Virus record (IMG/VR): IMGVR_UViG_3300028400_000005
Location: 1 to 64,000 of that record
Direction: 5' to 3' (one strand)
Source: a virus
DNA: 64,000 nt
The notes under the pieces were generated by a model, which saw only the letters and a program-made list of their open reading frames with translations, had not been told where the DNA came from and did no database searches. Shown here in pieces: positions 1 through 64,000 of the stretch (position 1 is the stretch's first letter; each line of letters starts with the position of its first letter). The translations under genes were made by a program, and so were the position numbers.

Positions 1-868
1 CCGGGTACGGGCGTGTGGGGATCGTCCAGACGCTGCGGGCGTTGCGGGTCGGGCCGTTGTAGGCGACGGCGGGGCGGTCGCTGCGGTGCGTCCCCCGGTC
101 CTGCCCGGGCACGATTGGCTCGCCGCGCTGGCTGCCCTCGCGCCGGAACGTCGCCCCCGCACCGCTGTGCCCGCCAACGGCGGTCTCGGCGATGGCGGCC
201 GCGTCGTAGTAGTAGCGGGGCGATTTGGTGAGCAGGAAAACGTACTCGTGCGCGCGGGTCGGGCGGTCGCGCACGCTCTCGGGGATCGCGTTAGGTTTTG
301 ACCAGATGATGTCCGAGCGCAGGTACCAGCCGTCGGCCTGCAAGGCCAGCGCCAGCCGCCAGGGGATGCCGGACAGGTCCTTGCGCTTGAGCCCCCCGAC
401 CGCCCCCGTGACGTAGGAGTCGCCGATGTTGAGCCAGAGGGTGCCGTCCTCGGCGAGGACGCGACGCGCCTCGCGGAACACCGCCACCATGTGCTCGACG
501 TAGAGGTCGGGCGTGGGCTCGAGCCCGAGCTGCCCCTGCCACGCCCCGCAGCGGGTGCAGAAGCGGCCGCCGTTCTGGGGCGCGCGGTTCTGCTCCAGGT
601 GGGTGCTGAGGCGGGATTTGCTGTTGCTGACCTCCTCGGGGAGCAGGTCCTGGCGCTTGCCGCGCTCCATCGGCCCCCACTCGTGGCGGCACTCGGGATC
701 TCCACCCCAGACGCCGGGCTCGAGGCCGTAGTCGCGCAACCCCCAGTAGGGCGGGCTGGTGACGATGCAATGCACCGCCCCGTCGGGCAGGAGGCGCAGC
801 TGCTCGAGGGCGTCGCCCTCGTACAGTTGGTAGCCCTCCGGGTAGGGCCATGAGTGGCGTGGCTTCAT
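1..868 (-). CDS. Site-specific DNA methyltransferase (N4-cytosine/N6-adenine type), 3' end cut by window
   Basis: Transfers a methyl group from S-adenosylmethionine to an exocyclic amino group of DNA. The reading frame is open from an ATG at 868 to the window edge (289 residues visible). Residues 37-41 read TSPPY followed by WGLRDYG, the catalytic motif IV of amino-methyltransferases; the S rather than D at the first position is more usual in N4-cytosine enzymes. GDALEQL (about 19-25) and WSKPNAIPESVRDRPTRAHE (from about 189) are other hallmarks of the N6_N4_Mtase family. C104 and C107 sit in a small insertion that may bind zinc. The start lies 6 nt from a -10 element, so the mRNA is probably leaderless. 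Likely role: self-methylation against host restriction. The function call is firm; target base and site are unknown. Confidence 0.9.
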   Translation of the reverse strand, partial: MKPRHSWPYPEGYQLYEGDALEQLRLLPDGAVHCIVTSPPYWGLRDYGLEPGVWGGDPECRHEWGPMERGKRQDLLPEEVSNSKSRLSTHLEQNRAPQNGGRFCTRCGAWQGQLGLEPTPDLYVEHMVAVFREARRVLAEDGTLWLNIGDSYVTGAVGGLKRKDLSGIPWRLALALQADGWYLRSDIIWSKPNAIPESVRDRPTRAHEYVFLLTKSPRYYYDAAAIAETAVGGHSGAGATFRREGSQRGEPIVPGQDRGTHRSDRPAVAYNGPTRNARSVWTIPTRPYP

Positions 869-904
869 GCGTCTACTATACCGGACAGGCGATTAAGCCC
901 GCAA
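869..904 (-). promoter_or_regulatory. Class A promoter/operator of the methyltransferase
   Basis: On the minus strand: -35 TTGCGG (904-899), 18-nt spacer, -10 TATAGT (880-875), then 6 nt to the ATG at 868. The -10 sits inside the near-palindrome CGTCT-N8-GGACA at 870-887 (plus-strand reading). It is one of a family of matching sites at 7470, 8968, 28927, 40385, 41992 and 52150. Confidence 0.75.
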
Positions 905-930
905 GCTGGGTTGTCCGTCCAGAAAGCCAG

Positions 931-996
931 CCCCCGAAACCTTACACCGGCGAGGCCTCGGCGTGTAAGGTTCGGGGGCGATAAGAGGGTTTATCG
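931..996. terminator. Long hairpin plus second small hairpin after the head-gene operon
   Basis: The segment 931-978 folds into a stem of about 23 bp (CCCCCGAA..CCTTACAC against GTGTAAGG..TTCGGGGG) around a palindromic AGGCCT centre. Next to it, CGATAA-gagggt-TTATCG (979-996) overlaps the stop codon of the upstream gene. It lies between the leftward operon and the methyltransferase promoter and probably ends that operon. There is no strong T-run. The AACCTTACAC/GTGTAAGGTT stem and the GATAA hairpin recur at 33801-33857, and the stem alone recurs at 45840-45878. Confidence 0.6.
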
Positions 997-1932
997 GCCG
1001 CGGCCCGGGTAGTTGTTCCAAAGGCGCAGCATCAGGCGGCGGGGGAGACTGTGGCCGCCGGCATGGCGGTCGTAGGTTAGTCCGTCGAGGACGTAGTATT
1101 CCGGCGCGGCGTCGTACTCGAGGACGTACGGGGTCCGCGGCGCCGGTCCCCGCCCCGGCAGCCACTCCACCTCGCCGTCGTTCACCTGGAAGTCCACCCC
1201 CTCGGCGTACTCGACCACCTGGTCGTTCACGACGGCGCGGGCCCCCAGGATCCGGTGGATCCAGGTGTAGGTCAGGGTCTCCTTGCGGCCGCGGCGCATG
1301 CGCTGCTGGTAGCGGTAGGTCTCGTCCACCAGGATGAAGCGGTCGTGCGGGCCGGCGTTCCAGGCCGGGTTGGGGGTCTTCAGGTCTTCGAGGGTGTACG
1401 GGATGGAGGCGATCAGGTCGCCCGCCTGGACCTCGCCGCGGTCAGCGTAGATGCGCCGCTTCTGGGCGCTTTCGGCGTGCATGCGGCCCTGCACCGGGGC
1501 CCGGTAGCGCACCGTGTAGCGTTTGCCCGGCGCCGGCGCGCGGTTGGTGCTGGTGAAGCGGATGCGGCCGTTGGGGTCGAAGGTCACTTCGGTGTAGGGG
1601 GCGTAGATCGTGCCGTCCTCGTCCTGTACCTCGAGCAGGGCCACCACGCCCCCGCGCGTCATGCGCTCGCTCGAGCTGGCCTGGTCGAGGCCCCACACCG
1701 TCGGCTCGACGCGCACCAGGGTGTCCGTGTACTCCGCGTACTGCACCGGCTCCCAGGTGTACCCCACGCCGTGGCAGACGGGGCACTTCGGGTCGGGCCC
1801 GGCTCCGCGCTCGTCCTGGCAGGGGCACAGAGCCGCGCGGCGGTACACGACGCGGTAGGTGAGGTCGGAGTTGAGCAGGGTGTCGAACCACGCCGGCTCG
1901 ATCTCAGGGATGGGGAAGTGATCGTAGTCCAT
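991..1932 (-). CDS. Phage head/neck-region protein with Cys-rich N-terminal knob, function unknown
   Basis: Protein of 313 residues at the end of the capsid operon, immediately after the connector gene (3 nt gap). Residues about 37-56 carry CPC and CPVCHG motifs spaced like a zinc site. The middle, with PYTEVTFDPNGRIRFTS and GKRYTVRYRAP, has a beta-rich pattern common in phage neck and tail-completion proteins. Position after capsid and adaptor genes suggests a head-closure or head-tail joining role, but no family was recognised. The start was taken at ATG 1932 directly after the previous stop. It has no promoter of its own and is expected to be co-transcribed with 1936-2745. Confidence 0.75.
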   Translation of the reverse strand: MDYDHFPIPEIEPAWFDTLLNSDLTYRVVYRRAALCPCQDERGAGPDPKCPVCHGVGYTWEPVQYAEYTDTLVRVEPTVWGLDQASSSERMTRGGVVALLEVQDEDGTIYAPYTEVTFDPNGRIRFTSTNRAPAPGKRYTVRYRAPVQGRMHAESAQKRRIYADRGEVQAGDLIASIPYTLEDLKTPNPAWNAGPHDRFILVDETYRYQQRMRRGRKETLTYTWIHRILGARAVVNDQVVEYAEGVDFQVNDGEVEWLPGRGPAPRTPYVLEYDAAPEYYVLDGLTYDRHAGGHSLPRRLMLRLWNNYPGRGR

Positions 1933-1935
1933 GGT

Positions 1936-2745
1936 CTACACCACCCCGAAGCGGACGCCCGACTTGCGCGCCCAGAAGGTCTTCTCCCAGGTGGCCAGCT
2001 CCTCGCTGTAACGCGCGATCAGGGCCTGGTACTTGAGGGAGTTGGGGGTGTTGGTCAGGCTCAGGGACTGCGAGAGGCCGTCCACGCTGACGTTGCGGGC
2101 GGTAACGCCGTCGGCGAAGTGCTTGTCGAGGCTCCCCGGGGTCAGCACCTCGAGCGCCGTCGCCTTCCCGAGGGCGTCGAGCAGGTCGTAGTCCTGACCC
2201 TGGAGGTCCTCTTCGGTGTAGCCCGCGCGGTAGAGGAAGTGCCAGCCGCCCGGGATCGGCCGGTTGAGGCCGATCAGGTTCATCATGATGCCGCTGAGCT
2301 GGGGAATCGCGTAGGTCAAGGTCTTCCCGACGTAGATGCGCACGGTCGCGCTGCGCTCGGGGTACACCCAGTCGCTCGGGAACACCGCGGGCCGCGGCAT
2401 GCCGGGCATCCACAGGCCCACGCGGTGGATCTCGACGATGGGCCCGACGGGCAGGCGCATGATGAAGTGGCGGTGGTCCTTGTTCTGGTCGCTGTGCCAG
2501 TCCACCCCCGGGAACCGCTCGTCAACGGTGAAGGCGTCCTCGTCGTCGAAGGGGTAGGTGCCCAGCTTGATCGTCTTGGGCTCGAGGCGGATGCCGTACT
2601 TGCGCTCGAAGGTCCGCACCACCGCCTTGACGCGCTGGGTGATGGTCTCGTCGGGCAGGGGGCGCCCCTGCGAGTCGAGCAAGGGCAGCCCGGGCAGGTA
2701 CCGGTCGCGGATGTATGCCGGGGTCAAAAGCGTCTCGAGGGGCAT
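1936..2745 (-). CDS. Head-tail connector/adaptor-like protein
   Basis: Protein of 269 residues. The N-terminal part has a helix of the kind seen in gp6-like adaptors (DETITQRVKAVVRTFERKYGIRL, about residues 32-54). The centre holds a proline/aromatic-rich beta region ending in FLYRAGYTEEDL and a following helix (DLLDALGKATALEVL). YRAGY before a helical segment is typical of adaptor proteins that sit under the portal in phages with HK97-fold capsids. The neighbours (capsid upstream, neck-type protein downstream) support this. The ATG at 2745 lies 6 nt after a TAGGGT -10 element, so it may be read from a leaderless mRNA as well as by read-through. The family call is inferred from pattern and context. 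Confidence 0.65.
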   Translation of the reverse strand: MPLETLLTPAYIRDRYLPGLPLLDSQGRPLPDETITQRVKAVVRTFERKYGIRLEPKTIKLGTYPFDDEDAFTVDERFPGVDWHSDQNKDHRHFIMRLPVGPIVEIHRVGLWMPGMPRPAVFPSDWVYPERSATVRIYVGKTLTYAIPQLSGIMMNLIGLNRPIPGGWHFLYRAGYTEEDLQGQDYDLLDALGKATALEVLTPGSLDKHFADGVTARNVSVDGLSQSLSLTNTPNSLKYQALIARYSEELATWEKTFWARKSGVRFGVV

Positions 2746-2751
2746 GGGCGT

Positions 2752-2773
2752 ACCCTACCCCCCGAGACGGTCA
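2752..2773 (-). promoter_or_regulatory. Class B (late) promoter candidate before the connector gene
   Basis: The minus strand reads ACCGTC, a short spacer, then TAGGGT (2757-2752), with 6 nt to the ATG at 2745. It matches the recurring pattern ACCGYC-N8-TASGGT-N6/7-ATG. Confidence 0.55.
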
Positions 2774-2782
2774 CGCTGCGGG

Positions 2783-3211
2783 CTACTTGTTGTTGCTGGT
2801 GGCCTTCTTGGTGGTGGTCTTCTTGGGCCGGGGCTTCTTGGCGGCCGCCTTGGGGGCCTCGGCCGGGGCCGCCTCCGCCGGCGCTGGCTCGGCGGCTGGT
2901 TCCGCGGCCGTCTCGGTCGCGTCCCCCTCGGGCGGGGCCGCCTCGGTCGCGCCCTCCTTGGCCTCGCCTGCCGGCGTCGCCACCCGGATCTTCTCGCCGC
3001 TGAGGTCGCTGACGACCTCGTAGGGGGGCTCGGCGCGCACGAGCAGGTACCCCGTGACCCCCATGAAGGTCTTGATCGTCGCGTCGGGCACGGGCTCGGA
3101 GATCGCGCGCCCCTCGCGTTCCTCGAACTTCACGCCGTTGACCTGGTGGTGGCCGCTTTTGCGCACGGAATGCACCACGGCCGGGTGTTTTGCTTCGATG
3201 CGGTATTCCAT
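2783..3211 (-). CDS. Small structural-region protein with low-complexity Ala/Pro/Glu and Lys-rich tail
   Basis: Protein of about 142 residues when started at ATG 3211, which has GGAGA a few bases upstream; the longer open frame (to 3259) would run through the capsid-gene terminator hairpin and is rejected. Residues 1-75 form a compact domain containing MGVTGYLLVRAEPPYEVVSDL. The remainder is a run of Ala/Glu/Pro repeats ending in a Lys/Thr-rich stretch, KKTTTKKATSNNK. Placement directly after the major capsid gene suggests a capsid accessory or head-tail component. Function not recognised. Confidence 0.7.
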   Translation of the reverse strand: MEYRIEAKHPAVVHSVRKSGHHQVNGVKFEEREGRAISEPVPDATIKTFMGVTGYLLVRAEPPYEVVSDLSGEKIRVATPAGEAKEGATEAAPPEGDATETAAEPAAEPAPAEAAPAEAPKAAAKKPRPKKTTTKKATSNNK

Positions 3212-3230
3212 ACGTCTCCAGAATAGCAGA

Positions 3231-3256
3231 AACGGCCGTCTGAGTAGACGGCCGTT
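3231..3256 (-). terminator. Intrinsic terminator/attenuator after the major capsid gene
   Basis: Perfect 11-bp stem (AACGGCCGTCT against AGACGGCCGTT) with a 4-nt loop. On the minus strand it is followed by a T-rich stretch (TTTCTGCTATTCT). It sits 18 nt beyond the capsid stop codon, so it would give extra capsid transcripts while letting some read-through reach the connector genes. Confidence 0.8.
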
Positions 3257-3273
3257 CAAGCAAGCTACTGAGC

Positions 3274-4734
3274 TTACTTAAAGGGCTTCCAGGACGCCAG
3301 CGGCGAGACGAAGTTCTTGACGACGAAGTGGTGGTTGGGGATGGAGAGCTGCAGCGCGCCGTAGAGCAGCACCGCCCACGGGATCACGGCCTTGTTCGTG
3401 GGGTAGAGGGGGAACTGCGTGGCGGGCAGCAGCTGGATCCACGAGATGGACTCGGGATCGCGGTTGAGGAGGTAGAGCTTGGAGCTCCCGGGGATGTCCT
3501 CGTTCTTGTCCTCGAAGACCGTGTCGGCCGTGCGGTCCGCGTTCGCGGGGATGCGCTTGACCAGGCGGTACTCGCCGAGGTCGGGGGCCGAGGCCGGGTC
3601 CTGGGTGCTGCGGTAGATCGCGTAGCCGGTCTGCTTGCGGTCGGCGTTGGGGGTGATGGTGAGGGTGATGCTGCCGTCGGCGGCCACCGCACCCGAGACC
3701 GCGGTGCTGGGGATGCCCTCGACGCCGCGCTCGTCAATCGCGGCCACGACGTAGTAGTAGGTGCCCGCCTTGGCGGCATCGAAGCGGGAGCCGGCGCCGA
3801 CGTTGGCGGTGGCGCTGACGGTCGGCGCGCCCGGGGCGTCGTCGGGGACCCGGCCGTACTTGGCGAAGGCCGGCTTGGCGTTCTCGGGGCCCTCGATCCA
3901 GATGTCCTGCTCGGTGAAGACGTTGCCGTAGCTGGTGCGGATCGCCGTCACCGGAGCGCCCAGCTGGAGCGAGGCGGGGTTGTTGTCCAGGTTGACGCGG
4001 TAGGCGGGGTCGAGGTAGCGGTCCAGCGCCGCCTGGGTGATGGGGTCCATGTAGACGTGGGTCAGCTTCCCGAAGTTGCCCTCGCCCAGGACCTCCGCGA
4101 ACGAGGCGTAGATGGTGTCCACGATCGCGCCCACGTCGCTCGAGCCCTGTGCGTCCTTGATGTGCGAGCCACCGCGCCAGCCGCGCAGGATCGCCTCGAT
4201 GCCGTCGAACTGCATCGGGGCCACCGAGGCGTCGCCGTGGTACATGGACCAGTTGGCCGCGCGCGAGAGACGCAGGAGAGCGTTGGTGTTCTCGCGCGCC
4301 TTCAGGGGCACGATGGTCTTCTGCACCGAGGCGACGTGGGAGACCTGCGCCTGGGTCATGAGGTACTTCACGAAGGTGATCTGGCGCTCGTACTCGCCGA
4401 CCTCAGCACCGATGTCCCCGGTCTCGGAGTTGAAGGCGCCGCCAGGCTGGCCGCCGATGCTGGTCTGGACGGTGTACTCATGCACCGAGCTGCCGACCGG
4501 CTGGCGCTTCAGGGCCCGGAAGAGCTTGAAGCTCTCCTCCTTTTCGATCACCTTCTTGAGCGTGGTCTCGAGGCTTTCCACGCGCAGCCCGCCCACGCCG
4601 GTGAGCTGGCTGTGGTCCGTCTCGTAGGTCGAGGTCTGGATCGCCTTGGCGAACGCGTTCCAGTCCTCGAAAGTCTCGATGCCTCCGGCGGGGATGCCCG
4701 CGCCGCTGATGACTCCTTCTCCCAGTCCGTGCAT
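3274..4734 (-). CDS. Major capsid protein with inserted Ig/FN3-like domain
   Basis: Protein of 486 residues, the putative shell subunit. Order and size fit an HK97-fold capsid gene: prohead protease, scaffold-like gene, then this one, followed by a terminator and connector genes. The first 300 residues show long helices and the EYTVQTSIGG..FNSETGDIGAEVGEYERQ region typical of large phage capsid proteins. Residues about 310-415 form an inserted beta-sandwich resembling a fibronectin-III/Ig-like decoration domain (PGAPTVSATANVGAG, GTYYYVVAAIDERGVEG, TGYAIYRST). The C-terminal 70 residues return to the capsid core. The start is ATG 4734 with a GGAGGAAA ribosome site. Confidence 0.85.
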   Translation of the reverse strand: MHGLGEGVISGAGIPAGGIETFEDWNAFAKAIQTSTYETDHSQLTGVGGLRVESLETTLKKVIEKEESFKLFRALKRQPVGSSVHEYTVQTSIGGQPGGAFNSETGDIGAEVGEYERQITFVKYLMTQAQVSHVASVQKTIVPLKARENTNALLRLSRAANWSMYHGDASVAPMQFDGIEAILRGWRGGSHIKDAQGSSDVGAIVDTIYASFAEVLGEGNFGKLTHVYMDPITQAALDRYLDPAYRVNLDNNPASLQLGAPVTAIRTSYGNVFTEQDIWIEGPENAKPAFAKYGRVPDDAPGAPTVSATANVGAGSRFDAAKAGTYYYVVAAIDERGVEGIPSTAVSGAVAADGSITLTITPNADRKQTGYAIYRSTQDPASAPDLGEYRLVKRIPANADRTADTVFEDKNEDIPGSSKLYLLNRDPESISWIQLLPATQFPLYPTNKAVIPWAVLLYGALQLSIPNHHFVVKNFVSPLASWKPFK

Positions 4735-4753
4735 TCGTTTCCTCCTCTTTGAC

Positions 4754-5464
4754 TTACTTCAGTTCGAGCTTGGCGCGCTCTTCGGCGGTCAGGCTGGACA
4801 GCATGCCTTCGGCGTCACCGCTGTGGTAGTAGTGTTCGACCTGGGCCATCCGCACCGGGTCGTCCACGACCTCAGCCGCCTTGGCGAAGATCTCTCGCAG
4901 GGAGTCCACCTGCTTGCGGGTGGGTACCGAGACGGTCTTCGACTTCGGGCGCCGGGGGGTCTCGTCGGTGAGGACCTGGTGCGCCTTGACCAGGACCCCC
5001 AGGCCGGCGTTCTGCTCGACGAGCGCCTTGACCAGGGTGGCGTTCTGGGCCTCGAGCTGCCGCACCCGCTCGGCCAGGGCGTCCAGCTTCGCCAGCTTGG
5101 CGTCAATCGCCTCCAGGAGCGGGGTGGCGTCTACGAAGCCGTCGGCCGCCTTGGCCATGGGCTCCTCGTCGCCGGTCGGGCCGGGGACCGGCACCGTGCC
5201 GTCCTCGCTTTCGCCCTTCGGGGCGTCGTCGTCCTGCTTCTCGCAGTCCTCTTCGCCCTCGGGGCAGTCGTCGTCGCCGTCCTTGTCGGGCCCGCCCTCG
5301 CCCACCTCGTCCTCGGTGGGTTCGGGATGGTCGAGGCCGGCGAAGTCCTCGTCGGGGTCTTCGCCGCCCTCGGCCGGGTCGAACTCCTGGGCCTTGGCCA
5401 GGAGTTCGGCGGCCCGCTCGAGCGCGGCTTCGCCTTCTTGGAGCATCTTTTCATGGTCGGCCAT
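4754..5464 (-). CDS. Scaffold-like acidic coiled-coil protein
   Basis: Protein of about 236 residues from ATG 5464 (GGAGG 5 nt upstream; a GTG two codons earlier is less likely). Residues 1-110 are strongly acidic and low-complexity (many Asp/Glu, with CPEGEEDCEK). Residues 110-150 form a heptad-like coiled coil (LLEAIDAKLAKLDALAERVRQLEAQ). The C-terminal 80 residues are helical and basic-acidic. Scaffolding proteins of phages with this gene order are acidic, helical and sit between protease and capsid, exactly as here. It would line the inside of the procapsid and then be cleaved by the neighbouring protease. The role is inferred from context and composition. Confidence 0.7.
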   Translation of the reverse strand: MADHEKMLQEGEAALERAAELLAKAQEFDPAEGGEDPDEDFAGLDHPEPTEDEVGEGGPDKDGDDDCPEGEEDCEKQDDDAPKGESEDGTVPVPGPTGDEEPMAKAADGFVDATPLLEAIDAKLAKLDALAERVRQLEAQNATLVKALVEQNAGLGVLVKAHQVLTDETPRRPKSKTVSVPTRKQVDSLREIFAKAAEVVDDPVRMAQVEHYYHSGDAEGMLSSLTAEERAKLELK

Positions 5465-5492
5465 GTGCACCTCCGTCGTTTTTCACGCCCGC

Positions 5493-5514
5493 ACCCTAGC
5501 GGCGTTTGCCGTCA
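5493..5514 (-). promoter_or_regulatory. Class B-like element at the protease stop codon
   Basis: The TAG stop of the protease gene is part of TAGGGT preceded by ACGGC, matching the late-promoter pattern. The next gene starts 28 nt downstream with a normal GGAGG site, so here a short leader would be present. Could be chance because half of it is coding. Confidence 0.35.
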
Positions 5515-6422
5515 GGCTGCATGCGGGTCGCTTCCAAAAGCAGGCGCTCGGTGTAAGCGCGCGCGGTCTCCGGGTCACAGCCCAGCTTCTGGAACGCCTG
5601 GGCGATCGCGGCGCGCCGCGGCGGCAGCTTGCGGCGCAGGATCGCGCGCAAGACCGTCCGGCTGGCGCGGTCGTACGCGGGCACGACCTTGCGGGGGTTG
5701 CGGTCCAGGCTCTCGGGCGTGAGCGCCTGCACGCCCTCCTTCGCGGCGCTGTCGGTGACGGGCACTCCGACCGTCAGCGCCTTGGCGAAGGTGCCCAGGT
5801 CCATGACCGTGACGCCGGCGCGTTCGCCCTCGGCGGGCTCGAGCTGCACGGCCTTGGCCAGGGGGCCGATCGGCTCGGTGGACACCGGGGGCAGCTCCGG
5901 GTGCTGCGCCCGCTGGGCGAAGCCCACGGAGAACCACTCAACCTGCGTGATGCGGCGGACCTCCCGCCCCTTGACGGTTACGCGCTTGGCCGCCTTGATC
6001 TGCCCGAAGACCGAGGGGTACCAGCGCTGCGGCGGGTCCATCTGGGTGATGGAGTGCCAGAACCAGTTGGCCCAGTCGCCCGAGCTCCCGGGGGGCGGCG
6101 GGGTCTTGTTGGAGAAGATCTCGCCCTTGACGAAGATCGAGCGCCCCTGGCGCTTGACCTCGAGGGGAAGGCCGATGACGTACTCCGGGCGCGCGCCGGT
6201 CCCGATGGGGTTCCCGAGCCAGGACCAATGATTGAGGTCCAGGTTCCCCTGCTCGAGGAAGAGCTTGCGCGAGCCCCAGAGCGCGTCGGCCGCCACGATG
6301 TCGCCCTCGCGGTCCACCACGCCGTCGCGGGAGGCCTCGAAGTACACCAGGCGCCGCCCCCCGACGTCGGCCGCCTTGGCCACGTACGGGAGGTGCACGA
6401 TGATCGCTGCGTCGTAGTCCAC
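5496..6422 (-). CDS. Prohead maturation protease
   Basis: Protein of 308 residues, expected to cleave scaffold and capsid during head maturation. The N-terminal 180 residues have the herpesvirus-assemblin-like (U35/S78) pattern: VDREGDIV near residue 37, NLDLNHWSW near 60 carrying the catalytic histidine, then GRSIFVKGEIFSNK near 95 and EWFSVGFA near 165, where a serine is expected. The C-terminal 100 residues are helical and may bind scaffold. The start codon is GTG at 6422, 6 nt after a TAGGGT -10 element, so translation is probably leaderless. It heads the leftward protease-scaffold-capsid operon. Confidence 0.85.
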   Translation of the reverse strand: MDYDAAIIVHLPYVAKAADVGGRRLVYFEASRDGVVDREGDIVAADALWGSRKLFLEQGNLDLNHWSWLGNPIGTGARPEYVIGLPLEVKRQGRSIFVKGEIFSNKTPPPPGSSGDWANWFWHSITQMDPPQRWYPSVFGQIKAAKRVTVKGREVRRITQVEWFSVGFAQRAQHPELPPVSTEPIGPLAKAVQLEPAEGERAGVTVMDLGTFAKALTVGVPVTDSAAKEGVQALTPESLDRNPRKVVPAYDRASRTVLRAILRRKLPPRRAAIAQAFQKLGCDPETARAYTERLLLEATRMQPDGKRR

Positions 6423-6428
6423 GCCGCC

Positions 6429-6450
6429 ACCCTAGAAGCGGCGGCGGTGT
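6429..6450 (-). promoter_or_regulatory. Class B (late) promoter for the head-morphogenesis operon
   Basis: The minus strand reads ACCGCC, 8 nt, TAGGGT (6434-6429), then 6 nt to the GTG start. It lies downstream of the terminator at 6480-6504, so it is placed to start a new transcript. Confidence 0.65.
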
Positions 6451-6479
6451 GACAGCGAGCTGGACTGGAACGAAAACGA

Positions 6480-6504
6480 CCCCCGCGGGCCTTACCCGCG
6501 GGGG
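6480..6504 (-). terminator. Intrinsic terminator
   Basis: Perfect 10-bp GC stem CCCCCGCGGG/CCCGCGGGGG with a 5-nt loop, followed on the minus strand by TCGTTTTCGTT. It ends the transcript of the two genes at 6527-7452. Confidence 0.85.
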
Positions 6505-6526
6505 CGTCGCGTCGCTTCCTGTGCGC

Positions 6527-7141
6527 CTACGTCCGGGCGGGCTCCACCATCAGCTCGGGGGGCATCCGGTTGGGGGCGCGGACCCCGGACCAATGTGCGT
6601 AGCCAAACTCCTCCCAGATGCGCCCGAAGTGGCCCTCGCCGAAGTCCTGGACGCTGTAGCCGCAGATCACCGAGCGCTCGCCCACCGAGCACGGCACCTC
6701 CACCCCGGACTTGATCGAGAGGGCGTCGCGGTTGTCGTCCATGAAGACCCGCGCCAGCCAGAGGGGCACCTCGCCGGCGCGCTCGTGGATCTCCTTGGGC
6801 ACCGTCGCCGAAAGCACGCCGTACACGGTGAAGGGGTCCATCCCGTCAAGGGCCTGGTCGAGCGTGTCGCCCTTGCCGGCGAACTTGACGATGATCCGGC
6901 CACCGCTCGCCTTGAACTCGAGCTGCGCCGTCGCGACGTACCAGCGCTCGGTCGCCTCATCCGCGACGCCCCGGTCCCACGGGCCCCGCGTGTACAGGGC
7001 AGCCTGCACGCTGTCCAGCTTCAGCGGGAAGTCGTGCCGCGCCATGGCCGCGACCACGCGGCGGGTCCCCTCCATCTGGAGCGGGGTCTTCAGCACCACC
7101 ACGTCCTGCCGCTTCTCCCACATGCCGTTTTCGACCTTCAT
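6527..7141 (-). CDS. Protein of unknown function
   Basis: Protein of 204 residues with mixed alpha/beta composition. No family was recognised; it has no signal peptide, membrane segment or nucleotide-binding loop. It overlaps the stop of the receiver-like gene by ATGA (7138-7141), so the two are translationally coupled, and both are read from the class A promoter at 7470-7504 and end at the terminator at 6480. The pairing suggests they act together. Being under a putative repressor operator, the pair is more likely an accessory or conflict function than a head protein. Confidence 0.75.
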   Translation of the reverse strand: MKVENGMWEKRQDVVVLKTPLQMEGTRRVVAAMARHDFPLKLDSVQAALYTRGPWDRGVADEATERWYVATAQLEFKASGGRIIVKFAGKGDTLDQALDGMDPFTVYGVLSATVPKEIHERAGEVPLWLARVFMDDNRDALSIKSGVEVPCSVGERSVICGYSVQDFGEGHFGRIWEEFGYAHWSGVRAPNRMPPELMVEPART

Positions 7142-7452
7142 ACCTCTCCCCCTTTCACCCAGCGCTGCAACCGCTCGGCGGCGCGCTCGATGTTGCTTCG
7201 CCCCACGGGGTTCGCGGAGTGGCTTACGATCCGGGGCAGCTCGCGCAGGTCATGGGCGACCACGTAGCGCTCGAGCCAGTTGATGAAGTCGTAGCCGGTC
7301 TCCCCTTCCCCGAGGTCGTGGTCGAGGCTGATCTCCTCTACCCCCTCGAGGCCGTGGCCCTCCACCCACGCCCGGAGCTCCGCGGCGGTACGGAACAACC
7401 GGTATCCCGGGGGTGGTGTGCGCAGGTCATCGAGGAACAGCCGTAGACTCAT
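7138..7452 (-). CDS. Cyclic-phosphate processing receiver-like (cREC_REC) protein
   Basis: Protein of about 104 residues from ATG 7452 (GGGAGA upstream; a longer open frame to 7518 would start inside the promoter and is rejected). The sequence follows a stand-alone receiver-like family: LFLDDLRTPPPGY at residues 4-16, ISLDHDLGEGETGYDFINWLE at about 41-61, and IVSHSANPVGRSNIERA near the end. The LDD and LDHDLG acidic pairs are the conserved putative metal-binding residues. The family has been proposed to process cyclic phosphates; no reaction is assigned here. It is the first gene of a two-gene unit with the unknown protein at 6527-7141. Confidence 0.8.
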   Translation of the reverse strand: MSLRLFLDDLRTPPPGYRLFRTAAELRAWVEGHGLEGVEEISLDHDLGEGETGYDFINWLERYVVAHDLRELPRIVSHSANPVGRSNIERAAERLQRWVKGGEV

Positions 7453-7469
7453 CGTGTCTCCCTTCTGCG

Positions 7470-7504
7470 CGTCCATTATACCGGACAGACGGGAAATCAT
7501 GCAA
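7470..7504 (-). promoter_or_regulatory. Class A promoter/operator
   Basis: -35 TTGCAT (7504-7499), 18-nt spacer, -10 TATAAT (7480-7475), with the -10 inside CGTCC-N8-GGACA (7470-7487). The leader to ATG 7452 is about 15 nt and carries a ribosome site. Confidence 0.8.
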
Positions 7505-7518
7505 GCATTTTGCGGCAC

Positions 7519-7711
7519 CTTCCCCTTACCGGGTGTTGGCCGCGCCGGTTTTAGGGGGCATACAATCGGTGGGTCTGTACGTGCCGATGTACACGGCCTG
7601 CATCCGTGCTAACATGAGGCATGCGCGATAATGTCTATTATCGCTTCGTACACCAGGCTCCGGCCCCGGGTTTTCTCGCTCTCCTTCCACCTTGGCCCCT
7701 AGGGTGGTCAC
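7519..7711. other. Non-coding integrase leader with palindromes; candidate attP region
   Basis: This 193-bp gap before the integrase contains TGTAC-N8-GTACA (7576-7593) and the perfect palindrome GCGATAAT-gtct-ATTATCGC (7625-7644). Paired arm sites close to an integrase gene suggest attachment or excision-control sites, but no core identical to a tRNA end was seen. A weak -10 (TACAAT) lies at 7561-7566. Confidence 0.4.
7684..7705 (+). promoter_or_regulatory. Class B-like promoter of the integrase
   Basis: TAGGGT at 7700-7705 followed by 6 nt and the ATG at 7712. The upstream ACC box is shifted relative to the other copies, so the match is partial. Confidence 0.45.
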
Positions 7712-8671
7712 ATGGCTAGAGGCGGTTACCGCGGCGAGGCGTTTCCATGGGGGGCGGTCAAGCCCGAGCGGCGAGCTGAGAAGGTGCGCGCGATGCTCGA
7801 GGCCGGCGACCGGGCCGGCCTGTGGGCCCTGGTCAAGCACCACCTCATGACCTGGGGGCGTGCGGGCGCGGCGACGAGCCCCCACACCCTGCGCACCTAC
7901 CGCACCGGGCTGAACAGCTTCCTCGACTACCTGGCCGAGCTCGGGCTCGAGGGGGAGCTGCTGGCCGAGGCGGTCCTCGATCCGTCGGAGGACCTGGGGG
8001 CTGAGTACCTGCGCCACCTGCAGCGTCACCACGCCCCCGCCACCGTGAACAACCGCCGGGCGGCGGCGCGGGCCTTCTACCGGGCGCTGCAATGGGCCCG
8101 GGCCACGCAGACCAACCCCTTCGACCTGGCCCCGACCGTGCGGGACCCGACGCCGCGCCACGAGAAGCGCCGCCCCTACGAGGACGACGAAATCAAGCGG
8201 TTGACCCGAGAAGCGGACCCGCACGAGCGGGTCATGGTGCTGCTCGGGGCCCAGGGCGGGCTGCGCATCTCGGAGGCGGCGCGGCTTCGCTGGGACGACG
8301 TGGACCTCGGGGCGAAGCGGATCACGATCCGGGACGGCAAGGGAGGGAAGACGGCGAGCGTCCTCATCCCCAAGGGGCTGCGCGCCGCGCTCCGCGCCCT
8401 TCGCAAGGCCGAACCCGAGGGCGAGTACGTGCTGCCCTGGCGTACGCCTGCGAGCATCCGGCGCCGGCTCAAAGCGCTGTGCGACCGGGCCGGCGTACGC
8501 TACAAGGGCTACCACGCCCTGCGGCACTACTGCGGCACCTACATCTACCAGCAGACGGGCGACCTGAACACGGCCGCCCGCCAGCTGCGGCACTCCCAGC
8601 TGCAGACGACCGCGATCTACGCAAAGTGGGCTGAGGAGATGGCGCGCGAGCTCCTGGACGGCTGGGACTAG
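7712..8671 (+). CDS. Tyrosine recombinase (phage integrase)
   Basis: Protein of 319 residues catalysing site-specific integration and excision. The N-terminal core-binding SAM-like domain spans about 30-135 (TSPHTLRTYRTGLNSFLDYL). The catalytic domain spans 150-310 with all active-site residues visible: R185 in GGLRISEA, K213 in GKGGK, H268 and R271 in HALRHYCGT, H294 in LRHSQ, and nucleophile Y303 in TAIYAKW. Length is normal for a simple XerD-like integrase without a long arm-binding domain. It is the only plus-strand gene in the left 34 kb and is closed by its own terminator. The start is ATG 7712, 6 nt from a -10 element. Together with the repressor it shows the phage is temperate. Confidence 0.95.
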   Translation: MARGGYRGEAFPWGAVKPERRAEKVRAMLEAGDRAGLWALVKHHLMTWGRAGAATSPHTLRTYRTGLNSFLDYLAELGLEGELLAEAVLDPSEDLGAEYLRHLQRHHAPATVNNRRAAARAFYRALQWARATQTNPFDLAPTVRDPTPRHEKRRPYEDDEIKRLTREADPHERVMVLLGAQGGLRISEAARLRWDDVDLGAKRITIRDGKGGKTASVLIPKGLRAALRALRKAEPEGEYVLPWRTPASIRRRLKALCDRAGVRYKGYHALRHYCGTYIYQQTGDLNTAARQLRHSQLQTTAIYAKWAEEMARELLDGWD

Positions 8672-8689
8672 GCCCGGCCACAAGGGAGC

Positions 8690-8716
8690 GGGCCGCCCCG
8701 CGGGGCGGCCCTTTGC
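8690..8716 (+). terminator. Intrinsic terminator after integrase
   Basis: Fully palindromic GC stem GGGCCGCCCCG/CGGGGCGGCCC (8690-8711) followed by CTTTG. It could work in both directions, also ending the leftward gene at 8736-8948. Confidence 0.8.
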
Positions 8717-8735
8717 GCAAGAACACCGTCGGCGT

Positions 8736-8948
8736 TCACGAGAAGGCGTCGAAGCTCTTGGCGTAGCGGTAGGGGTCGTCGAGCGGCGTGTTGCTCGACA
8801 CGTACGAGACACCGAAGCCCTTGGTGACCGGGTACTTCTTGAGCAGGCGGCTGCGCACCGTCTTGCGGTCGCCGTTGACGGGCACCACGGCCACCTTGGA
8901 ACCGTCCGAGGCCCGGGTCACCACGTAGTAGTCGTAGCTCTTGCTCAT
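8736..8948 (-). CDS. Small protein of unknown function under repressor-type promoter
   Basis: Protein of 70 residues, mostly polar, with MSKSYDYYVVTRASDG at the start and no membrane segment or known motif. It is a single-gene transcription unit: a class A promoter lies immediately upstream and the integrase terminator lies downstream. It starts with ATG at 8948, with a purine-rich GAGAGAGGGGG leader. Isolated small genes controlled like this are often anti-host, anti-phage or excision-control proteins. Adjacency to integrase makes an excisionase-like role possible, but no HTH was seen. Confidence 0.7.
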   Translation of the reverse strand: MSKSYDYYVVTRASDGSKVAVVPVNGDRKTVRSRLLKKYPVTKGFGVSYVSSNTPLDDPYRYAKSFDAFS

Positions 8949-8967
8949 CTCGTACCCCCTCTCTGCA

Positions 8968-9001
8968 TGTCCAGTATACCAGACACCGGCCCCGTCCGCA
9001 A
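8968..9001 (-). promoter_or_regulatory. Class A promoter/operator
   Basis: -35 TTGCGG (9001-8996), 17-nt spacer, -10 TATACT (8978-8973). The -10 is inside TGTCC-N8-AGACA (8968-8985), one mismatch from a perfect palindrome. Confidence 0.8.
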
Positions 9002-9004
9002 GCG

Positions 9005-9805
9005 TCAGTTCTGCAGCTTGTGGGCGGGGAACTCGAGCCCGTACTTCTTGACCCGCGGCGGGGCCTTGGGGAAGTCGGGGCCGATCTTGCCGCCGTTGGC
9101 GTGGAGGTGGTCGCTGACCTGCTTCATGTACGCCACGCCCTCACGCTTGACGGCCTCGCGCTCGTGCGCGGGCACCAGCTTCCGCAGGTTGTCGTCCTTG
9201 TAGAAGTTGTCGTGGGCGTGGTCGGCCCAGACGTTCTGCCAGGGGTGCCGCAGCTGCACCTCGAGCCGCTGCCCCTTGTGCCCGATGCCGTTGAAGTGCA
9301 CCGAGCGGTAGCCGTCGCGCGAGCCGTCGTGCACCTCGTGCTCCAGCACCTTGAGGTGGGGGTGGGGGTTGTCCATCAGGCTCTTGAGGCGGCGGTGGGC
9401 CTCCTCGAAGTGGGCCGGGTCGTGCACGGTCACGCGCAGGCCCACGGTATCGCCCAGGCGGTTGAAGTGGCGCGGCTGCTTGCCCGGGCGCCCCATCTTC
9501 TCCGCGACCTTGTACGGCTCCTTGATGCGGCCGCCGATCTGCACGTTCAGCCCCTGCAGCACCTTTTCCAGGTGCGCCTTGGCGCGGTCGTGGGCCTCTT
9601 CGGCGATCGGATGCAGGTGCTCGGAGATGTGCTGCTGGACTTCCGGCGCGGTGTGCGGCACCCAGCGGCGCCCGCTGGGGGTCTTCACCCGCACCATCAT
9701 CCGGCCGCTGGGAAGCACGCGCATGGCGCTCGCGCCCTGGGCCTTGGCGAGGAGCGAGAGGGCCAGCTCGACGAGCGAAAAGGAAGACGCTAGGGTGCGA
9801 TCCAT
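9005..9805 (-). CDS. RelA/SpoT-fold nucleotidyltransferase (putative alarmone synthetase or toxSAS-like)
   Basis: Protein of 266 residues. Residues 91-205 carry the synthetase signature. GGRIKEPYKVAEKMGR (91-106) matches the R-x-K..S/Y..K ATP-binding motif. LGDTVGLRV (117-125) carries the catalytic Asp119. DGYRSVHF (164-171) is the guanosine-stacking Tyr motif, and LEVQLRHPWQNVWADHAH (181-198) carries the metal-ligand Glu182 and the H..YK end motif. There is no hydrolase, TGS or ACT domain, so it is a small stand-alone form. The first 60 residues hold a beta-hairpin GRMMVRVKTPSGRRWVPH also common in polyvalent phage proteins. It is the last gene after the giant helicases, with its own class B promoter and a 14-bp hairpin around the start codon. 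It could make (p)ppGpp or (p)ppApp, or modify tRNA, during infection; the substrate is unknown. Confidence 0.8.
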   Translation of the reverse strand: MDRTLASSFSLVELALSLLAKAQGASAMRVLPSGRMMVRVKTPSGRRWVPHTAPEVQQHISEHLHPIAEEAHDRAKAHLEKVLQGLNVQIGGRIKEPYKVAEKMGRPGKQPRHFNRLGDTVGLRVTVHDPAHFEEAHRRLKSLMDNPHPHLKVLEHEVHDGSRDGYRSVHFNGIGHKGQRLEVQLRHPWQNVWADHAHDNFYKDDNLRKLVPAHEREAVKREGVAYMKQVSDHLHANGGKIGPDFPKAPPRVKKYGLEFPAHKLQN

Positions 9806-9833
9806 GGCCGCACCCTAGCGTCGGGGACGGTGG
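9786..9833 (-). promoter_or_regulatory. Class B promoter with 14-bp inverted repeat around the start codon
   Basis: The minus strand reads ACCGTC-N8-TAGGGT (9817-9812) then 6 nt to ATG 9805. The box is half of a perfect inverted repeat: GACGCTAGGGTGCG (9786-9799) inside the coding start and its complement at 9809-9822, with the start codon in the 9-nt loop. Any transcript beginning upstream (read-through) would hide the start codon in this hairpin, whereas a leaderless transcript would not. Confidence 0.6.
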
Positions 9834-9837
9834 GTCG

Positions 9838-10203
9838 TTACGCTCCGACGGCGTTGGCCGGCCCCATGTCGGGGTCGTAGAGCACGTAACCCTCGCCGGA
9901 CGGCCAGTAGCTGTGCCCCTGGTAACGCTCGCCCCAGAGCGTCTTCTGCTCGGCGTGGTGCAGCGCGGCCAGGAAGAGCGACCACTCGTCGGGGTAGAGC
10001 TGTTCGAGCCGGGCCACGGTCTCCGGCTCGTCGTGGGGGTGGGGGAGATGCACCGACGGCAGCGTCTCCGCGTCCGTTTCCCGGCGCAGCCAGCGCTTCA
10101 GCGGCCACCAGTACATGCCGTAGGCCTTGTAGCTGCCAGGATCCCGCTGGAGCAGCTGCACCACCCCGCTCAGGGCTTCACGGTCCACCTTGCGCTTGCT
10201 CAT
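9838..10203 (-). CDS. Protein of unknown function
   Basis: Protein of 121 residues, overlapping the giant methyltransferase-helicase stop by 4 nt (ATGA at 10200-10203), hence translationally coupled to it. It is rich in Trp, Tyr and His (YGMYWWPLKRWL, GHSYWPSGEGYVLYDPDMG). No catalytic motif was recognised. Coupling suggests it may be packaged or act with the 2340-residue protein. Confidence 0.7.
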   Translation of the reverse strand: MSKRKVDREALSGVVQLLQRDPGSYKAYGMYWWPLKRWLRRETDAETLPSVHLPHPHDEPETVARLEQLYPDEWSLFLAALHHAEQKTLWGERYQGHSYWPSGEGYVLYDPDMGPANAVGA

Positions 10204-13200
10204 CGCGTCCTCCCCGTCATTTTATGGTAAAGCTCCACGAGCGAGGCCTTCACCAGGTACTCGGCCTGCTCGGGGCGCGGTATCGCGCGCCAATGCCGCT
10301 TGCCCAGCACCCGCTCGGCGTAGAAGGGCAGCGCACCGAGGGCGTCGTAGCCCAGGTCGCGCTCGCCGTGGTGTTTCCGCCACAGCTCGATGTCCTCGGG
10401 GGTGTTGGTGAGCAGCCGCTCGCCCTCTTCAAGCGGGATGCCGGGCTTGGCGTACGAGGCGGTGCGGTGCTCGGGGACGCCCTCGCGGTTGACGACCCAG
10501 GCCCCGATGCCGCCCCGGTCCTGCTTGGCCCACTCCTTGAGCGCTTCCTGGATCCGGTCGTGGTGCCGGCGCACCACGTCGGGGTGCACCTTCTGCAAGC
10601 CGGTGACGCCCACGTGCCGCAGCCGCTGCGCCAGCTCCTGCCCCAGGGTTTCGTCGTCCACCCGCGGGCGCGCGAAGATGTTGCCCAGCTCGGCCACGTC
10701 CTCGATCTTGTAGCTCGAGGGCTTGGGCTCGGAGCCGTAGCGCTGCAGCGGCACCAGCGGGGCGATCTGCATCGTCTTGGTGACGGGGCTGACCGAGAGG
10801 ATGCGGAAGTGCCGCACGCCGCCGTCCTTGGTGTGCTGCTCGATGTGGCCGCCCTCCACGAAGACCTGGCCCGACGGGGCGATCACGAAGGGACGGCCCT
10901 CGCGGATCGCGTCCAGCTGGTCCTTGCTCACCTGCTCGTTGCGCTCGAGGTCGGACATGCGCGCCCGCCACTCGCCCTCGAGGCGCTTGAGCTTGCGGCT
11001 GCGCTCCTCCAGGCGCCGGTTCCACACGGCCACCTTCTCGGGGCTCCCCTCGGCGTGCGCCTTCTCCAGGTTGGCCTGCGCCTGAGCGACCAGGCCGCGC
11101 TGCTTCTGGACGGAGTGGTGCAGGATGCTCGCCTGCTGCAGCTTCTGGACGGTGGCCTGCCACGCGGCGGCCTTGGCCTCCTCGAGGCGCTTTTTCTTCT
11201 GCTTCTCCAGGATCGCCCGCACGTCGTCGGGGTTGTCGGCCGTCTGCATGAGCATCTGGGTGTAGGGGTCGTTCTCCGGGTCCATGGCGTCGGCGTTGCG
11301 GGCGCGCTCCTCGGTGCTGTTCCACAGGATGTCGGTCCAGCCCTTCTTACCGAGCATGGTGCCGTAGGTCATGGCGTCCACGGAGCCGCGCGCCAGCAGC
11401 ACGTGGTTGCGCACCTTCTCCTGGGTGTTGCCCTGCCGTACGGCGCGGCCCAGGCGCTGCCAGTAGGTGCCCGGGTCCCAGGGGATGTCCAGGTGCACCA
11501 TGTCGGTCGTGCCCGTCTGCAGGTTGAACCCCTCGCCGATGACCCCGGTGGAGCCGATGACCACGCGGATCTTGCCGGCCTTGTAGGCGGCCTCGATGTC
11601 GGCGCGGGCGGCCGAGCTCTTGGCCGTCTTCGAGGTGACGACGGCGATCTGGTCTTCGGGCACGCCCGCCTCGATGAGGTGCTGCTTAAGCCGGGCGTAG
11701 GCGTTGGTGCGGCTCTCCTCGAGGTGCTTGGCGACCAGCTTCCGCAGCTTGGCGGTGGTCATGCCCTCATGGGGGAGCTTGTTGCGCTTGGCGTACTCGC
11801 GCAGGGCGTCCTCGCCCATGTCCTCGGCGGGGTTCTCGTCCATGGACGACTGCCCCAGGTCCATGAACATGACCACCTTCCCGCCCTCGCTGAGCGCCTG
11901 TTTGGCGATCTCGCCCGCCTTCTGGAAGCGCGGGTTGGGCAGGTGCCCCAGGCGCTCGGGGTCGTAGACCGCGGGGTCGAGGGTGAGGAAACGCATGCGC
12001 GCCAGGTAGGAGAAGAAGTGCTCGTCGCCTTCGGCTTCGCGGTTGGCCGCGGCGTGCTGGGCGGCGGCGGCCAGGGCGCGGTACTCCGTGTGCTGCTCGG
12101 GGTGCATCTCGAAGATGTGCTCGTGGTCCTCGCGCTCGGGGATCTTGAGACCCACCTCCTGCGCGGTGCGCCGGAAGATGTAGCGGTTCATCAGTCCCCG
12201 AAGCTCCCCCAGGTTCTTGAACCCGAGGACGGCGGTCCGCACCTCCACGCCGCCGGGCGTGGCCACCAGGGCATTGCCGATGTCCGTGTAGCGGCTGATG
12301 AACGCCTCCGGGGTGGGCGCGATGCGGTCTACGGCGTCGGTGACGTAGCGCAGCATGTTGTAGACCTCGAGCGGCGAGTTTTTGGTCGGGGTGGCCGTGA
12401 GGGCGTAGATCCCGCTGCCGTCGTTGTGGTCGCGCACGTGCCGCGCCTTGATCAGCATGTCGAGCGCGCGCTGCGACTCCGAGCCGGCCCCCAAAAACTT
12501 CGGCGACTCGCCGAAGACCCGCGGCGCCGCATGCAGGTTCTTGTAGGCGTGGTGCTCGTCCGAGATGAGCGCGTCCACGCCCAGGTCCTCCCAATGCACC
12601 GCCCGCACCTGGTCGCCGAAGAGCTTGGCCGTGGCCTTCTCCATGGCCTGCTGCATCTTGCCCACCCAGTCGCGCTCGCTGCGCTTCTTGCGCTTGTCGT
12701 GCTGCGCCTCCTCGAACTCGCGGGCGCGCACCACGTCGTCCTTGACGTAGCGCTCGAGGGTTTCGGGCCGTACCGGGATGGCACCGAACTTGTCGCGGGT
12801 GATGAGCACGCGGGTGATGCTGGGGTCCGCGGCGAGGCGCGCGAGCTTGGTGGCCACGTCCTTCATTTTGTCCTCGCGCCAGACCTTCTTCTTGGGATCA
12901 AAGGTCTCGCCGATGACCATCACGTGGTCCCCGGGGACGCCCCGGGCCACGTCCGCCCGGGACAGGGCGCGCAGCGCCGCGCGGAAGCGCTCGGGCTCGA
13001 GCCCGCTGGCCTTCTCGGCGTCGTTCAGGTTGATGAGGTCGCGCTCCTTGAGCAGATCGTAGACCTTCTGCGCGTCCGCGGCGGTCTGCTCGTCGGTGCC
13101 CTCGGGGACGGCGAACTCGCCCGTGATGTACCAGCGGCCGCTACCGAGCTCGGCGTAGCTGTTGCGCCAGTTGCCCATCAGGCTCTTGGGCATGACGTGC

Positions 13201-16200
13201 ATGACCCGCTTGGCCCGGCCTTCGTGCTCGAGGAGCTGGGCTAGCGCGAGGCCGGCGTACGTCTTCCCGAGACCCACGTCGAGGGCCATGATCGAGTTGC
13301 CGGTGTCGAGGGCGTGCCGCACCGCCTCCGTCTGGAAGTCATGCAGCGGCGGACCCTTCCAGTCGGGGATGTCCAGCGCCTCGTTGCTGTACTTGGGCGG
13401 GATGTAGCTGTTGTAGGTGCGGTTGTAGCCCTCTTCGAGCTCTTCGCGGTAGTCGGAGCTGGCCGCCCACGCCTTGAACTGGTCGGCCCACTCCTGCTCC
13501 TGCTTGCGGGCCTCCTCGCGGTACTGCGCCTTGAGCGCGTCCAGCTCGGCGCGGGTCATGGTCCTCGTCTGCTCGGCCGTGAGGCGCCGCACCGGGGTGT
13601 CGAAGTTGAGGTACTTGACGAACTCCTTGACGTGGTCGGGGAGACTGTAGCCCTCGGCGTGCTCCACGATGAAGATGCCGGTGTCCGTACGCCGCACATT
13701 GTACTGGCCGCCCGGGTCCACGACCTCGCCGATGAAGTCGCGCACCACCTCCGGGCGCACGTAGTGGTCGCGGGCCGTGATCTCGACCTCCTCGAGGGGC
13801 TTGCGGGGCAGCTTCTCGCGGAACTTCTTGGCCTGGGCCCGCAGGATCTCGCGTTCGGTGTTCGAGAGGCCCGGGGCCTCGGCGGCCCGCTCCAGCGCCT
13901 CGGAGCGCTCGTACACGTCCCCGACGTAGAACTCGTCGTCGGGAATCCAGCGCCCCGACTCGTCCATGGCGTAGCCGTTCTCGGCCAGCCACTCCATGGC
14001 CTGCGTGGTGCCCCAGCCTTTCCCCGCCAGCACCGAGGCCAAGCGGGTGGGGGTGAGGCGCCGCTGCCGCGCAAGGTGCGCCGCGACGGCGTAGGGGTCG
14101 GTGTAGTCCACCCCCTCGCCGCGCTCGCCCGTGACCGGGTTGAGCAGGTGCTCGGCCACGTCGCCCTTGGGCGTGACGGCGCTGAGCAGGTGGGCGAGGC
14201 TGTGCCGGCGTTTGAGCTCGCCGGCCAAGTGTTGGTGGGGGTTGCCGTACTCCTCCAGGTAGCGCTTCAGGGACTCGACCACCGCCTTACGGCGCGCCTC
14301 GGCGTCGGCCGGGCTGCCGTTGTTGAGCACGTGCACGTACTCGCGCAGCTCGTCGGCGATGCTGACCGCGGCCGCGAGGCGCGGGTCCTCGCCCTGGATC
14401 GTGTGCCAGCGCCCGTTGCGGAAGACCAGGCGGCCGTCCTCGCTGACCGTCCCCTCCTCGACGCGGCCGCGCTCGAGGTTCGAGGCCGCGCTCGTGGCCC
14501 AGTCGCGGGCCGATGCGTACTCGTCCCCGTAGTGGCGCTCCAGCGCCGCCATGTCCGCCGGCTGTTCGTCGGTGGGGGCCTGGGCCAGGCGCTCGAGCAG
14601 CCCGGGCTCGAGCTCGCCCTCGATCTTCTTGTAGCCGTGGTACGTGGTCTCGCCGCTCCACGTCCCGAAGAGGTGGTCGTCGCGCAGGTGCAGCTTGCCG
14701 TCCAGGAAGTCGCGCGCGGCGTCCGTGAGCACGCCCGCCTTCTCCAGGGCCTCCTCGCCGTGGCGCTGCACCAGGCGCAGGAGGGTCATCCCCTCATCGT
14801 CCGGGCGCTTGCGCACCACCAGCACCACCGGGGGCACCCCCGAGTTGGACTCCTTGAAGACGCTGGAGGGGAGCTGGTAGGCCCCCAGGACCTCCGCCCG
14901 GGCCAAGAGGCGCCGGCGGAAGTCGCGGGTCGAGGGGTTCTCGACGGGTCCCGGGTTGATCAGGTGCACGCCCACGCCGCCGTCCTTGAGGCGGTCCAGG
15001 GAGGCGTCAATGAAATACTGCTCGGCCTTGGCGAGCCACGGCTTGCCCTTGCCGATCAGGCTGCCGCGGATGCCGTAGGGCGGGTTGGCGATCACCGCGT
15101 CGTAGGTGTGCTCCTGCCCTTCGCCCTGGTTGTACTCCTCGAAGGACAGGCCGGGGTAGACCTTGTGCCCCCGGGGCTCGTGCAGCAGCTTGCCGATCTT
15201 GCCCGATACCTCGGAGAGCTCGACGCCGGTCACGCGGGTGCCGTCGGGGGCGGTGTGCAGGAAGACGCCGTTGCCCATCGAGGGCTCGAGCGCGGTCTTG
15301 GGCTGGCCGGCCACGCGGTGCAGCAGGGCCCACATGGCGGCCGCCAGCGGCGCCGGGGTGTAGTGGGCGTTCAGGTCGCCCGTCAGGCCGCCCTCGCCGG
15401 TGTAGGCGGCCAGGACCTGGCGCTCCTCCTCGGTGGGCTCGCGCTTCTCGTCTTCCAGGCGCTCCAGCAGCTCCACGGCGCGCGCGTTGGCCTTGGTGCG
15501 CTGGGCAACCGTGGCCTTGGGCAGCAGCGCGAACCCGAACCGGGGAATACGCTTCAGGATCTCGCGCAGGGGGCGCGCGTAGTTGAGTCCGCGGCCTTCG
15601 GCTTCGGCCTGGGGCGGCTCCTCGGCGGCCGGCTCGGCCTCGGCCTCGGGCTCGGTCTCGGTCGGCTTGGCCTCGGGTTCGGGCTCCGGCTCGGCCTGGG
15701 GTTCGGCCGCTCCGGCTTCCGCCTCGGGCGCGGTCGGCTTGGCCTCGGGTTCGGGCTCCGAGGTGGCCTGGGGCTCGGGTTCGGTTTCCTGCCGGGGCGC
15801 GCTCGGGGCGCTTTCGGGTTCCTCGTCCACGCGGTGCCAGCGCCCGCCCTTGAGGCGGTACGTGTGGGCCCCGTCGGCGAAGACGACCGTCTTCTCGGCA
15901 CCCTCCCGCAGGTGCTGATCGGAAGGGTCGGCCGGCAGCTCCGCGGGGGCCGGTCCCGCGGTGTCGGGCACCGACGGCTCCACCTGCGGCGCGTTCTTGC
16001 CCTCCCAGCGCTCGCGCGGCACTTCATGGTAGAAGTGGTCGGTCAGGTTCTGGGCGAAGACCCGGGCGAACTGGGGGTCGCGTCCCCGCAGCTCGTAGCC
16101 GCGGATCGGGTCGTGCGTCGCCGTCTCCTCCAGCTCGAGGGCGCCGTCGGGAGCCACCTTGTACACCAGCTCGCCGTCGAGGTAGATGTCGCTCATTGGG

Positions 16201-17222
16201 TCGTCGGGGTCGGCGTGGCGGTAGTGGGTGAGGTACAGCCGCGGCGCGCCGTCCCGCCCCGGGTGGCGCTCGATGACCAGCGGCAGGAAGGGCGGGTTGG
16301 GGATGCGCAGGTGGTAGTCGCCGTCCTCGTCCCCCTCGCGCAGGACGTGCTCACGCAGGCCGGCCCGCTCCAGGAACTCCGCCACCGCCTTGGCGTCGGC
16401 GCTCTTCTGGCGGTCGGCGGGGGCGACGGCCGGCCCCGCGTCCTGTTCGGGCTCGGCCGGCTTGGGCGGCTCCAGCTCCCCGCGGCTGGCCAGGCGGGCC
16501 GCGGCCTCGACCTTCTTGGCGAGGGCGCCCGCCGTCTTGATCAGGTTCTCCGAGCCGTGGTCCACCCGTCCCCCGGCGTCGTAGGCGAAGCTGCTCGCGG
16601 CGTACAGGTCCTTCATCGCCGCCTGCAGCTTCACCAGCATGCGCTGCAGGCGCGACAACGGGTCGTTCCCGCGGGGCAGCTTGCGCGGGCGCAGCTTCTT
16701 GCGCTCCCACTTGGGGGCCGCGTTGGAGTCGAAAACGCGCTCCACCTCGCGCTCGAGCTCGTCCAGGGCGGCCTCGGGATCGCGGCGCAGGGTCGCTTCC
16801 CAGTCGTCCGGCGCCGGCCGCTCTTCGGGTTTGGCCTCGGGTTTGGCCTCGGTCTCGGTCGGCTTGGCCTCGGCCTCGGGCTTGGGGGCGGCGGCCTGCG
16901 GCTTCGGCTTCTGCGCGGCCTCCGCCTCGCCGTCCGCCTTCTCCCAGTACGTCTGCGTGTGAACCTTGCCGCTCTTCTCGCGCACCACCTTTTTGACCGG
17001 CTTGAGGTGCGCCTTGTCGTGCCGGCGGTCGAAGAGCGACGGCTGCTCGGGCTGGCGGCCCTGCCCGTCGAAGAGTGCGGGCTGGTCGGGGGGCGGCGCC
17101 TTGCGCCGGCGCGTCCCCGCAGAGCGCCGCGTGCGGCGCGCGGACCGGCTGGGGGCTGGAGGGAGGTTGAAGAGGGCCTGGGCCTGGGCTTTGATGAGGT
17201 CGTAAATCTCGCGTAGGGTCAT
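10200..17222 (-). CDS. Giant DarB-like polyvalent protein: adenine methyltransferase plus SNF2 helicase
   Basis: Protein of 2340 residues. An N-terminal disordered region of Ala/Glu/Pro/Lys repeats carries two sliding-clamp-type motifs, QPALF (47-51) and QPSLF (60-64). An N6-adenine methyltransferase domain follows at about 600-780, with SMGNGVFLHT as the SAM-binding loop and ANPPYG near 713. A superfamily-2 helicase spans about 1300-1950: Walker A DVGLGKT near 1315, DEHH box near 1555, and RLGRAVRQG motif VI near 1920. The 350-residue C-terminus is helical. The arrangement resembles P1 DarB, an internal head protein injected with DNA to block restriction, and large polyvalent proteins of phages and plasmids. 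It is co-transcribed with the helicase gene at 17485-22722. Confidence 0.85.
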   Translation of the reverse strand: MTLREIYDLIKAQAQALFNLPPAPSRSARRTRRSAGTRRRKAPPPDQPALFDGQGRQPEQPSLFDRRHDKAHLKPVKKVVREKSGKVHTQTYWEKADGEAEAAQKPKPQAAAPKPEAEAKPTETEAKPEAKPEERPAPDDWEATLRRDPEAALDELEREVERVFDSNAAPKWERKKLRPRKLPRGNDPLSRLQRMLVKLQAAMKDLYAASSFAYDAGGRVDHGSENLIKTAGALAKKVEAAARLASRGELEPPKPAEPEQDAGPAVAPADRQKSADAKAVAEFLERAGLREHVLREGDEDGDYHLRIPNPPFLPLVIERHPGRDGAPRLYLTHYRHADPDDPMSDIYLDGELVYKVAPDGALELEETATHDPIRGYELRGRDPQFARVFAQNLTDHFYHEVPRERWEGKNAPQVEPSVPDTAGPAPAELPADPSDQHLREGAEKTVVFADGAHTYRLKGGRWHRVDEEPESAPSAPRQETEPEPQATSEPEPEAKPTAPEAEAGAAEPQAEPEPEPEAKPTETEPEAEAEPAAEEPPQAEAEGRGLNYARPLREILKRIPRFGFALLPKATVAQRTKANARAVELLERLEDEKREPTEEERQVLAAYTGEGGLTGDLNAHYTPAPLAAAMWALLHRVAGQPKTALEPSMGNGVFLHTAPDGTRVTGVELSEVSGKIGKLLHEPRGHKVYPGLSFEEYNQGEGQEHTYDAVIANPPYGIRGSLIGKGKPWLAKAEQYFIDASLDRLKDGGVGVHLINPGPVENPSTRDFRRRLLARAEVLGAYQLPSSVFKESNSGVPPVVLVVRKRPDDEGMTLLRLVQRHGEEALEKAGVLTDAARDFLDGKLHLRDDHLFGTWSGETTYHGYKKIEGELEPGLLERLAQAPTDEQPADMAALERHYGDEYASARDWATSAASNLERGRVEEGTVSEDGRLVFRNGRWHTIQGEDPRLAAAVSIADELREYVHVLNNGSPADAEARRKAVVESLKRYLEEYGNPHQHLAGELKRRHSLAHLLSAVTPKGDVAEHLLNPVTGERGEGVDYTDPYAVAAHLARQRRLTPTRLASVLAGKGWGTTQAMEWLAENGYAMDESGRWIPDDEFYVGDVYERSEALERAAEAPGLSNTEREILRAQAKKFREKLPRKPLEEVEITARDHYVRPEVVRDFIGEVVDPGGQYNVRRTDTGIFIVEHAEGYSLPDHVKEFVKYLNFDTPVRRLTAEQTRTMTRAELDALKAQYREEARKQEQEWADQFKAWAASSDYREELEEGYNRTYNSYIPPKYSNEALDIPDWKGPPLHDFQTEAVRHALDTGNSIMALDVGLGKTYAGLALAQLLEHEGRAKRVMHVMPKSLMGNWRNSYAELGSGRWYITGEFAVPEGTDEQTAADAQKVYDLLKERDLINLNDAEKASGLEPERFRAALRALSRADVARGVPGDHVMVIGETFDPKKKVWREDKMKDVATKLARLAADPSITRVLITRDKFGAIPVRPETLERYVKDDVVRAREFEEAQHDKRKKRSERDWVGKMQQAMEKATAKLFGDQVRAVHWEDLGVDALISDEHHAYKNLHAAPRVFGESPKFLGAGSESQRALDMLIKARHVRDHNDGSGIYALTATPTKNSPLEVYNMLRYVTDAVDRIAPTPEAFISRYTDIGNALVATPGGVEVRTAVLGFKNLGELRGLMNRYIFRRTAQEVGLKIPEREDHEHIFEMHPEQHTEYRALAAAAQHAAANREAEGDEHFFSYLARMRFLTLDPAVYDPERLGHLPNPRFQKAGEIAKQALSEGGKVVMFMDLGQSSMDENPAEDMGEDALREYAKRNKLPHEGMTTAKLRKLVAKHLEESRTNAYARLKQHLIEAGVPEDQIAVVTSKTAKSSAARADIEAAYKAGKIRVVIGSTGVIGEGFNLQTGTTDMVHLDIPWDPGTYWQRLGRAVRQGNTQEKVRNHVLLARGSVDAMTYGTMLGKKGWTDILWNSTEERARNADAMDPENDPYTQMLMQTADNPDDVRAILEKQKKKRLEEAKAAAWQATVQKLQQASILHHSVQKQRGLVAQAQANLEKAHAEGSPEKVAVWNRRLEERSRKLKRLEGEWRARMSDLERNEQVSKDQLDAIREGRPFVIAPSGQVFVEGGHIEQHTKDGGVRHFRILSVSPVTKTMQIAPLVPLQRYGSEPKPSSYKIEDVAELGNIFARPRVDDETLGQELAQRLRHVGVTGLQKVHPDVVRRHHDRIQEALKEWAKQDRGGIGAWVVNREGVPEHRTASYAKPGIPLEEGERLLTNTPEDIELWRKHHGERDLGYDALGALPFYAERVLGKRHWRAIPRPEQAEYLVKASLVELYHKMTGRTR

Positions 17223-17452
17223 TCGGTCGCCTCCACCGCGCGGGCCGTCCCGCGCTCGAGCACGTGGCTCAGGTACTCGTCTTCCAGCGCGCTTCCCCGC
17301 GGGGCGCGGATGCCGTCGGCGGCCGCGCGGGCGGCCTCCTCGTGGCGCTCGGCCACGCGACGGGCGGCACCGCGCGCTGCGGCCTCCTCCACGTGGGCGC
17401 GCGCGATCTCGGCGCTGATCTCGGCCAGCAAGCGCTTGGCGTCGTCCTTCAT
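17219..17452 (-). CDS. Small helical protein between the two giant helicases
   Basis: Protein of 77 residues from ATG 17452 (AAGGTG ribosome site; a GTG three codons earlier is possible). It is almost entirely a charged alpha helix (KRLLAEISAEIARAHVEEAAARGAARRV). The stop overlaps the ATG of the giant gene by 4 nt, so it is coupled to it. Role unknown; could be a small packaging or chaperone partner. Confidence 0.65.
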   Translation of the reverse strand: MKDDAKRLLAEISAEIARAHVEEAAARGAARRVAERHEEAARAAADGIRAPRGSALEDEYLSHVLERGTARAVEATE

Positions 17453-17484
17453 GGTGCGCACCTTATCCGCCGTGGTGGTCAGTC

Positions 17485-20400
17485 CTACCCGAAAAGCGTT
17501 CCCTGCTGCGCCGCGGGGTTCGGCGCCGGCGGGGGCGGGGGCGTTGGATCGTCGTCGTCGTCGCGCTCAGGGCGGGACAGGCCGGCCAGCTGCAGCTGCA
17601 GCGCGAGGCCGGTGTCGTCCATGTGTTCGTACGGCCCCTGGAAGATCTGCCCCAGGAGGCGCTTGCGCTCGAGGCGTTCCAGGTTGGCGCGGTCGTGGTC
17701 GGTGTCCGTCATGAGGGTGTGGATCTCGATCGCCTTCTTCTGCCCGAGGCGGTCAATCCGCGCCGAGCGCTGCTCCCACGTCTTGTGCGTCATGGGCAGG
17801 TCGTAGTGCACCAGCCACTCGCCGCGGTGCTGCAGGTTCGCGCCGGTCGCGCCGGCGTCGGAGGCGACGATGATGTCCACCTCGCCGCGGTCGAAGCGCT
17901 GGCGGATGCGCGCCTTGTCCTGGGCGCTGTGCCCCCCGTGCAGGACGGCGACCTTGTGCCCGGCCCGCTCGAGGGCGGCGGCGATCTCGGCCACCGCCTT
18001 GCGGTTGTGGGCGAAGACCACGCCGCCCTTCCCGCGCCGCTGCTCCGCGAGCGAGAGCAGGTGCTGGATCTTGGCGTTGCGGTCGGCGGGGGCCTCGTTG
18101 ATCACGCGCGCCTTCGCGGCCTCATGCAGCACCCCGAGGCTGCGGTTGAGTTTCTGGGCGACCTGCTCGTGCTGGGCCTCGGGGACGCCCTCGAAGCTGC
18201 GGGGCGAAAGGGCCCGCAAGGCCTCCAGGTCCACGTCGCCGCGGTCGCGGGCGCGCACGGCGCGCTGGTAGGCGGCGCGCACCTCTTCCAGCTGCGCCCG
18301 CTGCTCCGGGTGCAGCGGGATCGGGGCGTGCCCGCTGGGGGTGTCGCCGCGGGTGCCGTCCGCGCCCCAGACGACGCGCTTGGTCGTCCCCGAGGGCACC
18401 ACGTCGTGGTAGACGTAGCGGTCGGCCAGCCGCTTCAGCGCCTCACGTGCGGTCAGCGCGTCCACGCCGTAGCGGCGCCGGAACTCGGCCGCGTCGCCGA
18501 AGCGCTTGGGGTCGAGCTTCTTGAGCCAGTCGCCGATCTCGGAGGCGTCGTTCTTGACCGGGCTCCCGGTCATCAGGGTGCCGTACGGCGACAGGCTCAT
18601 CGCGGTGTCGAGCACGGCCGTGAGCAGCGACTCCGCCTTGCCCTGGCGGTTCAGGGCGTCGTGGGCCTCGTCCACGGCGACGTAATGCAGGGGGATCCCG
18701 TGGGCCTCCAGGGCCTCACGCATGAGGCGCTGGCGCTCCGGCAGGTCGGCCTCGAGGAAGCGGTCCTTGAACGCCTCGAGGTCCTCCCCGTGGTGCTCCG
18801 CCATCAGCTTGAGCATGTCGTCGCGGAAGGCCTGGTGGGTAACGGCCACCATGTGCACGTCGGGGGTGGCGTAGGCGGCCCGGCGCTCTTCGTGCGTGGC
18901 CTCGCGCGCGTGCCAGCGGAAGCGGCCGGGCTCGAGCACCCGGGCCATCTCCTCGCCGAACTGGTCGCGCACGATCGAGGGCACCACGAACAGGCCCTTC
19001 TTGGCCTCGCCGCGGTGGTGGAGCTCGGTGAAGGCCCCGATCGCCACCGAGGTCTTGCCGCTCCCCGTCCCCAGGAAGGCGGCGAGCTTGCGGCCTTCGA
19101 TAATGGCCTTTATCGCCCGCTGCTGCTTCACGTACTTGGTGCCCTTGCCCATGGTCACGGGGTACATCTGCACCGGGCTCATGCCCGCGTGGACGCTGCC
19201 GGCAACCTCCGGCATGAGGGCCGCCAGCCGCTTCTCGACGGCGGGGGGCAGGGCGTGCCGCTCGAGGTGCGGCACCGGGGCCTCGGGCTCGACCGCCTCG
19301 TCGCCGGCGTTGGCGAAGAGGCTGGCCTGCGCCATGCGCGCGGCGCGCTCTTCCTCCTTCTTCTTGCGCCACGCCTCGAGCAGCGACCCCTTCCCGCCCA
19401 TGTACGCGAAGCGGCCGCCCTGACGCTCCCGCAGGCTGTGCTGCTGGCGGGCGATCTCGTCCTTGAAGCGGCGGTACCCCTCGGGGTCGCGCACCGCCCA
19501 CAGGTGCTCGCCCCAGCGGTTCGCCTCCTTCGACAGGCGTAGGGGCTGGCCGGTGAGCTTGGCGTGGTAGTGGGCGTAACGGCTCGCCAGCGACCCCCTC
19601 ATGTGCTCCTGCACCGCCTCGTAGGCGCGCTGCGGCCCGCCGATGCCCTCCACGAACTTGTTCCACTCGACGAGCTCCGCCTGGTCGCCCAGCGCTTCGG
19701 TGGCCACCCGCTGGCGGTCGCGGTGCCACTTCACCCAGTCCGGGTTCAAGGGGAGGTCGCTCGCCAGCCGGTCGGGGTAGGGGTTGCCCCGCAGGTTGGC
19801 CTTGCCGTCCTCGGTGAGGGTCACGCTGCCGTCGTCGTTTTCCACGTAGTCGCCGCGGCCCAGCCCCATCGCGCGCAAAGTCTCGGCGCGGAGGTCGGGG
19901 TCGGCGGCCACATGGTCACGGAACCGCAGCGTGATGGGGGCGTCGGGGTCTACGGGGGCCGGCTCTCCGAAGAGGCCGCCGTCCTGGGGCGCGCCCCACT
20001 TCTCCGGCATGGGGTGCTTGGCCTCGTACTCGGCCAGGGCCTTGCGCACCGCGTTCTTGCGCGCGGCCAGCTCCTCGGGGCTCTTGCCCAGGATCTCGGT
20101 CAGGTAGTAGTGCCGCAGCGCACGCTGGTCGCGGTGGTCGAGCTCGCCCAGGGGCTTGAGGGCCACCTGCGTGCGCGGATCGGCGAGCACGCTCAGGTAG
20201 AGGGCCTTGCGGACCTCCGGGGTGTCGCCCACCGTCTGGCCGTAGAAGTCGGCCTCCCCGGGGTGCTCGCGCTCCACGAAGTCACGGGCCAGGCCGCGCA
20301 GCCGCTCATGGAGCTCGGGGTGCTTCTCCTGCAGGCGGTCGTAGTCCACCGGGATCGGTACCCGGTACTCCTCGCCCTTGCGGTTCTTGCGCACCTCCTC

Positions 20401-22722
20401 GCCCGCCCACGTAGGCAGCAGCTCCTCCAGGTGGCGGTCGTACTCCTCCATCTTCTCCGGGGGCACCCAGTCACGGATGAAGCTGCTCGAGGTGAGCAGG
20501 CGCTTGACCTCCGCCGGGGTCCACCCGTCGGCCAGGCGGCTGGCCACGGCCTCCTCCAACCCCGCGCGCACGTCGTCGCGGAAGTTGGGAGCGCGGGCGA
20601 GGCGGCGGGCCTTGGGGGGCTCCTGCTGGTCGAAGGCGCTGGCCGGGTAGCGGGCGAAGCCCGCCGGCAGCCAGTCCTCTTCGTCGTGGCGGCCGGCCTT
20701 GATCGCCTTGACCCGCTCGGCGGTCTCGCGTTCGGCGGGGTCGGCGTCGGGGGTCAGCCGGTCCATGCCCTGCCGGTTGAGCCGCACCCTGAAGCGGTCG
20801 TCGTCCCACTCGTAGGTGTAGTCGCCAGGCTCCAGGCCCAGGGCGCGCAGGGCCGGGATCACGTCGCGGGCGCTCTTGGAGAACTCCAGCTCGAGGTGGT
20901 CGGCCGGGGGCTGGCTGAGGGCGAGGTTGAGCGCCGCGGACGCCTCCAGCTTCCCGAGGGCGGTACCGAGGTGCCGGTGGGCCTCTTCGAGCAGGCGCCG
21001 CTTCCGGCGCACCAGGTCCATGACCGCCGCGGCGTCGGTGGTCGAGGTGATCGCCGGGATCTCGATCGCACGCGCGGCCTCGAGGGCCTTGGTGCCCCGC
21101 TCCATCGCCTCCTTGAGCATGGGCTCGAGGGTGCGGTCGTGGTGTTCGGCCAGGGCCTTGCGGACCTTGTCCAGCTCCTCCTCGCTCAGACCCCGGCGCA
21201 GCGCGTGCGCCGTGAGCTTGACCCCCGCGTCGAGACCCAGGGCATCGAGGGCGAGCCGGTCCAGGGTGTCGCGCCCGAGGACCGCGAGCGCCACGTTGCT
21301 CAGGTGGGCGTAGGCCCCGGCGGCGTGGTGCTTGTACAGGGCCTTGCGCAACTCGCCGTAGCTCCACCCGGGCTCGGCCGCCCGGTTCACGGTGTCCAGG
21401 AAGCTGCGGGTCAGGTCTTCCTTCGCCAGGTCGTCCACCCGGGCCGCGATCTCGCGCGCCAGGTCGGGGTCCACCTCCTCCGTGTGCACGAGCAAGGGGC
21501 TGCCGTCTTCACGCGCGTGGGCCTCCTCGAGGGCGCGCACCTCTTCCTCGCTGGCGTCGGGGTCGTGACCCAGCAGCGCGCGCCGCTTGGCGCGTTGCAG
21601 CTTGCGCAGTTGGCGCGCCGCGGCAAGGAAGGCACGCACGTCCTCGGCGTGCTGGCGCAGCTCCTCCGGCGTGGGGGCCTCCGGCTTGGGGGCGGCCTCC
21701 TCGAGGGCGGCGCCCGCCTCCTGCGCGAGGGGCTGGGCCGCGCGCATGCGCTCCCGGGCGGCGAGCACCCGGGCCTGGACCTCTGGCGCGTACTGCGCGA
21801 GCCGCGCCTGGAACGCCTCTTCGGCCTCGCGCTCGAACTCGTCCTGCGTGAGGCCCCGCTCCTCGGCCAGCTGGCGCATGGAGCCCCCGTAACCGCGGCT
21901 GGCCACCGGAGCCGTCTCCGCCCCGGGGATCTCGTCGGGTTCGATCTGCCCCCGCTCGCCCAGAACCGCGCTGCGTAGGTCGGGGTCGCGCACCAGGTGC
22001 TTGAGGACCTGGCGCTCGATCCGCTTGACGGCCTGGGTCGCGGCGCGAACGTGGCGCGCGGTGGCCAGGCCGGCGGCCAGGGAGGCCGCGTCGCCCTCGC
22101 CGGCCGCCTGCTGCGCGATGGTGCGCAGTTGCTCACGGGTCTCGTCGTCGAGCATGCGCTCGAGGTGCGGGTTTCCGGTGATCCGGGCGGCCGCGGCGAG
22201 CGCGGCCCGGTGCGCGGCCTCGATGTGCTCCTGCAGCCGCTGGGCCAGCTCCTTGCGCCGCTGGCGCTCCTCGGGGGGCACGTCCGGCTTGGGAGCGCGC
22301 TCTTGCTGGCGGCCGCGTCCGATCCGCGTCAGGCGCAACCCGTGCAAACCCTTGGGCCCCGAGACGACGTGGGCCGATCCGTCGGGGTTGACCTTGATCT
22401 TGACGTGGACGTAGTCGGGGTGGTCGGGTCCGTGGGGCTTCAGCGTGATCCAGCGCTCGTTGGGCCCTAGGTCGCCCCCGTCCGCCTTGTGCACCAGCTC
22501 GGCGGGCTCGAGCCAAAACACCAGCGCGAAGCCGTTTTCGTCGTAAGCCAGGTAGTAGCCCTTGGCCAGCGCACCCTTGGCCCGGGCAATGGCGATCCGT
22601 ATCGCCTCTCCCTCGTCGTACCCCTCGCGAAGCAGCGCGTTGGCGATCCGCACCGCCCGGCGCCGCACGGGGGGCGCGAGGTGCTTCATGGCATCGGGAA
22701 AGCGTTCTGCGGTCCAGGGCAT
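17485..22722 (-). CDS. Giant SNF2/SF2 helicase, polyvalent phage protein
   Basis: Protein of about 1745 residues started at ATG 22722, chosen over a longer frame to 22869 because it follows a TACGGT -10 by 7 nt. The N-terminal 50 residues match a widespread small domain (MKHLAPPVRRRAVRIANALL). Residues 200-1100 are helical and charged, with no enzyme motif recognised. Helicase core: GTGSGKT near 1215, DEAH near 1351, GSPVKN as motif III, ATGANLQH as motif V and RSARIDRLGQ as motif VI near 1650. It contains clamp-binding-like QASLF near 1131 and ends with QGTLFG. It is probably a virion-injected DNA-remodelling or anti-defence protein working with the DarB-like neighbour. Confidence 0.85.
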   Translation of the reverse strand: MPWTAERFPDAMKHLAPPVRRRAVRIANALLREGYDEGEAIRIAIARAKGALAKGYYLAYDENGFALVFWLEPAELVHKADGGDLGPNERWITLKPHGPDHPDYVHVKIKVNPDGSAHVVSGPKGLHGLRLTRIGRGRQQERAPKPDVPPEERQRRKELAQRLQEHIEAAHRAALAAAARITGNPHLERMLDDETREQLRTIAQQAAGEGDAASLAAGLATARHVRAATQAVKRIERQVLKHLVRDPDLRSAVLGERGQIEPDEIPGAETAPVASRGYGGSMRQLAEERGLTQDEFEREAEEAFQARLAQYAPEVQARVLAARERMRAAQPLAQEAGAALEEAAPKPEAPTPEELRQHAEDVRAFLAAARQLRKLQRAKRRALLGHDPDASEEEVRALEEAHAREDGSPLLVHTEEVDPDLAREIAARVDDLAKEDLTRSFLDTVNRAAEPGWSYGELRKALYKHHAAGAYAHLSNVALAVLGRDTLDRLALDALGLDAGVKLTAHALRRGLSEEELDKVRKALAEHHDRTLEPMLKEAMERGTKALEAARAIEIPAITSTTDAAAVMDLVRRKRRLLEEAHRHLGTALGKLEASAALNLALSQPPADHLELEFSKSARDVIPALRALGLEPGDYTYEWDDDRFRVRLNRQGMDRLTPDADPAERETAERVKAIKAGRHDEEDWLPAGFARYPASAFDQQEPPKARRLARAPNFRDDVRAGLEEAVASRLADGWTPAEVKRLLTSSSFIRDWVPPEKMEEYDRHLEELLPTWAGEEVRKNRKGEEYRVPIPVDYDRLQEKHPELHERLRGLARDFVEREHPGEADFYGQTVGDTPEVRKALYLSVLADPRTQVALKPLGELDHRDQRALRHYYLTEILGKSPEELAARKNAVRKALAEYEAKHPMPEKWGAPQDGGLFGEPAPVDPDAPITLRFRDHVAADPDLRAETLRAMGLGRGDYVENDDGSVTLTEDGKANLRGNPYPDRLASDLPLNPDWVKWHRDRQRVATEALGDQAELVEWNKFVEGIGGPQRAYEAVQEHMRGSLASRYAHYHAKLTGQPLRLSKEANRWGEHLWAVRDPEGYRRFKDEIARQQHSLRERQGGRFAYMGGKGSLLEAWRKKKEEERAARMAQASLFANAGDEAVEPEAPVPHLERHALPPAVEKRLAALMPEVAGSVHAGMSPVQMYPVTMGKGTKYVKQQRAIKAIIEGRKLAAFLGTGSGKTSVAIGAFTELHHRGEAKKGLFVVPSIVRDQFGEEMARVLEPGRFRWHAREATHEERRAAYATPDVHMVAVTHQAFRDDMLKLMAEHHGEDLEAFKDRFLEADLPERQRLMREALEAHGIPLHYVAVDEAHDALNRQGKAESLLTAVLDTAMSLSPYGTLMTGSPVKNDASEIGDWLKKLDPKRFGDAAEFRRRYGVDALTAREALKRLADRYVYHDVVPSGTTKRVVWGADGTRGDTPSGHAPIPLHPEQRAQLEEVRAAYQRAVRARDRGDVDLEALRALSPRSFEGVPEAQHEQVAQKLNRSLGVLHEAAKARVINEAPADRNAKIQHLLSLAEQRRGKGGVVFAHNRKAVAEIAAALERAGHKVAVLHGGHSAQDKARIRQRFDRGEVDIIVASDAGATGANLQHRGEWLVHYDLPMTHKTWEQRSARIDRLGQKKAIEIHTLMTDTDHDRANLERLERKRLLGQIFQGPYEHMDDTGLALQLQLAGLSRPERDDDDDPTPPPPPAPNPAAQQGTLFG

Positions 22723-22729
22723 CGCCCCC

Positions 22730-22751
22730 ACCGTAGCGGCGGGGGCGGTTG
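22730..22751 (-). promoter_or_regulatory. Class B (late) promoter for the giant helicase operon
   Basis: The minus strand reads ACCGCC, 8 nt, TACGGT (22735-22730), then 7 nt to ATG 22722, in a 59-bp gap between genes. Confidence 0.65.
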
Positions 22752-22781
22752 GGGTGCGGGCCCGGTCGGGGCGTCGTCGCG

Positions 22782-23546
22782 CTACGGCTGCCCAGCCAGC
22801 AGCGAGGCCCAGAAGTCCGCGATCGGGATGCGCCGGGTGACCCGGCCCGAGCCGTCGCACACGTGGCACTTCACCTCTTCGGGCTCGGGCTGGTCGTAGC
22901 CGTGCTCGGACCAGAACCTACGTACGAGCTCGTTCACCTGCTCCACGGTGAGCCCGTGACGCTCCTTTGGGGGGTGGGCGGCGTAGAAGGCCTCCCACAG
23001 GGGATGCGCGACGATCCCCTGCCCCCGGCACTCGTCGCACCTGGACTTGGTGACGACGTGGGTGACGGTGCCGCCGTAGGCGTCCTCGACCGCGCCCTTG
23101 ACGGCTCGGACCGCGTCGTGCACGTCGCAGGCGTCTTCGTCGCGCGCTTGTCGCTCGAGCTCGGCCAGGGTCAGCCCATGCCGGCGCGCGAGCCAGTTGG
23201 CGAGTTTGCGGGGCATGGGGTTCCGGGTTTTTTCCGGGTCCACGAGCCCCGGGAGGTCGTCGAGGTCATAGGCGCCGAAAAAGTCCTCAAGCGGCTCGTT
23301 GAAGCTGGTCTCGCAACCGTACCCCACCTGGAGGTTCCAATCCACGAGCTCAGCGCAGCGGCCGCAGATCTTGTACGTGCTCCACTTGTGGCCGTCCTCG
23401 TCCAGAACGTCGTGGCGGTAGTAGGTGGCCTTCGGGGGAATCACGCCGCCGCACGAGCTGCACGTATGCTGCCGGCGCGCCTTCAGGCGCTGTTCCTTGT
23501 GGAGCCGTACGTCGCAGTTATCCGTGTAGACCGTCACAGTAGCCAT
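22782..23546 (-). CDS. Zinc-ribbon protein of unknown function
   Basis: Protein of about 254 residues from ATG 23546 (purine-rich AAGGGGGGG upstream). Four Cys clusters are visible: CSSCGG and CGRC in the first 70 residues, then CDEC and CHVCDGSGR in the last 80. The last two resemble the CxxCxGxG repeats of DnaJ-type zinc domains. The middle is helical. It is the last gene of the accessory run 22782-28912. Possibly a nucleic-acid-binding or chaperone-like protein; no catalytic residues seen. Confidence 0.7.
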   Translation of the reverse strand: MATVTVYTDNCDVRLHKEQRLKARRQHTCSSCGGVIPPKATYYRHDVLDEDGHKWSTYKICGRCAELVDWNLQVGYGCETSFNEPLEDFFGAYDLDDLPGLVDPEKTRNPMPRKLANWLARRHGLTLAELERQARDEDACDVHDAVRAVKGAVEDAYGGTVTHVVTKSRCDECRGQGIVAHPLWEAFYAAHPPKERHGLTVEQVNELVRRFWSEHGYDQPEPEEVKCHVCDGSGRVTRRIPIADFWASLLAGQP

Positions 23547-23560
23547 CCGTGCCCCCCCCT

Positions 23561-23926
23561 TCACGCCAGCGGCCGCCTCGGATCGCGCCCCCCGGCCGAT
23601 TCGGCCAGCGCCTCCGCCATCATCCCGGCGGTTTTCAGCAGCATCGAGGCGAACCGCAGCGCCTTAACCCGCGTCTCATCGCACGGGTCGTCACCCCCGA
23701 GCTCGTCCGCGGCGTCCAAGAACGCTGCGGAGGCGCGCGTGTAGGCTTCGGCCGCCCCGCGCATGAAGATCTCCAGCGTGCCAAGGTGGTCGCCCAGAAC
23801 AACGCCGGCGGGCACGAGCTCAGCGGCCACGTCCACCAGCTTCTCGGCGACCTCCTGCTCCATGCCACCGTGCTTGAGAATGTTGACGAGCGACGCCTTG
23901 CTTGCGCTCCCCTGTTCGGTCGTCAC
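23561..23926 (-). CDS. Small helical protein, unknown
   Basis: Protein of 121 residues, all-helical pattern (EVAEKLVDVAAELVPAGVVLGDHLG, TRVKALRFASMLLKTAGMMAEALAE). Its ATG overlaps the stop of the Gp37/Gp68-like gene by 4 nt. No family recognised; operon position links it with the radical-SAM-type neighbour. Confidence 0.65.
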   Translation of the reverse strand: MTTEQGSASKASLVNILKHGGMEQEVAEKLVDVAAELVPAGVVLGDHLGTLEIFMRGAAEAYTRASAAFLDAADELGGDDPCDETRVKALRFASMLLKTAGMMAEALAESAGGRDPRRPLA

Positions 23927-24936
23927 GCCACCACCTCCTCAGCCTCCGGGTACTCCTCGTACAGCCGCCCGTCCAGTTCCCGGCCGGCCGCCCTGCGACC
24001 GACGCGCGACATGACGACCGGGCGGTCGAGGTCGGCCGTCCCCCCGAGCTCCACCGGGACAACCTGACCGTCCACGTCGAGCAGGAAGGGCGTCCGCGAG
24101 GGTGCCTCCCCCGGGGCGAACTCGCCCCATTGCTTGAAGAAGAAGGCGGCGCCGTACCGGTGCGCCTGGGTGCGCAGGGACCGCACCCAGGCCGGATGCA
24201 TGGGGCGCGCGCCGCGGCCGGTCTCGCCCCCCACGATCACCCAGCTCACCCGTCCCGGGAGCTGCTGGCCCGGGCGGTCCAGTCGCTCCCCGGTCAGCAC
24301 GTTGTACAGACCGCCCCCGTCCCGGTCGTCGGCCTGCACGTGGTCCAGCCACAGGCTGCCCAGCAACGGCTCGGCGCTGACGAACCGCACGAGCGGCACC
24401 GGGCTGCGGATGCTGGCCAGGTCGAGGGCCCGCTGCGCGAACTCCTGCCGCCCCACCGACACGCCGAACCAGATTGAGGCGGCCCCAATCGGCGCGACGC
24501 GGTGCTCCAGGAACTCGTCGAACCAGGTCTCCAGGATGTCCCGCATGCGCCTGGACCGCTTGGTCAGCACCATGAAGCGGTGCGGCTTCTGACCGGCGTG
24601 GACGCGGTTCGCGTTAACCTGCTCCATAGTGTTCAGGATCCGCAGGATGGTGCGCGCGGGCAGGTCCTCATGGAAGAGGTCGCCCATCGAGCAGCAAAAC
24701 ACGGCCCGGGGCGCGCGCCACCGCGCGGGGACGCTCAGGCGGTCCTCCAGGAACTGCACTTCGGTAAACGGGCGGCCGTACTGCGCCGGGGCCCCCCTCC
24801 ACTCCCCCCGCTTCCAGGCGCGGTGCCGCTTCGTATGCAGGCGCTCGGCGTAGCAATGCTTGCACTCGGTGCTGACCTTGGTGCAGCCCACCACGGGGTT
24901 CCAGGTCTCCTCCGCCCATTCGATCTTCGTTGGCAT
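23923..24936 (-). CDS. Phage Gp37/Gp68 family (DUF5131), radical-SAM-like protein
   Basis: Protein of 337 residues. It opens with IEWAEETWNPVVGCTKVSTECKHCYAE, the family signature in which C18, C25 and C28 would bind a 4Fe-4S cluster. Later conserved blocks are FCCSMGDLFHEDLP, HRFMVLTKRSRRM, IWFGVSVG, RFVSAEPLLG and WVIVGGETGRGARPMH. The family is common in phages and mobile elements and is related to radical SAM enzymes; the substrate is not established. It lies in the accessory operon read from the class A promoter at 28927. The match to the family is strong, the role open. Confidence 0.85.
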   Translation of the reverse strand: MPTKIEWAEETWNPVVGCTKVSTECKHCYAERLHTKRHRAWKRGEWRGAPAQYGRPFTEVQFLEDRLSVPARWRAPRAVFCCSMGDLFHEDLPARTILRILNTMEQVNANRVHAGQKPHRFMVLTKRSRRMRDILETWFDEFLEHRVAPIGAASIWFGVSVGRQEFAQRALDLASIRSPVPLVRFVSAEPLLGSLWLDHVQADDRDGGGLYNVLTGERLDRPGQQLPGRVSWVIVGGETGRGARPMHPAWVRSLRTQAHRYGAAFFFKQWGEFAPGEAPSRTPFLLDVDGQVVPVELGGTADLDRPVVMSRVGRRAAGRELDGRLYEEYPEAEEVVA

Positions 24937-24948
24937 GATGCCCCCCTT

Positions 24949-25203
24949 CTACCTTTCCGTCAGCGGGACCAACGCCGTGACCTTCCGGGTTTCGTAGTCC
25001 ACGTGTACGAAGTCGAGGGCGCTGAAGTGTTCCCGCACCACCTGCGCGATCCGGTCGAGAACGTCGGCCGTCGAGGCGTCGAACATGACCTGCTCGTCGT
25101 GCTCGTCCACGAGCGTGGGCACGTTCGTCACGATGAGGACGGGACCGCCGTCGGGCAGCTGCCACGCGTGCACCGTGCGCTCCTCGCGCAGGCTAGCGTG
25201 CAT
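24949..25203 (-). CDS. Small protein of unknown function
   Basis: Protein of about 84 residues from ATG 25203, overlapping the previous stop by 11 nt. It has an alternating beta/alpha pattern (VLIVTNVPTLVDEHDEQ, VLDRIAQVVREHFSALDFVHVDYE). No family recognised. The GGGAGG upstream supports this start. Confidence 0.6.
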   Translation of the reverse strand: MHASLREERTVHAWQLPDGGPVLIVTNVPTLVDEHDEQVMFDASTADVLDRIAQVVREHFSALDFVHVDYETRKVTALVPLTER

Positions 25204-25435
25204 CGCCCTGACCTCCCTCACCCGCCTCGGGAAACAGCTCCACCGTCACCACCGCGCGCATTCCGACGGCGAGCTCCCGCACCGCGCCTTCGTCCGTGGG
25301 GATGGTGGCGATCACGCGGTCGTGTTCGTCGGTCAGCACGAGCTCGGGGTCGCCGTTGCACCCCTCGATGACCTCGGACAGGCGCGCGGGGATGACGTAC
25401 GTGGTCGGGGTCGGTTTAGTCTTGGTCCTGGTCAC
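25193..25435 (-). CDS. Small protein of unknown function (GTG start)
   Basis: Protein of about 80 residues from GTG 25435 with GAGGAGC just upstream; the longer open frame is a shadow of the neighbour. It contains YVIPARLSEVIEGCNGDPELVLTDEHDRVIATIPTD, a beta-strand-rich pattern. It overlaps the preceding gene by 20 nt and the next by 11 nt, as in tightly packed phage accessory operons. Confidence 0.55.
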   Translation of the reverse strand: MTRTKTKPTPTTYVIPARLSEVIEGCNGDPELVLTDEHDRVIATIPTDEGAVRELAVGMRAVVTVELFPEAGEGGQGDAR

Positions 25436-25709
25436 GCTGCTCCTCCTCCCGCTGCATGGCGACCCGCAGGCTGCGCAGGGCCGTCTCGGTCGCGCGCATC
25501 TGGCCGTAGGTGTCCGCGGCCAGCTCGCGCGCCACCGTGAGGGCTGACTGCACCTCCGGGCCCCGGGTTCCTTCCGTGGCCGCATCGGCGACCCGGATCG
25601 CGTCGAGCGCGCGCTCGATCGCTTCCTTACCGCGCGTGCGCAGCTCCTCCTCGGCCCGCAGCAGCATGCGGTGCGCGTCGGTGAAGCTGGTCGGTTCGTG
25701 CTTGGTCAT
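25416..25709 (-). CDS. Small helical protein, unknown
   Basis: Protein of 97 residues from ATG 25709 (AAGGAGGGCAGGG upstream). It is a single long charged helical protein (HRMLLRAEEELRTRGKEAIERALDAIRVADAA, ALRSLRVAMQREEEQ), probably dimeric by coiled coil. The start lies inside the preceding HTH gene (83-nt overlap). No function assigned. Confidence 0.6.
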   Translation of the reverse strand: MTKHEPTSFTDAHRMLLRAEEELRTRGKEAIERALDAIRVADAATEGTRGPEVQSALTVARELAADTYGQMRATETALRSLRVAMQREEEQRDQDQD

Positions 25710-26781
25710 CCCTGCCCTCCTTTCTGTCGCTGCTCTTTCGGCGGCTCCGCCGCGTACGCCACTCCACGTAGGCCCGCCACGCCTCCGGGGAACAGTAGCG
25801 GACGGGCGTGGCCTTCGGGTCGTCGGGCTGACGCACGGGCACCGTCTTGTGCCCGTAACGGCGCAGCCAGTTGTGGGTAGCGCCCACGCTCCACCCGTTC
25901 CGCTCGGCCTCCTCCGACACGTGCACCCAGCCCTCCGGTGGGCGCTCGAGGATGCCCGCCTCCCACCGCTCACGCCACTCCACGTAAGCCTGCCAAGACT
26001 CCGGCGGGCAGTAGCGGGAAGGAGCGACCCGCGCATCGGGCTGGCGCGCCAGCACCGTGGGGTGCCCATACCGGCGGAGCCAGTTCTGGACCGCGCCTGC
26101 GCTCCATCCCCTCCGCTCGGCCTCTTCCGACACGTGCACCCAGCCCTCCGGTGGGCGCTCGAGGATGTCCTTGTACTCGATGATCTGGGCGGCGTCCAGC
26201 GGTGCGTACCAGTTGACGCGCCGCCCGCCCGCGCGCGGATCGGGTGCCACGCGCGCCTGAATGCCCAGCGCCTTAGCGCGCGAGAGCACCGTCCGGGTGT
26301 GCAGCCCGGTGCGGCGCGCGATGTCGGCCAGCGACAGCCACCCCTCGGGGATGGAGCGCCGTCGCAGGTACGCCTGGAACAAATCGGGCTCGAAGTACAG
26401 CCGCCCCTTGTACTTCACCGCGCGCAGCTCCCCCCGGCGCGCCGCGGCGGTCAAGGTGTCCACGTGCTGCCCCGAAAGCTCCTGGGCCCGCTGGCTGGTG
26501 AGCCAGCGGGCGGGGCGCTTGGCCACGCGGGGCACGCCGTCGTTGTCCAGGTACTCCTTGGCCACTTCGGCGCGCACGTACGCGCACTTCCCGACTTTGC
26601 GGTAGTACGGGCATCGGGTGTAGTTGCGTTCCAGGCGCCACTCGCGGAACGCCGCGTGGCTGACCCCGGCTTCACGCAGCACCCATTGGACCGGTACGAA
26701 GATCCCGCTGCGGCGCCCGCACAGATCTTCCGGCGGAGCCGGGCACGGCTTCCGGCGACCATCGGACCGGCGGTCACGCAT
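25627..26781 (-). CDS. Multi-HTH DNA-binding protein with two near-identical 70-residue repeats
   Basis: Protein of about 384 residues from ATG 26781, which overlaps the previous stop by 8 nt. It has at least four helix-turn-helix-like segments: VLREAGVSHAAFREWRLE near 35, AQELSGQHVDTLTAAARRG near 100, LADIARRTGLHTRTVLSRAKALG near 150, and then two tandem repeats (about 206-275 and 276-345). Each repeat starts ILERPPEGWVHVSEEAE and ends in YVEWR, with a MerR-like turn (GWSAGAVQNWLRRYG). A single protein with this many units could recognise an extended DNA array. The C-terminus runs 83 nt into the next gene in another frame. Confidence 0.7.
   Translation of the reverse strand: MRDRRSDGRRKPCPAPPEDLCGRRSGIFVPVQWVLREAGVSHAAFREWRLERNYTRCPYYRKVGKCAYVRAEVAKEYLDNDGVPRVAKRPARWLTSQRAQELSGQHVDTLTAAARRGELRAVKYKGRLYFEPDLFQAYLRRRSIPEGWLSLADIARRTGLHTRTVLSRAKALGIQARVAPDPRAGGRRVNWYAPLDAAQIIEYKDILERPPEGWVHVSEEAERRGWSAGAVQNWLRRYGHPTVLARQPDARVAPSRYCPPESWQAYVEWRERWEAGILERPPEGWVHVSEEAERNGWSVGATHNWLRRYGHKTVPVRQPDDPKATPVRYCSPEAWRAYVEWRTRRSRRKSSDRKEGRDDQARTDQLHRRAPHAAAGRGGAAHAR
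25750..26170 (-). repeat. Tandem 210-bp repeat inside the multi-HTH gene
   Basis: The stretch beginning at 25908 (cacgtgcacccagccctcc core) recurs exactly 210 bp further on at 26118, giving two in-frame 70-codon repeats with only scattered differences. Confidence 0.75.
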
Positions 26782-28072
26782 CGAAGAGCGGCTGCGAGCC
26801 GTCACGTCGCGCCACCTCCTCCCCCGCCTCGGCGGCCGTCACCAGGGCCTCCAGCCGGTCCAGGTCGTAGGCGTCCTCACTCGTCTTCGGGGGTATGAGG
26901 GCCGGGTCCACGGCCGCCAGCCGCCCGATCAGCTCGCGCCAGCGGGCCACGACCTTCTCGGCGGTCTGGACGGTGTGCGCGGCCATCTCCTCATCGGCAC
27001 GCTCCAGCAGCTCCTTGAGGCTGTCCGTGGCGCCGCCCGTCGCGTACGCGATCAGCCACGCACGCCCCGGGCGCTCCCGGTACGGGGTGCCCTGCGTGAC
27101 GGCGTAGTAGCGCTTGCGCCAGTCGTCGGGGTTGAACCCTCGTTCCACCCGCAGGAGCTGGGCGTCGCTGACCTCCAGACCCTCGTCTTCGTCGCCGGCG
27201 ATGAGGGTCGTCTCGCTCACGGGCGGCGGGGGTTCGAGCGTGAGCGCCTGCGCCTCCTGGGTCGCCGCCTGCACGATGGTCGAGAACACCCGGCTGGTGA
27301 GGCGCATGGCCTTCGGGTCCGGGGTGCTCATCCGCAGCCCCCAGATGGGTGCGTTGAACCGCCCACCGTCAGGGGTGGTTGTGTTCTCGATCTTGGTGTA
27401 GAGCTCGAAGGGAATGCCCGCGATGCGCCCCCGCGTGATCTGGGCCGTCTGGTTGATCATGCTCAGGATGTTCCGGGCTCCGCGCGAGCTGGTGGTGCGC
27501 AGGCGGTAGTACCCGTAGCCGTCCGGGAAAACGATCATGGGGCGGCCGTCCTCATCCCACTCGGCGAGCAGGAAGTAGACGAACGTGGCCACCTTGCACT
27601 CCCGTACGGTGCGCTCGTATTCGGGGGTGCCTTTGAGGTACACCTCCCGTTTGTTGGCCCCCCGGATCACGGTGATCTGCTTGTCGTCACCGTAGGCGGC
27701 GAGCTTGGTTGCCGTGTAGTACACGTAGCGCTGGTGAAAGAACAGCGACGGGCGGTCGAACGGAAACGTGATGATGAGCGACTTACCGCCGCGGCGCTTC
27801 AGCGCCTCCACCAGGCCTGGGGCGCGCTCCGCGCCGTGCACGATGATCTTGCCGTCGCGGGACACGCGCGGGCGGCCGTCGCCCGTGCGCTCCCCGAGGC
27901 TGATCGTCGCCATTGCGTCGAGGTGGTAAGCCACGTCCTGCACGTCCATGGCGTACTGGTCCAGGACCGTGGCGGGCTCGGGGGTGTAGGGCGGCAGCAC
28001 CAGGTCTGGCGCGCCGTCGTCCTGGGGCTCCGCCGGAACCGCGTGTACGAGCTCTCCTGCGATGGGTTTCAT
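26774..28072 (-). CDS. Conserved-type phage protein, unknown function
   Basis: Protein of 432 residues. The pattern PDGYGYYRLRTTSSRGARNILSMINQTAQITRGRIAGIPFEL (about 180-222) suggests a phage protein with a ligand-binding beta core, of the sort seen in recombination-directionality-like or single-strand-binding-like families, but the match was not firm. The C-terminal third is helical and ends in SQPLFDA, similar to sliding-clamp peptides. Ribosome site AAGGAGGAC precedes ATG 28072. It is the largest gene of the accessory operon. Confidence 0.65.
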   Translation of the reverse strand: MKPIAGELVHAVPAEPQDDGAPDLVLPPYTPEPATVLDQYAMDVQDVAYHLDAMATISLGERTGDGRPRVSRDGKIIVHGAERAPGLVEALKRRGGKSLIITFPFDRPSLFFHQRYVYYTATKLAAYGDDKQITVIRGANKREVYLKGTPEYERTVRECKVATFVYFLLAEWDEDGRPMIVFPDGYGYYRLRTTSSRGARNILSMINQTAQITRGRIAGIPFELYTKIENTTTPDGGRFNAPIWGLRMSTPDPKAMRLTSRVFSTIVQAATQEAQALTLEPPPPVSETTLIAGDEDEGLEVSDAQLLRVERGFNPDDWRKRYYAVTQGTPYRERPGRAWLIAYATGGATDSLKELLERADEEMAAHTVQTAEKVVARWRELIGRLAAVDPALIPPKTSEDAYDLDRLEALVTAAEAGEEVARRDGSQPLFDA

Positions 28073-28136
28073 ACGTCCTCCTTTCCGTTGGTCTGCGTGT
28101 GCTGGGGGTGGACGGTGGGGGCGCGGCCGGGCGGCG

Positions 28137-28487
28137 TCATGCGAGCATGCCCCGGCAACGGCGTCTCAGGCACCGCGCCAGCGACCGCAGCACCGACTCC
28201 CGGTCGCGCTGGCGGTTGGTCTTGCAGATACGCCCGTCGCGGGCCTCGGCCTCGCCGTAGTAGCCGAGCTCCGTGTCGTAGCGCACGAAGTGACGGCGGG
28301 AAAGCGCGCGCACCTCCGCCTCGTGCGGGTTGGTGCCGATCCGGGCGTCGGCGAAATCCTGCGCCAGCTCGCGCAGCTCCTCATGCGTTCCCCGGGCGCG
28401 GTAGGTCCAACCCTGTTCCGTGGACCACAGCACCAGGGTCGCGTCGTTCCGAGGGCCCGTAATGGCCCACCCGATCGCCAGACCCAT
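28137..28487 (-). CDS. Small protein of unknown function
   Basis: Protein of 116 residues from ATG 28487, sharing the A of the previous TGA. The N-terminal half has an RNase-H-like look (GLAIGWAITGPRNDATLVLW). The C-terminus is very basic (RSLARCLRRRCRG). No catalytic set was confirmed. It is coupled to the gene at 28487-28912. Confidence 0.6.
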   Translation of the reverse strand: MGLAIGWAITGPRNDATLVLWSTEQGWTYRARGTHEELRELAQDFADARIGTNPHEAEVRALSRRHFVRYDTELGYYGEAEARDGRICKTNRQRDRESVLRSLARCLRRRCRGMLA

Positions 28488-28912
28488 CACTCGACCTCCC
28501 CGAACCCGAAGTCGCGCTCCATCGTGCGGCGCTCCAGGTCCTTCTTCCATTGCTCCCAGACGTTGAGAGCGCGCTTGCGGGCCTTGGGCGCCTCGACGAA
28601 GCCCACGACCCGGATGGTGAGCAGGTCCTCCTCCGGGCGCTCGATGGCGACGCGGATGCCGCCCTGCCGCAGGCGCTCCACCAGCGCCTCGATCTGCTTC
28701 ACGCGCTCGGGGCCCTCCTCCCGGCGAACCACCAACCCGCCGGTGCTGTAGAGCATCCCCGCGTCGTGCTCCTCGAGCACATGCTCATAGGCCGCGAACT
28801 TGGCGAAACACTTCGGCCCCAGGGCCCCGATGCCGGGAATCTCCCGCCCCTGGCCCTTGAGCAAGCGCCCGCACGCGGCACAACGGTCTCCGGCTTTTCT
28901 GGGTGTCTTCAT
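28487..28912 (-). CDS. Zinc-finger-containing small protein, first gene of accessory operon
   Basis: Protein of 141 residues from ATG 28912 (GGGAGGTTGCC upstream). The N-terminal CAACGRLLKGQGREIPGIGALGPKC has the form of a DUF6011-like CxxC..C finger. The remainder is alpha/beta with no further motif. It begins the leftward accessory run controlled by the class A promoter at 28927-28961, so it is probably repressed in the lysogen. Confidence 0.65.
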   Translation of the reverse strand: MKTPRKAGDRCAACGRLLKGQGREIPGIGALGPKCFAKFAAYEHVLEEHDAGMLYSTGGLVVRREEGPERVKQIEALVERLRQGGIRVAIERPEEDLLTIRVVGFVEAPKARKRALNVWEQWKKDLERRTMERDFGFGEVE

Positions 28913-28926
28913 GGCAACCTCCCACG

Positions 28927-28961
28927 TGTCCAGTTTATCGGACACGCGAGAAAGCTGTCAA
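28927..28961 (-). promoter_or_regulatory. Class A promoter/operator of the accessory operon
   Basis: -35 TTGACA (28961-28956), 18-nt spacer, -10 TAAACT (28937-28932). The perfect palindrome TGTCC-N8-GGACA (28927-28944), extended to GTGTCC/GGACAC, covers the -10. It is the best operator copy. Confidence 0.85.
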
Positions 28962-28979
28962 GCTGTACACCCTGTCTGT

Positions 28980-30002
28980 CTACTTGCTGGCCGCGGCGAT
29001 CAGCGCCTGCAGCTTCTCCTCGAAGTCGGGGTCCGCCTCAGCGCCGCGGTCGGTCGGGGTGCCGGCGTGCGTGACCAGGATCCAGCGGCAACGGCAATGC
29101 GGGTGCAGCGGGATGGCCGCGTGTTCGACGGGGTCGCGGCGGCCGATCGGGTTCTTGCCCACCCATACGTCGAGCTTGGGGTCGCCCGGGCCTGGGTGCA
29201 CCACCGTGAACCGCCGACCATGCAGCGCCCGGCACTTGTCGCAGGCGTCCCGGGCGGCGCTCCACTCCACCAGAGCCCCCTCGGGCAGGGCGGCGATGAA
29301 GCCGGCCGAGCGGTTGCGCGCCGTCTCGGTGAGGGCGACGCGCCGCCAGTCCCGGTTGAGGACTCCGAAGCGGTCGGCAAGTGCCCGGGCCAGGTCTATG
29401 GGCTGGCGCCGGTCCTCCTCCCACGCGTAGATCGTCTGCAGGATGGCGTGCCGAGTCTGGTCGTCCAGGAAGCGCACGTGCTCGGCAGCGCGCGCCCGCG
29501 CGAACTCGATGCGCGCCGCGTGGCGCTCGCCCAGCAACCCCGTGTAGCGCTCGAGCATCACCTCGGGCCGCACTCGCAGGGCGTAACCGCCCTGCACCAA
29601 CCCGACGATGTAGCTCGCCACGGCGCGCTGCTGCGCGCGTGTCTCGAGCTTGCCCCGCCCGTACCACTCCTCGGTGATCACGCGTACGAGGTCCCGGTAA
29701 GCCTCCGGGGGCACGTCCCCGGGGGCGTAGCCGGCCAGGCGCTCCTGGAAGAGGCGCTGCGCGCGCTCAAGGGCGCGCCGGCGCGCCTCGGCCTGGCTCG
29801 CCTTGGCCAGGGTCTCGACGTGGTACGTGGACCGGATGAGGTCGGCCGGCAGGCTGGGCAGCCCGAGCACCCGGTGCAGGTCGCGGTGGACATGGTACAG
29901 GTACGTGGTCCCCAAAGCGGTCATGGACCGCTCGAGGGCTGCCACCAGCGGGTCGGGGTCCGGGCTCCAAACGTCGCGCTCGGAGGCGGCCGCGGGCCTC
30001 AT
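28980..30002 (-). CDS. SPP1 gp7 / Mu F family head morphogenesis protein
   Basis: Protein of 340 residues. The C-terminal half has the MuF-domain landmarks: ALTETARNRSAGF near 225, EWSAARDACDKCRALHGRRF near 245-262, and HAAIPLHPHCRCRW near 295. The paired cysteines and the HPHCRC box are the family hallmark. The family sits next to portal genes and is a minor head protein incorporated during procapsid assembly, sometimes ejected with DNA. Its ATG overlaps the InPase-like gene stop by 4 nt; portal, InPase and this gene form one operon. Confidence 0.88.
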   Translation of the reverse strand: MRPAAASERDVWSPDPDPLVAALERSMTALGTTYLYHVHRDLHRVLGLPSLPADLIRSTYHVETLAKASQAEARRRALERAQRLFQERLAGYAPGDVPPEAYRDLVRVITEEWYGRGKLETRAQQRAVASYIVGLVQGGYALRVRPEVMLERYTGLLGERHAARIEFARARAAEHVRFLDDQTRHAILQTIYAWEEDRRQPIDLARALADRFGVLNRDWRRVALTETARNRSAGFIAALPEGALVEWSAARDACDKCRALHGRRFTVVHPGPGDPKLDVWVGKNPIGRRDPVEHAAIPLHPHCRCRWILVTHAGTPTDRGAEADPDFEEKLQALIAAASK

Positions 30003-30577
30003 GCCTCTCCCCCATCGGGCACCCGCACCAGGCGGCCCTTGCGGGCGATCTCGACCAGCGTGCGCAGCTCCCGGCTCCGTGCCTCCGGCAGCGGCTCGCC
30101 CATGACGACGCGCCCTCGGAGCCTCCCCTCACGCGCCAGTCGGACGAAGGTCTCGGCGGGGATGCGGGTCATCCCCCCGTAGTAGCTCCGGGGGATGTGG
30201 GCGAGGTAGGCGGCCTTTGCCTCCCGTGCCGATCGGAACCCCAGCATTACCTTGTCCTCGTCGTGCTCCCCGGTGTCGGGCCGGACCTGGTGCACCACGT
30301 AGACGTAGCGCGCGTTCTCGTAGGGGCCTACGTACACGTCGAGGTGATCCGGCCGCTTCTTGCCCGGCTCGCGGTCCACGCCTTCCGTGCCGCGGATGTA
30401 GCCGTAGTCGTAGCGCATGAGGGTCTTGCCCTCACGCCCGTTTTCGTCGCGCCACGGGCGGTACTGCCCCTTCTTGGCCTCGATGCTGATCTCCAGCCCG
30501 CGCCAGCGGCGCCGGCCGGCGAGTGGGTACCCCGTCGCGTGCGCCTTGGCGAGACGCACCACCAGACGCGGCATCAT
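29999..30577 (-). CDS. Inorganic-pyrophosphatase-like (InPase) phage protein
   Basis: Protein of 192 residues. The core TLMRYDYGYIRGTEGVDRE, followed by PDHLDVYVGPYENARYVYVVHQ and DEDKVMLGFRSAREAKAAYLAH, matches the soluble-pyrophosphatase-like domain often found in polyvalent phage head proteins. The acidic residues of RPDHLDVYVGP and HDEDKVM are in the right places for metal binding. It is unusual as a stand-alone gene between portal and MuF. It may clear pyrophosphate or act on a nucleotide after injection. The gene overlaps both neighbours by 4 nt. Confidence 0.75.
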   Translation of the reverse strand: MMPRLVVRLAKAHATGYPLAGRRRWRGLEISIEAKKGQYRPWRDENGREGKTLMRYDYGYIRGTEGVDREPGKKRPDHLDVYVGPYENARYVYVVHQVRPDTGEHDEDKVMLGFRSAREAKAAYLAHIPRSYYGGMTRIPAETFVRLAREGRLRGRVVMGEPLPEARSRELRTLVEIARKGRLVRVPDGGEA

Positions 30578-32412
30578 TCGACCTCCTCCGGCCAGTCCTC
30601 GATGGCCGTCACGCTCACGGCCTTGGCGGCCAGGTCCTCATCGCCGCGGCCCGGAGCCCTGGGGACATGGTGCTCGAGGGCCCACTCCTCCTCATCGGGT
30701 GACGCGGGGCCCTCCTCTCCCCCGGCACCTTCGGGCGGCGCGCCTTCGCCCTCCTCTTCCGCCGGGGGCATACCCTCCTGCTCGGCCCCCGGCGGCACCT
30801 CGCCCCCCTGCGGCTCCGGGGGAACGCCCTGCGCCTGAGCCTGCTCCTGCTGCTCCTGCTGCAGCGCGAGCTGGTACACCGAGAGCAGCGCCGGGTTCAT
30901 GGGCGCGTTCGCCAGGATCGGCGACTCGGGCTCGGACTCGCCGCGGCTGCGGCGGAACTCGCCCAGCGTGAGCATCTTCTCCTCGTCAGCCTTGGCGAGC
31001 TGCTGGTCCTGCTCGAGCCCCGTCCAGTAGAGCTCGACCTCCGGGTCCACCGTGTACAGGATCTCGTTCAGCGTCTGCCCCAGGAACTGCAGCAGGGGCC
31101 ACAGGCCCTTGTCCTTCGAGCTCGCCAGCCGCTCCTCGGTGTCGGAGCCTGAAAGCGTTGAGGGCCGGGCCGAAAACGACTCGAAGTTGATCTCCTCCGG
31201 GTCCATCCCGTAGAGCGCCGCCTTGATCGCTACCAGGAACGTCATCCAGCGGGCAAAGTACATTTCGTTGAAGTCCTGCCCGATGGGCACGAAGCTCACG
31301 CCCGCGTTCTGCGCGTCGCTGGAGATCATCACCGGCATCCGCCAGCGGTTGCTGAGACCGGTGACGTAGGCGTCCCACTCCATGCGGAACTGCTCGATGT
31401 CCTGCTCGTTGAAGTCCCCCCAGACCGTGAGGACGCCCTTGGGGATGGAGTTATGCGTGAAGCCGCGCAGGTTGAGCGTCAGGGCGTTGACGAAGCCGGT
31501 CACGATACGGATCAGGTCCTCCGGCTCGGGCTGCCCGTACCCGAGCGCCAGGGCCTCCGAGCGCGGCCGCCTGACGCGGTAGAGCAGGTCGTCGTGCGTG
31601 TACCACGCCTGGACGCGCCCCTCGTGCGCCAGGATCGCCACGACCTCGGTAGGGTCGGGGATGTCCAGGCCGTACCGCTGGTGCAGGCTGGGCGGCTCGC
31701 GGTCCGTGGCGCCGTAGTTGGGGTCCACCAGGTAGACCATCCCGCCGTCCACATGCACCCAGCCGTGCGTGCGACCCGACGGGGTGGGGATCAGCTCGAC
31801 CGGTGCCGCGTCGAGCGTGAGGGAGTCCTGAAGGTGTTTCGAGGTCCAGTCCCAGAGGTTGTCGCGCCGCAGCGCGCGGCGCTTGCGGGGGTCGAACTCC
31901 GCCCCCGCGTTGAGGACGTACTGCTCGAGCCACGAAATCCGCGCACGGTCTTCTGGGGTGGTCTTGCGGTGCCGGTCGCGGAAACGGATGCGGTACCCCG
32001 GCTTCCACTCTTGCAGCGAGGGGCGCAGGAAGCGCTGGACCTGCGAAATGCGGGTCCAGATCACGCTTTTCAGGACCGGGTCCTCGCGTACGATGCTGCG
32101 CAGCTGCGGCCAGTCCAGGCCCACGGGGCGCACCAGCCACACCGTGCGCGCGTTGGGGTCCTCGAGGTCGAGGGACACCCGCGCCATGCGCTGCAGTTTC
32201 TGGCCGGGGATCTCCTTCGGGGCGAAGGCCTGCGCCCACCGCATGACCTCGTTTACGGGTACAGCTTTCGCCATGGGGGCAAGCTCTCGGGCAGCCGCCG
32301 CAACGGCCTCGGCGCGTTCGTCGGCGGGCGCGTCCGGGGTCGCGGCCACGCGGGCCGCGCCCAGGTACTCCTTCGTGGGGTCGTACAGGCGGCGCGCCTT
32401 GGGCTTCTTCAT
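30574..32412 (-). CDS. Portal protein
   Basis: Protein of about 612 residues from ATG 32412, 7 nt after a TAGGGT -10 (a GTG three codons earlier is possible). The fold follows phage portals: helical wing, PVGLDWPQLRSIVREDPVLKSVIWTRISQVQRFL near 95, stem region, and a C-terminal clip/barrel with AALYGMDPEEINFES near 385. The last 110 residues are a low-complexity acidic Glu/Pro/Gln tail. It forms the dodecameric DNA channel and terminase docking site. It heads the operon portal-InPase-MuF. Confidence 0.87.
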   Translation of the reverse strand: MKKPKARRLYDPTKEYLGAARVAATPDAPADERAEAVAAAARELAPMAKAVPVNEVMRWAQAFAPKEIPGQKLQRMARVSLDLEDPNARTVWLVRPVGLDWPQLRSIVREDPVLKSVIWTRISQVQRFLRPSLQEWKPGYRIRFRDRHRKTTPEDRARISWLEQYVLNAGAEFDPRKRRALRRDNLWDWTSKHLQDSLTLDAAPVELIPTPSGRTHGWVHVDGGMVYLVDPNYGATDREPPSLHQRYGLDIPDPTEVVAILAHEGRVQAWYTHDDLLYRVRRPRSEALALGYGQPEPEDLIRIVTGFVNALTLNLRGFTHNSIPKGVLTVWGDFNEQDIEQFRMEWDAYVTGLSNRWRMPVMISSDAQNAGVSFVPIGQDFNEMYFARWMTFLVAIKAALYGMDPEEINFESFSARPSTLSGSDTEERLASSKDKGLWPLLQFLGQTLNEILYTVDPEVELYWTGLEQDQQLAKADEEKMLTLGEFRRSRGESEPESPILANAPMNPALLSVYQLALQQEQQEQAQAQGVPPEPQGGEVPPGAEQEGMPPAEEEGEGAPPEGAGGEEGPASPDEEEWALEHHVPRAPGRGDEDLAAKAVSVTAIEDWPEEVE

Positions 32413-32419
32413 ACCGGAC

Positions 32420-32441
32420 ACCCTAGGTGCTGCGGCCGTCG
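32420..32441 (-). promoter_or_regulatory. Class B (late) promoter for the portal operon
   Basis: The minus strand has GACGG, spacer, TAGGGT (32425-32420), then GTCCGGT and ATG 32412 (7-nt gap). Confidence 0.55.
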
Positions 32442-32442
32442 G

Positions 32443-33033
32443 TCAACGCATCCGCACTACCGTGAGGACGTTGCCGGCGCGGTCCACGAACAGGCCGTAG
32501 CGCACACCGCTCACGACGACCGTCCAAACGCCCTCCGCGGGGGGCTGTGGGCGCACGCGCTCCGCCTCGGCCACGGTAGCCGGGATGGCGTCGCGCAGCA
32601 GCCCCTCCAGCTCCTCCTCCGCGGCGCGCAGGGAGCCGCGCCCACCGAGCACGCGCTGGCGGTAACGCACCACCGCATGCCGGGTCAGGCGCGCCGGCGG
32701 GACCACGATCCTGGGCTCGGGGGCAGGGGCATGCACCACCAGGGTGTGGCGGTCGCGCACGGCCACGACCTGCGCCACCCGGTTGGCGGGCAGCGTGTAC
32801 CGGCCCGAGTTGTGCACCTCCAGGACGGCCTCCGCGTCCCCGTCGTAGGGATGCAGGTCCATGCCCGCAATCGCGCCGTCGGCGTCGTAGAACGGCGTGG
32901 CCACCACACGGTCGTTGCCGCGCAGGGAAACCCGCGAGCGAAGCTCGAACGGGCCCATGCGGTAGGTGTACAAGCGCCCCCTGCCGCGGTGCGCTCGCGG
33001 GACTCCACGGACCTCGACGGGTACGGCGATCAT
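32443..33033 (-). CDS. Protein of unknown function upstream of portal
   Basis: Protein of about 196 residues from ATG 33033, overlapping the previous stop as ATGA. A beta-rich N-terminus (YRMGPFELRSRVSLRGNDRVVATPFYD) is followed by a helical stretch (RHAVVRYRQRVLGGRGSLRAAEEELEGLLRDAI) and a C-terminal beta hairpin (VWTVVVSGVRYGLFVDRAGNVLTVVR). The C-terminal part looks like a small phage-encoded toxin/RNase-like hairpin but no active site was identified. Confidence 0.65.
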   Translation of the reverse strand: MIAVPVEVRGVPRAHRGRGRLYTYRMGPFELRSRVSLRGNDRVVATPFYDADGAIAGMDLHPYDGDAEAVLEVHNSGRYTLPANRVAQVVAVRDRHTLVVHAPAPEPRIVVPPARLTRHAVVRYRQRVLGGRGSLRAAEEELEGLLRDAIPATVAEAERVRPQPPAEGVWTVVVSGVRYGLFVDRAGNVLTVVRMR

Positions 33034-33545
33034 TGCGCCATCACCTCCAGGTAGCCCCGCTTGACCCCGTACGCCAGCGCCGGCTCGTGCGGCGCGACGA
33101 GCACGTCCACGGTGCGCCGCCACCGCGGCGCCATGGTGTCCCACACCACCGCCTCGACGACGGTGCCGTCCTCCATGACGACCTTCACCCGCGCGCCGCA
33201 GCCGAGCTGCCGGAACAGGTCGCGCGATACCGCCACCTGGGTCCAGGGACTCCGCGTCGGCCCGCACGCGGAGTATTCCGGGTCGTGGTCCGTCTGCGAG
33301 GGGACCGCCTGGTAAAAGCTAATGCGCCGGACCTCGATCCGGCGCGTCGGGTCGTCCACGTCGGGGGGCGTGGCGGGTGGCTCCGGGACGGGAACCAGGG
33401 TGATGACGGTCGTGCTGTCGCCCGCCGCCTTGGTCCTGTCCGGGACCATCGCGAGCAGGGCCGATAGGAACGAGAGAATGGACACGGCCAGCACGACCAG
33501 AACCAGGAGGGCCAGAAGTCGGAGGGTGTACAGTAGGTTGTCCAT
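33030..33545 (-). CDS. Membrane-anchored double-psi beta-barrel (3D/RlpA-like) protein
   Basis: Protein of 171 residues. Residues 8-33 form one transmembrane helix (LRLLALLVLVVLAVSILSFL), then a Pro-rich linker. A C-terminal barrel follows (about 80-165), with YSACGPTRSPWTQVAVSRDLFRQLGCGARVKV and VVWDTMAPRWRRTVDVLV. The SACGP..VAVS..LF..L..G..V pattern is that of 3D-type lytic transglycosylase domains, in which the final Asp (D in TVDVLV) is catalytic. Possibly a periplasmic cell-wall enzyme for lysis or host modification. The start lies 6 nt from a consensus -10, so it is probably leaderless. Confidence 0.75.
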   Translation of the reverse strand: MDNLLYTLRLLALLVLVVLAVSILSFLSALLAMVPDRTKAAGDSTTVITLVPVPEPPATPPDVDDPTRRIEVRRISFYQAVPSQTDHDPEYSACGPTRSPWTQVAVSRDLFRQLGCGARVKVVMEDGTVVEAVVWDTMAPRWRRTVDVLVAPHEPALAYGVKRGYLEVMAQ

Positions 33546-33855
33546 GATTCTAGACTAACGAGCAAGCATTCAAGCTGTCAAGGTTGTCTGTCCGCTTCCT
33601 CTACCCCTCGCGTTTGGCCACCCACCACCGCCGCAGCTACGCTGGGGGTGTGGCAGGGGCCCTACCCCCCTACGCCGAACCCGTGGCTGGATACCACGTT
33701 GCCGCCTGGCTGACCCCCAGGCCGGATAGGCGCAGGGGCGAACGGGCCCCGCCAACCCTGTAAAGGCGGCCCGCCTTGCGGCGGGCCGTTCCGGCTGTGG
33801 CCTTACATGGGCTAGGCCTCGGCGTGTAAGGTTTCAGGGGCGATAATCGCCCTTA
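33546..33855. other. 310-bp intergenic region with terminators, otherwise nothing recognised
   Basis: It holds the promoter above, a C-rich segment (33600-33740) with several short inverted repeats but no credible ORF or tRNA fold, then the hairpins at 33767 and 33801. It separates the two leftward units. Confidence 0.5.
33552..33581 (-). promoter_or_regulatory. Strong sigma70-type leaderless promoter
   Basis: -35 TTGACA (33581-33576), 18-nt spacer, -10 TAGTCT (33557-33552), 6 nt to ATG 33545. It lacks the TGTCC-N8-GGACA operator. Confidence 0.8.
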
Positions 33856-33857
33856 TC
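33767..33857. terminator. GC hairpin plus GTGTAAGG and GATAA hairpins
   Basis: CGGCCCGCC-ttgc-GGCGGGCCG (33767-33788) is followed by GTT. Then CCTTACA..TGTAAGG (33801-33831) and GATAA-tcgccc-TTATC (33842-33857), which overlaps the stop of the leftward gene. The last two repeat the arrangement at 931-996. Confidence 0.65.
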
Positions 33858-34296
33858 AGACCAGGGACACCTCAATCACCGTCCACTCCCCCTCGGCCCA
33901 GGGCCGCTCGGACGCTTCGCGCAACGCCCGCGACTTGGGGCTCTCCCACAGGACCGGCTGCCCTTCGTCGTCAAGCGGGCGGCGGTCCACCACCCAGATC
34001 GGGGTTCGGCCGTTGCGCAAAAGCGCCAGCGCCACCGAGGACGCGGTCTGCTCCTCGACGGGGCCGATCACCTCGTACCCCTCCCCCTCCTGGCAGCGCA
34101 CCGCGACGTACTGGGCCGGCTCGGCGTCGAAGCCGGGCTCCAGGAGCTCGGAGCAGCCGCTCTCCCAGCGGTACAGGGGGCCGCGGGGGTACTCGAACAC
34201 ATGCCTCACCGGCGGGAGCTCGGGGTGAAAGCGAAGGCTCCGGCGCGTGAAAAAGACCCTCCCGCTTATCTTGCGTCTGTCTCGTTTGCCGTCCAC
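33856..34296 (-). CDS. Protein of unknown function, divergent from the early operon
   Basis: Protein of 146 residues from GTG 34296, which lies 6 nt after a TAGATT -10. The N-terminus is basic (MDGKRDRRKISGRVFFTRRS); the rest is beta-rich (YVAVRCQEGEGYEVIGPVEEQTASSVALALL). No family recognised. Its promoter shares a palindrome with the early rightward promoter, so the two genes are oppositely oriented and probably co-regulated. Confidence 0.65.
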   Translation of the reverse strand: MDGKRDRRKISGRVFFTRRSLRFHPELPPVRHVFEYPRGPLYRWESGCSELLEPGFDAEPAQYVAVRCQEGEGYEVIGPVEEQTASSVALALLRNGRTPIWVVDRRPLDDEGQPVLWESPKSRALREASERPWAEGEWTVIEVSLV

Positions 34297-34302
34297 GCCT
34301 GC

Positions 34303-34368
34303 AATCTAGCCCAGCGCCTAGGCATCTGTCAACCCCCGTTGACAAACCGCTGCATCTGTGCGTAGGAT
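34303..34368. promoter_or_regulatory. Divergent leaderless promoters with -35 boxes joined in a palindrome
   Basis: TGTCAAC-cccc-GTTGACA (34327-34344) contains both -35 boxes. Rightward: TTGACA 34339-34344, 18 nt, TAGGAT 34363-34368, 9 nt to ATG 34378. Leftward: TTGACA 34332-34327, 18 nt, TAGATT 34308-34303, 6 nt to GTG 34296. A dimer bound to the palindrome would block or activate both. Confidence 0.8.
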
Positions 34369-34377
34369 GGTCTCGCA

Positions 34378-34812
34378 ATGGAGACAAACGTCAAAGCGTC
34401 GGAAAATAGTCGCACTCCAACTGCGGCGATTCGTGTTACCGGGGTCAGACCCGGCCCCGACCTGCAGATGCGCGTCGGCCCACACGCCGGCTTCACCGCC
34501 ATCGCACGGCGTGACCTGGGGCGCTACTACGCGCTGCTCGACCACGTGCGCGACGGCATGCGTGGGCGCTTCACCGCCGATGAACTCGACGCGCTCGCGG
34601 ACCACCTCACCGCGACGCCCATGTTGGACCTCCCCGAAGCGCTGGCCGTCGTGCCCCACATTCTACTGGAGGCCGCCGAACGCGGCCTGCTCGACGAAGG
34701 CCTAGCCGAGCGGGTGCGGCAACTGACCCACGCGGAGCGCTGGGCGCTCGTGGACGCGGCCGAGGTGGTGTCCTCCGGCACGGCCTCCTGGGCCGATCTA
34801 GGGATGGTCTGA
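34378..34812 (+). CDS. Early protein, paralogue of the gene at 44221-44682
   Basis: Protein of 144 residues starting 9 nt from a -10, first gene of the rightward replication operon. The core IARRDLGRYYALLDHVRDGMRGRFTADELDALADHL, and the later LTHAERWALVDAAE, match the leftward gene at 44221-44682 almost block for block, showing a duplicated phage family. It is helical, without enzyme motifs. A small regulator or replication accessory is plausible, but function is unknown. Confidence 0.75.
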   Translation: METNVKASENSRTPTAAIRVTGVRPGPDLQMRVGPHAGFTAIARRDLGRYYALLDHVRDGMRGRFTADELDALADHLTATPMLDLPEALAVVPHILLEAAERGLLDEGLAERVRQLTHAERWALVDAAEVVSSGTASWADLGMV

Positions 34813-34814
34813 TC

Positions 34815-35822
34815 ATGGGCAGCCTCCACGACGGCCGAATCAAAAACTTCTGGTGGGGACCCAACGCCCTGGTAGACGACGGGCATCTCGAGCGCATGGG
34901 TCCCCACGCCGTTTCGGTGTACGTGGCGCTGCTGCGCTACTCGGACAACGACCGCCGCTCGTGGCCCAAGGTCGAAACCCTGGAGCGCCTGACCGGCATC
35001 TCTCGCGCCCAGGTCTACCGCGCGCTCGCGCGCCTCGAAGAGCTGGGCTACGTATCCCGCGAGCGTGACGGCCGGCGCAACGTCTACCATCTGCTGCAGC
35101 TCCCCACGGCATCCCCCGCCGACCCGCCCGTGAAACAGGTCTCAGGCAGAGACGTTTCCAGCGAAAAGGTCTCAGAGGGAGACCCTTCGGGGGAAAGGGT
35201 CTCAGACAGAGACAAAAAGGGTCTCAGACAGAGACGTGTAAGGTCTCAGACAGAGACGTATGGTGACACCGAGAGCGCGCGTCCTGGACGGGAAAAACTC
35301 CCCCAAAATGCAGGCCGAAGAAAACAAATAGAAAAAGACCTAGGGAAGAAAACAACACAAGAAGAAGAAGAAGAAGAAGCGGCCGCTCACGAAAATCTCA
35401 GAAAGGAACCGCCCCCCTACGCCTCGGTGTTCGCCACCCCGGCCGCGATGAAGGACGCGGTGTTGCATGCGGCGCTGCGCGGTGCCCCCGAGCGCCGCAT
35501 CCGTATGCTGGCGGACCTCGTCGAGGCTGGGGTGTGGGAAAAGTTGCGCGCGCTCGCGCGCGAAAACCGCCGCGGCGCGCGCGCGTGGCACGACTGGCTC
35601 GATCAGCTGTCGCGGCAGCTCGAGGGCCGGCCGGACGGCCTCGAGCGGCTGCGCCAGGCTCTCGAGGCGCTTACCCCGGACATCGAACGCCCCTTTGCGT
35701 GGGTGACGCGGTTCCTGAGCACCGAGGCCCCGACGCCGGCGCCTAAGCGGGCGCCGGCGCGGAACGCAGGCGTAGGCGACGGCGTGGAAGTGGACATGCG
35801 CGGTGTGTACATGGAGGACTGA
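34815..35822 (+). CDS. Replication initiator (lambda O-like) with internal origin
   Basis: Protein of 335 residues. The N-terminal winged-helix domain (about 25-95) reads HLERMGPHAVSVYVALLRYSDNDRRSWPKVETLERLTGISRAQVYRALARLEELGYV. A variable, polar linker (about 108-195) is encoded by the iteron array and an A-rich tract. The C-terminal domain (about 200-335) is helical and probably contacts the helicase loader encoded next. DNA-binding domain first, origin in the gene middle, and the loader gene immediately after (1 nt gap) reproduce the lambda O/P arrangement. Its job would be to bind the iterons, open the A-rich segment and recruit helicase. Confidence 0.8.
   Translation: MGSLHDGRIKNFWWGPNALVDDGHLERMGPHAVSVYVALLRYSDNDRRSWPKVETLERLTGISRAQVYRALARLEELGYVSRERDGRRNVYHLLQLPTASPADPPVKQVSGRDVSSEKVSEGDPSGERVSDRDKKGLRQRRVRSQTETYGDTESARPGREKLPQNAGRRKQIEKDLGKKTTQEEEEEEAAAHENLRKEPPPYASVFATPAAMKDAVLHAALRGAPERRIRMLADLVEAGVWEKLRALARENRRGARAWHDWLDQLSRQLEGRPDGLERLRQALEALTPDIERPFAWVTRFLSTEAPTPAPKRAPARNAGVGDGVEVDMRGVYMED
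35138..35257 (+). repeat. Five origin iterons inside the initiator gene
   Basis: Copies of GGTCTCAGACAGAGAC or close variants start at 35138, 35168, 35198, 35220 and 35242 (spacing 30, 30, 22, 22 bp, i.e. close to whole helical turns). Each copy is itself an inverted repeat (GTCTC..GAGAC), as expected for dimeric winged-helix binding. Confidence 0.88.
35285..35392 (+). other. A-rich tract, putative DNA-unwinding element of the phage origin
   Basis: It runs directly downstream of the iterons, inside a high-GC gene, with long purine/A runs (aaaaactcccccaaaa, gaagaaaacaaatagaaaaa, gaagaagaagaagaagaag). Such strand asymmetry is typical of lambda-type origins. Confidence 0.75.
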
Positions 35823-35823
35823 C

Positions 35824-36615
35824 ATGGGCGACGCCCCGGAGAAGGATCAGGAGAACCCCTTTCTGGCGCTGGTCGAGGAAATCCGCTCGAAGAACCCGCC
35901 GGCGGCGCGGGTCGAGTCCGACCACGAGTGCTTCGACGGGATGGTCGAGGACGACAAGGGCCGCTGGGTGCCGTGCCCGGTGTGCAAGGCGCGGCGCGAC
36001 GAAGCCATGCTGCGCATGCGCCTCCAGTCGTCGGGGATCGCGGAGCGCTACCTCGACGTGGGCTGGGACGACCTCGAGATGCTGCCGCCCTTCCCGCTGG
36101 TGCGAAGCGTGGCCGAGCGCATCGGCGACCTGATCCACGCCGGCGAGTCCGCGGTGTTTACGGGGCCGGTGGGGACGGGCAAGACCCAGGCCGGGCTGCT
36201 CCTGGTGCGGGCTGCGGTGCGCGCCGGGTTCGAGGCGCGGGTCGTCAACGTCGGCTGGCTGGGGGTTGAGGTGCGCTCCACCTGGAACGGCGGTGAGGGC
36301 ATCACGGAAAACGAGGCCGTGCGCCTCATGGCTCAGCCCGACCTGCTGCTGCTCGACGACGTGGGGGCCGGCGAAACCCGCAACGCCGAGCTCGAGCGCC
36401 GCCTCCTCTACCTCGCCCTCGAGGCGCGGAACCAGAACCGGCGCCCGACGATCATCACGACCAACCTCGGGGTTGGGTCAAAATCGGCCTCGCGCGCCAC
36501 ATTGGAGCAGTACCTTGGAGGGCGGATATGGGACCGCCTCAAGCCGCTCCGGGTGGTGGCCTTCAAGCACGGGAAAAACTTCAGGGAGCGGGAGATTAGC
36601 GTATGGGCAAACTGA
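35824..36615 (+). CDS. DnaC/IstB-like AAA+ helicase loader
   Basis: Protein of 263 residues from ATG 35824. It has an N-terminal Cys cluster (C36, C51, C54) that may bind zinc. The AAA+ core shows Walker A GPVGTGKT (114-121), Walker B LLLLDD (174-179), the sensor-1 strand PTIITTN (208-214), and an arginine region near ERRLLYLALEARNQNRR. It belongs to the DnaC/DnaI group that loads the replicative helicase. As no DnaB-like helicase was found in the window, the host helicase is probably used. The end overlaps the TPR gene by 13 nt. Confidence 0.88.
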   Translation: MGDAPEKDQENPFLALVEEIRSKNPPAARVESDHECFDGMVEDDKGRWVPCPVCKARRDEAMLRMRLQSSGIAERYLDVGWDDLEMLPPFPLVRSVAERIGDLIHAGESAVFTGPVGTGKTQAGLLLVRAAVRAGFEARVVNVGWLGVEVRSTWNGGEGITENEAVRLMAQPDLLLLDDVGAGETRNAELERRLLYLALEARNQNRRPTIITTNLGVGSKSASRATLEQYLGGRIWDRLKPLRVVAFKHGKNFREREISVWAN

Positions 36616-38033
36616 GCTATGACGACCTGGTCGATCCGGCCCGCTGGGACGTGGTGGGCTACGAGATCGGCTTGGATGACCTGGGCGAGTTTGAACCCGA
36701 CGACATCGTGCGCAGCCGTCGCGCTCAGCTGCTGATGCGTCAGGAACGTTATGAAGAAGCGCTCCTCGAGCTCGACCGCGTAGAGGGACCTCCGGGATCG
36801 GGGTTGCGCCGGCTGGCGCGGCTGGGCCTTGGGCTCTACGAGCGGGTGCTGCAATCCGAACCCACGCCCGCGGAAACCCTGAACCCCATCGAGCTCGAGG
36901 AGCAGTTCTACTTCGCCTTTGCCCGGGCGGGTGCGGCCAGCCAGCTCGGCAAGCTGGACCTGGCGCTGCAGCACAACGCCGTGGCGGAGTTCATCGCCCG
37001 CACCCTGCGCATGGAGCGCCGTCTCCACGTCGTTCATGCGGACATCCTGCGCATTCGCAACCTGATGGGCGACCCCCAGCCCGAGGAAATGGCCGGACTC
37101 TACGCGATCATGGGGCGCTGGAACCGGCGCCTGAGCCTGTGGGGGCGGCGCACCCTCGTGGAGATGCACCTGGCGCGCGGGGACTACACCAGGGCGCACC
37201 GTGACGCTCGGGGCGATTCGGCCCTCGAGGCGTTCACCGGCATGCTGGCCTGCGACGGAACCGCGCGCCCCAGCAACGGCGATCACGGGGCCATCGCCAA
37301 CATCGCGCAAAGCGTTCTGGGCGGCCACTACCTGCCCGATGACGTTGCCTCGCAGCCGTACAGCGACTACGCCCGGGTGATCCGCGCCTACGGGCTGCTG
37401 CGCCGGGGGCATCCGACGGCCGCCATGCGCCACCTGGGACCCAAGCCCCCGGGCTTCCCCGACCAGCGCGTCTACTGGGGCGGGGTCGCGCTGCTGGCGC
37501 TGGCGCACGCCGGCAGCAGCGGACTTCCCCCGTTCGACCCCCTGTCCATCGCGGACGTAGTGCACGAGGGCGTGGCGAGGATGATCTCCACCGACGGAGT
37601 GGTGTGCGTGATGCGGCGGTACATGCCCGACGCCCTGGCCGCCCTGGCCGTGCATCCCGAGACCCACCCGCACCTGGCCGGCGGGCTGGCCGAAGTACCC
37701 CTGCTGGTCGGTGGGTGGGTGGAATACCGCGGCGACCGCGTCAAGGTCCCCCCCACCCTTGGCGAGGCTGCGATCTTGCGCGCGCTGGGCGTGTCCAACG
37801 GCCGCCTGCCTACGGTCCACGCCGCCCAGGAGTCACGCTACCGGTCGTACCTTGGGCGGATGGGGCTGTCCCCGGACGAAGTCGTGAACGTGGGCGTGCT
37901 CTACCGCCTAGCGCGCACCATGGAGGGCATCGCCAACGGCGACAACGTGCGAAGCGCCCGCGCGTGGCGGCGCGTCGCCGAAGAGCTGGCCTCCAAGGCC
38001 CCGGTCTTGCAGTCCTACGACACCGGGCACTAA
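36603..38033 (+). CDS. TPR-repeat protein, candidate peptide receptor (RRNPP/arbitrium-like)
   Basis: Protein of 476 residues, nearly all helical. TPR-like pairs are visible: RRAQLLMRQERYEEALLELDRV (39-60), YFAFARAGAASQLGKLDLALQHNAVAEFIARTL (about 103-135), GRRTLVEMHLARGDYTRAHRDA (about 181-202) and YARVIRAYGLLRRGHPTAAMRHL. The C-terminal 110 residues (PTLGEAAILRALGVSNG..ESRYRSYLGRMGLSPDEVVNVGVLYRLARTM) could form a helix-turn-helix. No N-terminal XRE domain is present, so it is closer to Rap than to AimR in layout. It is followed after 9 nt by a gene for a secreted peptide. It is inferred to be an intracellular receptor that senses that peptide and adjusts the lysis-lysogeny choice. Alternative: an unrelated TPR adaptor. 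Confidence 0.7.
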   Translation: MGKLSYDDLVDPARWDVVGYEIGLDDLGEFEPDDIVRSRRAQLLMRQERYEEALLELDRVEGPPGSGLRRLARLGLGLYERVLQSEPTPAETLNPIELEEQFYFAFARAGAASQLGKLDLALQHNAVAEFIARTLRMERRLHVVHADILRIRNLMGDPQPEEMAGLYAIMGRWNRRLSLWGRRTLVEMHLARGDYTRAHRDARGDSALEAFTGMLACDGTARPSNGDHGAIANIAQSVLGGHYLPDDVASQPYSDYARVIRAYGLLRRGHPTAAMRHLGPKPPGFPDQRVYWGGVALLALAHAGSSGLPPFDPLSIADVVHEGVARMISTDGVVCVMRRYMPDALAALAVHPETHPHLAGGLAEVPLLVGGWVEYRGDRVKVPPTLGEAAILRALGVSNGRLPTVHAAQESRYRSYLGRMGLSPDEVVNVGVLYRLARTMEGIANGDNVRSARAWRRVAEELASKAPVLQSYDTGH

Positions 38034-38042
38034 GGTGCAGGC

Positions 38043-38141
38043 ATGAAAAAGTACAGAAAGTACCTCCCCGCGCTTTTGGTCCTCGGAATCCTGCTTTGGG
38101 CCGCCATCGCCAACGCTGACCCCTGTCCGGGTTGCGTGTAG
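38043..38141 (+). CDS. 32-residue pre-peptide with signal sequence; predicted mature DPCPGCV
   Basis: This small ORF has a good ribosome site (AAGGTG, 6 nt spacer) 9 nt after the TPR-gene stop. It begins with positively charged KKYRKY, then a hydrophobic core (LPALLVLGILLWAAIA), then A-N-A as a signal-peptidase I site, leaving the heptapeptide DPCPGCV at the C-terminus. There is no lipobox cysteine at the cleavage point. Basic n-region, h-region, cleavage and a 7-residue tail are exactly what Phr/AimP-type pheromone precursors show. The two cysteines could form a disulphide loop. Alternatives: a small secreted toxin or lysis peptide. Confidence 0.65.
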   Translation: MKKYRKYLPALLVLGILLWAAIANADPCPGCV

Positions 38142-38160
38142 CGCCTCTGGGTGTTAGTCG

Positions 38161-38212
38161 AGTGTTACCAAAAGCCACCCATTCCCGGTAAGGGGCGCGG
38201 TAAAATCCGAAC
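38161..38212 (+). promoter_or_regulatory. Leaderless promoter candidate, weak -35
   Basis: -10 TAAAAT (38201-38206) lies 6 nt before ATG 38213. GTTACC (38164-38169) and GGTAA (38187-38191) form an inverted repeat around the -35 region, where a regulator could bind. Confidence 0.5.
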
Positions 38213-38404
38213 ATGGCATTGACTATGAAAACACCCACTCAGCAGGAGGCCCGAAACCGGCTCATCAAGGCCACGGAGGGCGACCTGGACAGCGAAATCG
38301 CCGCGTTTTCGATCATCGCCAAAGCCAACGAAATCGGCCAGCTGCTCCAGCAGCTGGCCCCCGAGGCGCGCGAGACCGCGCGCGAGCTTCTAAGAGCCTT
38401 GTAG
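38213..38404 (+). CDS. Small helical protein of unknown function
   Basis: Protein of 63 residues, helical (QEARNRLIKATEGDLDSEIAAFSIIAKANEIGQLLQQL). It lies downstream of the candidate peptide pair with its own leaderless start. Its 3' end overlaps the convergent RHH gene by 15 nt, so expression of one may interfere with the other. Confidence 0.65.
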   Translation: MALTMKTPTQQEARNRLIKATEGDLDSEIAAFSIIAKANEIGQLLQQLAPEARETARELLRAL

Positions 38405-38815
38405 CGTCTTCTGGCCCTTCGGGGCCGCACGCAAGGCCCGATCCAGGGCCGTGAGGATCACGCTGTTCTGCGTGATCTTTTCTTTGCGGGACTGGTTCAG
38501 CCGCTCCACCGTGTCGTGGAGGACCCGGACCAGCTCCACGGGCAGCCGTTGGCTGCGCACCGGGTCGTACGGACGCGGGTTACGCCAGTACCGGGGCAGC
38601 GCGTCCGGGCGGCGCCGCGCCTCCCGCAGGAAGGCGGCGAGCGCGCGCTCAACGTAGCCCTGGATCGTGAGCCCTTCGGCCATGGCCGCGATCTTCAGCT
38701 CCTGGTACATGTCGTCCGGCATTTTGTAGGACACGATCCGCCGCAACTGCTGTTTCGGGCCGACCGGCTTCGCGCTGTGCTCCATCAGCCCCTCGTACTG
38801 GTGTTTGTTGGGCAT
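38390..38815 (-). CDS. Double ribbon-helix-helix protein, ParA partner
   Basis: Protein of 141 residues with two RHH-like units: RRIVSYKMPDDMYQELKIAAMAEGLTIQGYVERALAAFL (about 25-63) and SQRLPVELVRVLHDTVERLNQSRKEKITQNSVILTALDRAL (about 88-130). It is the third gene of the repressor-ParA operon, 11 nt after ParA, with AGGAGGAGCC as ribosome site. RHH proteins next to ParA act as centromere-binding factors (ParG/Omega type), so it probably completes a partition module. It could also be a plain transcription regulator. Confidence 0.75.
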   Translation of the reverse strand: MPNKHQYEGLMEHSAKPVGPKQQLRRIVSYKMPDDMYQELKIAAMAEGLTIQGYVERALAAFLREARRRPDALPRYWRNPRPYDPVRSQRLPVELVRVLHDTVERLNQSRKEKITQNSVILTALDRALRAAPKGQKTLQGS

Positions 38816-38826
38816 GGCTCCTCCTG

Positions 38827-39624
38827 TTAGCGGCTGGGCACCAGCTCGGCCCGTTCCGCGACCCAGTCCCCCAGCGCCATGTAGTCAATCGCGCCCGGGG
38901 ACCGGGGCTTGTACTCGAAGATGGTCAGCCCGCGCTCCGGCGCTTCGGCGAGGTGGACGTTGCGCCGGATGTGACCGGCGTAGGTGGGCCCGTAGGCCTC
39001 CTGCAGGTCGGGCACGAGGTTGCGGGACAGACGTTCGCGTCGGTCGATCATCGTGGCCAGCACGCCCATCAGCGCCGGCGCGTAACCGAGGCGGTCGCGC
39101 ATGGCGCGCAGGCGCGTTCGCAGCCCCTCCACCCCGGCCCGGGTGGCCGCACCGGGGGCCACGGGCACGATGACGGCGTCGGCCGCGTAGAGGGCGAGCA
39201 GGCTGGCCAGGTTGACGGTGGGGCCCACGTCTATGATCACGAGCTGGTAGCGGTCGCTGACCTCCTTAAGCCGCTCGGCCAGGATCATGTGCCGGTCTTC
39301 GCGGCCGGCGATCTCGAGCTCGGCTTGGGCGATGCGGGGGTTGTTGGGGATGAGGTCGAGCCCGTCGCGCACGTTCAGGGTGATGAGCTCGTCGGCGGGG
39401 CGGTAGGTCGGGTCGAGCGGGTCCGAAAACACCAGCATCTCGTACATCCCCGCGCGGTCCTCCCCCTCCGTGGTGAACCCCAGGAACATGCCCGCCTGCC
39501 CCTGCGAGTCCATGTCCACGAGCAGCACCTTGCCTACGCGGTCGGCCAGGTAGGCCGCAAGGTTGACCGCGGTGGTGGTCTTCCCCACCCCGCCCTTTTC
39601 AGCAGCGATAGCCAGGACCATCAT
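38827..39624 (-). CDS. parA: ParA-type partition ATPase
   Basis: Protein of 265 residues. The deviant Walker A motif KGGVGKTT is at 9-16, with the signature Lys; A' (VLLVDMDSQGQ) is near 33 and Walker B (LVIIDVGPT) near 128. It is in the Soj/ParA family that segregates low-copy plasmids and phage-plasmids. Translation is coupled to the upstream repressor (overlap 39621-39624), and the RHH gene follows. No parS array was identified with certainty. Presence with an integrase suggests that the prophage may also exist as an extrachromosomal element. Confidence 0.92.
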   Translation of the reverse strand: MMVLAIAAEKGGVGKTTTAVNLAAYLADRVGKVLLVDMDSQGQAGMFLGFTTEGEDRAGMYEMLVFSDPLDPTYRPADELITLNVRDGLDLIPNNPRIAQAELEIAGREDRHMILAERLKEVSDRYQLVIIDVGPTVNLASLLALYAADAVIVPVAPGAATRAGVEGLRTRLRAMRDRLGYAPALMGVLATMIDRRERLSRNLVPDLQEAYGPTYAGHIRRNVHLAEAPERGLTIFEYKPRSPGAIDYMALGDWVAERAELVPSR

Positions 39625-40262
39625 GACACCCGCTTAGGCCGCACCCACGTCACCACACCAATCACCTTGTCGCTCGGCTTGGGCGGCGGGGCCTCTTCGT
39701 CGTCGTACACGTAGCCGCCCTTGGTGGCCCACACGGCCTCGAGGCCGCTACCCAGCCGCTCGAGCACCACGAGGTCGCCCTCTTCGATCCGCTCGGTCGC
39801 CCGCACCCCCACCGGCTCGTTGAGCGGCAGACAGGCGATCCTGCCCGACGTGGGAACGAAGAGCAGGTCGCAGGGCAGCGCCGGCTCCTCGCGCCGCGCG
39901 GCGGGGCCCTGGGCGGACTCCCCCTCGAGGTAGACGGGCACCGTCACGGCGACCTTGGCCGCCGGTTCGCCGTTGGCGGGCGCCACCACGGCGAGCCCGG
40001 TCTCCTCCACGAACCCCTGGTAGTCCCCGTCCCACAGGAGGGCGACCAGGGTACGCAGCCGGGCCGGCGAGAGGGTGCGCACGGCTACGTCGGGCTGCGT
40101 GATCAGCGTATGCAGCGTCGGGCGCGACACGCGCTCGTAGATACCGGGTTCGCGCTCGGCCAGGTCCTGGCTAAGCGCGTCCACGTCCCGCAGGCTCAGC
40201 TTGCGGGCCTTCATCCGCTGGTGTATCGCGTCCGAAAGAGACTTGGTTTTGACTGCTCCCAC
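39621..40262 (-). CDS. CI-like repressor: XRE-type HTH plus S24/LexA-like C-terminal domain
   Basis: Protein of 213 residues from GTG 40262 (GGAG upstream). The N-terminal HTH spans about 8-60 (LSDAIHQRMKARKLSLRDVDALS, RPTLHTLITQPD). The C-terminal half resembles a peptidase-S24 fold (CDLLFVPTSGRIACLPLNEPVGV, RIEEGDLVVLERLGSG), although a clear Ser-Lys dyad was not placed. It is divergent from a Cro-like gene across a 141-bp control region, the classic immunity layout. It is the prime candidate for binding the TGTCC-N8-GGACA operators. It leads the operon with ParA and the RHH protein, so partition is expressed in the lysogen. Confidence 0.8.
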   Translation of the reverse strand: MGAVKTKSLSDAIHQRMKARKLSLRDVDALSQDLAEREPGIYERVSRPTLHTLITQPDVAVRTLSPARLRTLVALLWDGDYQGFVEETGLAVVAPANGEPAAKVAVTVPVYLEGESAQGPAARREEPALPCDLLFVPTSGRIACLPLNEPVGVRATERIEEGDLVVLERLGSGLEAVWATKGGYVYDDEEAPPPKPSDKVIGVVTWVRPKRVS

Positions 40263-40403
40263 CTAACTCCACCCCCGTAAATGCGTGTGCCTCTTCCCTC
40301 CGTATAGTGCTTATTGTAGTCCAGAATATTGGATAACGCAAATGGACAGACAGCACGGCTGGCCAGCTTGCCCCCTTGTCCGTCTGTCTGTAAAATGAGA
40401 CAC
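40263..40403. promoter_or_regulatory. Immunity control region: divergent promoters and operators
   Basis: Leftward (repressor): TTGCGT (40341-40336), 17 nt, TACAAT (40318-40313), with a degenerate operator AGTCC-N8-GGATA at 40318-40335. Rightward (Cro-like): TTGCCC (40368-40373), 17 nt, TAAAAT (40391-40396), inside the perfect operator TGTCT-N8-AGACA (40385-40402), and 7 nt to ATG 40404 (leaderless). CAGACAG (40347-40353) and CTGTCTG (40384-40390) are further inverted partners. Confidence 0.8.
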
Positions 40404-40607
40404 ATGGAGACGATCCGCCTCAGCGAAATCCACACGCGCCTGAGCGAGCTGTCCGGCGAGCAGATCCTCGAGCTCGCTCGCCGAACCGGCATCGGCCGCT
40501 CGACCCTGTACCAGTACCGCGCCAGCCCGGAGGCGCTGAAGCGGGCTCGAGGCTCCACCCTGCTGGCCATCCAGAGGGCCCTGGATGAGGTGCGCGATGC
40601 TGCCTAG
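40404..40607 (+). CDS. Cro-like small HTH protein
   Basis: Protein of 67 residues from ATG 40404; longer open frames would start upstream of the promoter. It is one HTH: LSELSGEQILELARRTGIGRSTLYQYRASPEALKRARGSTLLAIQRALDE, with the recognition helix around RSTLYQYR. It is divergent from the repressor and starts from the leaderless operator-promoter. It is expected to repress the repressor promoter during lytic growth. It overlaps the next gene by 11 nt. Confidence 0.8.
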   Translation: METIRLSEIHTRLSELSGEQILELARRTGIGRSTLYQYRASPEALKRARGSTLLAIQRALDEVRDAA

Positions 40608-41250
40608 GGACCTGGACCCGTGGGGCGAGTGGCGCAACCCGGGCCTGAACCCCGACGTGGCCGAGTTCCTGGTGACCCACCGACCCACCTACGCGCAGTC
40701 GGTGGGTTTCATCCGAGCGGAGCGGCCGCGCGAGAACAATCATGAGGCCACCGCGTGGTGGAGCACCACCCCTGCCCGCGCGCACCTCATCAACGCGCTG
40801 CTGCGCCGGGGCGATCGCACCGTCGAGGCGGTCGAGCGGGAGCTGGGCATCCCCTCGTCCAAGATTTACTACTACCTGCGCGAGTTCCGCATGGCCTTCC
40901 AGCCCCGTCCGGGCTCGTCGGTGGTCATCATCGGCTACAGGGGCGAGTTCTACGAGGGGTGGGTGCTCAAGGACTACGGGAACGGCCGGGCGCGCCTGGT
41001 CGTGCCCGAGCACGGGGCGGTGGTCGAGGGCGAATGGAGCCGCACCAACCAGGCGTTCCGTTTGTCGCAGCCGTTACCGCGCACGGTGCCGCTTCGTGCC
41101 GCGGCGGAAAGCATGGGCGTCAAGGACTCCACGCTGCGCAAAGCCCTCAAGGCGCTGGGGGTGCCGGTCTACCAGCGGGCCCCTGTGCCGCTGCTCCAGC
41201 GCATGCTGCCTGAGCGAGCCCGCTACCTGGGAGGGCTATGGGGGAGCTAA
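40597..41250 (+). CDS. Early DNA-binding regulator with two HTH-like segments
   Basis: Protein of 217 residues from ATG 40597 (GAGGTG ribosome site within the Cro-like gene). HTH-like stretches are RTVEAVERELGIPSSKIYYYLREF (about 74-97) and RAAAESMGVKDSTLRKALKALGV (about 168-190), separated by a beta-rich SH3/KOW-like part (SVVIIGYRGEFYEGWVLKDYGNGRARLVVPEHG). The second gene of a cro operon often encodes a CII-like activator or an antiterminator. The architecture would fit a regulator of the class B promoters, but this is speculation from position. Confidence 0.7.
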   Translation: MLPRDLDPWGEWRNPGLNPDVAEFLVTHRPTYAQSVGFIRAERPRENNHEATAWWSTTPARAHLINALLRRGDRTVEAVERELGIPSSKIYYYLREFRMAFQPRPGSSVVIIGYRGEFYEGWVLKDYGNGRARLVVPEHGAVVEGEWSRTNQAFRLSQPLPRTVPLRAAAESMGVKDSTLRKALKALGVPVYQRAPVPLLQRMLPERARYLGGLWGS

Positions 41251-41453
41251 TCGCGCTCATCGAGCGGCTGGATCTGGCCAATGGGCTGCCCTACCTGCTG
41301 GCGGCGCGCGCCGGTGAGCTAGATAACCCGCCGTTGATCTGGCTCCTGTGGGAAGTGGAGGGCCTGGTCGAGGGGTCCAAGCTCACCGCGAAGGGTGAGA
41401 AGGTGGTGCACCACCTTCTCGGGCTGGCCGATGCCCTGGACATAGCCATCTGA
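41238..41453 (+). CDS. Small early protein, unknown
   Basis: Protein of 71 residues, leucine-rich and acidic-basic helical (LIALIERLDLANGLPYLLAARAG, IWLLWEVEGLVEGSKLTAKGEKVVHHLLGLADAL). Its start overlaps the preceding gene by 13 nt (GGGAGGGCT as ribosome site). It has no predicted transmembrane helix long enough to be sure. Role unknown. Confidence 0.6.
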   Translation: MGELIALIERLDLANGLPYLLAARAGELDNPPLIWLLWEVEGLVEGSKLTAKGEKVVHHLLGLADALDIAI

Positions 41454-41480
41454 GACGGACAAGCAAGCAAGGGAGACTGC

Positions 41481-41951
41481 ATGTACATTCAACGGGACAG
41501 ACGCACCGGGGAGCTGGGGCTCGTCCTGTGCGCTGCGGTGCTGGTGCTCACCCGCTACCGCTACGGGGGCGAGTATTGGCACATGGACATGAACGGCCTC
41601 GGCCTCGCGGCGCTTTGGCGGGCGCGGGAGCTGGAGCAGGCCGGCTACTACGTGCACCTCCGCCCAACCCGCACGGTGGTGCCCTCGCGCTGGCTGCTCG
41701 TAGCCCAGCTGCTGCTGGCGGCTTGGGTCGAGCGCGTCAGCGACCGAATCGGCCGGTGGGCAGAGGCCATATGGCACCGCAGCTGGAAGCACCACGTCCG
41801 GGCCGGCCGGCAGCTGGCACGCCGGGTCGCCTCGAGGTTGTGGCGGCGCGTGCGTGCGGCGGCCGGGGTGGCGCTTGGAGAACGACTCGAGCGCGCGGCG
41901 CCGAAACCGCGGGCATGGCCGCGGTACCGGAAGCCCTGGAAGCGGTGGTAG
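41481..41951 (+). CDS. Basic protein, possibly membrane-associated
   Basis: Protein of 156 residues with GGGAGA upstream of ATG 41481. There is a hydrophobic patch (WLLVAQLLLAAWVE, about 73-86) and a strongly basic C-terminal half (RSWKHHVRAGRQLARRVASRLWRRVRAAAG, PRYRKPWKRW). It is the last gene of the cro operon. Composition suggests membrane or nucleic-acid binding; no family recognised. Confidence 0.6.
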   Translation: MYIQRDRRTGELGLVLCAAVLVLTRYRYGGEYWHMDMNGLGLAALWRARELEQAGYYVHLRPTRTVVPSRWLLVAQLLLAAWVERVSDRIGRWAEAIWHRSWKHHVRAGRQLARRVASRLWRRVRAAAGVALGERLERAAPKPRAWPRYRKPWKRW

Positions 41952-41974
41952 GGAAGAGGGACAGGCAAGCCAGC

Positions 41975-42009
41975 TTGACGGCTTTGTCAGCCGTCCGGTA
42001 TCCTAGACA
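41975..42009 (+). promoter_or_regulatory. Class A promoter/operator of the clamp operon
   Basis: -35 TTGACG (41975-41980), 18 nt, -10 TATCCT (41999-42004) inside CGTCC-N8-AGACA (41992-42009). The leader to ATG 42032 carries GAGGAGG. Confidence 0.8.
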
Positions 42010-42031
42010 CGCAAGGCGAGGAGGTTAAGCC

Positions 42032-42286
42032 ATGAAGACACCCGAAGCAGTTCTCCAGCACGCACCCGCCGCCGCTCACGGCGCCGCGTCGGCGGCCGTG
42101 ACGCTCTTGCCGGCTGACGGCTGGCGCGCCGTCTATGAAGGCGGGGACGCGCGACCGTTGGTAGCTTGGCGCTTCGTCGGAGACCGCGGCGAGGGCATCG
42201 TGCTCAACGAAGCGGGGGAGACGGTAGCGGCCCCGATGCTCCCGGGGTTCAAACGCTACCTGTACGTCCAGCGGAGGAGCGCATGA
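42032..42286 (+). CDS. Small protein preceding the sliding clamp
   Basis: Protein of 84 residues with an excellent AGGAGGT site. The N-terminus is Ala-rich (VLQHAPAAAHGAASAAVTL); the rest is a beta sheet pattern (WRAVYEGGDARPLVAWRFVGDRGEGIVLNEAGETVAAP). The stop overlaps the clamp ATG by 4 nt, so its translation sets clamp synthesis. No family recognised. Confidence 0.65.
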   Translation: MKTPEAVLQHAPAAAHGAASAAVTLLPADGWRAVYEGGDARPLVAWRFVGDRGEGIVLNEAGETVAAPMLPGFKRYLYVQRRSA

Positions 42287-43353
42287 AGTTCGCCCAGGCC
42301 GTCTCACTCCTGGCGGGCCTCGTGCCTACCCGCGCCAGCAACCCGGCGCTGGGCCACATCCACCTCGATACCAAAGACGGGGTGCTCGTCGGCCGCGCGT
42401 CCAACGGGGAAGTGGACCTCGAAATCATGACGACGGAGGCGGCCCTCGAGCTGGATCCGGGCGGGGTGCTGGTGCCCCCGGCGGGGTTTGCGCGGTTTGT
42501 CGCTAGCCTGAAAGAACCTGCGCTGGGATACGACCCCGAGACGCGCGAGCTGGTCGTCAGCGGCGGCGCAGCCTCGGCCCGTTTCCGCACCGGCCGCGCC
42601 GACGACTTCCCCGAGATGCGCGCCTTTGGGGGCGAGGTTCCGCGCGTGCGCATCCCTGCCGGCGAGCTTCGCCGGGCGCTGTCCGTGCGCTTCGCAAGCT
42701 CGGCCGAAGACTACCGCGCGATCTTCCGCGGGGTGCAGTTCGAGTTCCGCGAGAAAGGCTTCCGCACCGCGGCCTCGGACGGGTTCCGCCTCGCGGTCTA
42801 CGACTTCCCCGAAAGCGAGGGCGAGGTCGAACGCCTGTTCGTCATCGCCCGAAAGTCGCTCGACGTGCTGAGCAAGCTCCTTCCCGGGGACGAGTCGCCC
42901 GTAGAGGTGGCCGTCCAAGGCCCGCAGGTGCAGTTCGTGTGGGAAGGCGTGCGCCTGGTCCTCACGGCCATGGAGGGGCAGTTTCCCGACTACGAGCGGG
43001 TCGTGCCCAAGGAGATCACCCACACCATCGAAGCGCCGCGTGACGACCTCCTGACCGCGCTCAAGCGGCTGGCGCCGCTCACGGACCCGAACACGGCCCG
43101 GGTGGACGTGCGGTTCGAGGACGGGGCCGCCACACTCACCGCCGAGGGCGACTACGGTAAGGCCAACGACCGGGTGGAGCTCCTGGCGGTCCAGGGCGAA
43201 CCCGTCCTGCAGTCGTACAACCTGCATTACCTGCAGGAGGCGCTGCAGCACGTGGACACCGATCGTGCCACCCTCGAGCTCAGCGGTCCCGTGACCCCTG
43301 CGGTCATCCGCGGAGAAAGCACCTGGAGCATCGTGGTACCGCTGCGAACCTAG
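42283..43353 (+). CDS. dnaN: DNA polymerase III beta-like sliding clamp
   Basis: Protein of 356 residues (ATG 42283), length normal for DnaN. Three-domain beta-clamp features are visible: MKFAQAVSLLAGLVPTRASNPALGHIHLDTKDGVLVGRASNGEVDLE at the N-terminus, ASDGFRLAVYDF near 160 (the conserved A-T/S-D-x-x-R-L), VVPKEITHTIEAPRDDLLTALKRL near 240, and NLHYLQEAL near 313 with a terminal STWSIVVPLR. It encircles DNA and tethers polymerase and other partners carrying Q-x-x-L-F peptides; such peptides occur in the two giant helicases of this phage. It is repressor-controlled by the class A promoter at 41975. Confidence 0.93.
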   Translation: MKFAQAVSLLAGLVPTRASNPALGHIHLDTKDGVLVGRASNGEVDLEIMTTEAALELDPGGVLVPPAGFARFVASLKEPALGYDPETRELVVSGGAASARFRTGRADDFPEMRAFGGEVPRVRIPAGELRRALSVRFASSAEDYRAIFRGVQFEFREKGFRTAASDGFRLAVYDFPESEGEVERLFVIARKSLDVLSKLLPGDESPVEVAVQGPQVQFVWEGVRLVLTAMEGQFPDYERVVPKEITHTIEAPRDDLLTALKRLAPLTDPNTARVDVRFEDGAATLTAEGDYGKANDRVELLAVQGEPVLQSYNLHYLQEALQHVDTDRATLELSGPVTPAVIRGESTWSIVVPLRT

Positions 43354-43383
43354 CGGTTAACCGGCCGTCCTACCCTCCTAGGG

Positions 43384-43420
43384 CGGTACCCCCGCGGTTC
43401 CTACCGTGGGGGTACCGTTT
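43384..43420 (+). terminator. Intrinsic terminator after clamp gene
   Basis: CGGTACCCCC (43384-43393) pairs with GGGGGTACCG (43408-43417), 14-nt loop, then TTTGTT. Confidence 0.8.
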
Positions 43421-43460
43421 GTTACCGCTACCCATGTACCGCTCGAGGCCGGAAAAACTC

Positions 43461-43482
43461 CCACGGTATCGACGCGTACGGT
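43461..43482 (+). promoter_or_regulatory. Class B (late) promoter of the packaging unit
   Basis: CCACGG box, 9-10 nt, TACGGT (43477-43482), then 7 nt to ATG 43490. Placed immediately after the clamp terminator. Confidence 0.55.
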
Positions 43483-43489
43483 AGGTGCG

Positions 43490-44224
43490 ATGGGTGACCG
43501 TTCCGACGACTACATCCAGCTCCCCAACGGCGGGCGGGCGCTGCGCTGCAAGGCCACCCTCAAGAACGGCAAGCGCTGCTCCAACCCGGCCCGCAAGGGC
43601 TTCGAGGTCTGCTGGAAGCACGGCGCCGGATCGGGCAAGCGCGAAAAGGAGGGCACGCGTAAGCCCCCGGGCCGGCCGCCCGTGCATGGCCTCTACTCCA
43701 AGCACGGGCTCACCTCGATCCGGGAGCTGCGGGATCAGCTGCTCGAGCTCGGGGGAGAGCTCGACAACACCGACGCGGCGCTGGCCACCCTCAAGGCCAC
43801 CCTCGAGTGGCTGCTCAGCCTCGCGGACAACCAGAAGGACAAGGCGGAGAAGTTCGAGAAGCTGGCCGATACGCTCGCCGCGGCGGCCTCGGAGGCGAGG
43901 TCGTACGGCGACGTGGAAACGGCCGTCGAGCTGGGTCGGGACGTGCGCGCGGCCCTGCGGCTCGCCACCGAGCTGTCGTCCTGGACGGACCGCCTCGTCG
44001 AGGCCGCCCTCAAGGTGATCAACGCGGTCAAGCAGCGCGCCGAAACCCGGGCCAAGCTGGCCGAAACCAGGGCGCTCGAGCAGTTCGTCAAGCTGGCCGC
44101 GGGCGTCCGCGACATCGTTTGGGACCTGATGGACGAGGAAACCCTGAACGTCTTCGAGGACCGCTTGCGCCGGGAGCTGCTGGCCCCGAAGCGCCTGCAG
44201 CTCCCGGAACGCACGCAGGACTAG
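43490..44224 (+). CDS. Putative small terminase subunit
   Basis: Protein of 244 residues from ATG 43490, leaderless-type start. The N-terminal RCKATLKNGKRCSNPARKGFEVCWKHG zinc-like C-C-C-H box is followed by GRPPVHGLYSKHG, the G-R-P-x-x-H-G-L-Y-S motif common in small terminase-like DNA-binding proteins. The rest is a long helical oligomerisation region (about 75-210). Small terminases recognise pac/cos DNA and feed the large subunit encoded 2.2 kb downstream on the same strand. The call rests on motif and context. The gene ends convergent with the next, overlapping by 4 nt. Confidence 0.65.
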   Translation: MGDRSDDYIQLPNGGRALRCKATLKNGKRCSNPARKGFEVCWKHGAGSGKREKEGTRKPPGRPPVHGLYSKHGLTSIRELRDQLLELGGELDNTDAALATLKATLEWLLSLADNQKDKAEKFEKLADTLAAAASEARSYGDVETAVELGRDVRAALRLATELSSWTDRLVEAALKVINAVKQRAETRAKLAETRALEQFVKLAAGVRDIVWDLMDEETLNVFEDRLRRELLAPKRLQLPERTQD

Positions 44225-44682
44225 CTCGAGCGCAGACCCAAACCGACCCAGCCCTCCTCGCCGCGTTGGTCACGCGGGAGCTCCAGGTACTGGCCGATCG
44301 CGTCCACCAGCGCGTAGCGCTCCGCCAGGCTCAGCTCCCGGACCCGCCGCAGCAGGCCCTCGCAGTCGTCCAGTCCGGCCTGCTCGCACAGGCGCTCGTG
44401 CTGCTCGGCCTCCTCGACCGTCGCCGGCACTAGGTAGATCAGCTCGGGAGCCTCCACGGACGCCATCGAGCTGAGGGCGTACGCCAGCGCCTCGAGCTCA
44501 GCAACGGAGAAGCGGTCGCGCAACCCGCGCATGGCGCGCTCGAGCATGGAGTAGTAGCGCGCGAGGTCGCGGCGCGCGATCTCAGTCGGGGTGGCGGAGC
44601 GCGCCCGCTGGACCAGGTCGGCCCCCGGACGCACGTCCGGGCTCAGCGACGTGTTAACCCGCAAGGCGTTTTTCATGGGCAT
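44221..44682 (-). CDS. Paralogue of the early protein at 34378-34812
   Basis: Protein of 153 residues from ATG 44682 (GGAGGTG ribosome site). Block similarity to the early protein: DVRPGADLVQRAR..IARRDLARYYSMLERAMRGLRDRFSVAELEALAYAL..LSLAERYALVDAI. It is transcribed leftward from a promoter that shares an operator with the gene at 44785. Function unknown; duplication and separate control suggest a regulatory or dosage role. Confidence 0.75.
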   Translation of the reverse strand: MPMKNALRVNTSLSPDVRPGADLVQRARSATPTEIARRDLARYYSMLERAMRGLRDRFSVAELEALAYALSSMASVEAPELIYLVPATVEEAEQHERLCEQAGLDDCEGLLRRVRELSLAERYALVDAIGQYLELPRDQRGEEGWVGLGLRSS

Positions 44683-44700
44683 TTCAGCACCTCCGCCGCC

Positions 44701-44764
44701 ATCCTAGCACGGTACGCGGACCGCGCGCAATAGGATTGCAAGGGTACGCGTACCGTGCTACAAT
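44701..44764. promoter_or_regulatory. Divergent promoters sharing paired operators
   Basis: Arms TAGCACGGTACGCG (44705-44718) and CGCGTACCGTGCTA (44747-44760) are perfectly complementary; the second contains the palindrome GGTACGCGTACC (44743-44754). Rightward: TTGCAA 44736-44741, 17 nt, TACAAT 44759-44764. Leftward: TTGCGC 44730-44725, 18 nt, TAGGAT 44706-44701. Each arm covers the same place next to each -10. Confidence 0.8.
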
Positions 44765-44784
44765 ACGGGTGTGGGAGGTATGCG

Positions 44785-45459
44785 ATGAAGAAAGCGGAAA
44801 TGAGCGCGAAACTGTTGGCGGCCCTGAGCGAGCTCGGTGACTCCTTGGCCCCGCTGCACGTGATGCTTGGCAACGAGCTCGAGCCCCGCCCGGCCTACCT
44901 GTTCCTCGGCGAGGACGAGGTGGGGTTCCGGGTGGCGTACTCCGACGGTACGCCGGAGGCCGTCTGGAACGGCCGCGTCCGTGAGTGGTCGCTCCACCCG
45001 CGGCTCTCCGCGGACGCCCTGCGCCGGTTGGCCGAAGACGACCGCGTGCTGTCCCTGCTCGAGCGCGTGGCGGCCGGCCTCAGCGTGGAGTGGGACGGCA
45101 GCAACCGCGTGGGCCGCCTCTCGCCCGACGCCGCGGCCGCCGAGGAGGAGCTGGGCGACCTGCTCGAGCGCGAGTACGGGCTCGACGGCGACCTGGTGCC
45201 GTCCTACGACGCCGATGAGGTTGTCTGGGGCGTGAACGTGCCGTCGCGCGAAAAGCTCGCTGAGGTCTGGCCCCCGGAAAAATCCCTCGACGAGGCCGTG
45301 AGTGCGCTGGAAGAGCTGGCCCGGTCTGAGGGCTTTCTCGTCCGCGGCGACCTCGAGCGGGTGCTCCTGGACGCCCTGGAATCGCTGGGCGACGAAGACC
45401 CCGACGCCCTCACGGGCGAGCACCGGCGGGAGTACGAAGCGCGCTTCGCCGCGGCCTGA
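44785..45459 (+). CDS. Acidic protein of unknown function
   Basis: Protein of 224 residues from ATG 44785 (GGGAGG ribosome site). It is strongly acidic and helical (DALRRLAEDDRVLSLLERVAAG, AAAEEELGDLLEREYGLDGDL). Highly negative small phage proteins can act as DNA mimics or protein inhibitors, but there is no specific evidence here. It is a monocistronic unit closed by the terminator at 45478-45503 and controlled by the paired operator at 44701-44764. Confidence 0.7.
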   Translation: MKKAEMSAKLLAALSELGDSLAPLHVMLGNELEPRPAYLFLGEDEVGFRVAYSDGTPEAVWNGRVREWSLHPRLSADALRRLAEDDRVLSLLERVAAGLSVEWDGSNRVGRLSPDAAAAEEELGDLLEREYGLDGDLVPSYDADEVVWGVNVPSREKLAEVWPPEKSLDEAVSALEELARSEGFLVRGDLERVLLDALESLGDEDPDALTGEHRREYEARFAAA

Positions 45460-45477
45460 TCCGGTCTCGACTCCTCA

Positions 45478-45507
45478 AAGGCCGCCCTGGGAAGGGCGGC
45501 CTTGCTC
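45478..45507 (+). terminator. Intrinsic terminator
   Basis: AAGGCCGCCCT (45478-45488) pairs with AGGGCGGCCTT (45493-45503), 4-nt loop, followed by GCTC. Symmetric, so possibly bidirectional. Confidence 0.8.
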
Positions 45508-45593
45508 ATGGGCCCGCCACCGGGACGGCTTTGTGCGCGTGTGGGGCGCAGCTTCCATTGTTCACCGGCCTTTACTAAAATCTATATCGGTAC

Positions 45594-45776
45594 TCAAAAA
45601 TGTATCAAAAGCCAAAATACAAGAAGAGCAATCGTAAGGAAAATCAGACCCGTAAGCCCTGTCCAGACCGCCACCCTGGCCTCTTCGAGCGCGTGTCGCT
45701 CCTGCTGCAGATAGCGCGCCTGGTGGTGGCCCTCCTGCAACTCCTGCTGCGCTGATGGTCTGGTGTTACAGACCAC
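45594..45776 (-). CDS. Candidate tail-anchored membrane mini-protein (overlapping alternative on the other strand)
   Basis: GTG-started frame of 60 residues. It is a polar, Gln-rich helical N-terminus (QQELQEGHHQARYLQQERHALEEA) followed by one textbook C-terminal membrane helix (VWTGLTGLIFLTIALLVFW). The opposite strand holds an overlapping 51-residue ORF (45600-45755), basic at the N-terminus (MYQKPKYKKSNRKENQTRK) and hydrophobic at the C-terminus (LLLQIARLVVALLQLLLR). Neither has a good ribosome site. The region is much richer in A/T than its surroundings. At most one is likely real. Confidence 0.4.
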   Translation of the reverse strand: MVCNTRPSAQQELQEGHHQARYLQQERHALEEARVAVWTGLTGLIFLTIALLVFWLLIHF

Positions 45777-45804
45777 GCAGCAAGCATGTTGGCTGGACCG
45801 TCTA

Positions 45805-45836
45805 ATATTCCCGCTAATAGAAATAAACGGGAATAT
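45805..45836. promoter_or_regulatory. AT-rich inverted repeat
   Basis: ATATTCCCG (45805-45813) and CGGGAATAT (45828-45836) flank an A-rich 14-nt spacer. Could be an operator or part of a cis site. Confidence 0.5.
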
Positions 45837-45839
45837 CCC

Positions 45840-45878
45840 GGAACCTTACACCCCGAGGCCCTGCGGGTGTAAGGTTCC
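45840..45878. terminator. Perfect 14-bp hairpin, third copy of the AACCTTACAC stem
   Basis: GGAACCTTACACCC (45840-45853) pairs perfectly with GGGTGTAAGGTTCC (45865-45878) around an 11-nt loop. Same core as the hairpins at 931 and 33801. It lies just upstream of the packaging promoter. Confidence 0.65.
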
Positions 45879-45906
45879 CGCCCTGGGCGTCCCGGGCGGC
45901 CGCTTC

Positions 45907-45928
45907 TGACCGCCCCCGCGCCTAGCGT
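45907..45928 (+). promoter_or_regulatory. Class B (late) promoter of resolvase-terminase operon
   Basis: TGACCGCC, 8 nt, TAGCGT (45923-45928), then 6 nt to ATG 45935. One of the best matches to the consensus. Confidence 0.65.
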
Positions 45929-45934
45929 GGGGGT

Positions 45935-46453
45935 ATGAGCCCTGCGCATCGCATCTACGCCGTGGACCCCGGGGGCACCACCGGGCACGCCGTCGTCGAA
46001 GGGGGAACCGTGCGTATGGCGGGCGCCGTCCCGCGCTCCGACGCCCTCGAGGTCCTGACGGCCGCCTTCGTGGACTACCGCCCGCACCTGGTGGTGCTCG
46101 AGGGCTGGGAGAATCAGGGCCGCCGCCCGAACATCCACGCCGCCTACGCCAATCAGGTCCTGGGGTACGTCAAGGCCCTAGCCCACGTCTACAAGGTGCC
46201 GCTCGTCGAGACCTACGCCTCGGTCTGGAAGCCCGCCATGCGGGCCGGCGCCATGGCGATCCCCGGGGACCGCTACGGGGTGCCGACGGTGCGCAAGGAA
46301 AGCCGGGCGCTCGCCCTGCGGCTCGCCCTCGAGCTCGGCGGCTGGCCGGCGGACACCTTCGAGGGCCTGCCCCGGCGCGACTGGCCGCACGTCATTGACG
46401 CGCTCGCCCTGGCCGTCTGGGGGTGGAAGTATGGCGCCCGCCCTCGAGCCTGA
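45935..46453 (+). CDS. RuvC-like Holliday-junction resolvase
   Basis: Protein of 172 residues with an RNase-H-like fold. The first strand IYAVDPGGTTG carries Asp11, the second block HLVVLEGWEN carries Glu56, and the last helix WPHVIDALALAVWG carries His152 and Asp155, giving the D-E-H/D set for two-metal catalysis. Phage resolvases next to terminases clear branched DNA before packaging. The start is leaderless-type. The 3' end overlaps the large terminase by 23 nt. Confidence 0.82.
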   Translation: MSPAHRIYAVDPGGTTGHAVVEGGTVRMAGAVPRSDALEVLTAAFVDYRPHLVVLEGWENQGRRPNIHAAYANQVLGYVKALAHVYKVPLVETYASVWKPAMRAGAMAIPGDRYGVPTVRKESRALALRLALELGGWPADTFEGLPRRDWPHVIDALALAVWGWKYGARPRA

Positions 46454-48452
46454 GTTTGCACGCGCGGCGAGCGAGGTCCTGTTTCGCCCGCCGCCGGTCT
46501 TCAGCGCCGATGAGCTCGAGACCCTAGCCGGCTTCGCGCACGCGTCGGGGATCCGCCCCGAGGGGGTCGGGGGGCCGCGGTTCTCCCTCGAGGGGCGCCC
46601 CTACCTGGAAGCGCTGTACGGCGAGCGCCGGGACAAGCCGTTCACCCGGCTGGTGATCATGAAGGCCGCCCAGATGGGCCTCACCGTGAAGCTGCTGTAC
46701 CGCGCCGGCTGGCTCACCGCGGACGCGAACACCCGCTTCAACGTCGCCCTCATGTTCCCGACGCTCGAGGCCGTCCTCGACCTGCACAAGTCGCGTTTCC
46801 GGCCGATGATGCAGTCGTCGAGCAAGATGATGAAGCTGATCGGGGACGTGGACGCCGTGGGCCTGGTGCGCGTCGGGGTTTCCACGATGCGCTTCCGCGG
46901 CATGCGCTCGGGGATCGGGGTGGACTCCTTCCCGGCGGACGCCCTGCTCTTCGACGAGGTGCGCCTCATGGACCTGGCCACCATCGAGCGCACCTTCGTG
47001 CGCGTCTCGGCCTCGAGGTTCGAGTGGGAGGGCCGCCGCGGGCTGATCGAGCTGAACTCCACCGCCGGTTTCCCGGGCATGGACATAGACCGCTGGTTCC
47101 AGCGCTCGACCATGAACTACTGGCGGACGCCCTGCCCCAACCCCGCCTGCAAGCTCCACCACGAGGGGATCGTCATGCCCCTGCGCTGGCCGGACGTGGT
47201 GGGCCGGGACGGCTCGAGGCTCTACTACCAATGCCCCGAGTGCAAGACCGAGATCACCGACGACGTGCTGCTCAAGCACGGGTTCTACGTGCCCGAAAAC
47301 CCCGGCGCCGAATGGGAGGGCTACCAGTTTTCGCAGATCCTGCGGGGCAACCGCTACCTGCCCGAGCTGTGGGCGGCCTGGGAGCGTGGCGACAACCTGC
47401 CCGAGTTTTACAACTCGCGCCTCGGGCTGCCCTACCGCGACCCCGACGCCGTGCCGGCGCCGCGCGAGACCGTCGAGGCCTGCATGGACCCCGAGTACCG
47501 CTGGCCCGACCCCGAGGACCTGAAGGGGGAGTGGGTGGCCGTGGGCGTAGACCAGCGCGCCCCCGAAAAGCACGCCGTCGTCTACAAGCTGGGCCACGGG
47601 AGCACCTTCGACCTGGTGCACCTTGAGGTCCTGGAGGTCAGCGGTGAGGACGCCGTGCGCGCGCTCGAGCTCCTGGCCCGCCGCTGGCACGCCAAGATCG
47701 TGGTGATTGACGGCGAGCCCTCCTACGACCTGGCCGTCGGCCTCGCCCGCCGCCTGCCCAAGGGGGTGGTCTGGCTGGCGGACTACGCGGACTCGCCCCA
47801 CGCGATCACGTGGAAAGACGAGCGCACCCGCAAGGACATCCAGAAGTCCACCGGTGAGGTCAAGTACGAGTACCGGGTGCTGCTGGACCGCTACAAGGCC
47901 CTCGACTGGGCCCTCACGCAGTTTCAGCGGCGCCGCATCCGCGTGCCCGTGGACTTCTACGAGAAGCACCAGACCCGGCGCATCGGCGGGGTGGCGCAGA
48001 AGTGGCCGGTGGCGAAGGAGTACGTGACCCACCTCGAGAACATTGCCCGGGCCACCATCCCGGTCTACCGCACGCTGCCCACCGGCGAGCGCGTGCACTC
48101 CGGCGAGGTGCGCCAGATCTACCGCCACCTGGCCCTCGACCCCCACTTCGCCCACGCCCACGTCTACGCCCTCGTCGGGCTGGCCCGCCGGATGGGGGAC
48201 ACGACCATCCACATGGGGGCCGAGGCCTCGCTCAAGCCCCCGTCGCCGCTCGAGGCCGCCACCCCCCAAGGCCTGAGGCCGGGCGACCTGGCGCTCGAGC
48301 GTCAGCGGGCGCTCAGCCGCACCTGCGGGGTCTGCCGCTACTACTCCGCGCTGTCGGGGGGCAAGGGGCGGTGCAATCACCCCAGCAACGCCGCGATCAA
48401 CCTGCGGGTGGGCGAAAGCGACCCCCATTGCCCGCTGTGGCGGCGCAAGTAG
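46431..48452 (+). CDS. terL: Terminase large subunit (GpA-like)
   Basis: Protein of 673 residues, the ATP-driven packaging motor and nuclease. The ATPase part has LVIMKAAQMGLTVKLLY (adenine/Walker A-like, 75-90, without the usual GKT lysine order) and Walker B ADALLFDEVRLM (169-180). A zinc-like box CPNPAC..CPEC follows. The nuclease region begins near 362 (VAVGVDQRAPEKHAVVYKL), with IVVIDGEP and the later DPHFAHAHVYALVGLARR. The C-terminus adds a Cys cluster (CGVCRYY..CNHP..CPLW). Length and order fit Terminase_GpA-type enzymes. ATG 46431 lies inside the resolvase gene with a GGGGGTGGAAG site. Confidence 0.88.
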   Translation: MAPALEPEFARAASEVLFRPPPVFSADELETLAGFAHASGIRPEGVGGPRFSLEGRPYLEALYGERRDKPFTRLVIMKAAQMGLTVKLLYRAGWLTADANTRFNVALMFPTLEAVLDLHKSRFRPMMQSSSKMMKLIGDVDAVGLVRVGVSTMRFRGMRSGIGVDSFPADALLFDEVRLMDLATIERTFVRVSASRFEWEGRRGLIELNSTAGFPGMDIDRWFQRSTMNYWRTPCPNPACKLHHEGIVMPLRWPDVVGRDGSRLYYQCPECKTEITDDVLLKHGFYVPENPGAEWEGYQFSQILRGNRYLPELWAAWERGDNLPEFYNSRLGLPYRDPDAVPAPRETVEACMDPEYRWPDPEDLKGEWVAVGVDQRAPEKHAVVYKLGHGSTFDLVHLEVLEVSGEDAVRALELLARRWHAKIVVIDGEPSYDLAVGLARRLPKGVVWLADYADSPHAITWKDERTRKDIQKSTGEVKYEYRVLLDRYKALDWALTQFQRRRIRVPVDFYEKHQTRRIGGVAQKWPVAKEYVTHLENIARATIPVYRTLPTGERVHSGEVRQIYRHLALDPHFAHAHVYALVGLARRMGDTTIHMGAEASLKPPSPLEAATPQGLRPGDLALERQRALSRTCGVCRYYSALSGGKGRCNHPSNAAINLRVGESDPHCPLWRRK

Positions 48453-48457
48453 CCGAA

Positions 48458-48500
48458 CAGACGAACGCCCGGGCCAGCATACGAGCCCGGGCGTCTGTCT
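48458..48500. terminator. Bidirectional terminator between convergent operons
   Basis: CAGACG-aa-CGCCCGGGC pairs with GCCCGGGCG-TCTG around a 10-nt loop (48458-48497). It lies between the terminase stop and the leftward dNMP kinase stop. Confidence 0.8.
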
Positions 48501-48513
48501 AACCTACGTGCCG

Positions 48514-49314
48514 CTATGCGCCGGCCAGGTAGTCCTCGACCGGTCCGAAGAGCTCGTCGCCGGCCGCCTTGAGCTCGACGAGGGACGCGGCCCTCACCGT
48601 GTGGTCGGGCTCCACCGCGTCCACCATGCGCTCGCTGGCGTGCTTCTGCGCCTCGGGATCCAGGACCTCCGGGGCGTTGTCCCGCACCACCCGCACCACC
48701 TCGCCCAGGCCGGGCGGGGGGAGAAGGCCGCCCTCCTCGTCCCAGGTATGGGTGAGCGCGTGCCGCACCACGTCCAGCGTGGGACCGTCGTGCTGCTCGT
48801 AGTAGGCCCGCATGCGCTCCACGTCGCCCTGGATCGCGTACGCCTCGTTCGGGAAGCGCACATCCGTCACGGCCACCCGCCCGCCGGCGGCGAGCACCCG
48901 GCGCGCCTCGGTGAGGGCCGGGACCAGCCAGAGGCCCGGGTCAATGCTGCGGCCGATCTCGGTGCCCAGGTGCTGCAGCAGGCGCCGCTCCCGCGGGGCC
49001 TTGTTCGCGCCGAAGTAGGCGTAGTAGCGCTCGAGCACCATCGAGAGCGTGGGCTTGAGGTAGATCCCGACGATCTCCCGCGGCTCGGGGGCGCGGCCCT
49101 CGTCCTTGGCGACCTTCTTGGTGTACGCGGCCACCTGCTCCGCCAGCCCCGGCGTGACCATGGGCACCGTCAGCCCCTCGAGCACCAGCGCCAGACCCTT
49201 CAGGGGGTCGGCCAGGGCGATGCGGGTGTAGCCCCGAGGGGCCAGCACCATGCCGTAGAAGCTGTCCTTGCCCGCGCGCGCTTTGCCGGTGATGCCGATC
49301 AGTCTTGGTTTCAT
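48514..49314 (-). CDS. Deoxynucleoside monophosphate kinase-like protein
   Basis: Protein of 266 residues from ATG 49314 (GGGAGG site). The P-loop ITGKARAGKDSF is at 7-18, followed by YTRIALADPLK, the T4 gp1-like signature, and VAVTDVRFPNEA near 148 as in phage dNMP kinases. It would phosphorylate dNMPs for phage DNA synthesis. It is coupled (4-nt overlap) to a 5'-nucleotidase-like gene, which suggests control of the dNTP pool or of modified nucleotides. Confidence 0.82.
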   Translation of the reverse strand: MKPRLIGITGKARAGKDSFYGMVLAPRGYTRIALADPLKGLALVLEGLTVPMVTPGLAEQVAAYTKKVAKDEGRAPEPREIVGIYLKPTLSMVLERYYAYFGANKAPRERRLLQHLGTEIGRSIDPGLWLVPALTEARRVLAAGGRVAVTDVRFPNEAYAIQGDVERMRAYYEQHDGPTLDVVRHALTHTWDEEGGLLPPPGLGEVVRVVRDNAPEVLDPEAQKHASERMVDAVEPDHTVRAASLVELKAAGDELFGPVEDYLAGA

Positions 49315-49961
49315 GCGTTCCTCCCGTGCTGTCCGCGTTTGTTGCCGTACCCGAGCGGGTCGCGCCGCTCGCGGTAGTCCAGGGGTAGGCGCTCGAGCAG
49401 ACCGCGCAGCGCCTCCCAGCTGCCCGCCCGCAGCACCCACGGCTCCGTGAGGCTGCGGTTGTAGCGGTGCTCGATCAGGATCGGGGTGAGGCCGGCCTCG
49501 GCGAACTCGCGGGCCTCCCGGGGGCTGTCCTCGACCAGGATCGAGACCCCGAGGCGCGCGGCCACCTCCGCCTTGGTCTCGGGGCGCTCCACGTGATGCA
49601 CGGGGCGCATGGGGAAGCCGCGCTCGCGCAGCCACTCCAGGGTCACGTCCCGGGTGTGGGGCTTGCGCCGGGTGATGTAGGCGGTGAGCAGCTTGCGCCG
49701 CGCGAGCCATTGGGCGGCCTCGAGGGCGTGCGGCATGGGATGGGCTTCCCGGTAGGTCTCCGGGTCGCCGTAGATCTCCGAGAGGATCCGCTCCGCCTCC
49801 GGGGTCCGTACGCGCTCGGGGAACTCGGCCAGCACGTCGTCGTAGTGCTCGGGGTCCCAGTAGCGCACGTCCGCGGGCTCGAGCCCCAGCCGCTCCACTA
49901 GGCGCCGCATGACGACGGGGGTGAGGTTGGCGACCACGCCGTCGAGGTCGAGGGCGATCAT
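49311..49961 (-). CDS. HAD-superfamily 5'(3')-deoxyribonucleotidase-like protein
   Basis: Protein of 216 residues. Motif I ALDLDGVVANLTP (D5, D7), motif II YITRRKPHTRD near 96 and motif IV VSILVEDSPREA near 140 are all present. It dephosphorylates nucleotides or another small phosphate. The C-terminal 40 residues are basic. Pairing with a dNMP kinase is common in phages, where the two adjust nucleotide pools. Confidence 0.8.
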   Translation of the reverse strand: MIALDLDGVVANLTPVVMRRLVERLGLEPADVRYWDPEHYDDVLAEFPERVRTPEAERILSEIYGDPETYREAHPMPHALEAAQWLARRKLLTAYITRRKPHTRDVTLEWLRERGFPMRPVHHVERPETKAEVAARLGVSILVEDSPREAREFAEAGLTPILIEHRYNRSLTEPWVLRAGSWEALRGLLERLPLDYRERRDPLGYGNKRGQHGRNA

Positions 49962-50302
49962 GCCTGCACCCCCGAGGGGGCCGGCGCCGCCTGCGCGCCG
50001 TGGACGAGAACCAGGGCGGGGGTGGTGCCCATGCTCGAGGTCAGCCCGATCATGTCGGGGGCCAGCGCCCGCACCAGCTCGAGGTTTTCCATGACCAGCT
50101 CGTCGTAGGCCGCGGCGGCCCGGTAGAGGGCGTTCGTGTTGTTCAGGTGTTCCGAGCTGGGGTAGTTGGGATCGGCGTGGGCCTTCAGGAAGGTGCTACG
50201 GATGCCCAGGTAGGTACGGGCGCGCCGGCCCAGCTCCCGGACGATCCACGCTTCGGGGTAGAGGCCCAGGGCGGCTCGCAGCCGGTGGTACGCCTTCTTC
50301 AT
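49958..50302 (-). CDS. Small protein of unknown function
   Basis: Protein of 114 residues with an AAAGGAG site. Helical, with AYHRLRAALGLYPEAWIVRELGRRARTYLGIRSTFL and NTNALYRAAAAYDELVMENLELVRAL. It has 4-nt overlaps at both ends. No known motif; conserved position in the phosphoesterase-nucleotidase-kinase operon suggests a DNA-metabolism accessory. Confidence 0.65.
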   Translation of the reverse strand: MKKAYHRLRAALGLYPEAWIVRELGRRARTYLGIRSTFLKAHADPNYPSSEHLNNTNALYRAAAAYDELVMENLELVRALAPDMIGLTSSMGTTPALVLVHGAQAAPAPSGVQA

Positions 50303-51759
50303 GCGGTCTCCTTTCGGGGCTCGAGCCCGTCCCCGTCTGCGAAGAACGGGAACATGGCCACGTAGCCGCGTTCACGGTGGAATACGTGCGCCTCGGCCGA
50401 GCGCAGGTTGGCGATGAAGCCCTTCTTGTGGTGCCAGGCGTCCGTCGCGGAGAGGGACGGCAGCACGCGCACGCGCACCCCGCCGTTCTCGGCGAGGGGC
50501 TGGAACGCCGCCTCGCTCTTCCGGTGCAGGTGCCCCACGTGCCACTCGCGGTAGCGGGTCTGCGACCAGTCCTCGGGGCGCTCGTTCGCCATGATGAGGG
50601 GCAGGTCGCGGTGCTTCTCCTCGTTGCCGTGGGTGTAGCCGATCAGCACCCGCCCCCAGCGCAGGTACTTGCGCGGGGTGGCGCCATTGTCCACGTGCAC
50701 GTCCTCCGTGGCGCGGTAGTAGGCCCGCAGCACCTCTCCGAGGTAGAAGGTGCGCTGGTGGTCGTGGTTGCCCGGCACCATGAGCAGCCGCACCGGGGCG
50801 ATGGCCCGGGCGCGGTCAATCAGGTCGGTAATGAGCAGGTCCACCACCCGCCGGAAGGCGGTCTGCCAGCGGGTGTCCACGTCCACCCGCGTGCCCTTCG
50901 TGGTGGTGTTGTCGAGGGTGTCTATGTGGAAAAGGTCGTTGCCCAGGGGGATGACGATCTCGTCCAGGGGGTAGAGGGCGGCCTGCTCGAGCAGGTACTC
51001 GACGGCCTCCTTCCACACCGCGATGGCCCGCTTGGTGTCGTAGGCGTTCCCCGTCTCCTCGGCCGCGGCCAGCTTGCCCACGTGCAGGTCGTAGACGCTG
51101 ATCTCGGCGAGGTACCCCGAGTTGCGCTCGAGCCGGCGGACGCGTACCGGGGGTTGCCCCGTGGGTCGGGGTACGGCCCGGGCGGCCAGGTCCTCGATCA
51201 GCCCCTCGAAGATGGCCTTGAGGTCCACGTCCCGCTTGCGCCGCAGCCAGACCTTGATCTGCCACAGGGGAGCCTTCTTGATCTCGCCCTCGTCTTCGAT
51301 GATGCCGCTCATGCGGCTGTCTTCCCACTCGAGGGACTTCTTGGTCTTGGCCCGCCCCATCTCCCAGGTGTTCACGACGTAGCGCTCGACCTCCCACACG
51401 TCGGGGTCCACCTGGGCGATCCGCAGCACGTCCTCGAGGCTGAGCGGCCGCTCGCCCTTGTAGGCCAGGGTCGCGTTGCCGGTGGCCGTCTCCTCGAAGC
51501 GCACGTCGGGGCGCTTGGGCTCCTGGACCTTGGGCGGCTCCGGGGGGCGCTTGGGGGCCGGCGCCGGCATGCCCTCGGGGGTGTAGGCGGTCACGAAGTG
51601 GTAGAGCTCCCGGGAGCGGTAGTAGGTGAGCTCGTGGCCGATGGAGGCCAGGTGGTTCTTCAGGTACTGGGGCCCGTGGCCCGGGTTGGCCTCGAGGTAG
51701 GCCCGGGCGGCGGCCTCGAGCTCGGGGGTGAGCCACTTGGGGCGCTTGGGTCCGGCCAC
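50299..51759 (-). CDS. Calcineurin-like metallophosphoesterase with N-terminal DNA-binding-type domain
   Basis: Protein of 486 residues from GTG 51759, which shares its first base with the preceding stop. Residues 1-60 look like a small HTH-like domain (LTPELEAAARAYLEANPGHGPQYLKNHLASIGHELTYYRSRE). The phosphoesterase core has D-x-H in VYDLHVG near 222, GND in PLGNDLFH near 272, GNHD in VPGNHDH near 330, and the late His motifs YTHGNEEKH and WHVGHLHR near 408. All metal ligands of the two-metal site are present. A nuclease or phosphatase acting on DNA is likely. Confidence 0.83.
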   Translation of the reverse strand: MAGPKRPKWLTPELEAAARAYLEANPGHGPQYLKNHLASIGHELTYYRSRELYHFVTAYTPEGMPAPAPKRPPEPPKVQEPKRPDVRFEETATGNATLAYKGERPLSLEDVLRIAQVDPDVWEVERYVVNTWEMGRAKTKKSLEWEDSRMSGIIEDEGEIKKAPLWQIKVWLRRKRDVDLKAIFEGLIEDLAARAVPRPTGQPPVRVRRLERNSGYLAEISVYDLHVGKLAAAEETGNAYDTKRAIAVWKEAVEYLLEQAALYPLDEIVIPLGNDLFHIDTLDNTTTKGTRVDVDTRWQTAFRRVVDLLITDLIDRARAIAPVRLLMVPGNHDHQRTFYLGEVLRAYYRATEDVHVDNGATPRKYLRWGRVLIGYTHGNEEKHRDLPLIMANERPEDWSQTRYREWHVGHLHRKSEAAFQPLAENGGVRVRVLPSLSATDAWHHKKGFIANLRSAEAHVFHRERGYVAMFPFFADGDGLEPRKETA

Positions 51760-52148
51760 TACCTACCCCCCAGGCGTGCGAAGGCGCGGAACACGTAGGT
51801 GCCTGCGGGGCGGTACTGGGCCTCGAGCCCCAGCGTCACGCGGGGGCCGTCCGCTAGGGCCTGCACCCCCACCCAGGAGCGCTCGAGCGCGCCCGGGTAG
51901 AAGGCTAGCTGGGGCATGAGGTAGGCGTCCACGTCCCAGCTCGAGCCCAGCCAGTAGTAGGCGTCCAGGCGCACGTAGTGGCCCGAGAACGGTGCGCGGT
52001 CGGCTGAGGGCTCCGTCGCGGCCGGCGCGGGGCCGCTCCACTCCCAACCGAGCTCCACGTCCCAGCCGGTCCAGCCGGTGCCGCCGGCGCCGGTGGCGAA
52101 GGCGAGTCCGGCGGCCAGCACCAGGGGAGCGATAAGGTGCTTTATCAT
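51759..52148 (-). CDS. Secreted small beta-rich protein under repressor-type promoter
   Basis: Protein of 129 residues from ATG 52148. A signal peptide (MIKHLIAPLVLAAGLAFATGAGG) is followed by alternating strands rich in Trp/Tyr (WDVELGWEWSGPAP, YVRLDAYYWLGSSWDVDAYLMPQLAFYPG, VTLGLEAQYRPAGTYVFRAFARLGG), the look of a small outer-membrane barrel or periplasmic protein. The start is 7 nt from a -10 lying in an operator copy. Possibly an envelope protein that changes host surface or excludes other phages. Confidence 0.65.
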   Translation of the reverse strand: MIKHLIAPLVLAAGLAFATGAGGTGWTGWDVELGWEWSGPAPAATEPSADRAPFSGHYVRLDAYYWLGSSWDVDAYLMPQLAFYPGALERSWVGVQALADGPRVTLGLEAQYRPAGTYVFRAFARLGGR

Positions 52149-52149
52149 G

Positions 52150-52167
52150 CGTCTTATTCTACAGACG
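52150..52167 (-). promoter_or_regulatory. Class A operator with leaderless -10
   Basis: Perfect palindrome CGTCT-N8-AGACG containing -10 TAGAAT (52161-52156), 7 nt before ATG 52148. The -35 is weak. Confidence 0.65.
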
Positions 52168-52230
52168 GGCACGGGTGGGGTAGAGAAAGGGCCTAACGGT
52201 TCAGTAACAGACCCGGGGAATAGCAGAGGC

Positions 52231-52248
52231 GGCGGGCTCGAGCCCGCC
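52231..52248 (-). terminator. Hairpin after the small hydrophobic protein gene
   Basis: The 18-bp self-complementary sequence GGCGGGCTCGAGCCCGCC, then GCCTCTGCTATT on the minus strand. Confidence 0.55.
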
Positions 52249-52304
52249 ACCGGTCTACCTGCGCAATCCTCGCCGTCGGGGTCGCCGGCGCACCTGCCCC
52301 GCCC

Positions 52305-52577
52305 CTAGGTAGGCGGCGCGCCGGACTTCTCGAAAAAACCCGTGGCGTTGAAAAAAGCGACGACGGCGCGGATGACCATGCGCGCGATGATGTCGTAGCT
52401 GTCGCGGAAGGCCTCCGGGAGCATTTCCGGGGGGAAGAGCTCCCGCATCTGCGCCACCGCCTTGTCCTCCTTTGCCTTGCCCTTCTCACCGGTCCCCTCG
52501 GCGGTGAGCTCCACCAGGGTGACGGCGAGGCCGGCCGCCTGAATGATCGCCTGCAGGATCGAGAGCAGCTTCTTCAT
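52305..52577 (-). CDS. Small hydrophobic protein of the lysis region
   Basis: Protein of 90 residues from ATG 52577 (GGAGGT site). Residues 3-24 are hydrophobic (LLSILQAIIQAAGLAVTLVEL) and a second hydrophobic helix lies near the end (ARMVIRAVVAFFNATGFF). It lies directly downstream of the putative endolysin. Could be an accessory holin or antiholin; the main holin is at 53856. Confidence 0.65.
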   Translation of the reverse strand: MKKLLSILQAIIQAAGLAVTLVELTAEGTGEKGKAKEDKAVAQMRELFPPEMLPEAFRDSYDIIARMVIRAVVAFFNATGFFEKSGAPPT

Positions 52578-52593
52578 CGTTACCTCCGCGGCC

Positions 52594-52615
52594 ACCCTAG
52601 GCGCTGGGGCGGTCG
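52594..52615 (-). promoter_or_regulatory. Class B-like element overlapping endolysin stop
   Basis: ACCGCC, 8 nt, TAGGGT (52599-52594), where TAG is the stop of the upstream gene. The next ATG is 16 nt away with a ribosome site, so a short leader would be made. Confidence 0.45.
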
Positions 52616-53328
52616 GGGTCCTCCCACCACTTGCGCCAGTAGCTGATGCCGAAGTCGCGCTCGAGCTCGTAGCGCCGGCCGTGCACGGTGCCGCGGCCCA
52701 CGGCGATCGTGAGCTTGCGGCTCAGCACGTCGTCGCGCCAGCGGGGGTTGGCGCTGTCGGCCACCACCTGGGCCAGCAGCTTGAGGCGCTGCCACTCCAT
52801 GGGGTAGCGCGTCCCCGCCCCGAGGCGGCGCCGGTAGCGGCGGATGTGGTCGCGGCGCGGCGCGCCGTTCTGCACGGCGATGTCCACCCCGAGGGCGTAG
52901 GCGCGCTCGGTCGTGAACCCCAGGGCCTCCACGAGCCTCCGGCCGCGGTCCAGGTACGGCTGGGCGGCCTCGCGGAACGCCTGCTGGGTGCCGGGCAGCT
53001 CCTCGAGGCGGTGGAAGGCGTTGCGCCACTCCCACGTCGGCCGGCCGCGGCGGTCCAGGATACGCGCCCGGGCGAAATCCACGAGCGCCGCGTTGCCGCG
53101 CCGGGCGGCCTCGACGAACTCCTCGCCCATGATGCGGGCGGCCTGCTCGGGCTCGAGCTCGACGATGCGCGCCAGCACCGGGCCCAGCGTCCCCTGCCCG
53201 AGGTTCCATTGCAGCGGCCCCCAGGAGAGCACCTGGCCGTCGAAGTCGCCGGCCAGGTGCCCCCCCTCGAACGCGTGCACCATGCGGAGCACGCGGGTCT
53301 GGAGGGTGGGGTGGGGTTTGCGGTTCAT
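52597..53328 (-). CDS. Putative endolysin (lysozyme-fold glycosidase)
   Basis: Protein of 243 residues. The segment MVHAFEGGHLAGDFDGQVLSWGPLQWNLGQGTLGPVL (about 16-52) has a catalytic-type Glu21 in HAFEGG, the acidic D29/D31 pair and the S-W-G-x-L-Q-W-N motif of phage muramidase/chitosanase-like folds. The rest is helical. It has no signal peptide, as expected for a holin-dependent lysin. Holin gene 0.5 kb upstream and a small hydrophobic gene downstream form the lysis cassette. Enzyme class is inferred. Confidence 0.65.
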   Translation of the reverse strand: MNRKPHPTLQTRVLRMVHAFEGGHLAGDFDGQVLSWGPLQWNLGQGTLGPVLARIVELEPEQAARIMGEEFVEAARRGNAALVDFARARILDRRGRPTWEWRNAFHRLEELPGTQQAFREAAQPYLDRGRRLVEALGFTTERAYALGVDIAVQNGAPRRDHIRRYRRRLGAGTRYPMEWQRLKLLAQVVADSANPRWRDDVLSRKLTIAVGRGTVHGRRYELERDFGISYWRKWWEDPDRPSA

Positions 53329-53333
53329 GGACG

Positions 53334-53825
53334 TTAGAGCATGCCGATGACGCCGTAGTTGCCGCCGCCGGCAACGATCGGACCGGGCATTTCGCTCGGA
53401 TCGGCGGGCTCGAGCTGCAGGGTGAAGGCGATGTCGCCGATGGACGTGTCGGCCGTCGCGGGGGCGGTGATGACGAGGGTGTCGCCGGGGGCGAGGTACA
53501 CGTCCCCCATGGGGAAGTCGAACGCGCCGTCCGACTGCCCGGCGAGGAGGGCCGCCGCGATCGAGCCGCTGCCGCCCGAGATGTCGGCTACCCAGTCGGC
53601 CGCCGGGGGCAGGTCGGCGTAGAGCCGGTGGTTGCCGTTCGCGGGGATCTTGACGTGCTCGGCCGCCACGTAGATGAACAGGACGGCGTCGGCGGCGGGG
53701 GTGCCGGGTACGAAGACGCGAAGCTCGCTGGGGCCGCTGCCTAGGTCGGCGAGCTCCGACGCCTGCTCGAGCTGCTTGAGAAAGCGGGTGTTGGTACCGG
53801 GTAGGTGTCTGCGCTCCTTTGCCAT
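53334..53825 (-). CDS. Virion-type small beta-rich protein
   Basis: Protein of 163 residues. After a basic helix (ERRHLPGTNTRFLKQLEQASELADL), the rest is beta-rich with a repeated pattern (MGDVYLAPGDTLVITAPATAD) similar to the ends of the fibre protein at 54339 (GMVYLAPGDRLRITYATTA). This shared motif suggests a fibre-associated or decoration protein. The start is 6 nt from TACGGT (leaderless-type). Confidence 0.65.
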   Translation of the reverse strand: MAKERRHLPGTNTRFLKQLEQASELADLGSGPSELRVFVPGTPAADAVLFIYVAAEHVKIPANGNHRLYADLPPAADWVADISGGSGSIAAALLAGQSDGAFDFPMGDVYLAPGDTLVITAPATADTSIGDIAFTLQLEPADPSEMPGPIVAGGGNYGVIGML

Positions 53826-53831
53826 GCCGCC

Positions 53832-53853
53832 ACCGTAGAAACGGTGGCGGTAA
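53832..53853 (-). promoter_or_regulatory. Class B promoter; also a 10-bp hairpin
   Basis: ACCGCC, 8 nt, TACGGT (53837-53832), 6 nt to ATG 53825. CCGCCACCGT and ACGGTGGCGG around it form a 10-bp stem. Confidence 0.6.
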
Positions 53854-53855
53854 GG

Positions 53856-54305
53856 CTACACGTCGGACCTGGGCGCGCGCTCGCGCAATAGGGACTCGAG
53901 CCGTTGCAGGATGGGGAGGTCGGGGTAGATGCGCTGCAGGTTCTCCAGGATGGACAGCGCCTCGGTGACGATCAGCATGCCCAGGCCCACGCCGGTGAAG
54001 AGGGCCCCCATGCCGATGCCGCGCTCGGCGAGGTTGATGGCGGCGAGCGCCGTCCCGTAGACCACGAGCTTGGCCCCCGTCTTGGTGGCCATGATGGCGC
54101 TGGTGATGTGGTGCCCGCGGTAGCGGGCGGCGATCACCCCCGTCAGAAAGTCGAGGGCCACGAGCGCCCCCAGGATGCCGTACGCCTCACGCCACGGCGA
54201 GTAGATCCAGATCACCAACCCCACGAGCAGCTTGACGATGAGGAGGTCGGTGAGGCGGCTCAGGATGTCGGCGATCGAGAGAAAGAAGGTCGTGAGGCGT
54301 TCCAT
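53856..54305 (-). CDS. Phage holin (holin-4/Cph1-like family)
   Basis: Protein of 149 residues with three to four membrane helices: IVKLLVGLVIWIYSPW, YGILGALVALDFLTGVIAA, KLVVYGTALAAINLA and GALFTGVGLGMLIVTEALSILENL. The strings ALDFLTGVIAARYRGHHITS and EALSILENLQRIYPDLPILQRLESLL follow the family pattern (LDFxTGV..S, E-x-L-S-I-x-E-N). It forms holes in the inner membrane to release the endolysin. The start is 6 nt from a class B -10. Confidence 0.85.
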   Translation of the reverse strand: MERLTTFFLSIADILSRLTDLLIVKLLVGLVIWIYSPWREAYGILGALVALDFLTGVIAARYRGHHITSAIMATKTGAKLVVYGTALAAINLAERGIGMGALFTGVGLGMLIVTEALSILENLQRIYPDLPILQRLESLLRERAPRSDV

Positions 54306-54311
54306 GCCCGC

Positions 54312-54333
54312 ACCCTCGAACCCGTAGCCGTCA
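54312..54333 (-). promoter_or_regulatory. Class B-like promoter of holin
   Basis: TGACGGC box and GAGGGT (54317-54312), 6 nt before ATG 54305. The -10 has G for T at the first position. Confidence 0.45.
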
Positions 54334-54338
54334 GACGG

Positions 54339-55208
54339 CTAGAGCGGGACCACCGTGGCGTTGGGGGCGGTGGTGGCGTAGGTGATGCGCAGACGGTCCC
54401 CGGGGGCGAGGTAGACCATGCCGGCCGTGACTCCGAGGTCGTAGTACGTCGCGCCGTCGCGGCTGAACTCGAGCAGGCTCGGGTCGCCGCCCTGCACGAT
54501 CACGGCCACGGGGTTGGTCCCGGGGTTCTGGTACTCGAAGGGGCTGGCGCCCACCGTGAGCGCAGAGGGGGCGGTGGCCGTGTCCGTGAGGGCGTAGCGG
54601 GCGTCGCCTTCGGCCTGGGTCAGGTACTGGGGGTGCGGGTCGGCGTCGGCGACGTGGGCGTCCAGCGCCGCCTGGTCGGCCTTGCCGTCGAGCTGGGTCT
54701 GGATGGGGCCGGTGACGCCGTCGAGGTAGCCGAGCTCGGTCGCGTCCACGCCCGCGGGCCAGTCGCTGATCTCGGCGAGGGGGTGGGTGTGGGCCTCCGG
54801 GGCGAAGGTGGTGGGCTTGTTCTGCACGTCGTCCCAGCCGATGCCGTCGCCGGCGGGGTCGGCCGTCGCCGCCCAGGACTCGAGCGTGTCCATGCGGTCC
54901 GAGAGCGACCCCACGGCGGCGTTCAGGGCGTCCAGGTCCACGGCCTCGAGGGCGCTCAGGCGCGCGTCCGCGTTGACGGCCTCGAGGGCGTCCAGGCGGG
55001 CTCCGATGTTCAGGGCCTCGAGGGCGGCCACCCGCGGGGCCAGGCCCCCGGTGCCGCCCAGCTCCTGCACCATGCGGTAGAGGATCGCGTCGTTGGTGAT
55101 CAGGTCCTGGAACTGCGGGTTCCAGGTGTCCGGGTGCGCGGGGTCGGTGGTCTCGAGCGCGCGTACGCGGTCGGTAAAGGTGCCGTTTTCGTTGCCGATC
55201 AGGTCCAT
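54339..55208 (-). CDS. Tail fibre protein
   Basis: Protein of 289 residues. The N-terminal 45 residues resemble the N-terminus of the next fibre gene upstream (TTDPAHPDTWNPQFQDLITNDAIL against TTDPVHPSTINPQLLQLVTNDAVL), a common attachment domain. Then come 9-residue repeats around LEAVNADARLDA, a trimeric coiled-coil pattern, followed by ATELGYLDGVTGPIQTQLDGKADQAALDAHVADADPHPQYL, typical of phage fibre shafts, and a beta tip. It binds the host receptor or links to a tip protein. Confidence 0.85.
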   Translation of the reverse strand: MDLIGNENGTFTDRVRALETTDPAHPDTWNPQFQDLITNDAILYRMVQELGGTGGLAPRVAALEALNIGARLDALEAVNADARLSALEAVDLDALNAAVGSLSDRMDTLESWAATADPAGDGIGWDDVQNKPTTFAPEAHTHPLAEISDWPAGVDATELGYLDGVTGPIQTQLDGKADQAALDAHVADADPHPQYLTQAEGDARYALTDTATAPSALTVGASPFEYQNPGTNPVAVIVQGGDPSLLEFSRDGATYYDLGVTAGMVYLAPGDRLRITYATTAPNATVVPL

Positions 55209-55216
55209 GGGTTCTC

Positions 55217-56236
55217 CTACTGCTGCTCAAGGGTGATGAGGAGGGTCGCGTCGAGGAAGATTTCCACGTGCCCCGAGGGGTGGTTGTCGCCGGGCCACTT
55301 GGTGTCACGGAAGGCGCGGACCCAGATCATGCGGCTGGGAAGAAGCGGGCTCACGGTGGTCGGGTCAATCTCAGCCTGGACGTGGTGGTCGGTCTTCGCG
55401 CCCTCGCCGGTGGAGCGGTTGACGATGGTCTGGGCCCCCGAGGTGGTGCTGGGTGCGCCTTCGTCCCCGGGGTCGTTCCAGCGGCTGACGACGCCCTTCG
55501 GGCTCGCGTTGCCGTCCACGTTCCACCAGGCCTGCGCCTTGTAGCGGAAGTCGCCCTGGTTGGACTGCGCGATGTACTTGTACCGCAGCATGAGCGGCAC
55601 GGCGTGCACCACCTTGAGGCCGTACATCATGGTCTGCAGTTGCCAGCGGTCGCTGACGCCGCTGTCGAACATGATGGCCGCCGCGCGCAGCTGCACGCTC
55701 AGGGGCTCCATGCGCCAGAGGTTCTTCCCGTTGCTGGTGCCGATCTTGGTCAGGATGATGTGGGTGCCGTTCCAGGACTTGAGCCAGCGCGAGCCCACGG
55801 CCGCGTCGGCGGGGGGATCGCTGGTGTAGACCGTGATCGCCAGGGTGGCCTGCTCGAGGGCGTCCAGCCTGGCGTCGGCGTTGACGGCCTCGAGGGTGGA
55901 CACGCGGGAACCCAGGGTGATGATGGACTGCTCCACGGTCCCCAGGCGGGCGTCGGCGTTGACGGCCTCGAGCGCGTCCAGGCGCGGCCCGGCGCCGATG
56001 CTTTCGAGGGCGTCGAGGCGAGAGCCGGCGTTCACCGCCTCGAGCGCGCTCACGCGGCCGGGCAGGGCCAGCACCCCCGCCGCCTCGATGATGTCCAGGC
56101 GCTTCTTGAGCACCGCGTCGTTCGTCACCAGCTGCAGCAGCTGGGGGTTGATCGTCGAGGGGTGCACGGGGTCGGTCGTCTGGATCTCGTAGAGGTCCAG
56201 CGCGATGGTCCCGTTGGGGTCGCCGGTGAGTGCCAT
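55217..56236 (-). CDS. Tail fibre protein, paralogous N-terminus
   Basis: Protein of 339 residues from ATG 56236, 6 nt after TAGGGT. It shares its attachment domain and nonapeptide coiled repeats (VSALEAVNAGSRLDALESIGAGPRLDALEAVNADARL) with the fibre at 54339. The C-terminal 200 residues are a different beta-rich head (IILTKIGTSNGKNLWRMEPLSVQLRAAAIMFDSGV..). Two fibres with the same anchor and different heads suggest alternative receptor binding. Confidence 0.83.
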   Translation of the reverse strand: MALTGDPNGTIALDLYEIQTTDPVHPSTINPQLLQLVTNDAVLKKRLDIIEAAGVLALPGRVSALEAVNAGSRLDALESIGAGPRLDALEAVNADARLGTVEQSIITLGSRVSTLEAVNADARLDALEQATLAITVYTSDPPADAAVGSRWLKSWNGTHIILTKIGTSNGKNLWRMEPLSVQLRAAAIMFDSGVSDRWQLQTMMYGLKVVHAVPLMLRYKYIAQSNQGDFRYKAQAWWNVDGNASPKGVVSRWNDPGDEGAPSTTSGAQTIVNRSTGEGAKTDHHVQAEIDPTTVSPLLPSRMIWVRAFRDTKWPGDNHPSGHVEIFLDATLLITLEQQ

Positions 56237-56242
56237 GACTGC

Positions 56243-56264
56243 ACCCTAGGCGTGGGCGCGGTCA
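56243..56264 (-). promoter_or_regulatory. Class B (late) promoter of fibre gene
   Basis: TGACCGCG, 8 nt, TAGGGT (56248-56243), 6 nt to ATG 56236. Strong match. Confidence 0.65.
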
Positions 56265-56987
56265 GGCGGAGTTGAGCACCCAGTTGCCGTTGAGGATGCG
56301 CGTACCGTCGAGCGGGATGGTGCTCGAGCCCATGACCTCGTAGTGGGGGAGGGTGCCGGCGGGGCGGAAGCGGTCCACGATGGAACGCACCACGGCGAGG
56401 TCGTAGGGGCCGCCCTCGAGCCGCACGATCAGCACCCCGAGGTAATACTTCAGGTTCTCGTACGGCCCGCCGGGGTTGAAGCGCACGCTCCCGTCCCAGG
56501 TCTGCACGCCGTCCCAGCGGCGGATGGTGTACCCGCCCTTGGTCTCCACCGTGGTCCAGTCGAAGACGGTGGCCGTGGTGCCCGGGAAGGCGCGCTCGAT
56601 GGCCTGTTCGATGGCCTCCGGGGTGGTGCGCGGCAGGCGCAGCTCGCCCAGGATGCGCTCGCGCAGGGTCTCGTCGGTCTCCCCGGGGAAGCGGGGCTCG
56701 AGCCCGTAGAGGCGCGCGTGGAAGTCCAGCCACTCCCACGTCGCCAGCTGCACGTCGAGCTGGCCGAGGGCGCTCAGGTCCACCCGCTGCAGGCCGGCGT
56801 CGAGCGCGTCCATGAGGTCCGCGGTGACGCCGCGCAGCGGCAGCCAGGGGGGCAGGCGCCAGACCCTCCCCGAGCTCGCGCCGCCGTCCGCCGCCCCCGT
56901 GGGGGGCTGCAGGGGCAGGGTGACGACCACATGGTCCTGTCCGGGACCCGTGAGGGGGTTGGGGTCGGGGTTGAAGGTCTGCGCCAT
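56262..56987 (-). CDS. Baseplate/tail-tip protein, P2 gpI-like
   Basis: Protein of 241 residues. The central LGQLDVQLATWEWLDFHARLYGLEPRFPGETDETLRERILGELRLPRTTPEAIEQAIERAFPG follows the pattern of gpI/Mu gp48-type proteins, which sit between baseplate J and the fibres. The C-terminal half is beta-rich (YENLKYYLGVLIVRLEGGPYDLAVVRSIVDRFRPAGTL). The start is ATG 56987, 6 nt from TAGGGT. Supports contractile-tail (myovirus) morphology. Confidence 0.75.
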   Translation of the reverse strand: MAQTFNPDPNPLTGPGQDHVVVTLPLQPPTGAADGGASSGRVWRLPPWLPLRGVTADLMDALDAGLQRVDLSALGQLDVQLATWEWLDFHARLYGLEPRFPGETDETLRERILGELRLPRTTPEAIEQAIERAFPGTTATVFDWTTVETKGGYTIRRWDGVQTWDGSVRFNPGGPYENLKYYLGVLIVRLEGGPYDLAVVRSIVDRFRPAGTLPHYEVMGSSTIPLDGTRILNGNWVLNSA

Positions 56988-56993
56988 GTCCGT

Positions 56994-57015
56994 ACCCTAG
57001 CGTCCGTGACCGGCT
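56994..57015 (-). promoter_or_regulatory. Class B-like promoter of the gpI-like gene
   Basis: TAGGGT (56999-56994), 6 nt before ATG 56987; the upstream box (GGTCACGG) is only partly like the consensus. Confidence 0.45.
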
Positions 57016-59254
57016 ACATGTACTGGTAGCCGTCGGCCGGAGCGTCGCCCGAGGGTCCGTCCTCGAGGTTGCTCAGCTCCACGTGCAGGTACACCTCGTC
57101 CACGTTGGGCACCAGCGGGAACGAGAACTCGTGGATGGTCTGCGGGTTCAGGGACTCGAGCACGCTCCCGATCTGGTTCCCGTCCTTGTCGGTGACGAAG
57201 AGCAGCACCCCCTCCGGGCGGCTGAGCTCCACCTCGACGTGGGCCGTGAACGTCTGCGGGTCGTAGTTGCGGGTCACGCGGACGATGTGCCCGCCGGCGT
57301 ACCCTTCCTGCAGGGCGGCGATGAAGTCGGGCTCGAGGTCGGCGTAGTAGCTCGCCTGCTTCTGGGCGCGGTCGAAGGTGAACCCGAACGGCTCGGCCAG
57401 CGGGTAGATGCGGTCGCGGTAGACGTAGATCACCCCGGACTCGTAGACGCGGGTGAAGAAGTCGCCCTCGAGCGCGCGCAGCTGCTGGGCCAGCGCGTCG
57501 AGGTACTGGGTGCGGGTGACGTAGCTGGGGTCGCGGATGGCCGGGTAGCTGGTGAGGTCGTTGAAGTAGGTGCTGTCCCCCAGGTCGTAGGTCTCCTGCA
57601 GGGCCGAGGTCACGGCGTAGGAGTAGACCGCGGTGAGGAAGCTGTCCTTGAGCGAGCTCAGGGCGGCGGCGTCGAGCTGGGGGTCGTAGCTGAACTTGAA
57701 GAGGCTCACGCCCACGTCGTAGAGCTCGCGGTAGCCGTCGGCGCGGCCGGTGTCGTAGACCGTGGTCACGGCGCCGTTGCGCTCGCCCTCGAGGTAGGTG
57801 GTGTAAGCGGCGTCGTCGAGGCCGGCCGTGTTGTCCGCGTCGTAGCTGTACGCGGGGTACTGGGCGGCGATGTAGTCGAGGAAGAAGCGCAGACCGGCGA
57901 TCTTGCCCGTGGCTTGCATCTTGTCCTTGTACGGCGCGGCCTGGTCGCGGTACTGGGTCTGGTACCCGGCGTCCCCGGGCTCGAGCGCGGGGTCCACGCT
58001 CACGCGCCAGTCATAGCCGTCCGCGAGGCCCTGGTCGTAGATCTCCTGCGCGGCTCGAGCGAAGCCGGCCTCGTAGACGTGCTTGGCGACGGCGTCCGCC
58101 TGGCCGGAGGTGGTGCTGGTCGGCCAGGCCGTCGCCCCCTCGGGGAGGCCGCCGGTGATCTCCGCGTCGTGGGCGGCCTGGTAGACCTCGCCGTAGGCGC
58201 GGTCGTACCCCGCGGCGTCGCCGTCCCCCTGGATCTGGGCGATGAAGCTCGACTTGAGCCCCGAGAGGTAGGTCCCGTCCTGGCTGGTGGTGTCGTAGGT
58301 GAACGCGGGGTAGGCGCCGTACACGTCGTGGTAAGCCCCGACGCCGCCCGCCTGGTACACCTCGTCGGCCGCCGGCACCGCAAGGTTCTTGTAGTAGTTG
58401 GGGTCGGTGTTGGCGCCGTCGTAGGGCGACGCGCCCTTGGCGACCATGGCGTCGAGGAAGCGCTTGGACGTGTCAATGCTCGAGCGGTCGGCGATGGCCT
58501 GCACCATGGCCTGACGGGTGGCGTCGGTGTCCCAGTCGGGGCCCGCCAGCACCGCGGCCGAGTCGAAGCCGTAGGGGTCGGCGAGCGGGTAGATGGCCTG
58601 CGCGAAGGCGAGACGGCCGTCCGCGACCCCGGTCTGGTAGCTGCCGCCCATCACATCGTCGGTGGGGGAGGCGTACGTGGAGAGCGCTGTGGTGGCCACG
58701 TCGCCGTCGTAGTCGCGGGCGTACTTGGTCATGCCGGCCCGCACCACGATCCGGTAGAGGCCGTCCTGCCGGGGGAAGTCCATGGTCAGGGTCTTGGAGC
58801 CGGTGCCGTCCGCCCCGTCGCCGGCGGTGATGAGCCCGGTCTCGTTGCCGTTGGCGTCGAGGCCCTTGAGGAACATGCTGATGGACCCCGGCTTGTCCAG
58901 GACCACGGTCAGCCGGGACGTGTCGGCGTCGAGCGGGGTGACCTCGAGGCTGAGCACCGCGGGCTCGAGCGCCGCCACCAGGCCCGCCCGCAGCGAGAGG
59001 GCCTTGCGCAGCGCCACGGCGGGGTAGAGGGTGGGCTGCGTCGGCGGCGATGCGTAGAGCCACGCCAGCTTCGCCACCCCGTCGCCGGTGAGGTGGCGAA
59101 AGGCCAGGTGGAAGGTGGTGCCCGTCCCGTCGTCCATGAGGCCGGGCGTGCTGGCGTTGCGCCAGTAGCGCGCCTGCGTCCGCACGCGCGGGCTGGCGAA
59201 CGGGCGCTGCGCGAGCAGGTCGGCGTCGGTCAGGTTCTGGCTCCAGAGAGGCAT
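57014..59254 (-). CDS. Large tail/fibre structural protein with Tyr/Asp-rich repeats
   Basis: Protein of 746 residues (AAGGAGTA site). The N-terminus is MPLWSQNLTDADLLAQRPFASPRVRTQARYW. From about 190 to 640 it is built of degenerate repeats of 50-60 residues with the pattern Y-P-x-x-x-Y-D and a helix with Y..G..DGY (AYGEVYQAAHDAE, VYDTGRADGYRELYD, IYDQGLADGYDW). Two beta-sandwich domains flank them (TPLDADTSRLTVVLDKPGSISMFLKG; TAHVEVELSRPEGVLLFVTDKDGNQIGSV). Probably a long fibre or adhesin; no known fold assigned to the repeats. Confidence 0.72.
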   Translation of the reverse strand: MPLWSQNLTDADLLAQRPFASPRVRTQARYWRNASTPGLMDDGTGTTFHLAFRHLTGDGVAKLAWLYASPPTQPTLYPAVALRKALSLRAGLVAALEPAVLSLEVTPLDADTSRLTVVLDKPGSISMFLKGLDANGNETGLITAGDGADGTGSKTLTMDFPRQDGLYRIVVRAGMTKYARDYDGDVATTALSTYASPTDDVMGGSYQTGVADGRLAFAQAIYPLADPYGFDSAAVLAGPDWDTDATRQAMVQAIADRSSIDTSKRFLDAMVAKGASPYDGANTDPNYYKNLAVPAADEVYQAGGVGAYHDVYGAYPAFTYDTTSQDGTYLSGLKSSFIAQIQGDGDAAGYDRAYGEVYQAAHDAEITGGLPEGATAWPTSTTSGQADAVAKHVYEAGFARAAQEIYDQGLADGYDWRVSVDPALEPGDAGYQTQYRDQAAPYKDKMQATGKIAGLRFFLDYIAAQYPAYSYDADNTAGLDDAAYTTYLEGERNGAVTTVYDTGRADGYRELYDVGVSLFKFSYDPQLDAAALSSLKDSFLTAVYSYAVTSALQETYDLGDSTYFNDLTSYPAIRDPSYVTRTQYLDALAQQLRALEGDFFTRVYESGVIYVYRDRIYPLAEPFGFTFDRAQKQASYYADLEPDFIAALQEGYAGGHIVRVTRNYDPQTFTAHVEVELSRPEGVLLFVTDKDGNQIGSVLESLNPQTIHEFSFPLVPNVDEVYLHVELSNLEDGPSGDAPADGYQYM

Positions 59255-59264
59255 GCGCTACTCC

Positions 59265-61406
59265 TTACGGCTCCGTGTGGAAGCAGACGCTCCAGGGGCT
59301 GTTCCCGTCGGCTCGGCTGATGAAGGTCACCAGGTCCTCCGAGCCGTCGCTGTTGGCGTAGCTGTTGCCGGCCGCCACGTCCTTCGTCGGCCGCATGACG
59401 GTCCGCTCGAGGGGCAGGCTGAAGCGGTAGGGCCGGTCCATCCAGGCCGGGAAGCGCCCCTGCACGTCGGGCTCGAACTCGAGCGTGGGGGCGGACTTGG
59501 CGGTGGTGTACCGCTTCCGGGTGCCGCTGAACCAGCCGGGGAGCGGCGAGAGCTGCCATACCTGCCCCGCCTCCACGCTGGCGAGCGCCACGTCCACCCC
59601 GAGGGGGAGGCAGGCGCCGTAGGCCCACTTACCGTTGCTGCTGTTCTCGGTGGACTCCGTAGGCGCGACCTCGTAGAGCTGGGGGTTGGGGCTGCTGTCG
59701 CCCGGGGAGCGGGTGACCATCATCAGCCCTTCCCCGAAGGCGCTCGTGCCGCTCGTGGGGGTGTCGCCCACCTCGAACTCGAGCCACAGGCTGAGGCTCA
59801 TGTGCACCGCGGCGTTGTTGGGGGCGATGGTGAAGTCGGCGCCGGTCACGTTGAGCACGGTCGAGCCCTGGACCCAGGCGGTGTCGTCGCTCAGGTCGCG
59901 GCAGACCACCGGCCCGAGCATGCGCGCGCCGGTGCCGATGGGGCTGCGCACCGTCGGCACGCCGCGGTAGCTTTGGGTCTTCACGTTGGTGGGAGGCACG
60001 AGCAGGTAGTAGCCGGGGGCAAGGTCCAGGTTCAGGTCCTCGGCGAGCAGCGACCCCGAGCTGCTGCTGCCGTCGCCGACCATGGGAACGTCGGCCACCT
60101 TCTGCTCGTAGACCAGGTCGCCGTTCGTGAGGCTGACCTTGTAGAGGCGGAAGGTGTAGGTGTTCGAGTAGCTGCCGTACACCAGGTCGAGCCGCGCCTG
60201 CGTGAGCTTGCGGTTCTGCCCCTCGACCTTGAAGAGCAGCCCGACGTGCTGGGGGGCGCGGGTGAGGCTCGTGACGTTGCTCGCGTCGGCCTCGAGCCAG
60301 CGCGCGCGCTCGCGGCGCTCGGGGATCGTGGTGGGCGCGGCGGGGAAGACGCTTTTGTCCACCCGGTCGGCGTGGATGTGGATGGTGCTCGAGCCCGCCT
60401 GCGCGCTGCGCAGGAAGAAACCGCGGTGGTCGCCGTTGGAGGCGAGCAGCACGCTGAGGTCGGCACCGTAGGAGTAGTGCTTGACCACCGCGTAGGTGGG
60501 CAGGTGCTCGTTGACCACGCCGATCTGCTGGAGGCCGTCGTCGCGGAAGGCGTTGAAGAGGTGGCCGAAGAGCTGGGTGGGCCGCCAGTAGCTCGTCGAG
60601 GAGGGGACGCTCGATTCGTAGTTGAGGTAGGGCGGCAGGAGCAGCACCCGCGGCCGGTAGGCGTCCTGGATGGGCAGCGGGCGCATGTAGCCGTGGGCGT
60701 AGCCCGCCCCGTCGAGGAAGCGGAACTCGAACAGCGGGCCGTCGAGGTTGGGCCCCTGCACGCCGAAGGCGTCGGGGGTCACGATGTACTCGATCTGGTC
60801 AATGCGCAGAATGACGTTCTTGGCGTAGATGAGGGCGTGCGTCGCCACTTCGGCGACACCGCTCAGGGCGTCGGGGTGGCTCCAGAGGGTGGTGTAGGAC
60901 TGGCCCACGGTGTAGCTCGAGCCCCAGGCCGGATCTTTGAGGCTGGCGGCGCGGGTGGAGCTGGTGATCTGGGAGGGATTGGTGCTGACGGCCCCCTCGA
61001 CCACGTGCATCTCGATGTCCGTGAAGGCGCCGGTGGTGGCCCCGTCGGCGCGGTAGACCGGGGTGAAGGTGATGCGGAACGCCTTGAGGCCGGGCAGGTA
61101 GAAGAGCAGCGGCCAGCGGTGCCGGCCGTCCTGCGTGGGGTAGACGTAGGCCTTGCCGGCGAGGTTGTCCACCCAGTCCACCGCGGTCACGTTGGTCACC
61201 GAGGACGGCGCCGTCACGCTGCCGTCGGGGCGGACCGCGATGGGGCTCGCCTCGGTGTCGGTGGCCTGCTGGGCGGTGAAGCGGTAGCCGCCCTGGATGC
61301 TGACTTTACCGGTCCCCCACCCGAGGGTGTCGAAGGCGGTCTTGTACTGGTCGGCCAGCTGACCGATCGTGAAGGGGGATGCGAGGTTGGCGGAATACTT
61401 GGGCAT
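59265..61406 (-). CDS. Large tail-associated beta-rich protein
   Basis: Protein of 713 residues (GGAGAG site before ATG 61406). It is rich in beta strands, Ser/Thr and aromatic residues throughout. It contains MPKYSANLASPFTIGQLADQYKTAFDTLGWGTGKVSIQGGYRF at the start, a jelly-roll-like middle (LTQARLDLVYGSYSNTYTFRLYKVSLTNGD) and repeated phrases such as LEFEVGDTPTSG. It lies between a carbohydrate-binding-type protein and the repeat protein, so it is probably a tail fibre or baseplate appendage. No enzyme motif seen. Confidence 0.7.
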   Translation of the reverse strand: MPKYSANLASPFTIGQLADQYKTAFDTLGWGTGKVSIQGGYRFTAQQATDTEASPIAVRPDGSVTAPSSVTNVTAVDWVDNLAGKAYVYPTQDGRHRWPLLFYLPGLKAFRITFTPVYRADGATTGAFTDIEMHVVEGAVSTNPSQITSSTRAASLKDPAWGSSYTVGQSYTTLWSHPDALSGVAEVATHALIYAKNVILRIDQIEYIVTPDAFGVQGPNLDGPLFEFRFLDGAGYAHGYMRPLPIQDAYRPRVLLLPPYLNYESSVPSSTSYWRPTQLFGHLFNAFRDDGLQQIGVVNEHLPTYAVVKHYSYGADLSVLLASNGDHRGFFLRSAQAGSSTIHIHADRVDKSVFPAAPTTIPERRERARWLEADASNVTSLTRAPQHVGLLFKVEGQNRKLTQARLDLVYGSYSNTYTFRLYKVSLTNGDLVYEQKVADVPMVGDGSSSSGSLLAEDLNLDLAPGYYLLVPPTNVKTQSYRGVPTVRSPIGTGARMLGPVVCRDLSDDTAWVQGSTVLNVTGADFTIAPNNAAVHMSLSLWLEFEVGDTPTSGTSAFGEGLMMVTRSPGDSSPNPQLYEVAPTESTENSSNGKWAYGACLPLGVDVALASVEAGQVWQLSPLPGWFSGTRKRYTTAKSAPTLEFEPDVQGRFPAWMDRPYRFSLPLERTVMRPTKDVAAGNSYANSDGSEDLVTFISRADGNSPWSVCFHTEP

Positions 61407-61415
61407 GGGTCTCTC

Positions 61416-63386
61416 CTAGGGCTTGACGAGGAGCAGGTGCGCCTCGGCCTGGTTCGAGTAGATCGTCTGCCGCCAGACGAAGACGTAACGGTTGCCGTCC
61501 TCGGCGAGCCAGCTGTCGCCCAGGTTGGCCGAGAAGGCCGCGTCGCGCGCGAGGTAGACGTTGGCGAGGCGGCCGCGGTTGGAGGCTACGCTGTCCGAAC
61601 GGGCGACGTGGGTCTCGGTGAGGGCCATTCGGTCGAGCAGCCGCGTGCCCAGCGCGACCTCGTAGTAGGGCACCGCAGGCTGGCCGGCGTCGTAGGCGTT
61701 GTTCCACCCGGGCGGGGTGTGGAAGTTGGGACCCCAGGCCAGCTGGTAGGACTTCGCCAGCGGCCCGGTGGCGGCCACGACGTAGCCCACGCGGTCGTCG
61801 GGGACGAGCAGCCCCCAGCGCGCCCAGGCGCTACCGTCGTCGGCCGACGAGGGGGGGTCCAGGAAGTCCGCGATGACGACGGGGGCTTTGTACGCGCCGG
61901 CCTGGTAGAAGGCCAGCGCCAGCCCCTGCGCGTTGCCGATGGCGTCAATGAAGAGGTCCTCGTCCTGGGTCATGGCCAGCGTGATCGCGCCCAGGCTTGC
62001 ATGCGGCCGCACGTACGAGGTCGAGGCGGTCGAGCTTTGGCTGTTGTCGAAGATGTCGCCGTTGGCCCCGCCGTACCACTTCAGCGCCACGGCGTCGCCG
62101 TGCTCGAAGCCGGAAGCGGCCACCGTGGTGGCGACCTTGAGCTTGAAGGAGGGGGCGCCGGCGTCCACGACGCGCCACGCCAGCGCCTTGTTGTGGCCGG
62201 CCCCGGAAGTGGCGTTGGTGTCCGCGCGAAGCAGCCCCCCGATGGGCTTGTGCCGCACCCACACTCCGTGCACCTCGAACTTGAGGTGCGACGTGTAGTT
62301 GGAGTAGCGCACCACCGAGAAATACTGCACGCCCAGCCCCGGCTCGCGCGGCTCGAGGAGGAGGAGCAGGGGGTGCTGCGCGTTCCCTGCGTACCACTCG
62401 GGAACGATGACCGCGGTTTGGTCGGAGCTGGTCGAGACGGGAGAGCTCCAGTTCCGGCGCGTGTGGTCGTAGAGGGAGACCCCCGTCCAGTCGGGGCGGG
62501 CGTCCAGCTTGAACGCCACCGCGCTTCCCGGGAGCGCCAGCGCGAGCATGGAGGCGTAGTTGTTGGTGCTGTCGATCGTCTCGTCCACAGCCACCGGGGT
62601 CGGCAGGGGGTGGTAGACCCAGAAGCGCGGGGGCTGCCAGGCGGTCGCGGTCGCGCCCTTCTCCAGCTGCGGGAAGGCGAGGCGCAGGCCCCGCTCACGC
62701 TGGGTCCCGTCCCACGATCCGCGGCCGCCCAGGTGGATGTACACGACGCCGCTCGAGCCCGTGGTGAAGGTGATGACCTTGCGCGCCCACACCCCGAGGC
62801 CCGCGGTCAGCCCGTCGGCGTCCTGGAAGAGGTCGTAGGCGGCCGTGCCGCTGCTCCCGGTGCCCGCGTCCACGTACAGGCTCCAGTCGGCGCTGCCCAG
62901 CTTCTTGTAGTAGAAGCTGAACGTGTAGGTGGTGTTGGGCTCGAGGCCAAACTCCCACCAGAGCACGTTGTCGTTGTTGTAGTTCCACAGGTCGGCCGAG
63001 CCGCCCTTGTACCAGGCGGGCGGCGCCGGCTCGCTGGGCAGGTCGGCGGTCGCCCCGTAGTTTTCTCCGATCAGGCGCACGCTGTAGGCCTTGCGCGGCG
63101 TCCAGTTCTTCGCCGCGCCCGGGGTGGGGTCGAACCCGCTGGTGCGGTCGAAGACGGTCAGGGAGAAGTTGGCGGGCCCGACCGCGAAGAAGGTGTGGTC
63201 GGGGTGGTCGAGCAGGTTGGGGCTGCCGTTGTCCAGGTCGGTGTCGCTGGGGAAGTAGGCGCTTTGCAGACCCACGCCGGCCGCGACCTCGAGCAGGCGG
63301 CTGGTGAACACCTCGGCGGGGTCGCCGTAGGTGTCGTCCGGCGACTTCTTGAAGGGAGCGGGTACGTACTTCGACGACTGGGGCAT
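61416..63386 (-). CDS. Large tail protein with carbohydrate-binding-module-like domain
   Basis: Protein of 656 residues (AAGGAGAC site). Residues about 95-255 read like a CBM4/9-type sandwich: NWTPRKAYSVRLIGENYG, LEPNTTYTFSFYYKKLGSADWSLYVDAG, WARKVITFTTGSSGVVYIHLGGRG and LRLAFPQLEKGATATAWQPPR. The remaining 400 residues are beta-rich. It ends in RYVFVWRQTIYSNQAEAHLLLVKP. It would bind sugar polymers on the host surface. It follows baseplate J with a 10-bp gap. Confidence 0.75.
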   Translation of the reverse strand: MPQSSKYVPAPFKKSPDDTYGDPAEVFTSRLLEVAAGVGLQSAYFPSDTDLDNGSPNLLDHPDHTFFAVGPANFSLTVFDRTSGFDPTPGAAKNWTPRKAYSVRLIGENYGATADLPSEPAPPAWYKGGSADLWNYNNDNVLWWEFGLEPNTTYTFSFYYKKLGSADWSLYVDAGTGSSGTAAYDLFQDADGLTAGLGVWARKVITFTTGSSGVVYIHLGGRGSWDGTQRERGLRLAFPQLEKGATATAWQPPRFWVYHPLPTPVAVDETIDSTNNYASMLALALPGSAVAFKLDARPDWTGVSLYDHTRRNWSSPVSTSSDQTAVIVPEWYAGNAQHPLLLLLEPREPGLGVQYFSVVRYSNYTSHLKFEVHGVWVRHKPIGGLLRADTNATSGAGHNKALAWRVVDAGAPSFKLKVATTVAASGFEHGDAVALKWYGGANGDIFDNSQSSTASTSYVRPHASLGAITLAMTQDEDLFIDAIGNAQGLALAFYQAGAYKAPVVIADFLDPPSSADDGSAWARWGLLVPDDRVGYVVAATGPLAKSYQLAWGPNFHTPPGWNNAYDAGQPAVPYYEVALGTRLLDRMALTETHVARSDSVASNRGRLANVYLARDAAFSANLGDSWLAEDGNRYVFVWRQTIYSNQAEAHLLLVKP

Positions 63387-63395
63387 GGCGTCTCC

Positions 63396-64000
63396 TTAGC
63401 TGGTGCTACCCTCGAGCACGCCCACCACGGCGCGCTCGCCGGGGGCGACGGGCACGTCGGCCGCGGGTTCGATGAGGGTGATCTCGCGCACGTCGGGATG
63501 GGCCACGGTGAGGGCGGCGATGAGGTTTTCCCGGCTCAGCTTCTGCCCGATCTGCAGGTCGCGCACGTGCTGGCGGGCGGCCTCGTAGCAGGCGGCCAGG
63601 GCCTCGTCGCTGCCGTCCACCTGGAAGCGGATGTCCACGTACTTCGGTGCCGCGGCGATGACCTCGAGGGACACCCCGGCGGGGCGTCCGGCGTCGAGCG
63701 CGGTGCGCAGGTAGTCCACCATCTCGGGGGTGACGCTGGCCGAGCCGTTGTCCACGTACAGGCGCACCACCGCCGGCGGGAGGCTGGGGTCGCGGGTGAT
63801 GTCGCGCGCGAGCACCTGGGTTACGCGCTCGCCCGCGGGGCTGGTGGCCTCGAGCGCGGCGGCCTCGAGGGACTGCAGGGTACCCTTCTGCAGGCCGGTA
63901 AAGAAGCGGGCGAAGCGGGCGATCTGGTCTTCGAGGGCTTCCTCGTCACGGCCGCCTACGGCGGGCTGGGGGTTGGTCACCTGCTCCACGCCCGGGATGA
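63396..64000 (-). CDS. Baseplate J-like protein, 5' end outside window
   Basis: The frame is open to the right edge (about 201 residues visible, the C-terminal part). It includes IPGVEQVTNPQPAVGGRDEEALEDQIARF, the classical baseplate J/gp47 signature (V-T-N-P-x-x-A-x-G-G-x-D-E-E). Next are VLARDITRDPSLPPAVVRLYVDNG, PAGVSLEVIAAAPKYVDIRFQVDG and a C-terminal LIAALTVAHPDVREITLIEPAADV. It is a wedge component of contractile-tail baseplates and the main evidence that the phage is a myovirus. Confidence 0.88.
   Translation of the reverse strand, partial: IPGVEQVTNPQPAVGGRDEEALEDQIARFARFFTGLQKGTLQSLEAAALEATSPAGERVTQVLARDITRDPSLPPAVVRLYVDNGSASVTPEMVDYLRTALDAGRPAGVSLEVIAAAPKYVDIRFQVDGSDEALAACYEAARQHVRDLQIGQKLSRENLIAALTVAHPDVREITLIEPAADVPVAPGERAVVGVLEGSTS

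Follow-up and report, generated by a model that had tools for sequence, protein, structure and literature searches.

Two adjacent genes in the 64-kb window, the whole stretch of viral DNA analysed here, probably constitute a peptide-signalling pair of temperate, P1-like Deinococcota phages, which would be analogous to the RRNPP and arbitrium systems without detectable homology to them. The first, on the plus strand at 36603–38033, encodes a candidate cytoplasmic receptor or regulator of 476 aa, and the second, a 32-codon ORF at 38043–38141 (+), follows after a 9-nt gap and encodes an export-signal-like precursor (MKKYRKYLPALLVLGILLWAAIANADPCPGCV). Both ORFs are present in the order, spacing and size given by the original prediction, and the pair is real, conserved and, as far as a non-exhaustive literature search could tell, unreported. 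For lysis-lysogeny as its specific output, we put the chances at about even.

The candidate receptor gene and its family

Four receptor homologues were detected. One resides in a sister phage, IMGVR_UViG_3300026531_000001 (L003:6786-8222), and is 49% identical to the window protein, and the other three, on the Deinococcus plasmids of KNUC1210 (L019), QL22 (L020) and D. aquaticus (pDATS02, L021), share 24–27% identity with it. All three plasmid records contain a tape measure protein gene, joined in D. aquaticus by a terminase gene, and they carry ParA/ParB genes (KNUC1210 and QL22) or an integrase gene (KNUC1210 and D. aquaticus); the records are therefore taken to be phage-plasmids. Two equal-scoring receptor genes lie 94.4 kb apart in the QL22 record (NZ_CP097156.1; 188,830 bases), half its length, so that this record probably represents a 94.4-kb phage-plasmid in dimeric form or assembled in duplicate.

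In all five family members, the receptor gene is followed directly, on the same strand, by a signal-like ORF ending in CxxC, and the pair has been kept although the surrounding genes changed; this pairing is not a product of chance. Homologues lacking an adjacent signal-peptide ORF had been named as grounds for giving up the idea, and all four homologues possess one. Searches with the receptor returned nothing except the sister phage from IMG/VR, no match from GTDB contigs, INPHARED phages or the other IMG/VR portal relatives (some of them fragments), and only the window itself from 379 genomes of the phylum to which the assembly with the window belongs. The window lies in contig C386 (79,030 bases), which belongs to a 5.4-Mb assembly of similar G+C content (about 70%). 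As no receptor homologue occurs in the 378 other genomes of that phylum, the bin may hold a stray Thermaceae phage, or the host may differ from the bin label.

The 476-aa receptor matched no curated family in Pfam, NCBIfam and PHROG scans with cut-offs applied, and no solved structure in a sequence search of the PDB; it is a candidate founder of an orphan family. It is predicted to be helical throughout, and no HTH, N-terminal or other, was recognised in it. The proposal of a TPR-type protein has weak support: the Foldseek matches of an AlphaFold model, itself of low confidence (pLDDT 43, with an input alignment of two sequences), are mostly proteins of the TPR class, among them RapH, NprR and the Rap protein of phi105, but the Pfam TPR_1/TPR_2 matches (E 0.04–0.09) fall below the cut-off, as do the weak Pfam TPR matches seen in three of the five family members, and the TPR motif score is not significant. 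On these matches, a TPR fold is plausible.

Such likenesses could mean that the receptor truly belongs to RRNPP, as a divergent relative of AimR/Rap transferred from Bacillota, which is a sub-case that overlaps the explanation preferred here and differs from it in ancestry. Gene order, the 476-aa size, the degenerate TPR-like signals and the local matches of the poor model to Rap and NprR speak for this descent, which nevertheless appears rather unlikely, given that hhalign of the receptor family against AimR was empty (prob 0.1, from a shallow profile), that Pfam, NCBIfam and PDB sequence searches revealed no homology to a known RRNPP receptor, and that all members found reside on Deinococcota-type replicons. 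The earlier label of arbitrium/Rap-Phr-like therefore holds for gene layout and likely function, and 'RRNPP-like' does not denote membership, as no sequence relation to AimR or Rap was found; because of this lack of AimR homology, the pair cannot be filed under arbitrium or Rap-Phr.

The precursor and its conserved tail

An export signal in 38043–38141, which the original prediction had proposed, was called by a simple hydropathy and charge rule. The predicted signal sequence (MKKYRKYLPALLVLGILLWAAIANA; 38043–38117, +) ends in an A-N-A cleavage site and has diverged in sequence among the relatives, and the CxxC of the predicted mature peptide, DPCPGCV (38118–38138, +), is preserved in every relative, with DPC..C present in four of the five members. 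The C-termini read ADPCPGCV in the window, ADPCPGCY in the sister phage, LDPCLGC in KNUC1210, QDPCPWCRP in QL22 and VGPCGGC in D. aquaticus. The last seven residues had been expected to vary, and here the prediction needs correcting, as their variation is constrained: the nearest pair shows strong conservation of DPCPGC, and every member retains CxxC. The precursors of the relatives are MKRVAATVLLLLALGLMLSHVLADPCPGCY (sister phage), MRFLVKGILIGLVSVAFASASA...VVLDPCLGC (KNUC1210), MKPFLKALVLFGALLSAVAAAA...IVQDPCPWCRP (QL22, read from GTG) and MKKFIVPVVLMLSALLAAPATA...DGVGPCGGC (D. aquaticus). The D. aquaticus ORF carries the annotation 'hypothetical protein', and the PLSDB gene table lists neither the KNUC1210 nor the QL22 ORF. 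In the Deinococcus precursors the linker is longer, and a second cut would therefore be needed to yield their mature peptide.

A scan of 285,833 bases of family replicons, covering both strands, lists 2,651 ORFs of 20–100 aa, of which 24 have CxxC within the last seven residues and 27 are signal-like. The two traits are combined in five of these small ORFs, which are exactly the five receptor partners, in a family that numbers five members and whose few replicons also supplied the DNA-level controls. A control scan of about 220 kb of other sequence gave one distinct chance match with both traits, and a search of IMG/VR for the DNA pattern ADPCPGC-x-stop returned the sister phage and chance matches only.

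Between the window and the sister phage, all seven codons of ADPCPGC have changed (GCT/GCG GAC/GAT CCC/CCG TGT/TGC CCG/CCT GGT/GGC TGC/TGT), every change is synonymous and all seven residues are kept, while the leader has diverged. When the receptor genes of the same two phages are compared, seven of seven residues are kept in only 0.2% of 7-codon stretches. Because all residues are kept despite the codon changes and the leader has diverged, the tail is the selected part of the precursor and, judged by this substitution pattern, is under purifying selection, which fits a secreted signal peptide and not a membrane toxin or a lysis protein.

A toxin has to be weighed all the same, as the small ORF could belong to a plasmid-addiction (Hok/Fst-like) or lysis unit, in which a membrane or secreted toxin is controlled or neutralised by the helical protein. 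Toxins of the Hok type are small and may contain Cys, and a hydrophobic ORF of 32 codons would be in keeping with such a unit on a phage that has ParA and partition genes. We regard this as improbable, since the conserved part is the extracytoplasmic tail and not the hydrophobic core, in the Deinococcus forms the CxxC comes after a leader that can be cleaved off and a long polar/Pro-Val linker, and a probable separate leaderless promoter, described below, contrasts with a toxin that is translationally coupled or RNA-controlled.

Genes of the superinfection-exclusion or envelope type are common beside immunity regions. The same point has been made for another Thermus phage group (PMC11437467). 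The small ORF might accordingly be an exported factor of this kind that is unrelated to the adjoining regulator and has a metal- or thiol-binding tail, CxxC being capable of metal binding or redox activity. That the two genes stay together in five of five members despite changed surroundings, and that so short a tail leaves no room for a structural domain, render this very improbable.

Promoter-like boxes, a direct repeat and the phage setting

The gene of the putative signal precursor is preceded by a candidate promoter, TTGCAG - 18 nt - TAAGGT (38007–38036, +), which ends in a TANNNT box 6 nt before the ATG, and the sister phage has the same layout (TTGCGT - 18 - TAGGGT - 6 - ATG). The TANNNT box stands 6 nt before the precursor start in every family member except QL22, where it precedes the GTG by 7 nt; TANNNT occupies such a position (6–7 nt ahead of ATG) by chance at 0.4–1.8% of ATGs in the sequences examined. 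TANNNT beside an ORF is an established leaderless promoter (-10) of Deinococcus-Thermus (PMC12340547). The box thus makes it probable that the precursor has a promoter of its own, located inside or just behind the receptor gene, from which it would be transcribed leaderless.

Past the precursor stop lies a direct repeat with an 11-bp period, TGTTA-N6-TGTTA (38152–38167, +), a candidate operator that is also present in the sister phage (starting at L003:8330) and in QL22 (L020:6359). In all three loci carrying the repeat, it is found 6–22 nt past the precursor stop, and it occurs once each in the window, the sister phage stretches examined and 50 kb of QL22, where 0.004–0.016 occurrences each are expected. 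The stretches searched of KNUC1210, D. aquaticus, Lalka27b and phiMa contained none; a GTGAT repeat of 11-bp period in D. aquaticus is a different one and is not significant. As 11-bp direct repeats would suit an OmpR/SARP-like domain, a winged helix of this type (beta-hairpin then helices) at the C-terminus of the receptor was considered, but it is conjecture, as the C-terminal model matched nothing.

Next to the repeat is a non-coding block common to the window and the sister phage, ACCAAAAGC(C)ACCCATT (38167–38184, +), followed by TAAAAT (38201–38206, +), a putative leaderless -10 that stands 6 nt before the ATG of a 63-aa gene, likewise in the sister phage. The 63-aa protein (38213–38404, +), which is conserved in the sister phage, is the candidate output gene and occupies the position of aimX. 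From the start of the second TGTTA to the next TANNNT, the distance is 38 nt in the window, 48 nt in the sister phage and 27 nt in QL22 (nearest TANNNT), and these steps of about one helical turn would suit an activator or repressor site. In KNUC1210, the pair is followed immediately by a gene for a large MalT/SARP-like ATPase-TPR regulator (L019:6435-9416) with its own TAGCAT-N6-ATG leaderless box, which is a possible output gene of that replicon. RNA folding of the intergenic stretch revealed no structure common to the loci; a strong hairpin (L003:8361-8390; stem of about 12 bp, z -2.4) separates the repeat from the 63-aa gene in the sister phage only and has no counterpart in the window.

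By its replication, ParA, repressor/Cro, recombinase and portal genes, the contig is a temperate phage, which is probably maintained as a plasmid in a Thermaceae-type host. The portal protein is 73–74% identical to that of the Thermus phages Lalka and the receptor homologues occur in Deinococcus phage-plasmids, in agreement with the Deinococcota-type phage initially supposed. Upstream of the receptor gene, in the same transcription unit, are a replication initiation gene (O-like/HTH_36; 34815–35822, +) and the gene of a DnaC-like helicase loader (35803–36615, +), which overlaps the receptor start. On the other side of the pair, convergent with it, lie genes for a ribbon-helix-helix protein (38390–38815, −) and a ParA-like partition ATPase (38827–39624, −), the latter a phage-plasmid trait. 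Beyond them, a repressor-like gene (39621–40262, −; 68% identical in the sister phage, with no Pfam or PHROG match) corresponds to the repressor placed about 1.5 kb from the pair, and a small Cro-like HTH gene (40329–40607, +) diverges from it. A tyrosine recombinase gene (7748–8665, +) is related to those of Lalka27b and two Deinococcus phage-plasmids. In the window, QL22 and D. aquaticus, the pair and the repressor-side genes of the immunity region are transcribed towards each other. A conserved repressor-like protein with a weak N-terminal HTH, beside a small divergent HTH gene, is encoded in each of the three Deinococcus phage-plasmids, at L020:6629-7087 (−), at L021:2461-3033 (−) and at 14446-15033 of KNUC1210. 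Two paralogues of unknown function (42% identity, E 3e-25), at 34378–34812 (+), the first gene of the rep operon, and at 44221–44682 (−), flank the replication and immunity region.

The placement of the pair in an early operon holds for the receptor gene, which is in the rep-dnaC unit, but not for the precursor and the gene after it, which apparently have leaderless promoters of their own. In the window and the sister phage, the receptor gene is the last large gene of this unit and is next to ParA, an arrangement that would also suit control of prophage-plasmid replication or copy number in place of lysis-lysogeny. This reading shares the peptide and the receptor with the preferred one and differs from it in output. 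It seems rather doubtful in view of the Deinococcus phage-plasmids, where the receptor gene is not beside annotated rep genes and where two have the repressor/HTH pair adjacent.

Proposed signalling and its relation to known systems

In the preferred reading, a peptide-signalling pair, the signal sequence would export the precursor, which would be cleaved after A-N-A in the window, while the Deinococcus versions would require a further protease. The product would be a short peptide ending in Pro-Cys-x-x-Cys, probably disulphide-closed outside the cytoplasm; a CxxC disulphide that forms outside the cell and is reduced inside is put forward as a suggestion only. The peptide would then re-enter the cytoplasm, presumably via an oligopeptide permease and across a diderm envelope, and bind the 476-aa helical receptor. 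Alone or with a partner, the receptor might act at TGTTA-N6-TGTTA to set the promoter of the next small gene, and the small output protein, or convergent transcription, might in turn act on the operon of repressor and partition genes (immunity). In this way, the level of peptide supplied by other cells, whether infected or lysogenic, would bias the choice between lysogeny and lytic growth, or the copy control of the prophage-plasmid. Cultured Deinococcus strains carry the pair and the predicted peptides are 6–8 residues long, which makes the proposal directly testable.

The Lalka phages of Thermus thermophilus resemble the window phage in the portal protein, a related XerD-like recombinase, a LexA-like repressor and the plasmid-prophage trait; LexA-like switches have been described for them, and a P1-like plasmid prophage has been suggested for Lalka27b (PMC11437467). 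They differ in the pair itself, as Lalka27b has no receptor homologue, nor has phiMa. RRNPP_detector, which has been applied to Firmicutes and virus genomes, demands both a match to a TPR HMM and a Shine-Dalgarno site (PMC10075063); by these criteria, pairs of the present class would probably escape, with their leaderless genes and receptors below TPR profiles. A literature search, which was not exhaustive, turned up no account of an RRNPP or arbitrium system in either Deinococcus or Thermus.

With arbitrium (AimR-AimP-aimX of SPbeta-group Bacillus phages), the pair shares a temperate phage as carrier and a receptor gene followed by a short exported precursor with a C-terminal signal, an order seen also in SPBc2 yopK-yopL. 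Behind the precursor stand the repeat, the -10 box and the conserved 63-aa gene, which may correspond to the operator, regulated promoter and small output gene of arbitrium, and lysogeny regulators are nearby (ParA, recombinase and repressor/Cro in the window, with homologues in phage-plasmids). The differences are that the window receptor has no sequence similarity to AimR, that AimP hexapeptides are Cys-free whereas the tail here is DPCxxC, and that the setting is a diderm Deinococcota host, with leaderless precursor genes, no recognised N-terminal HTH and a TGTTA-N6-TGTTA repeat. Rap-Phr and the other RRNPP(A) systems of Bacillota similarly have adjacent receptor and propeptide genes, a receptor of RRNPP size, a Sec-type leader and a C-terminal signal, but here the receptor is below TPR cut-offs and unrelated in sequence, the peptide contains Cys and the phylum is Deinococcota. 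Tentatively, and with less confidence than in signalling as such, the pair may represent a separate, independently evolved peptide family of Deinococcota phages, with a CxxC redox-coded signal and an orphan helical receptor reading 11-bp-spaced direct repeats in a diderm host. In the literature surveyed, cytoplasmic peptide-receptor communication of the RRNPP and arbitrium kind is described only from Bacillota and their mobile elements, and with a Deinococcota phage-plasmid pair, peptide communication between phages would reach a further phylum, a diderm envelope and Cys-containing peptides.
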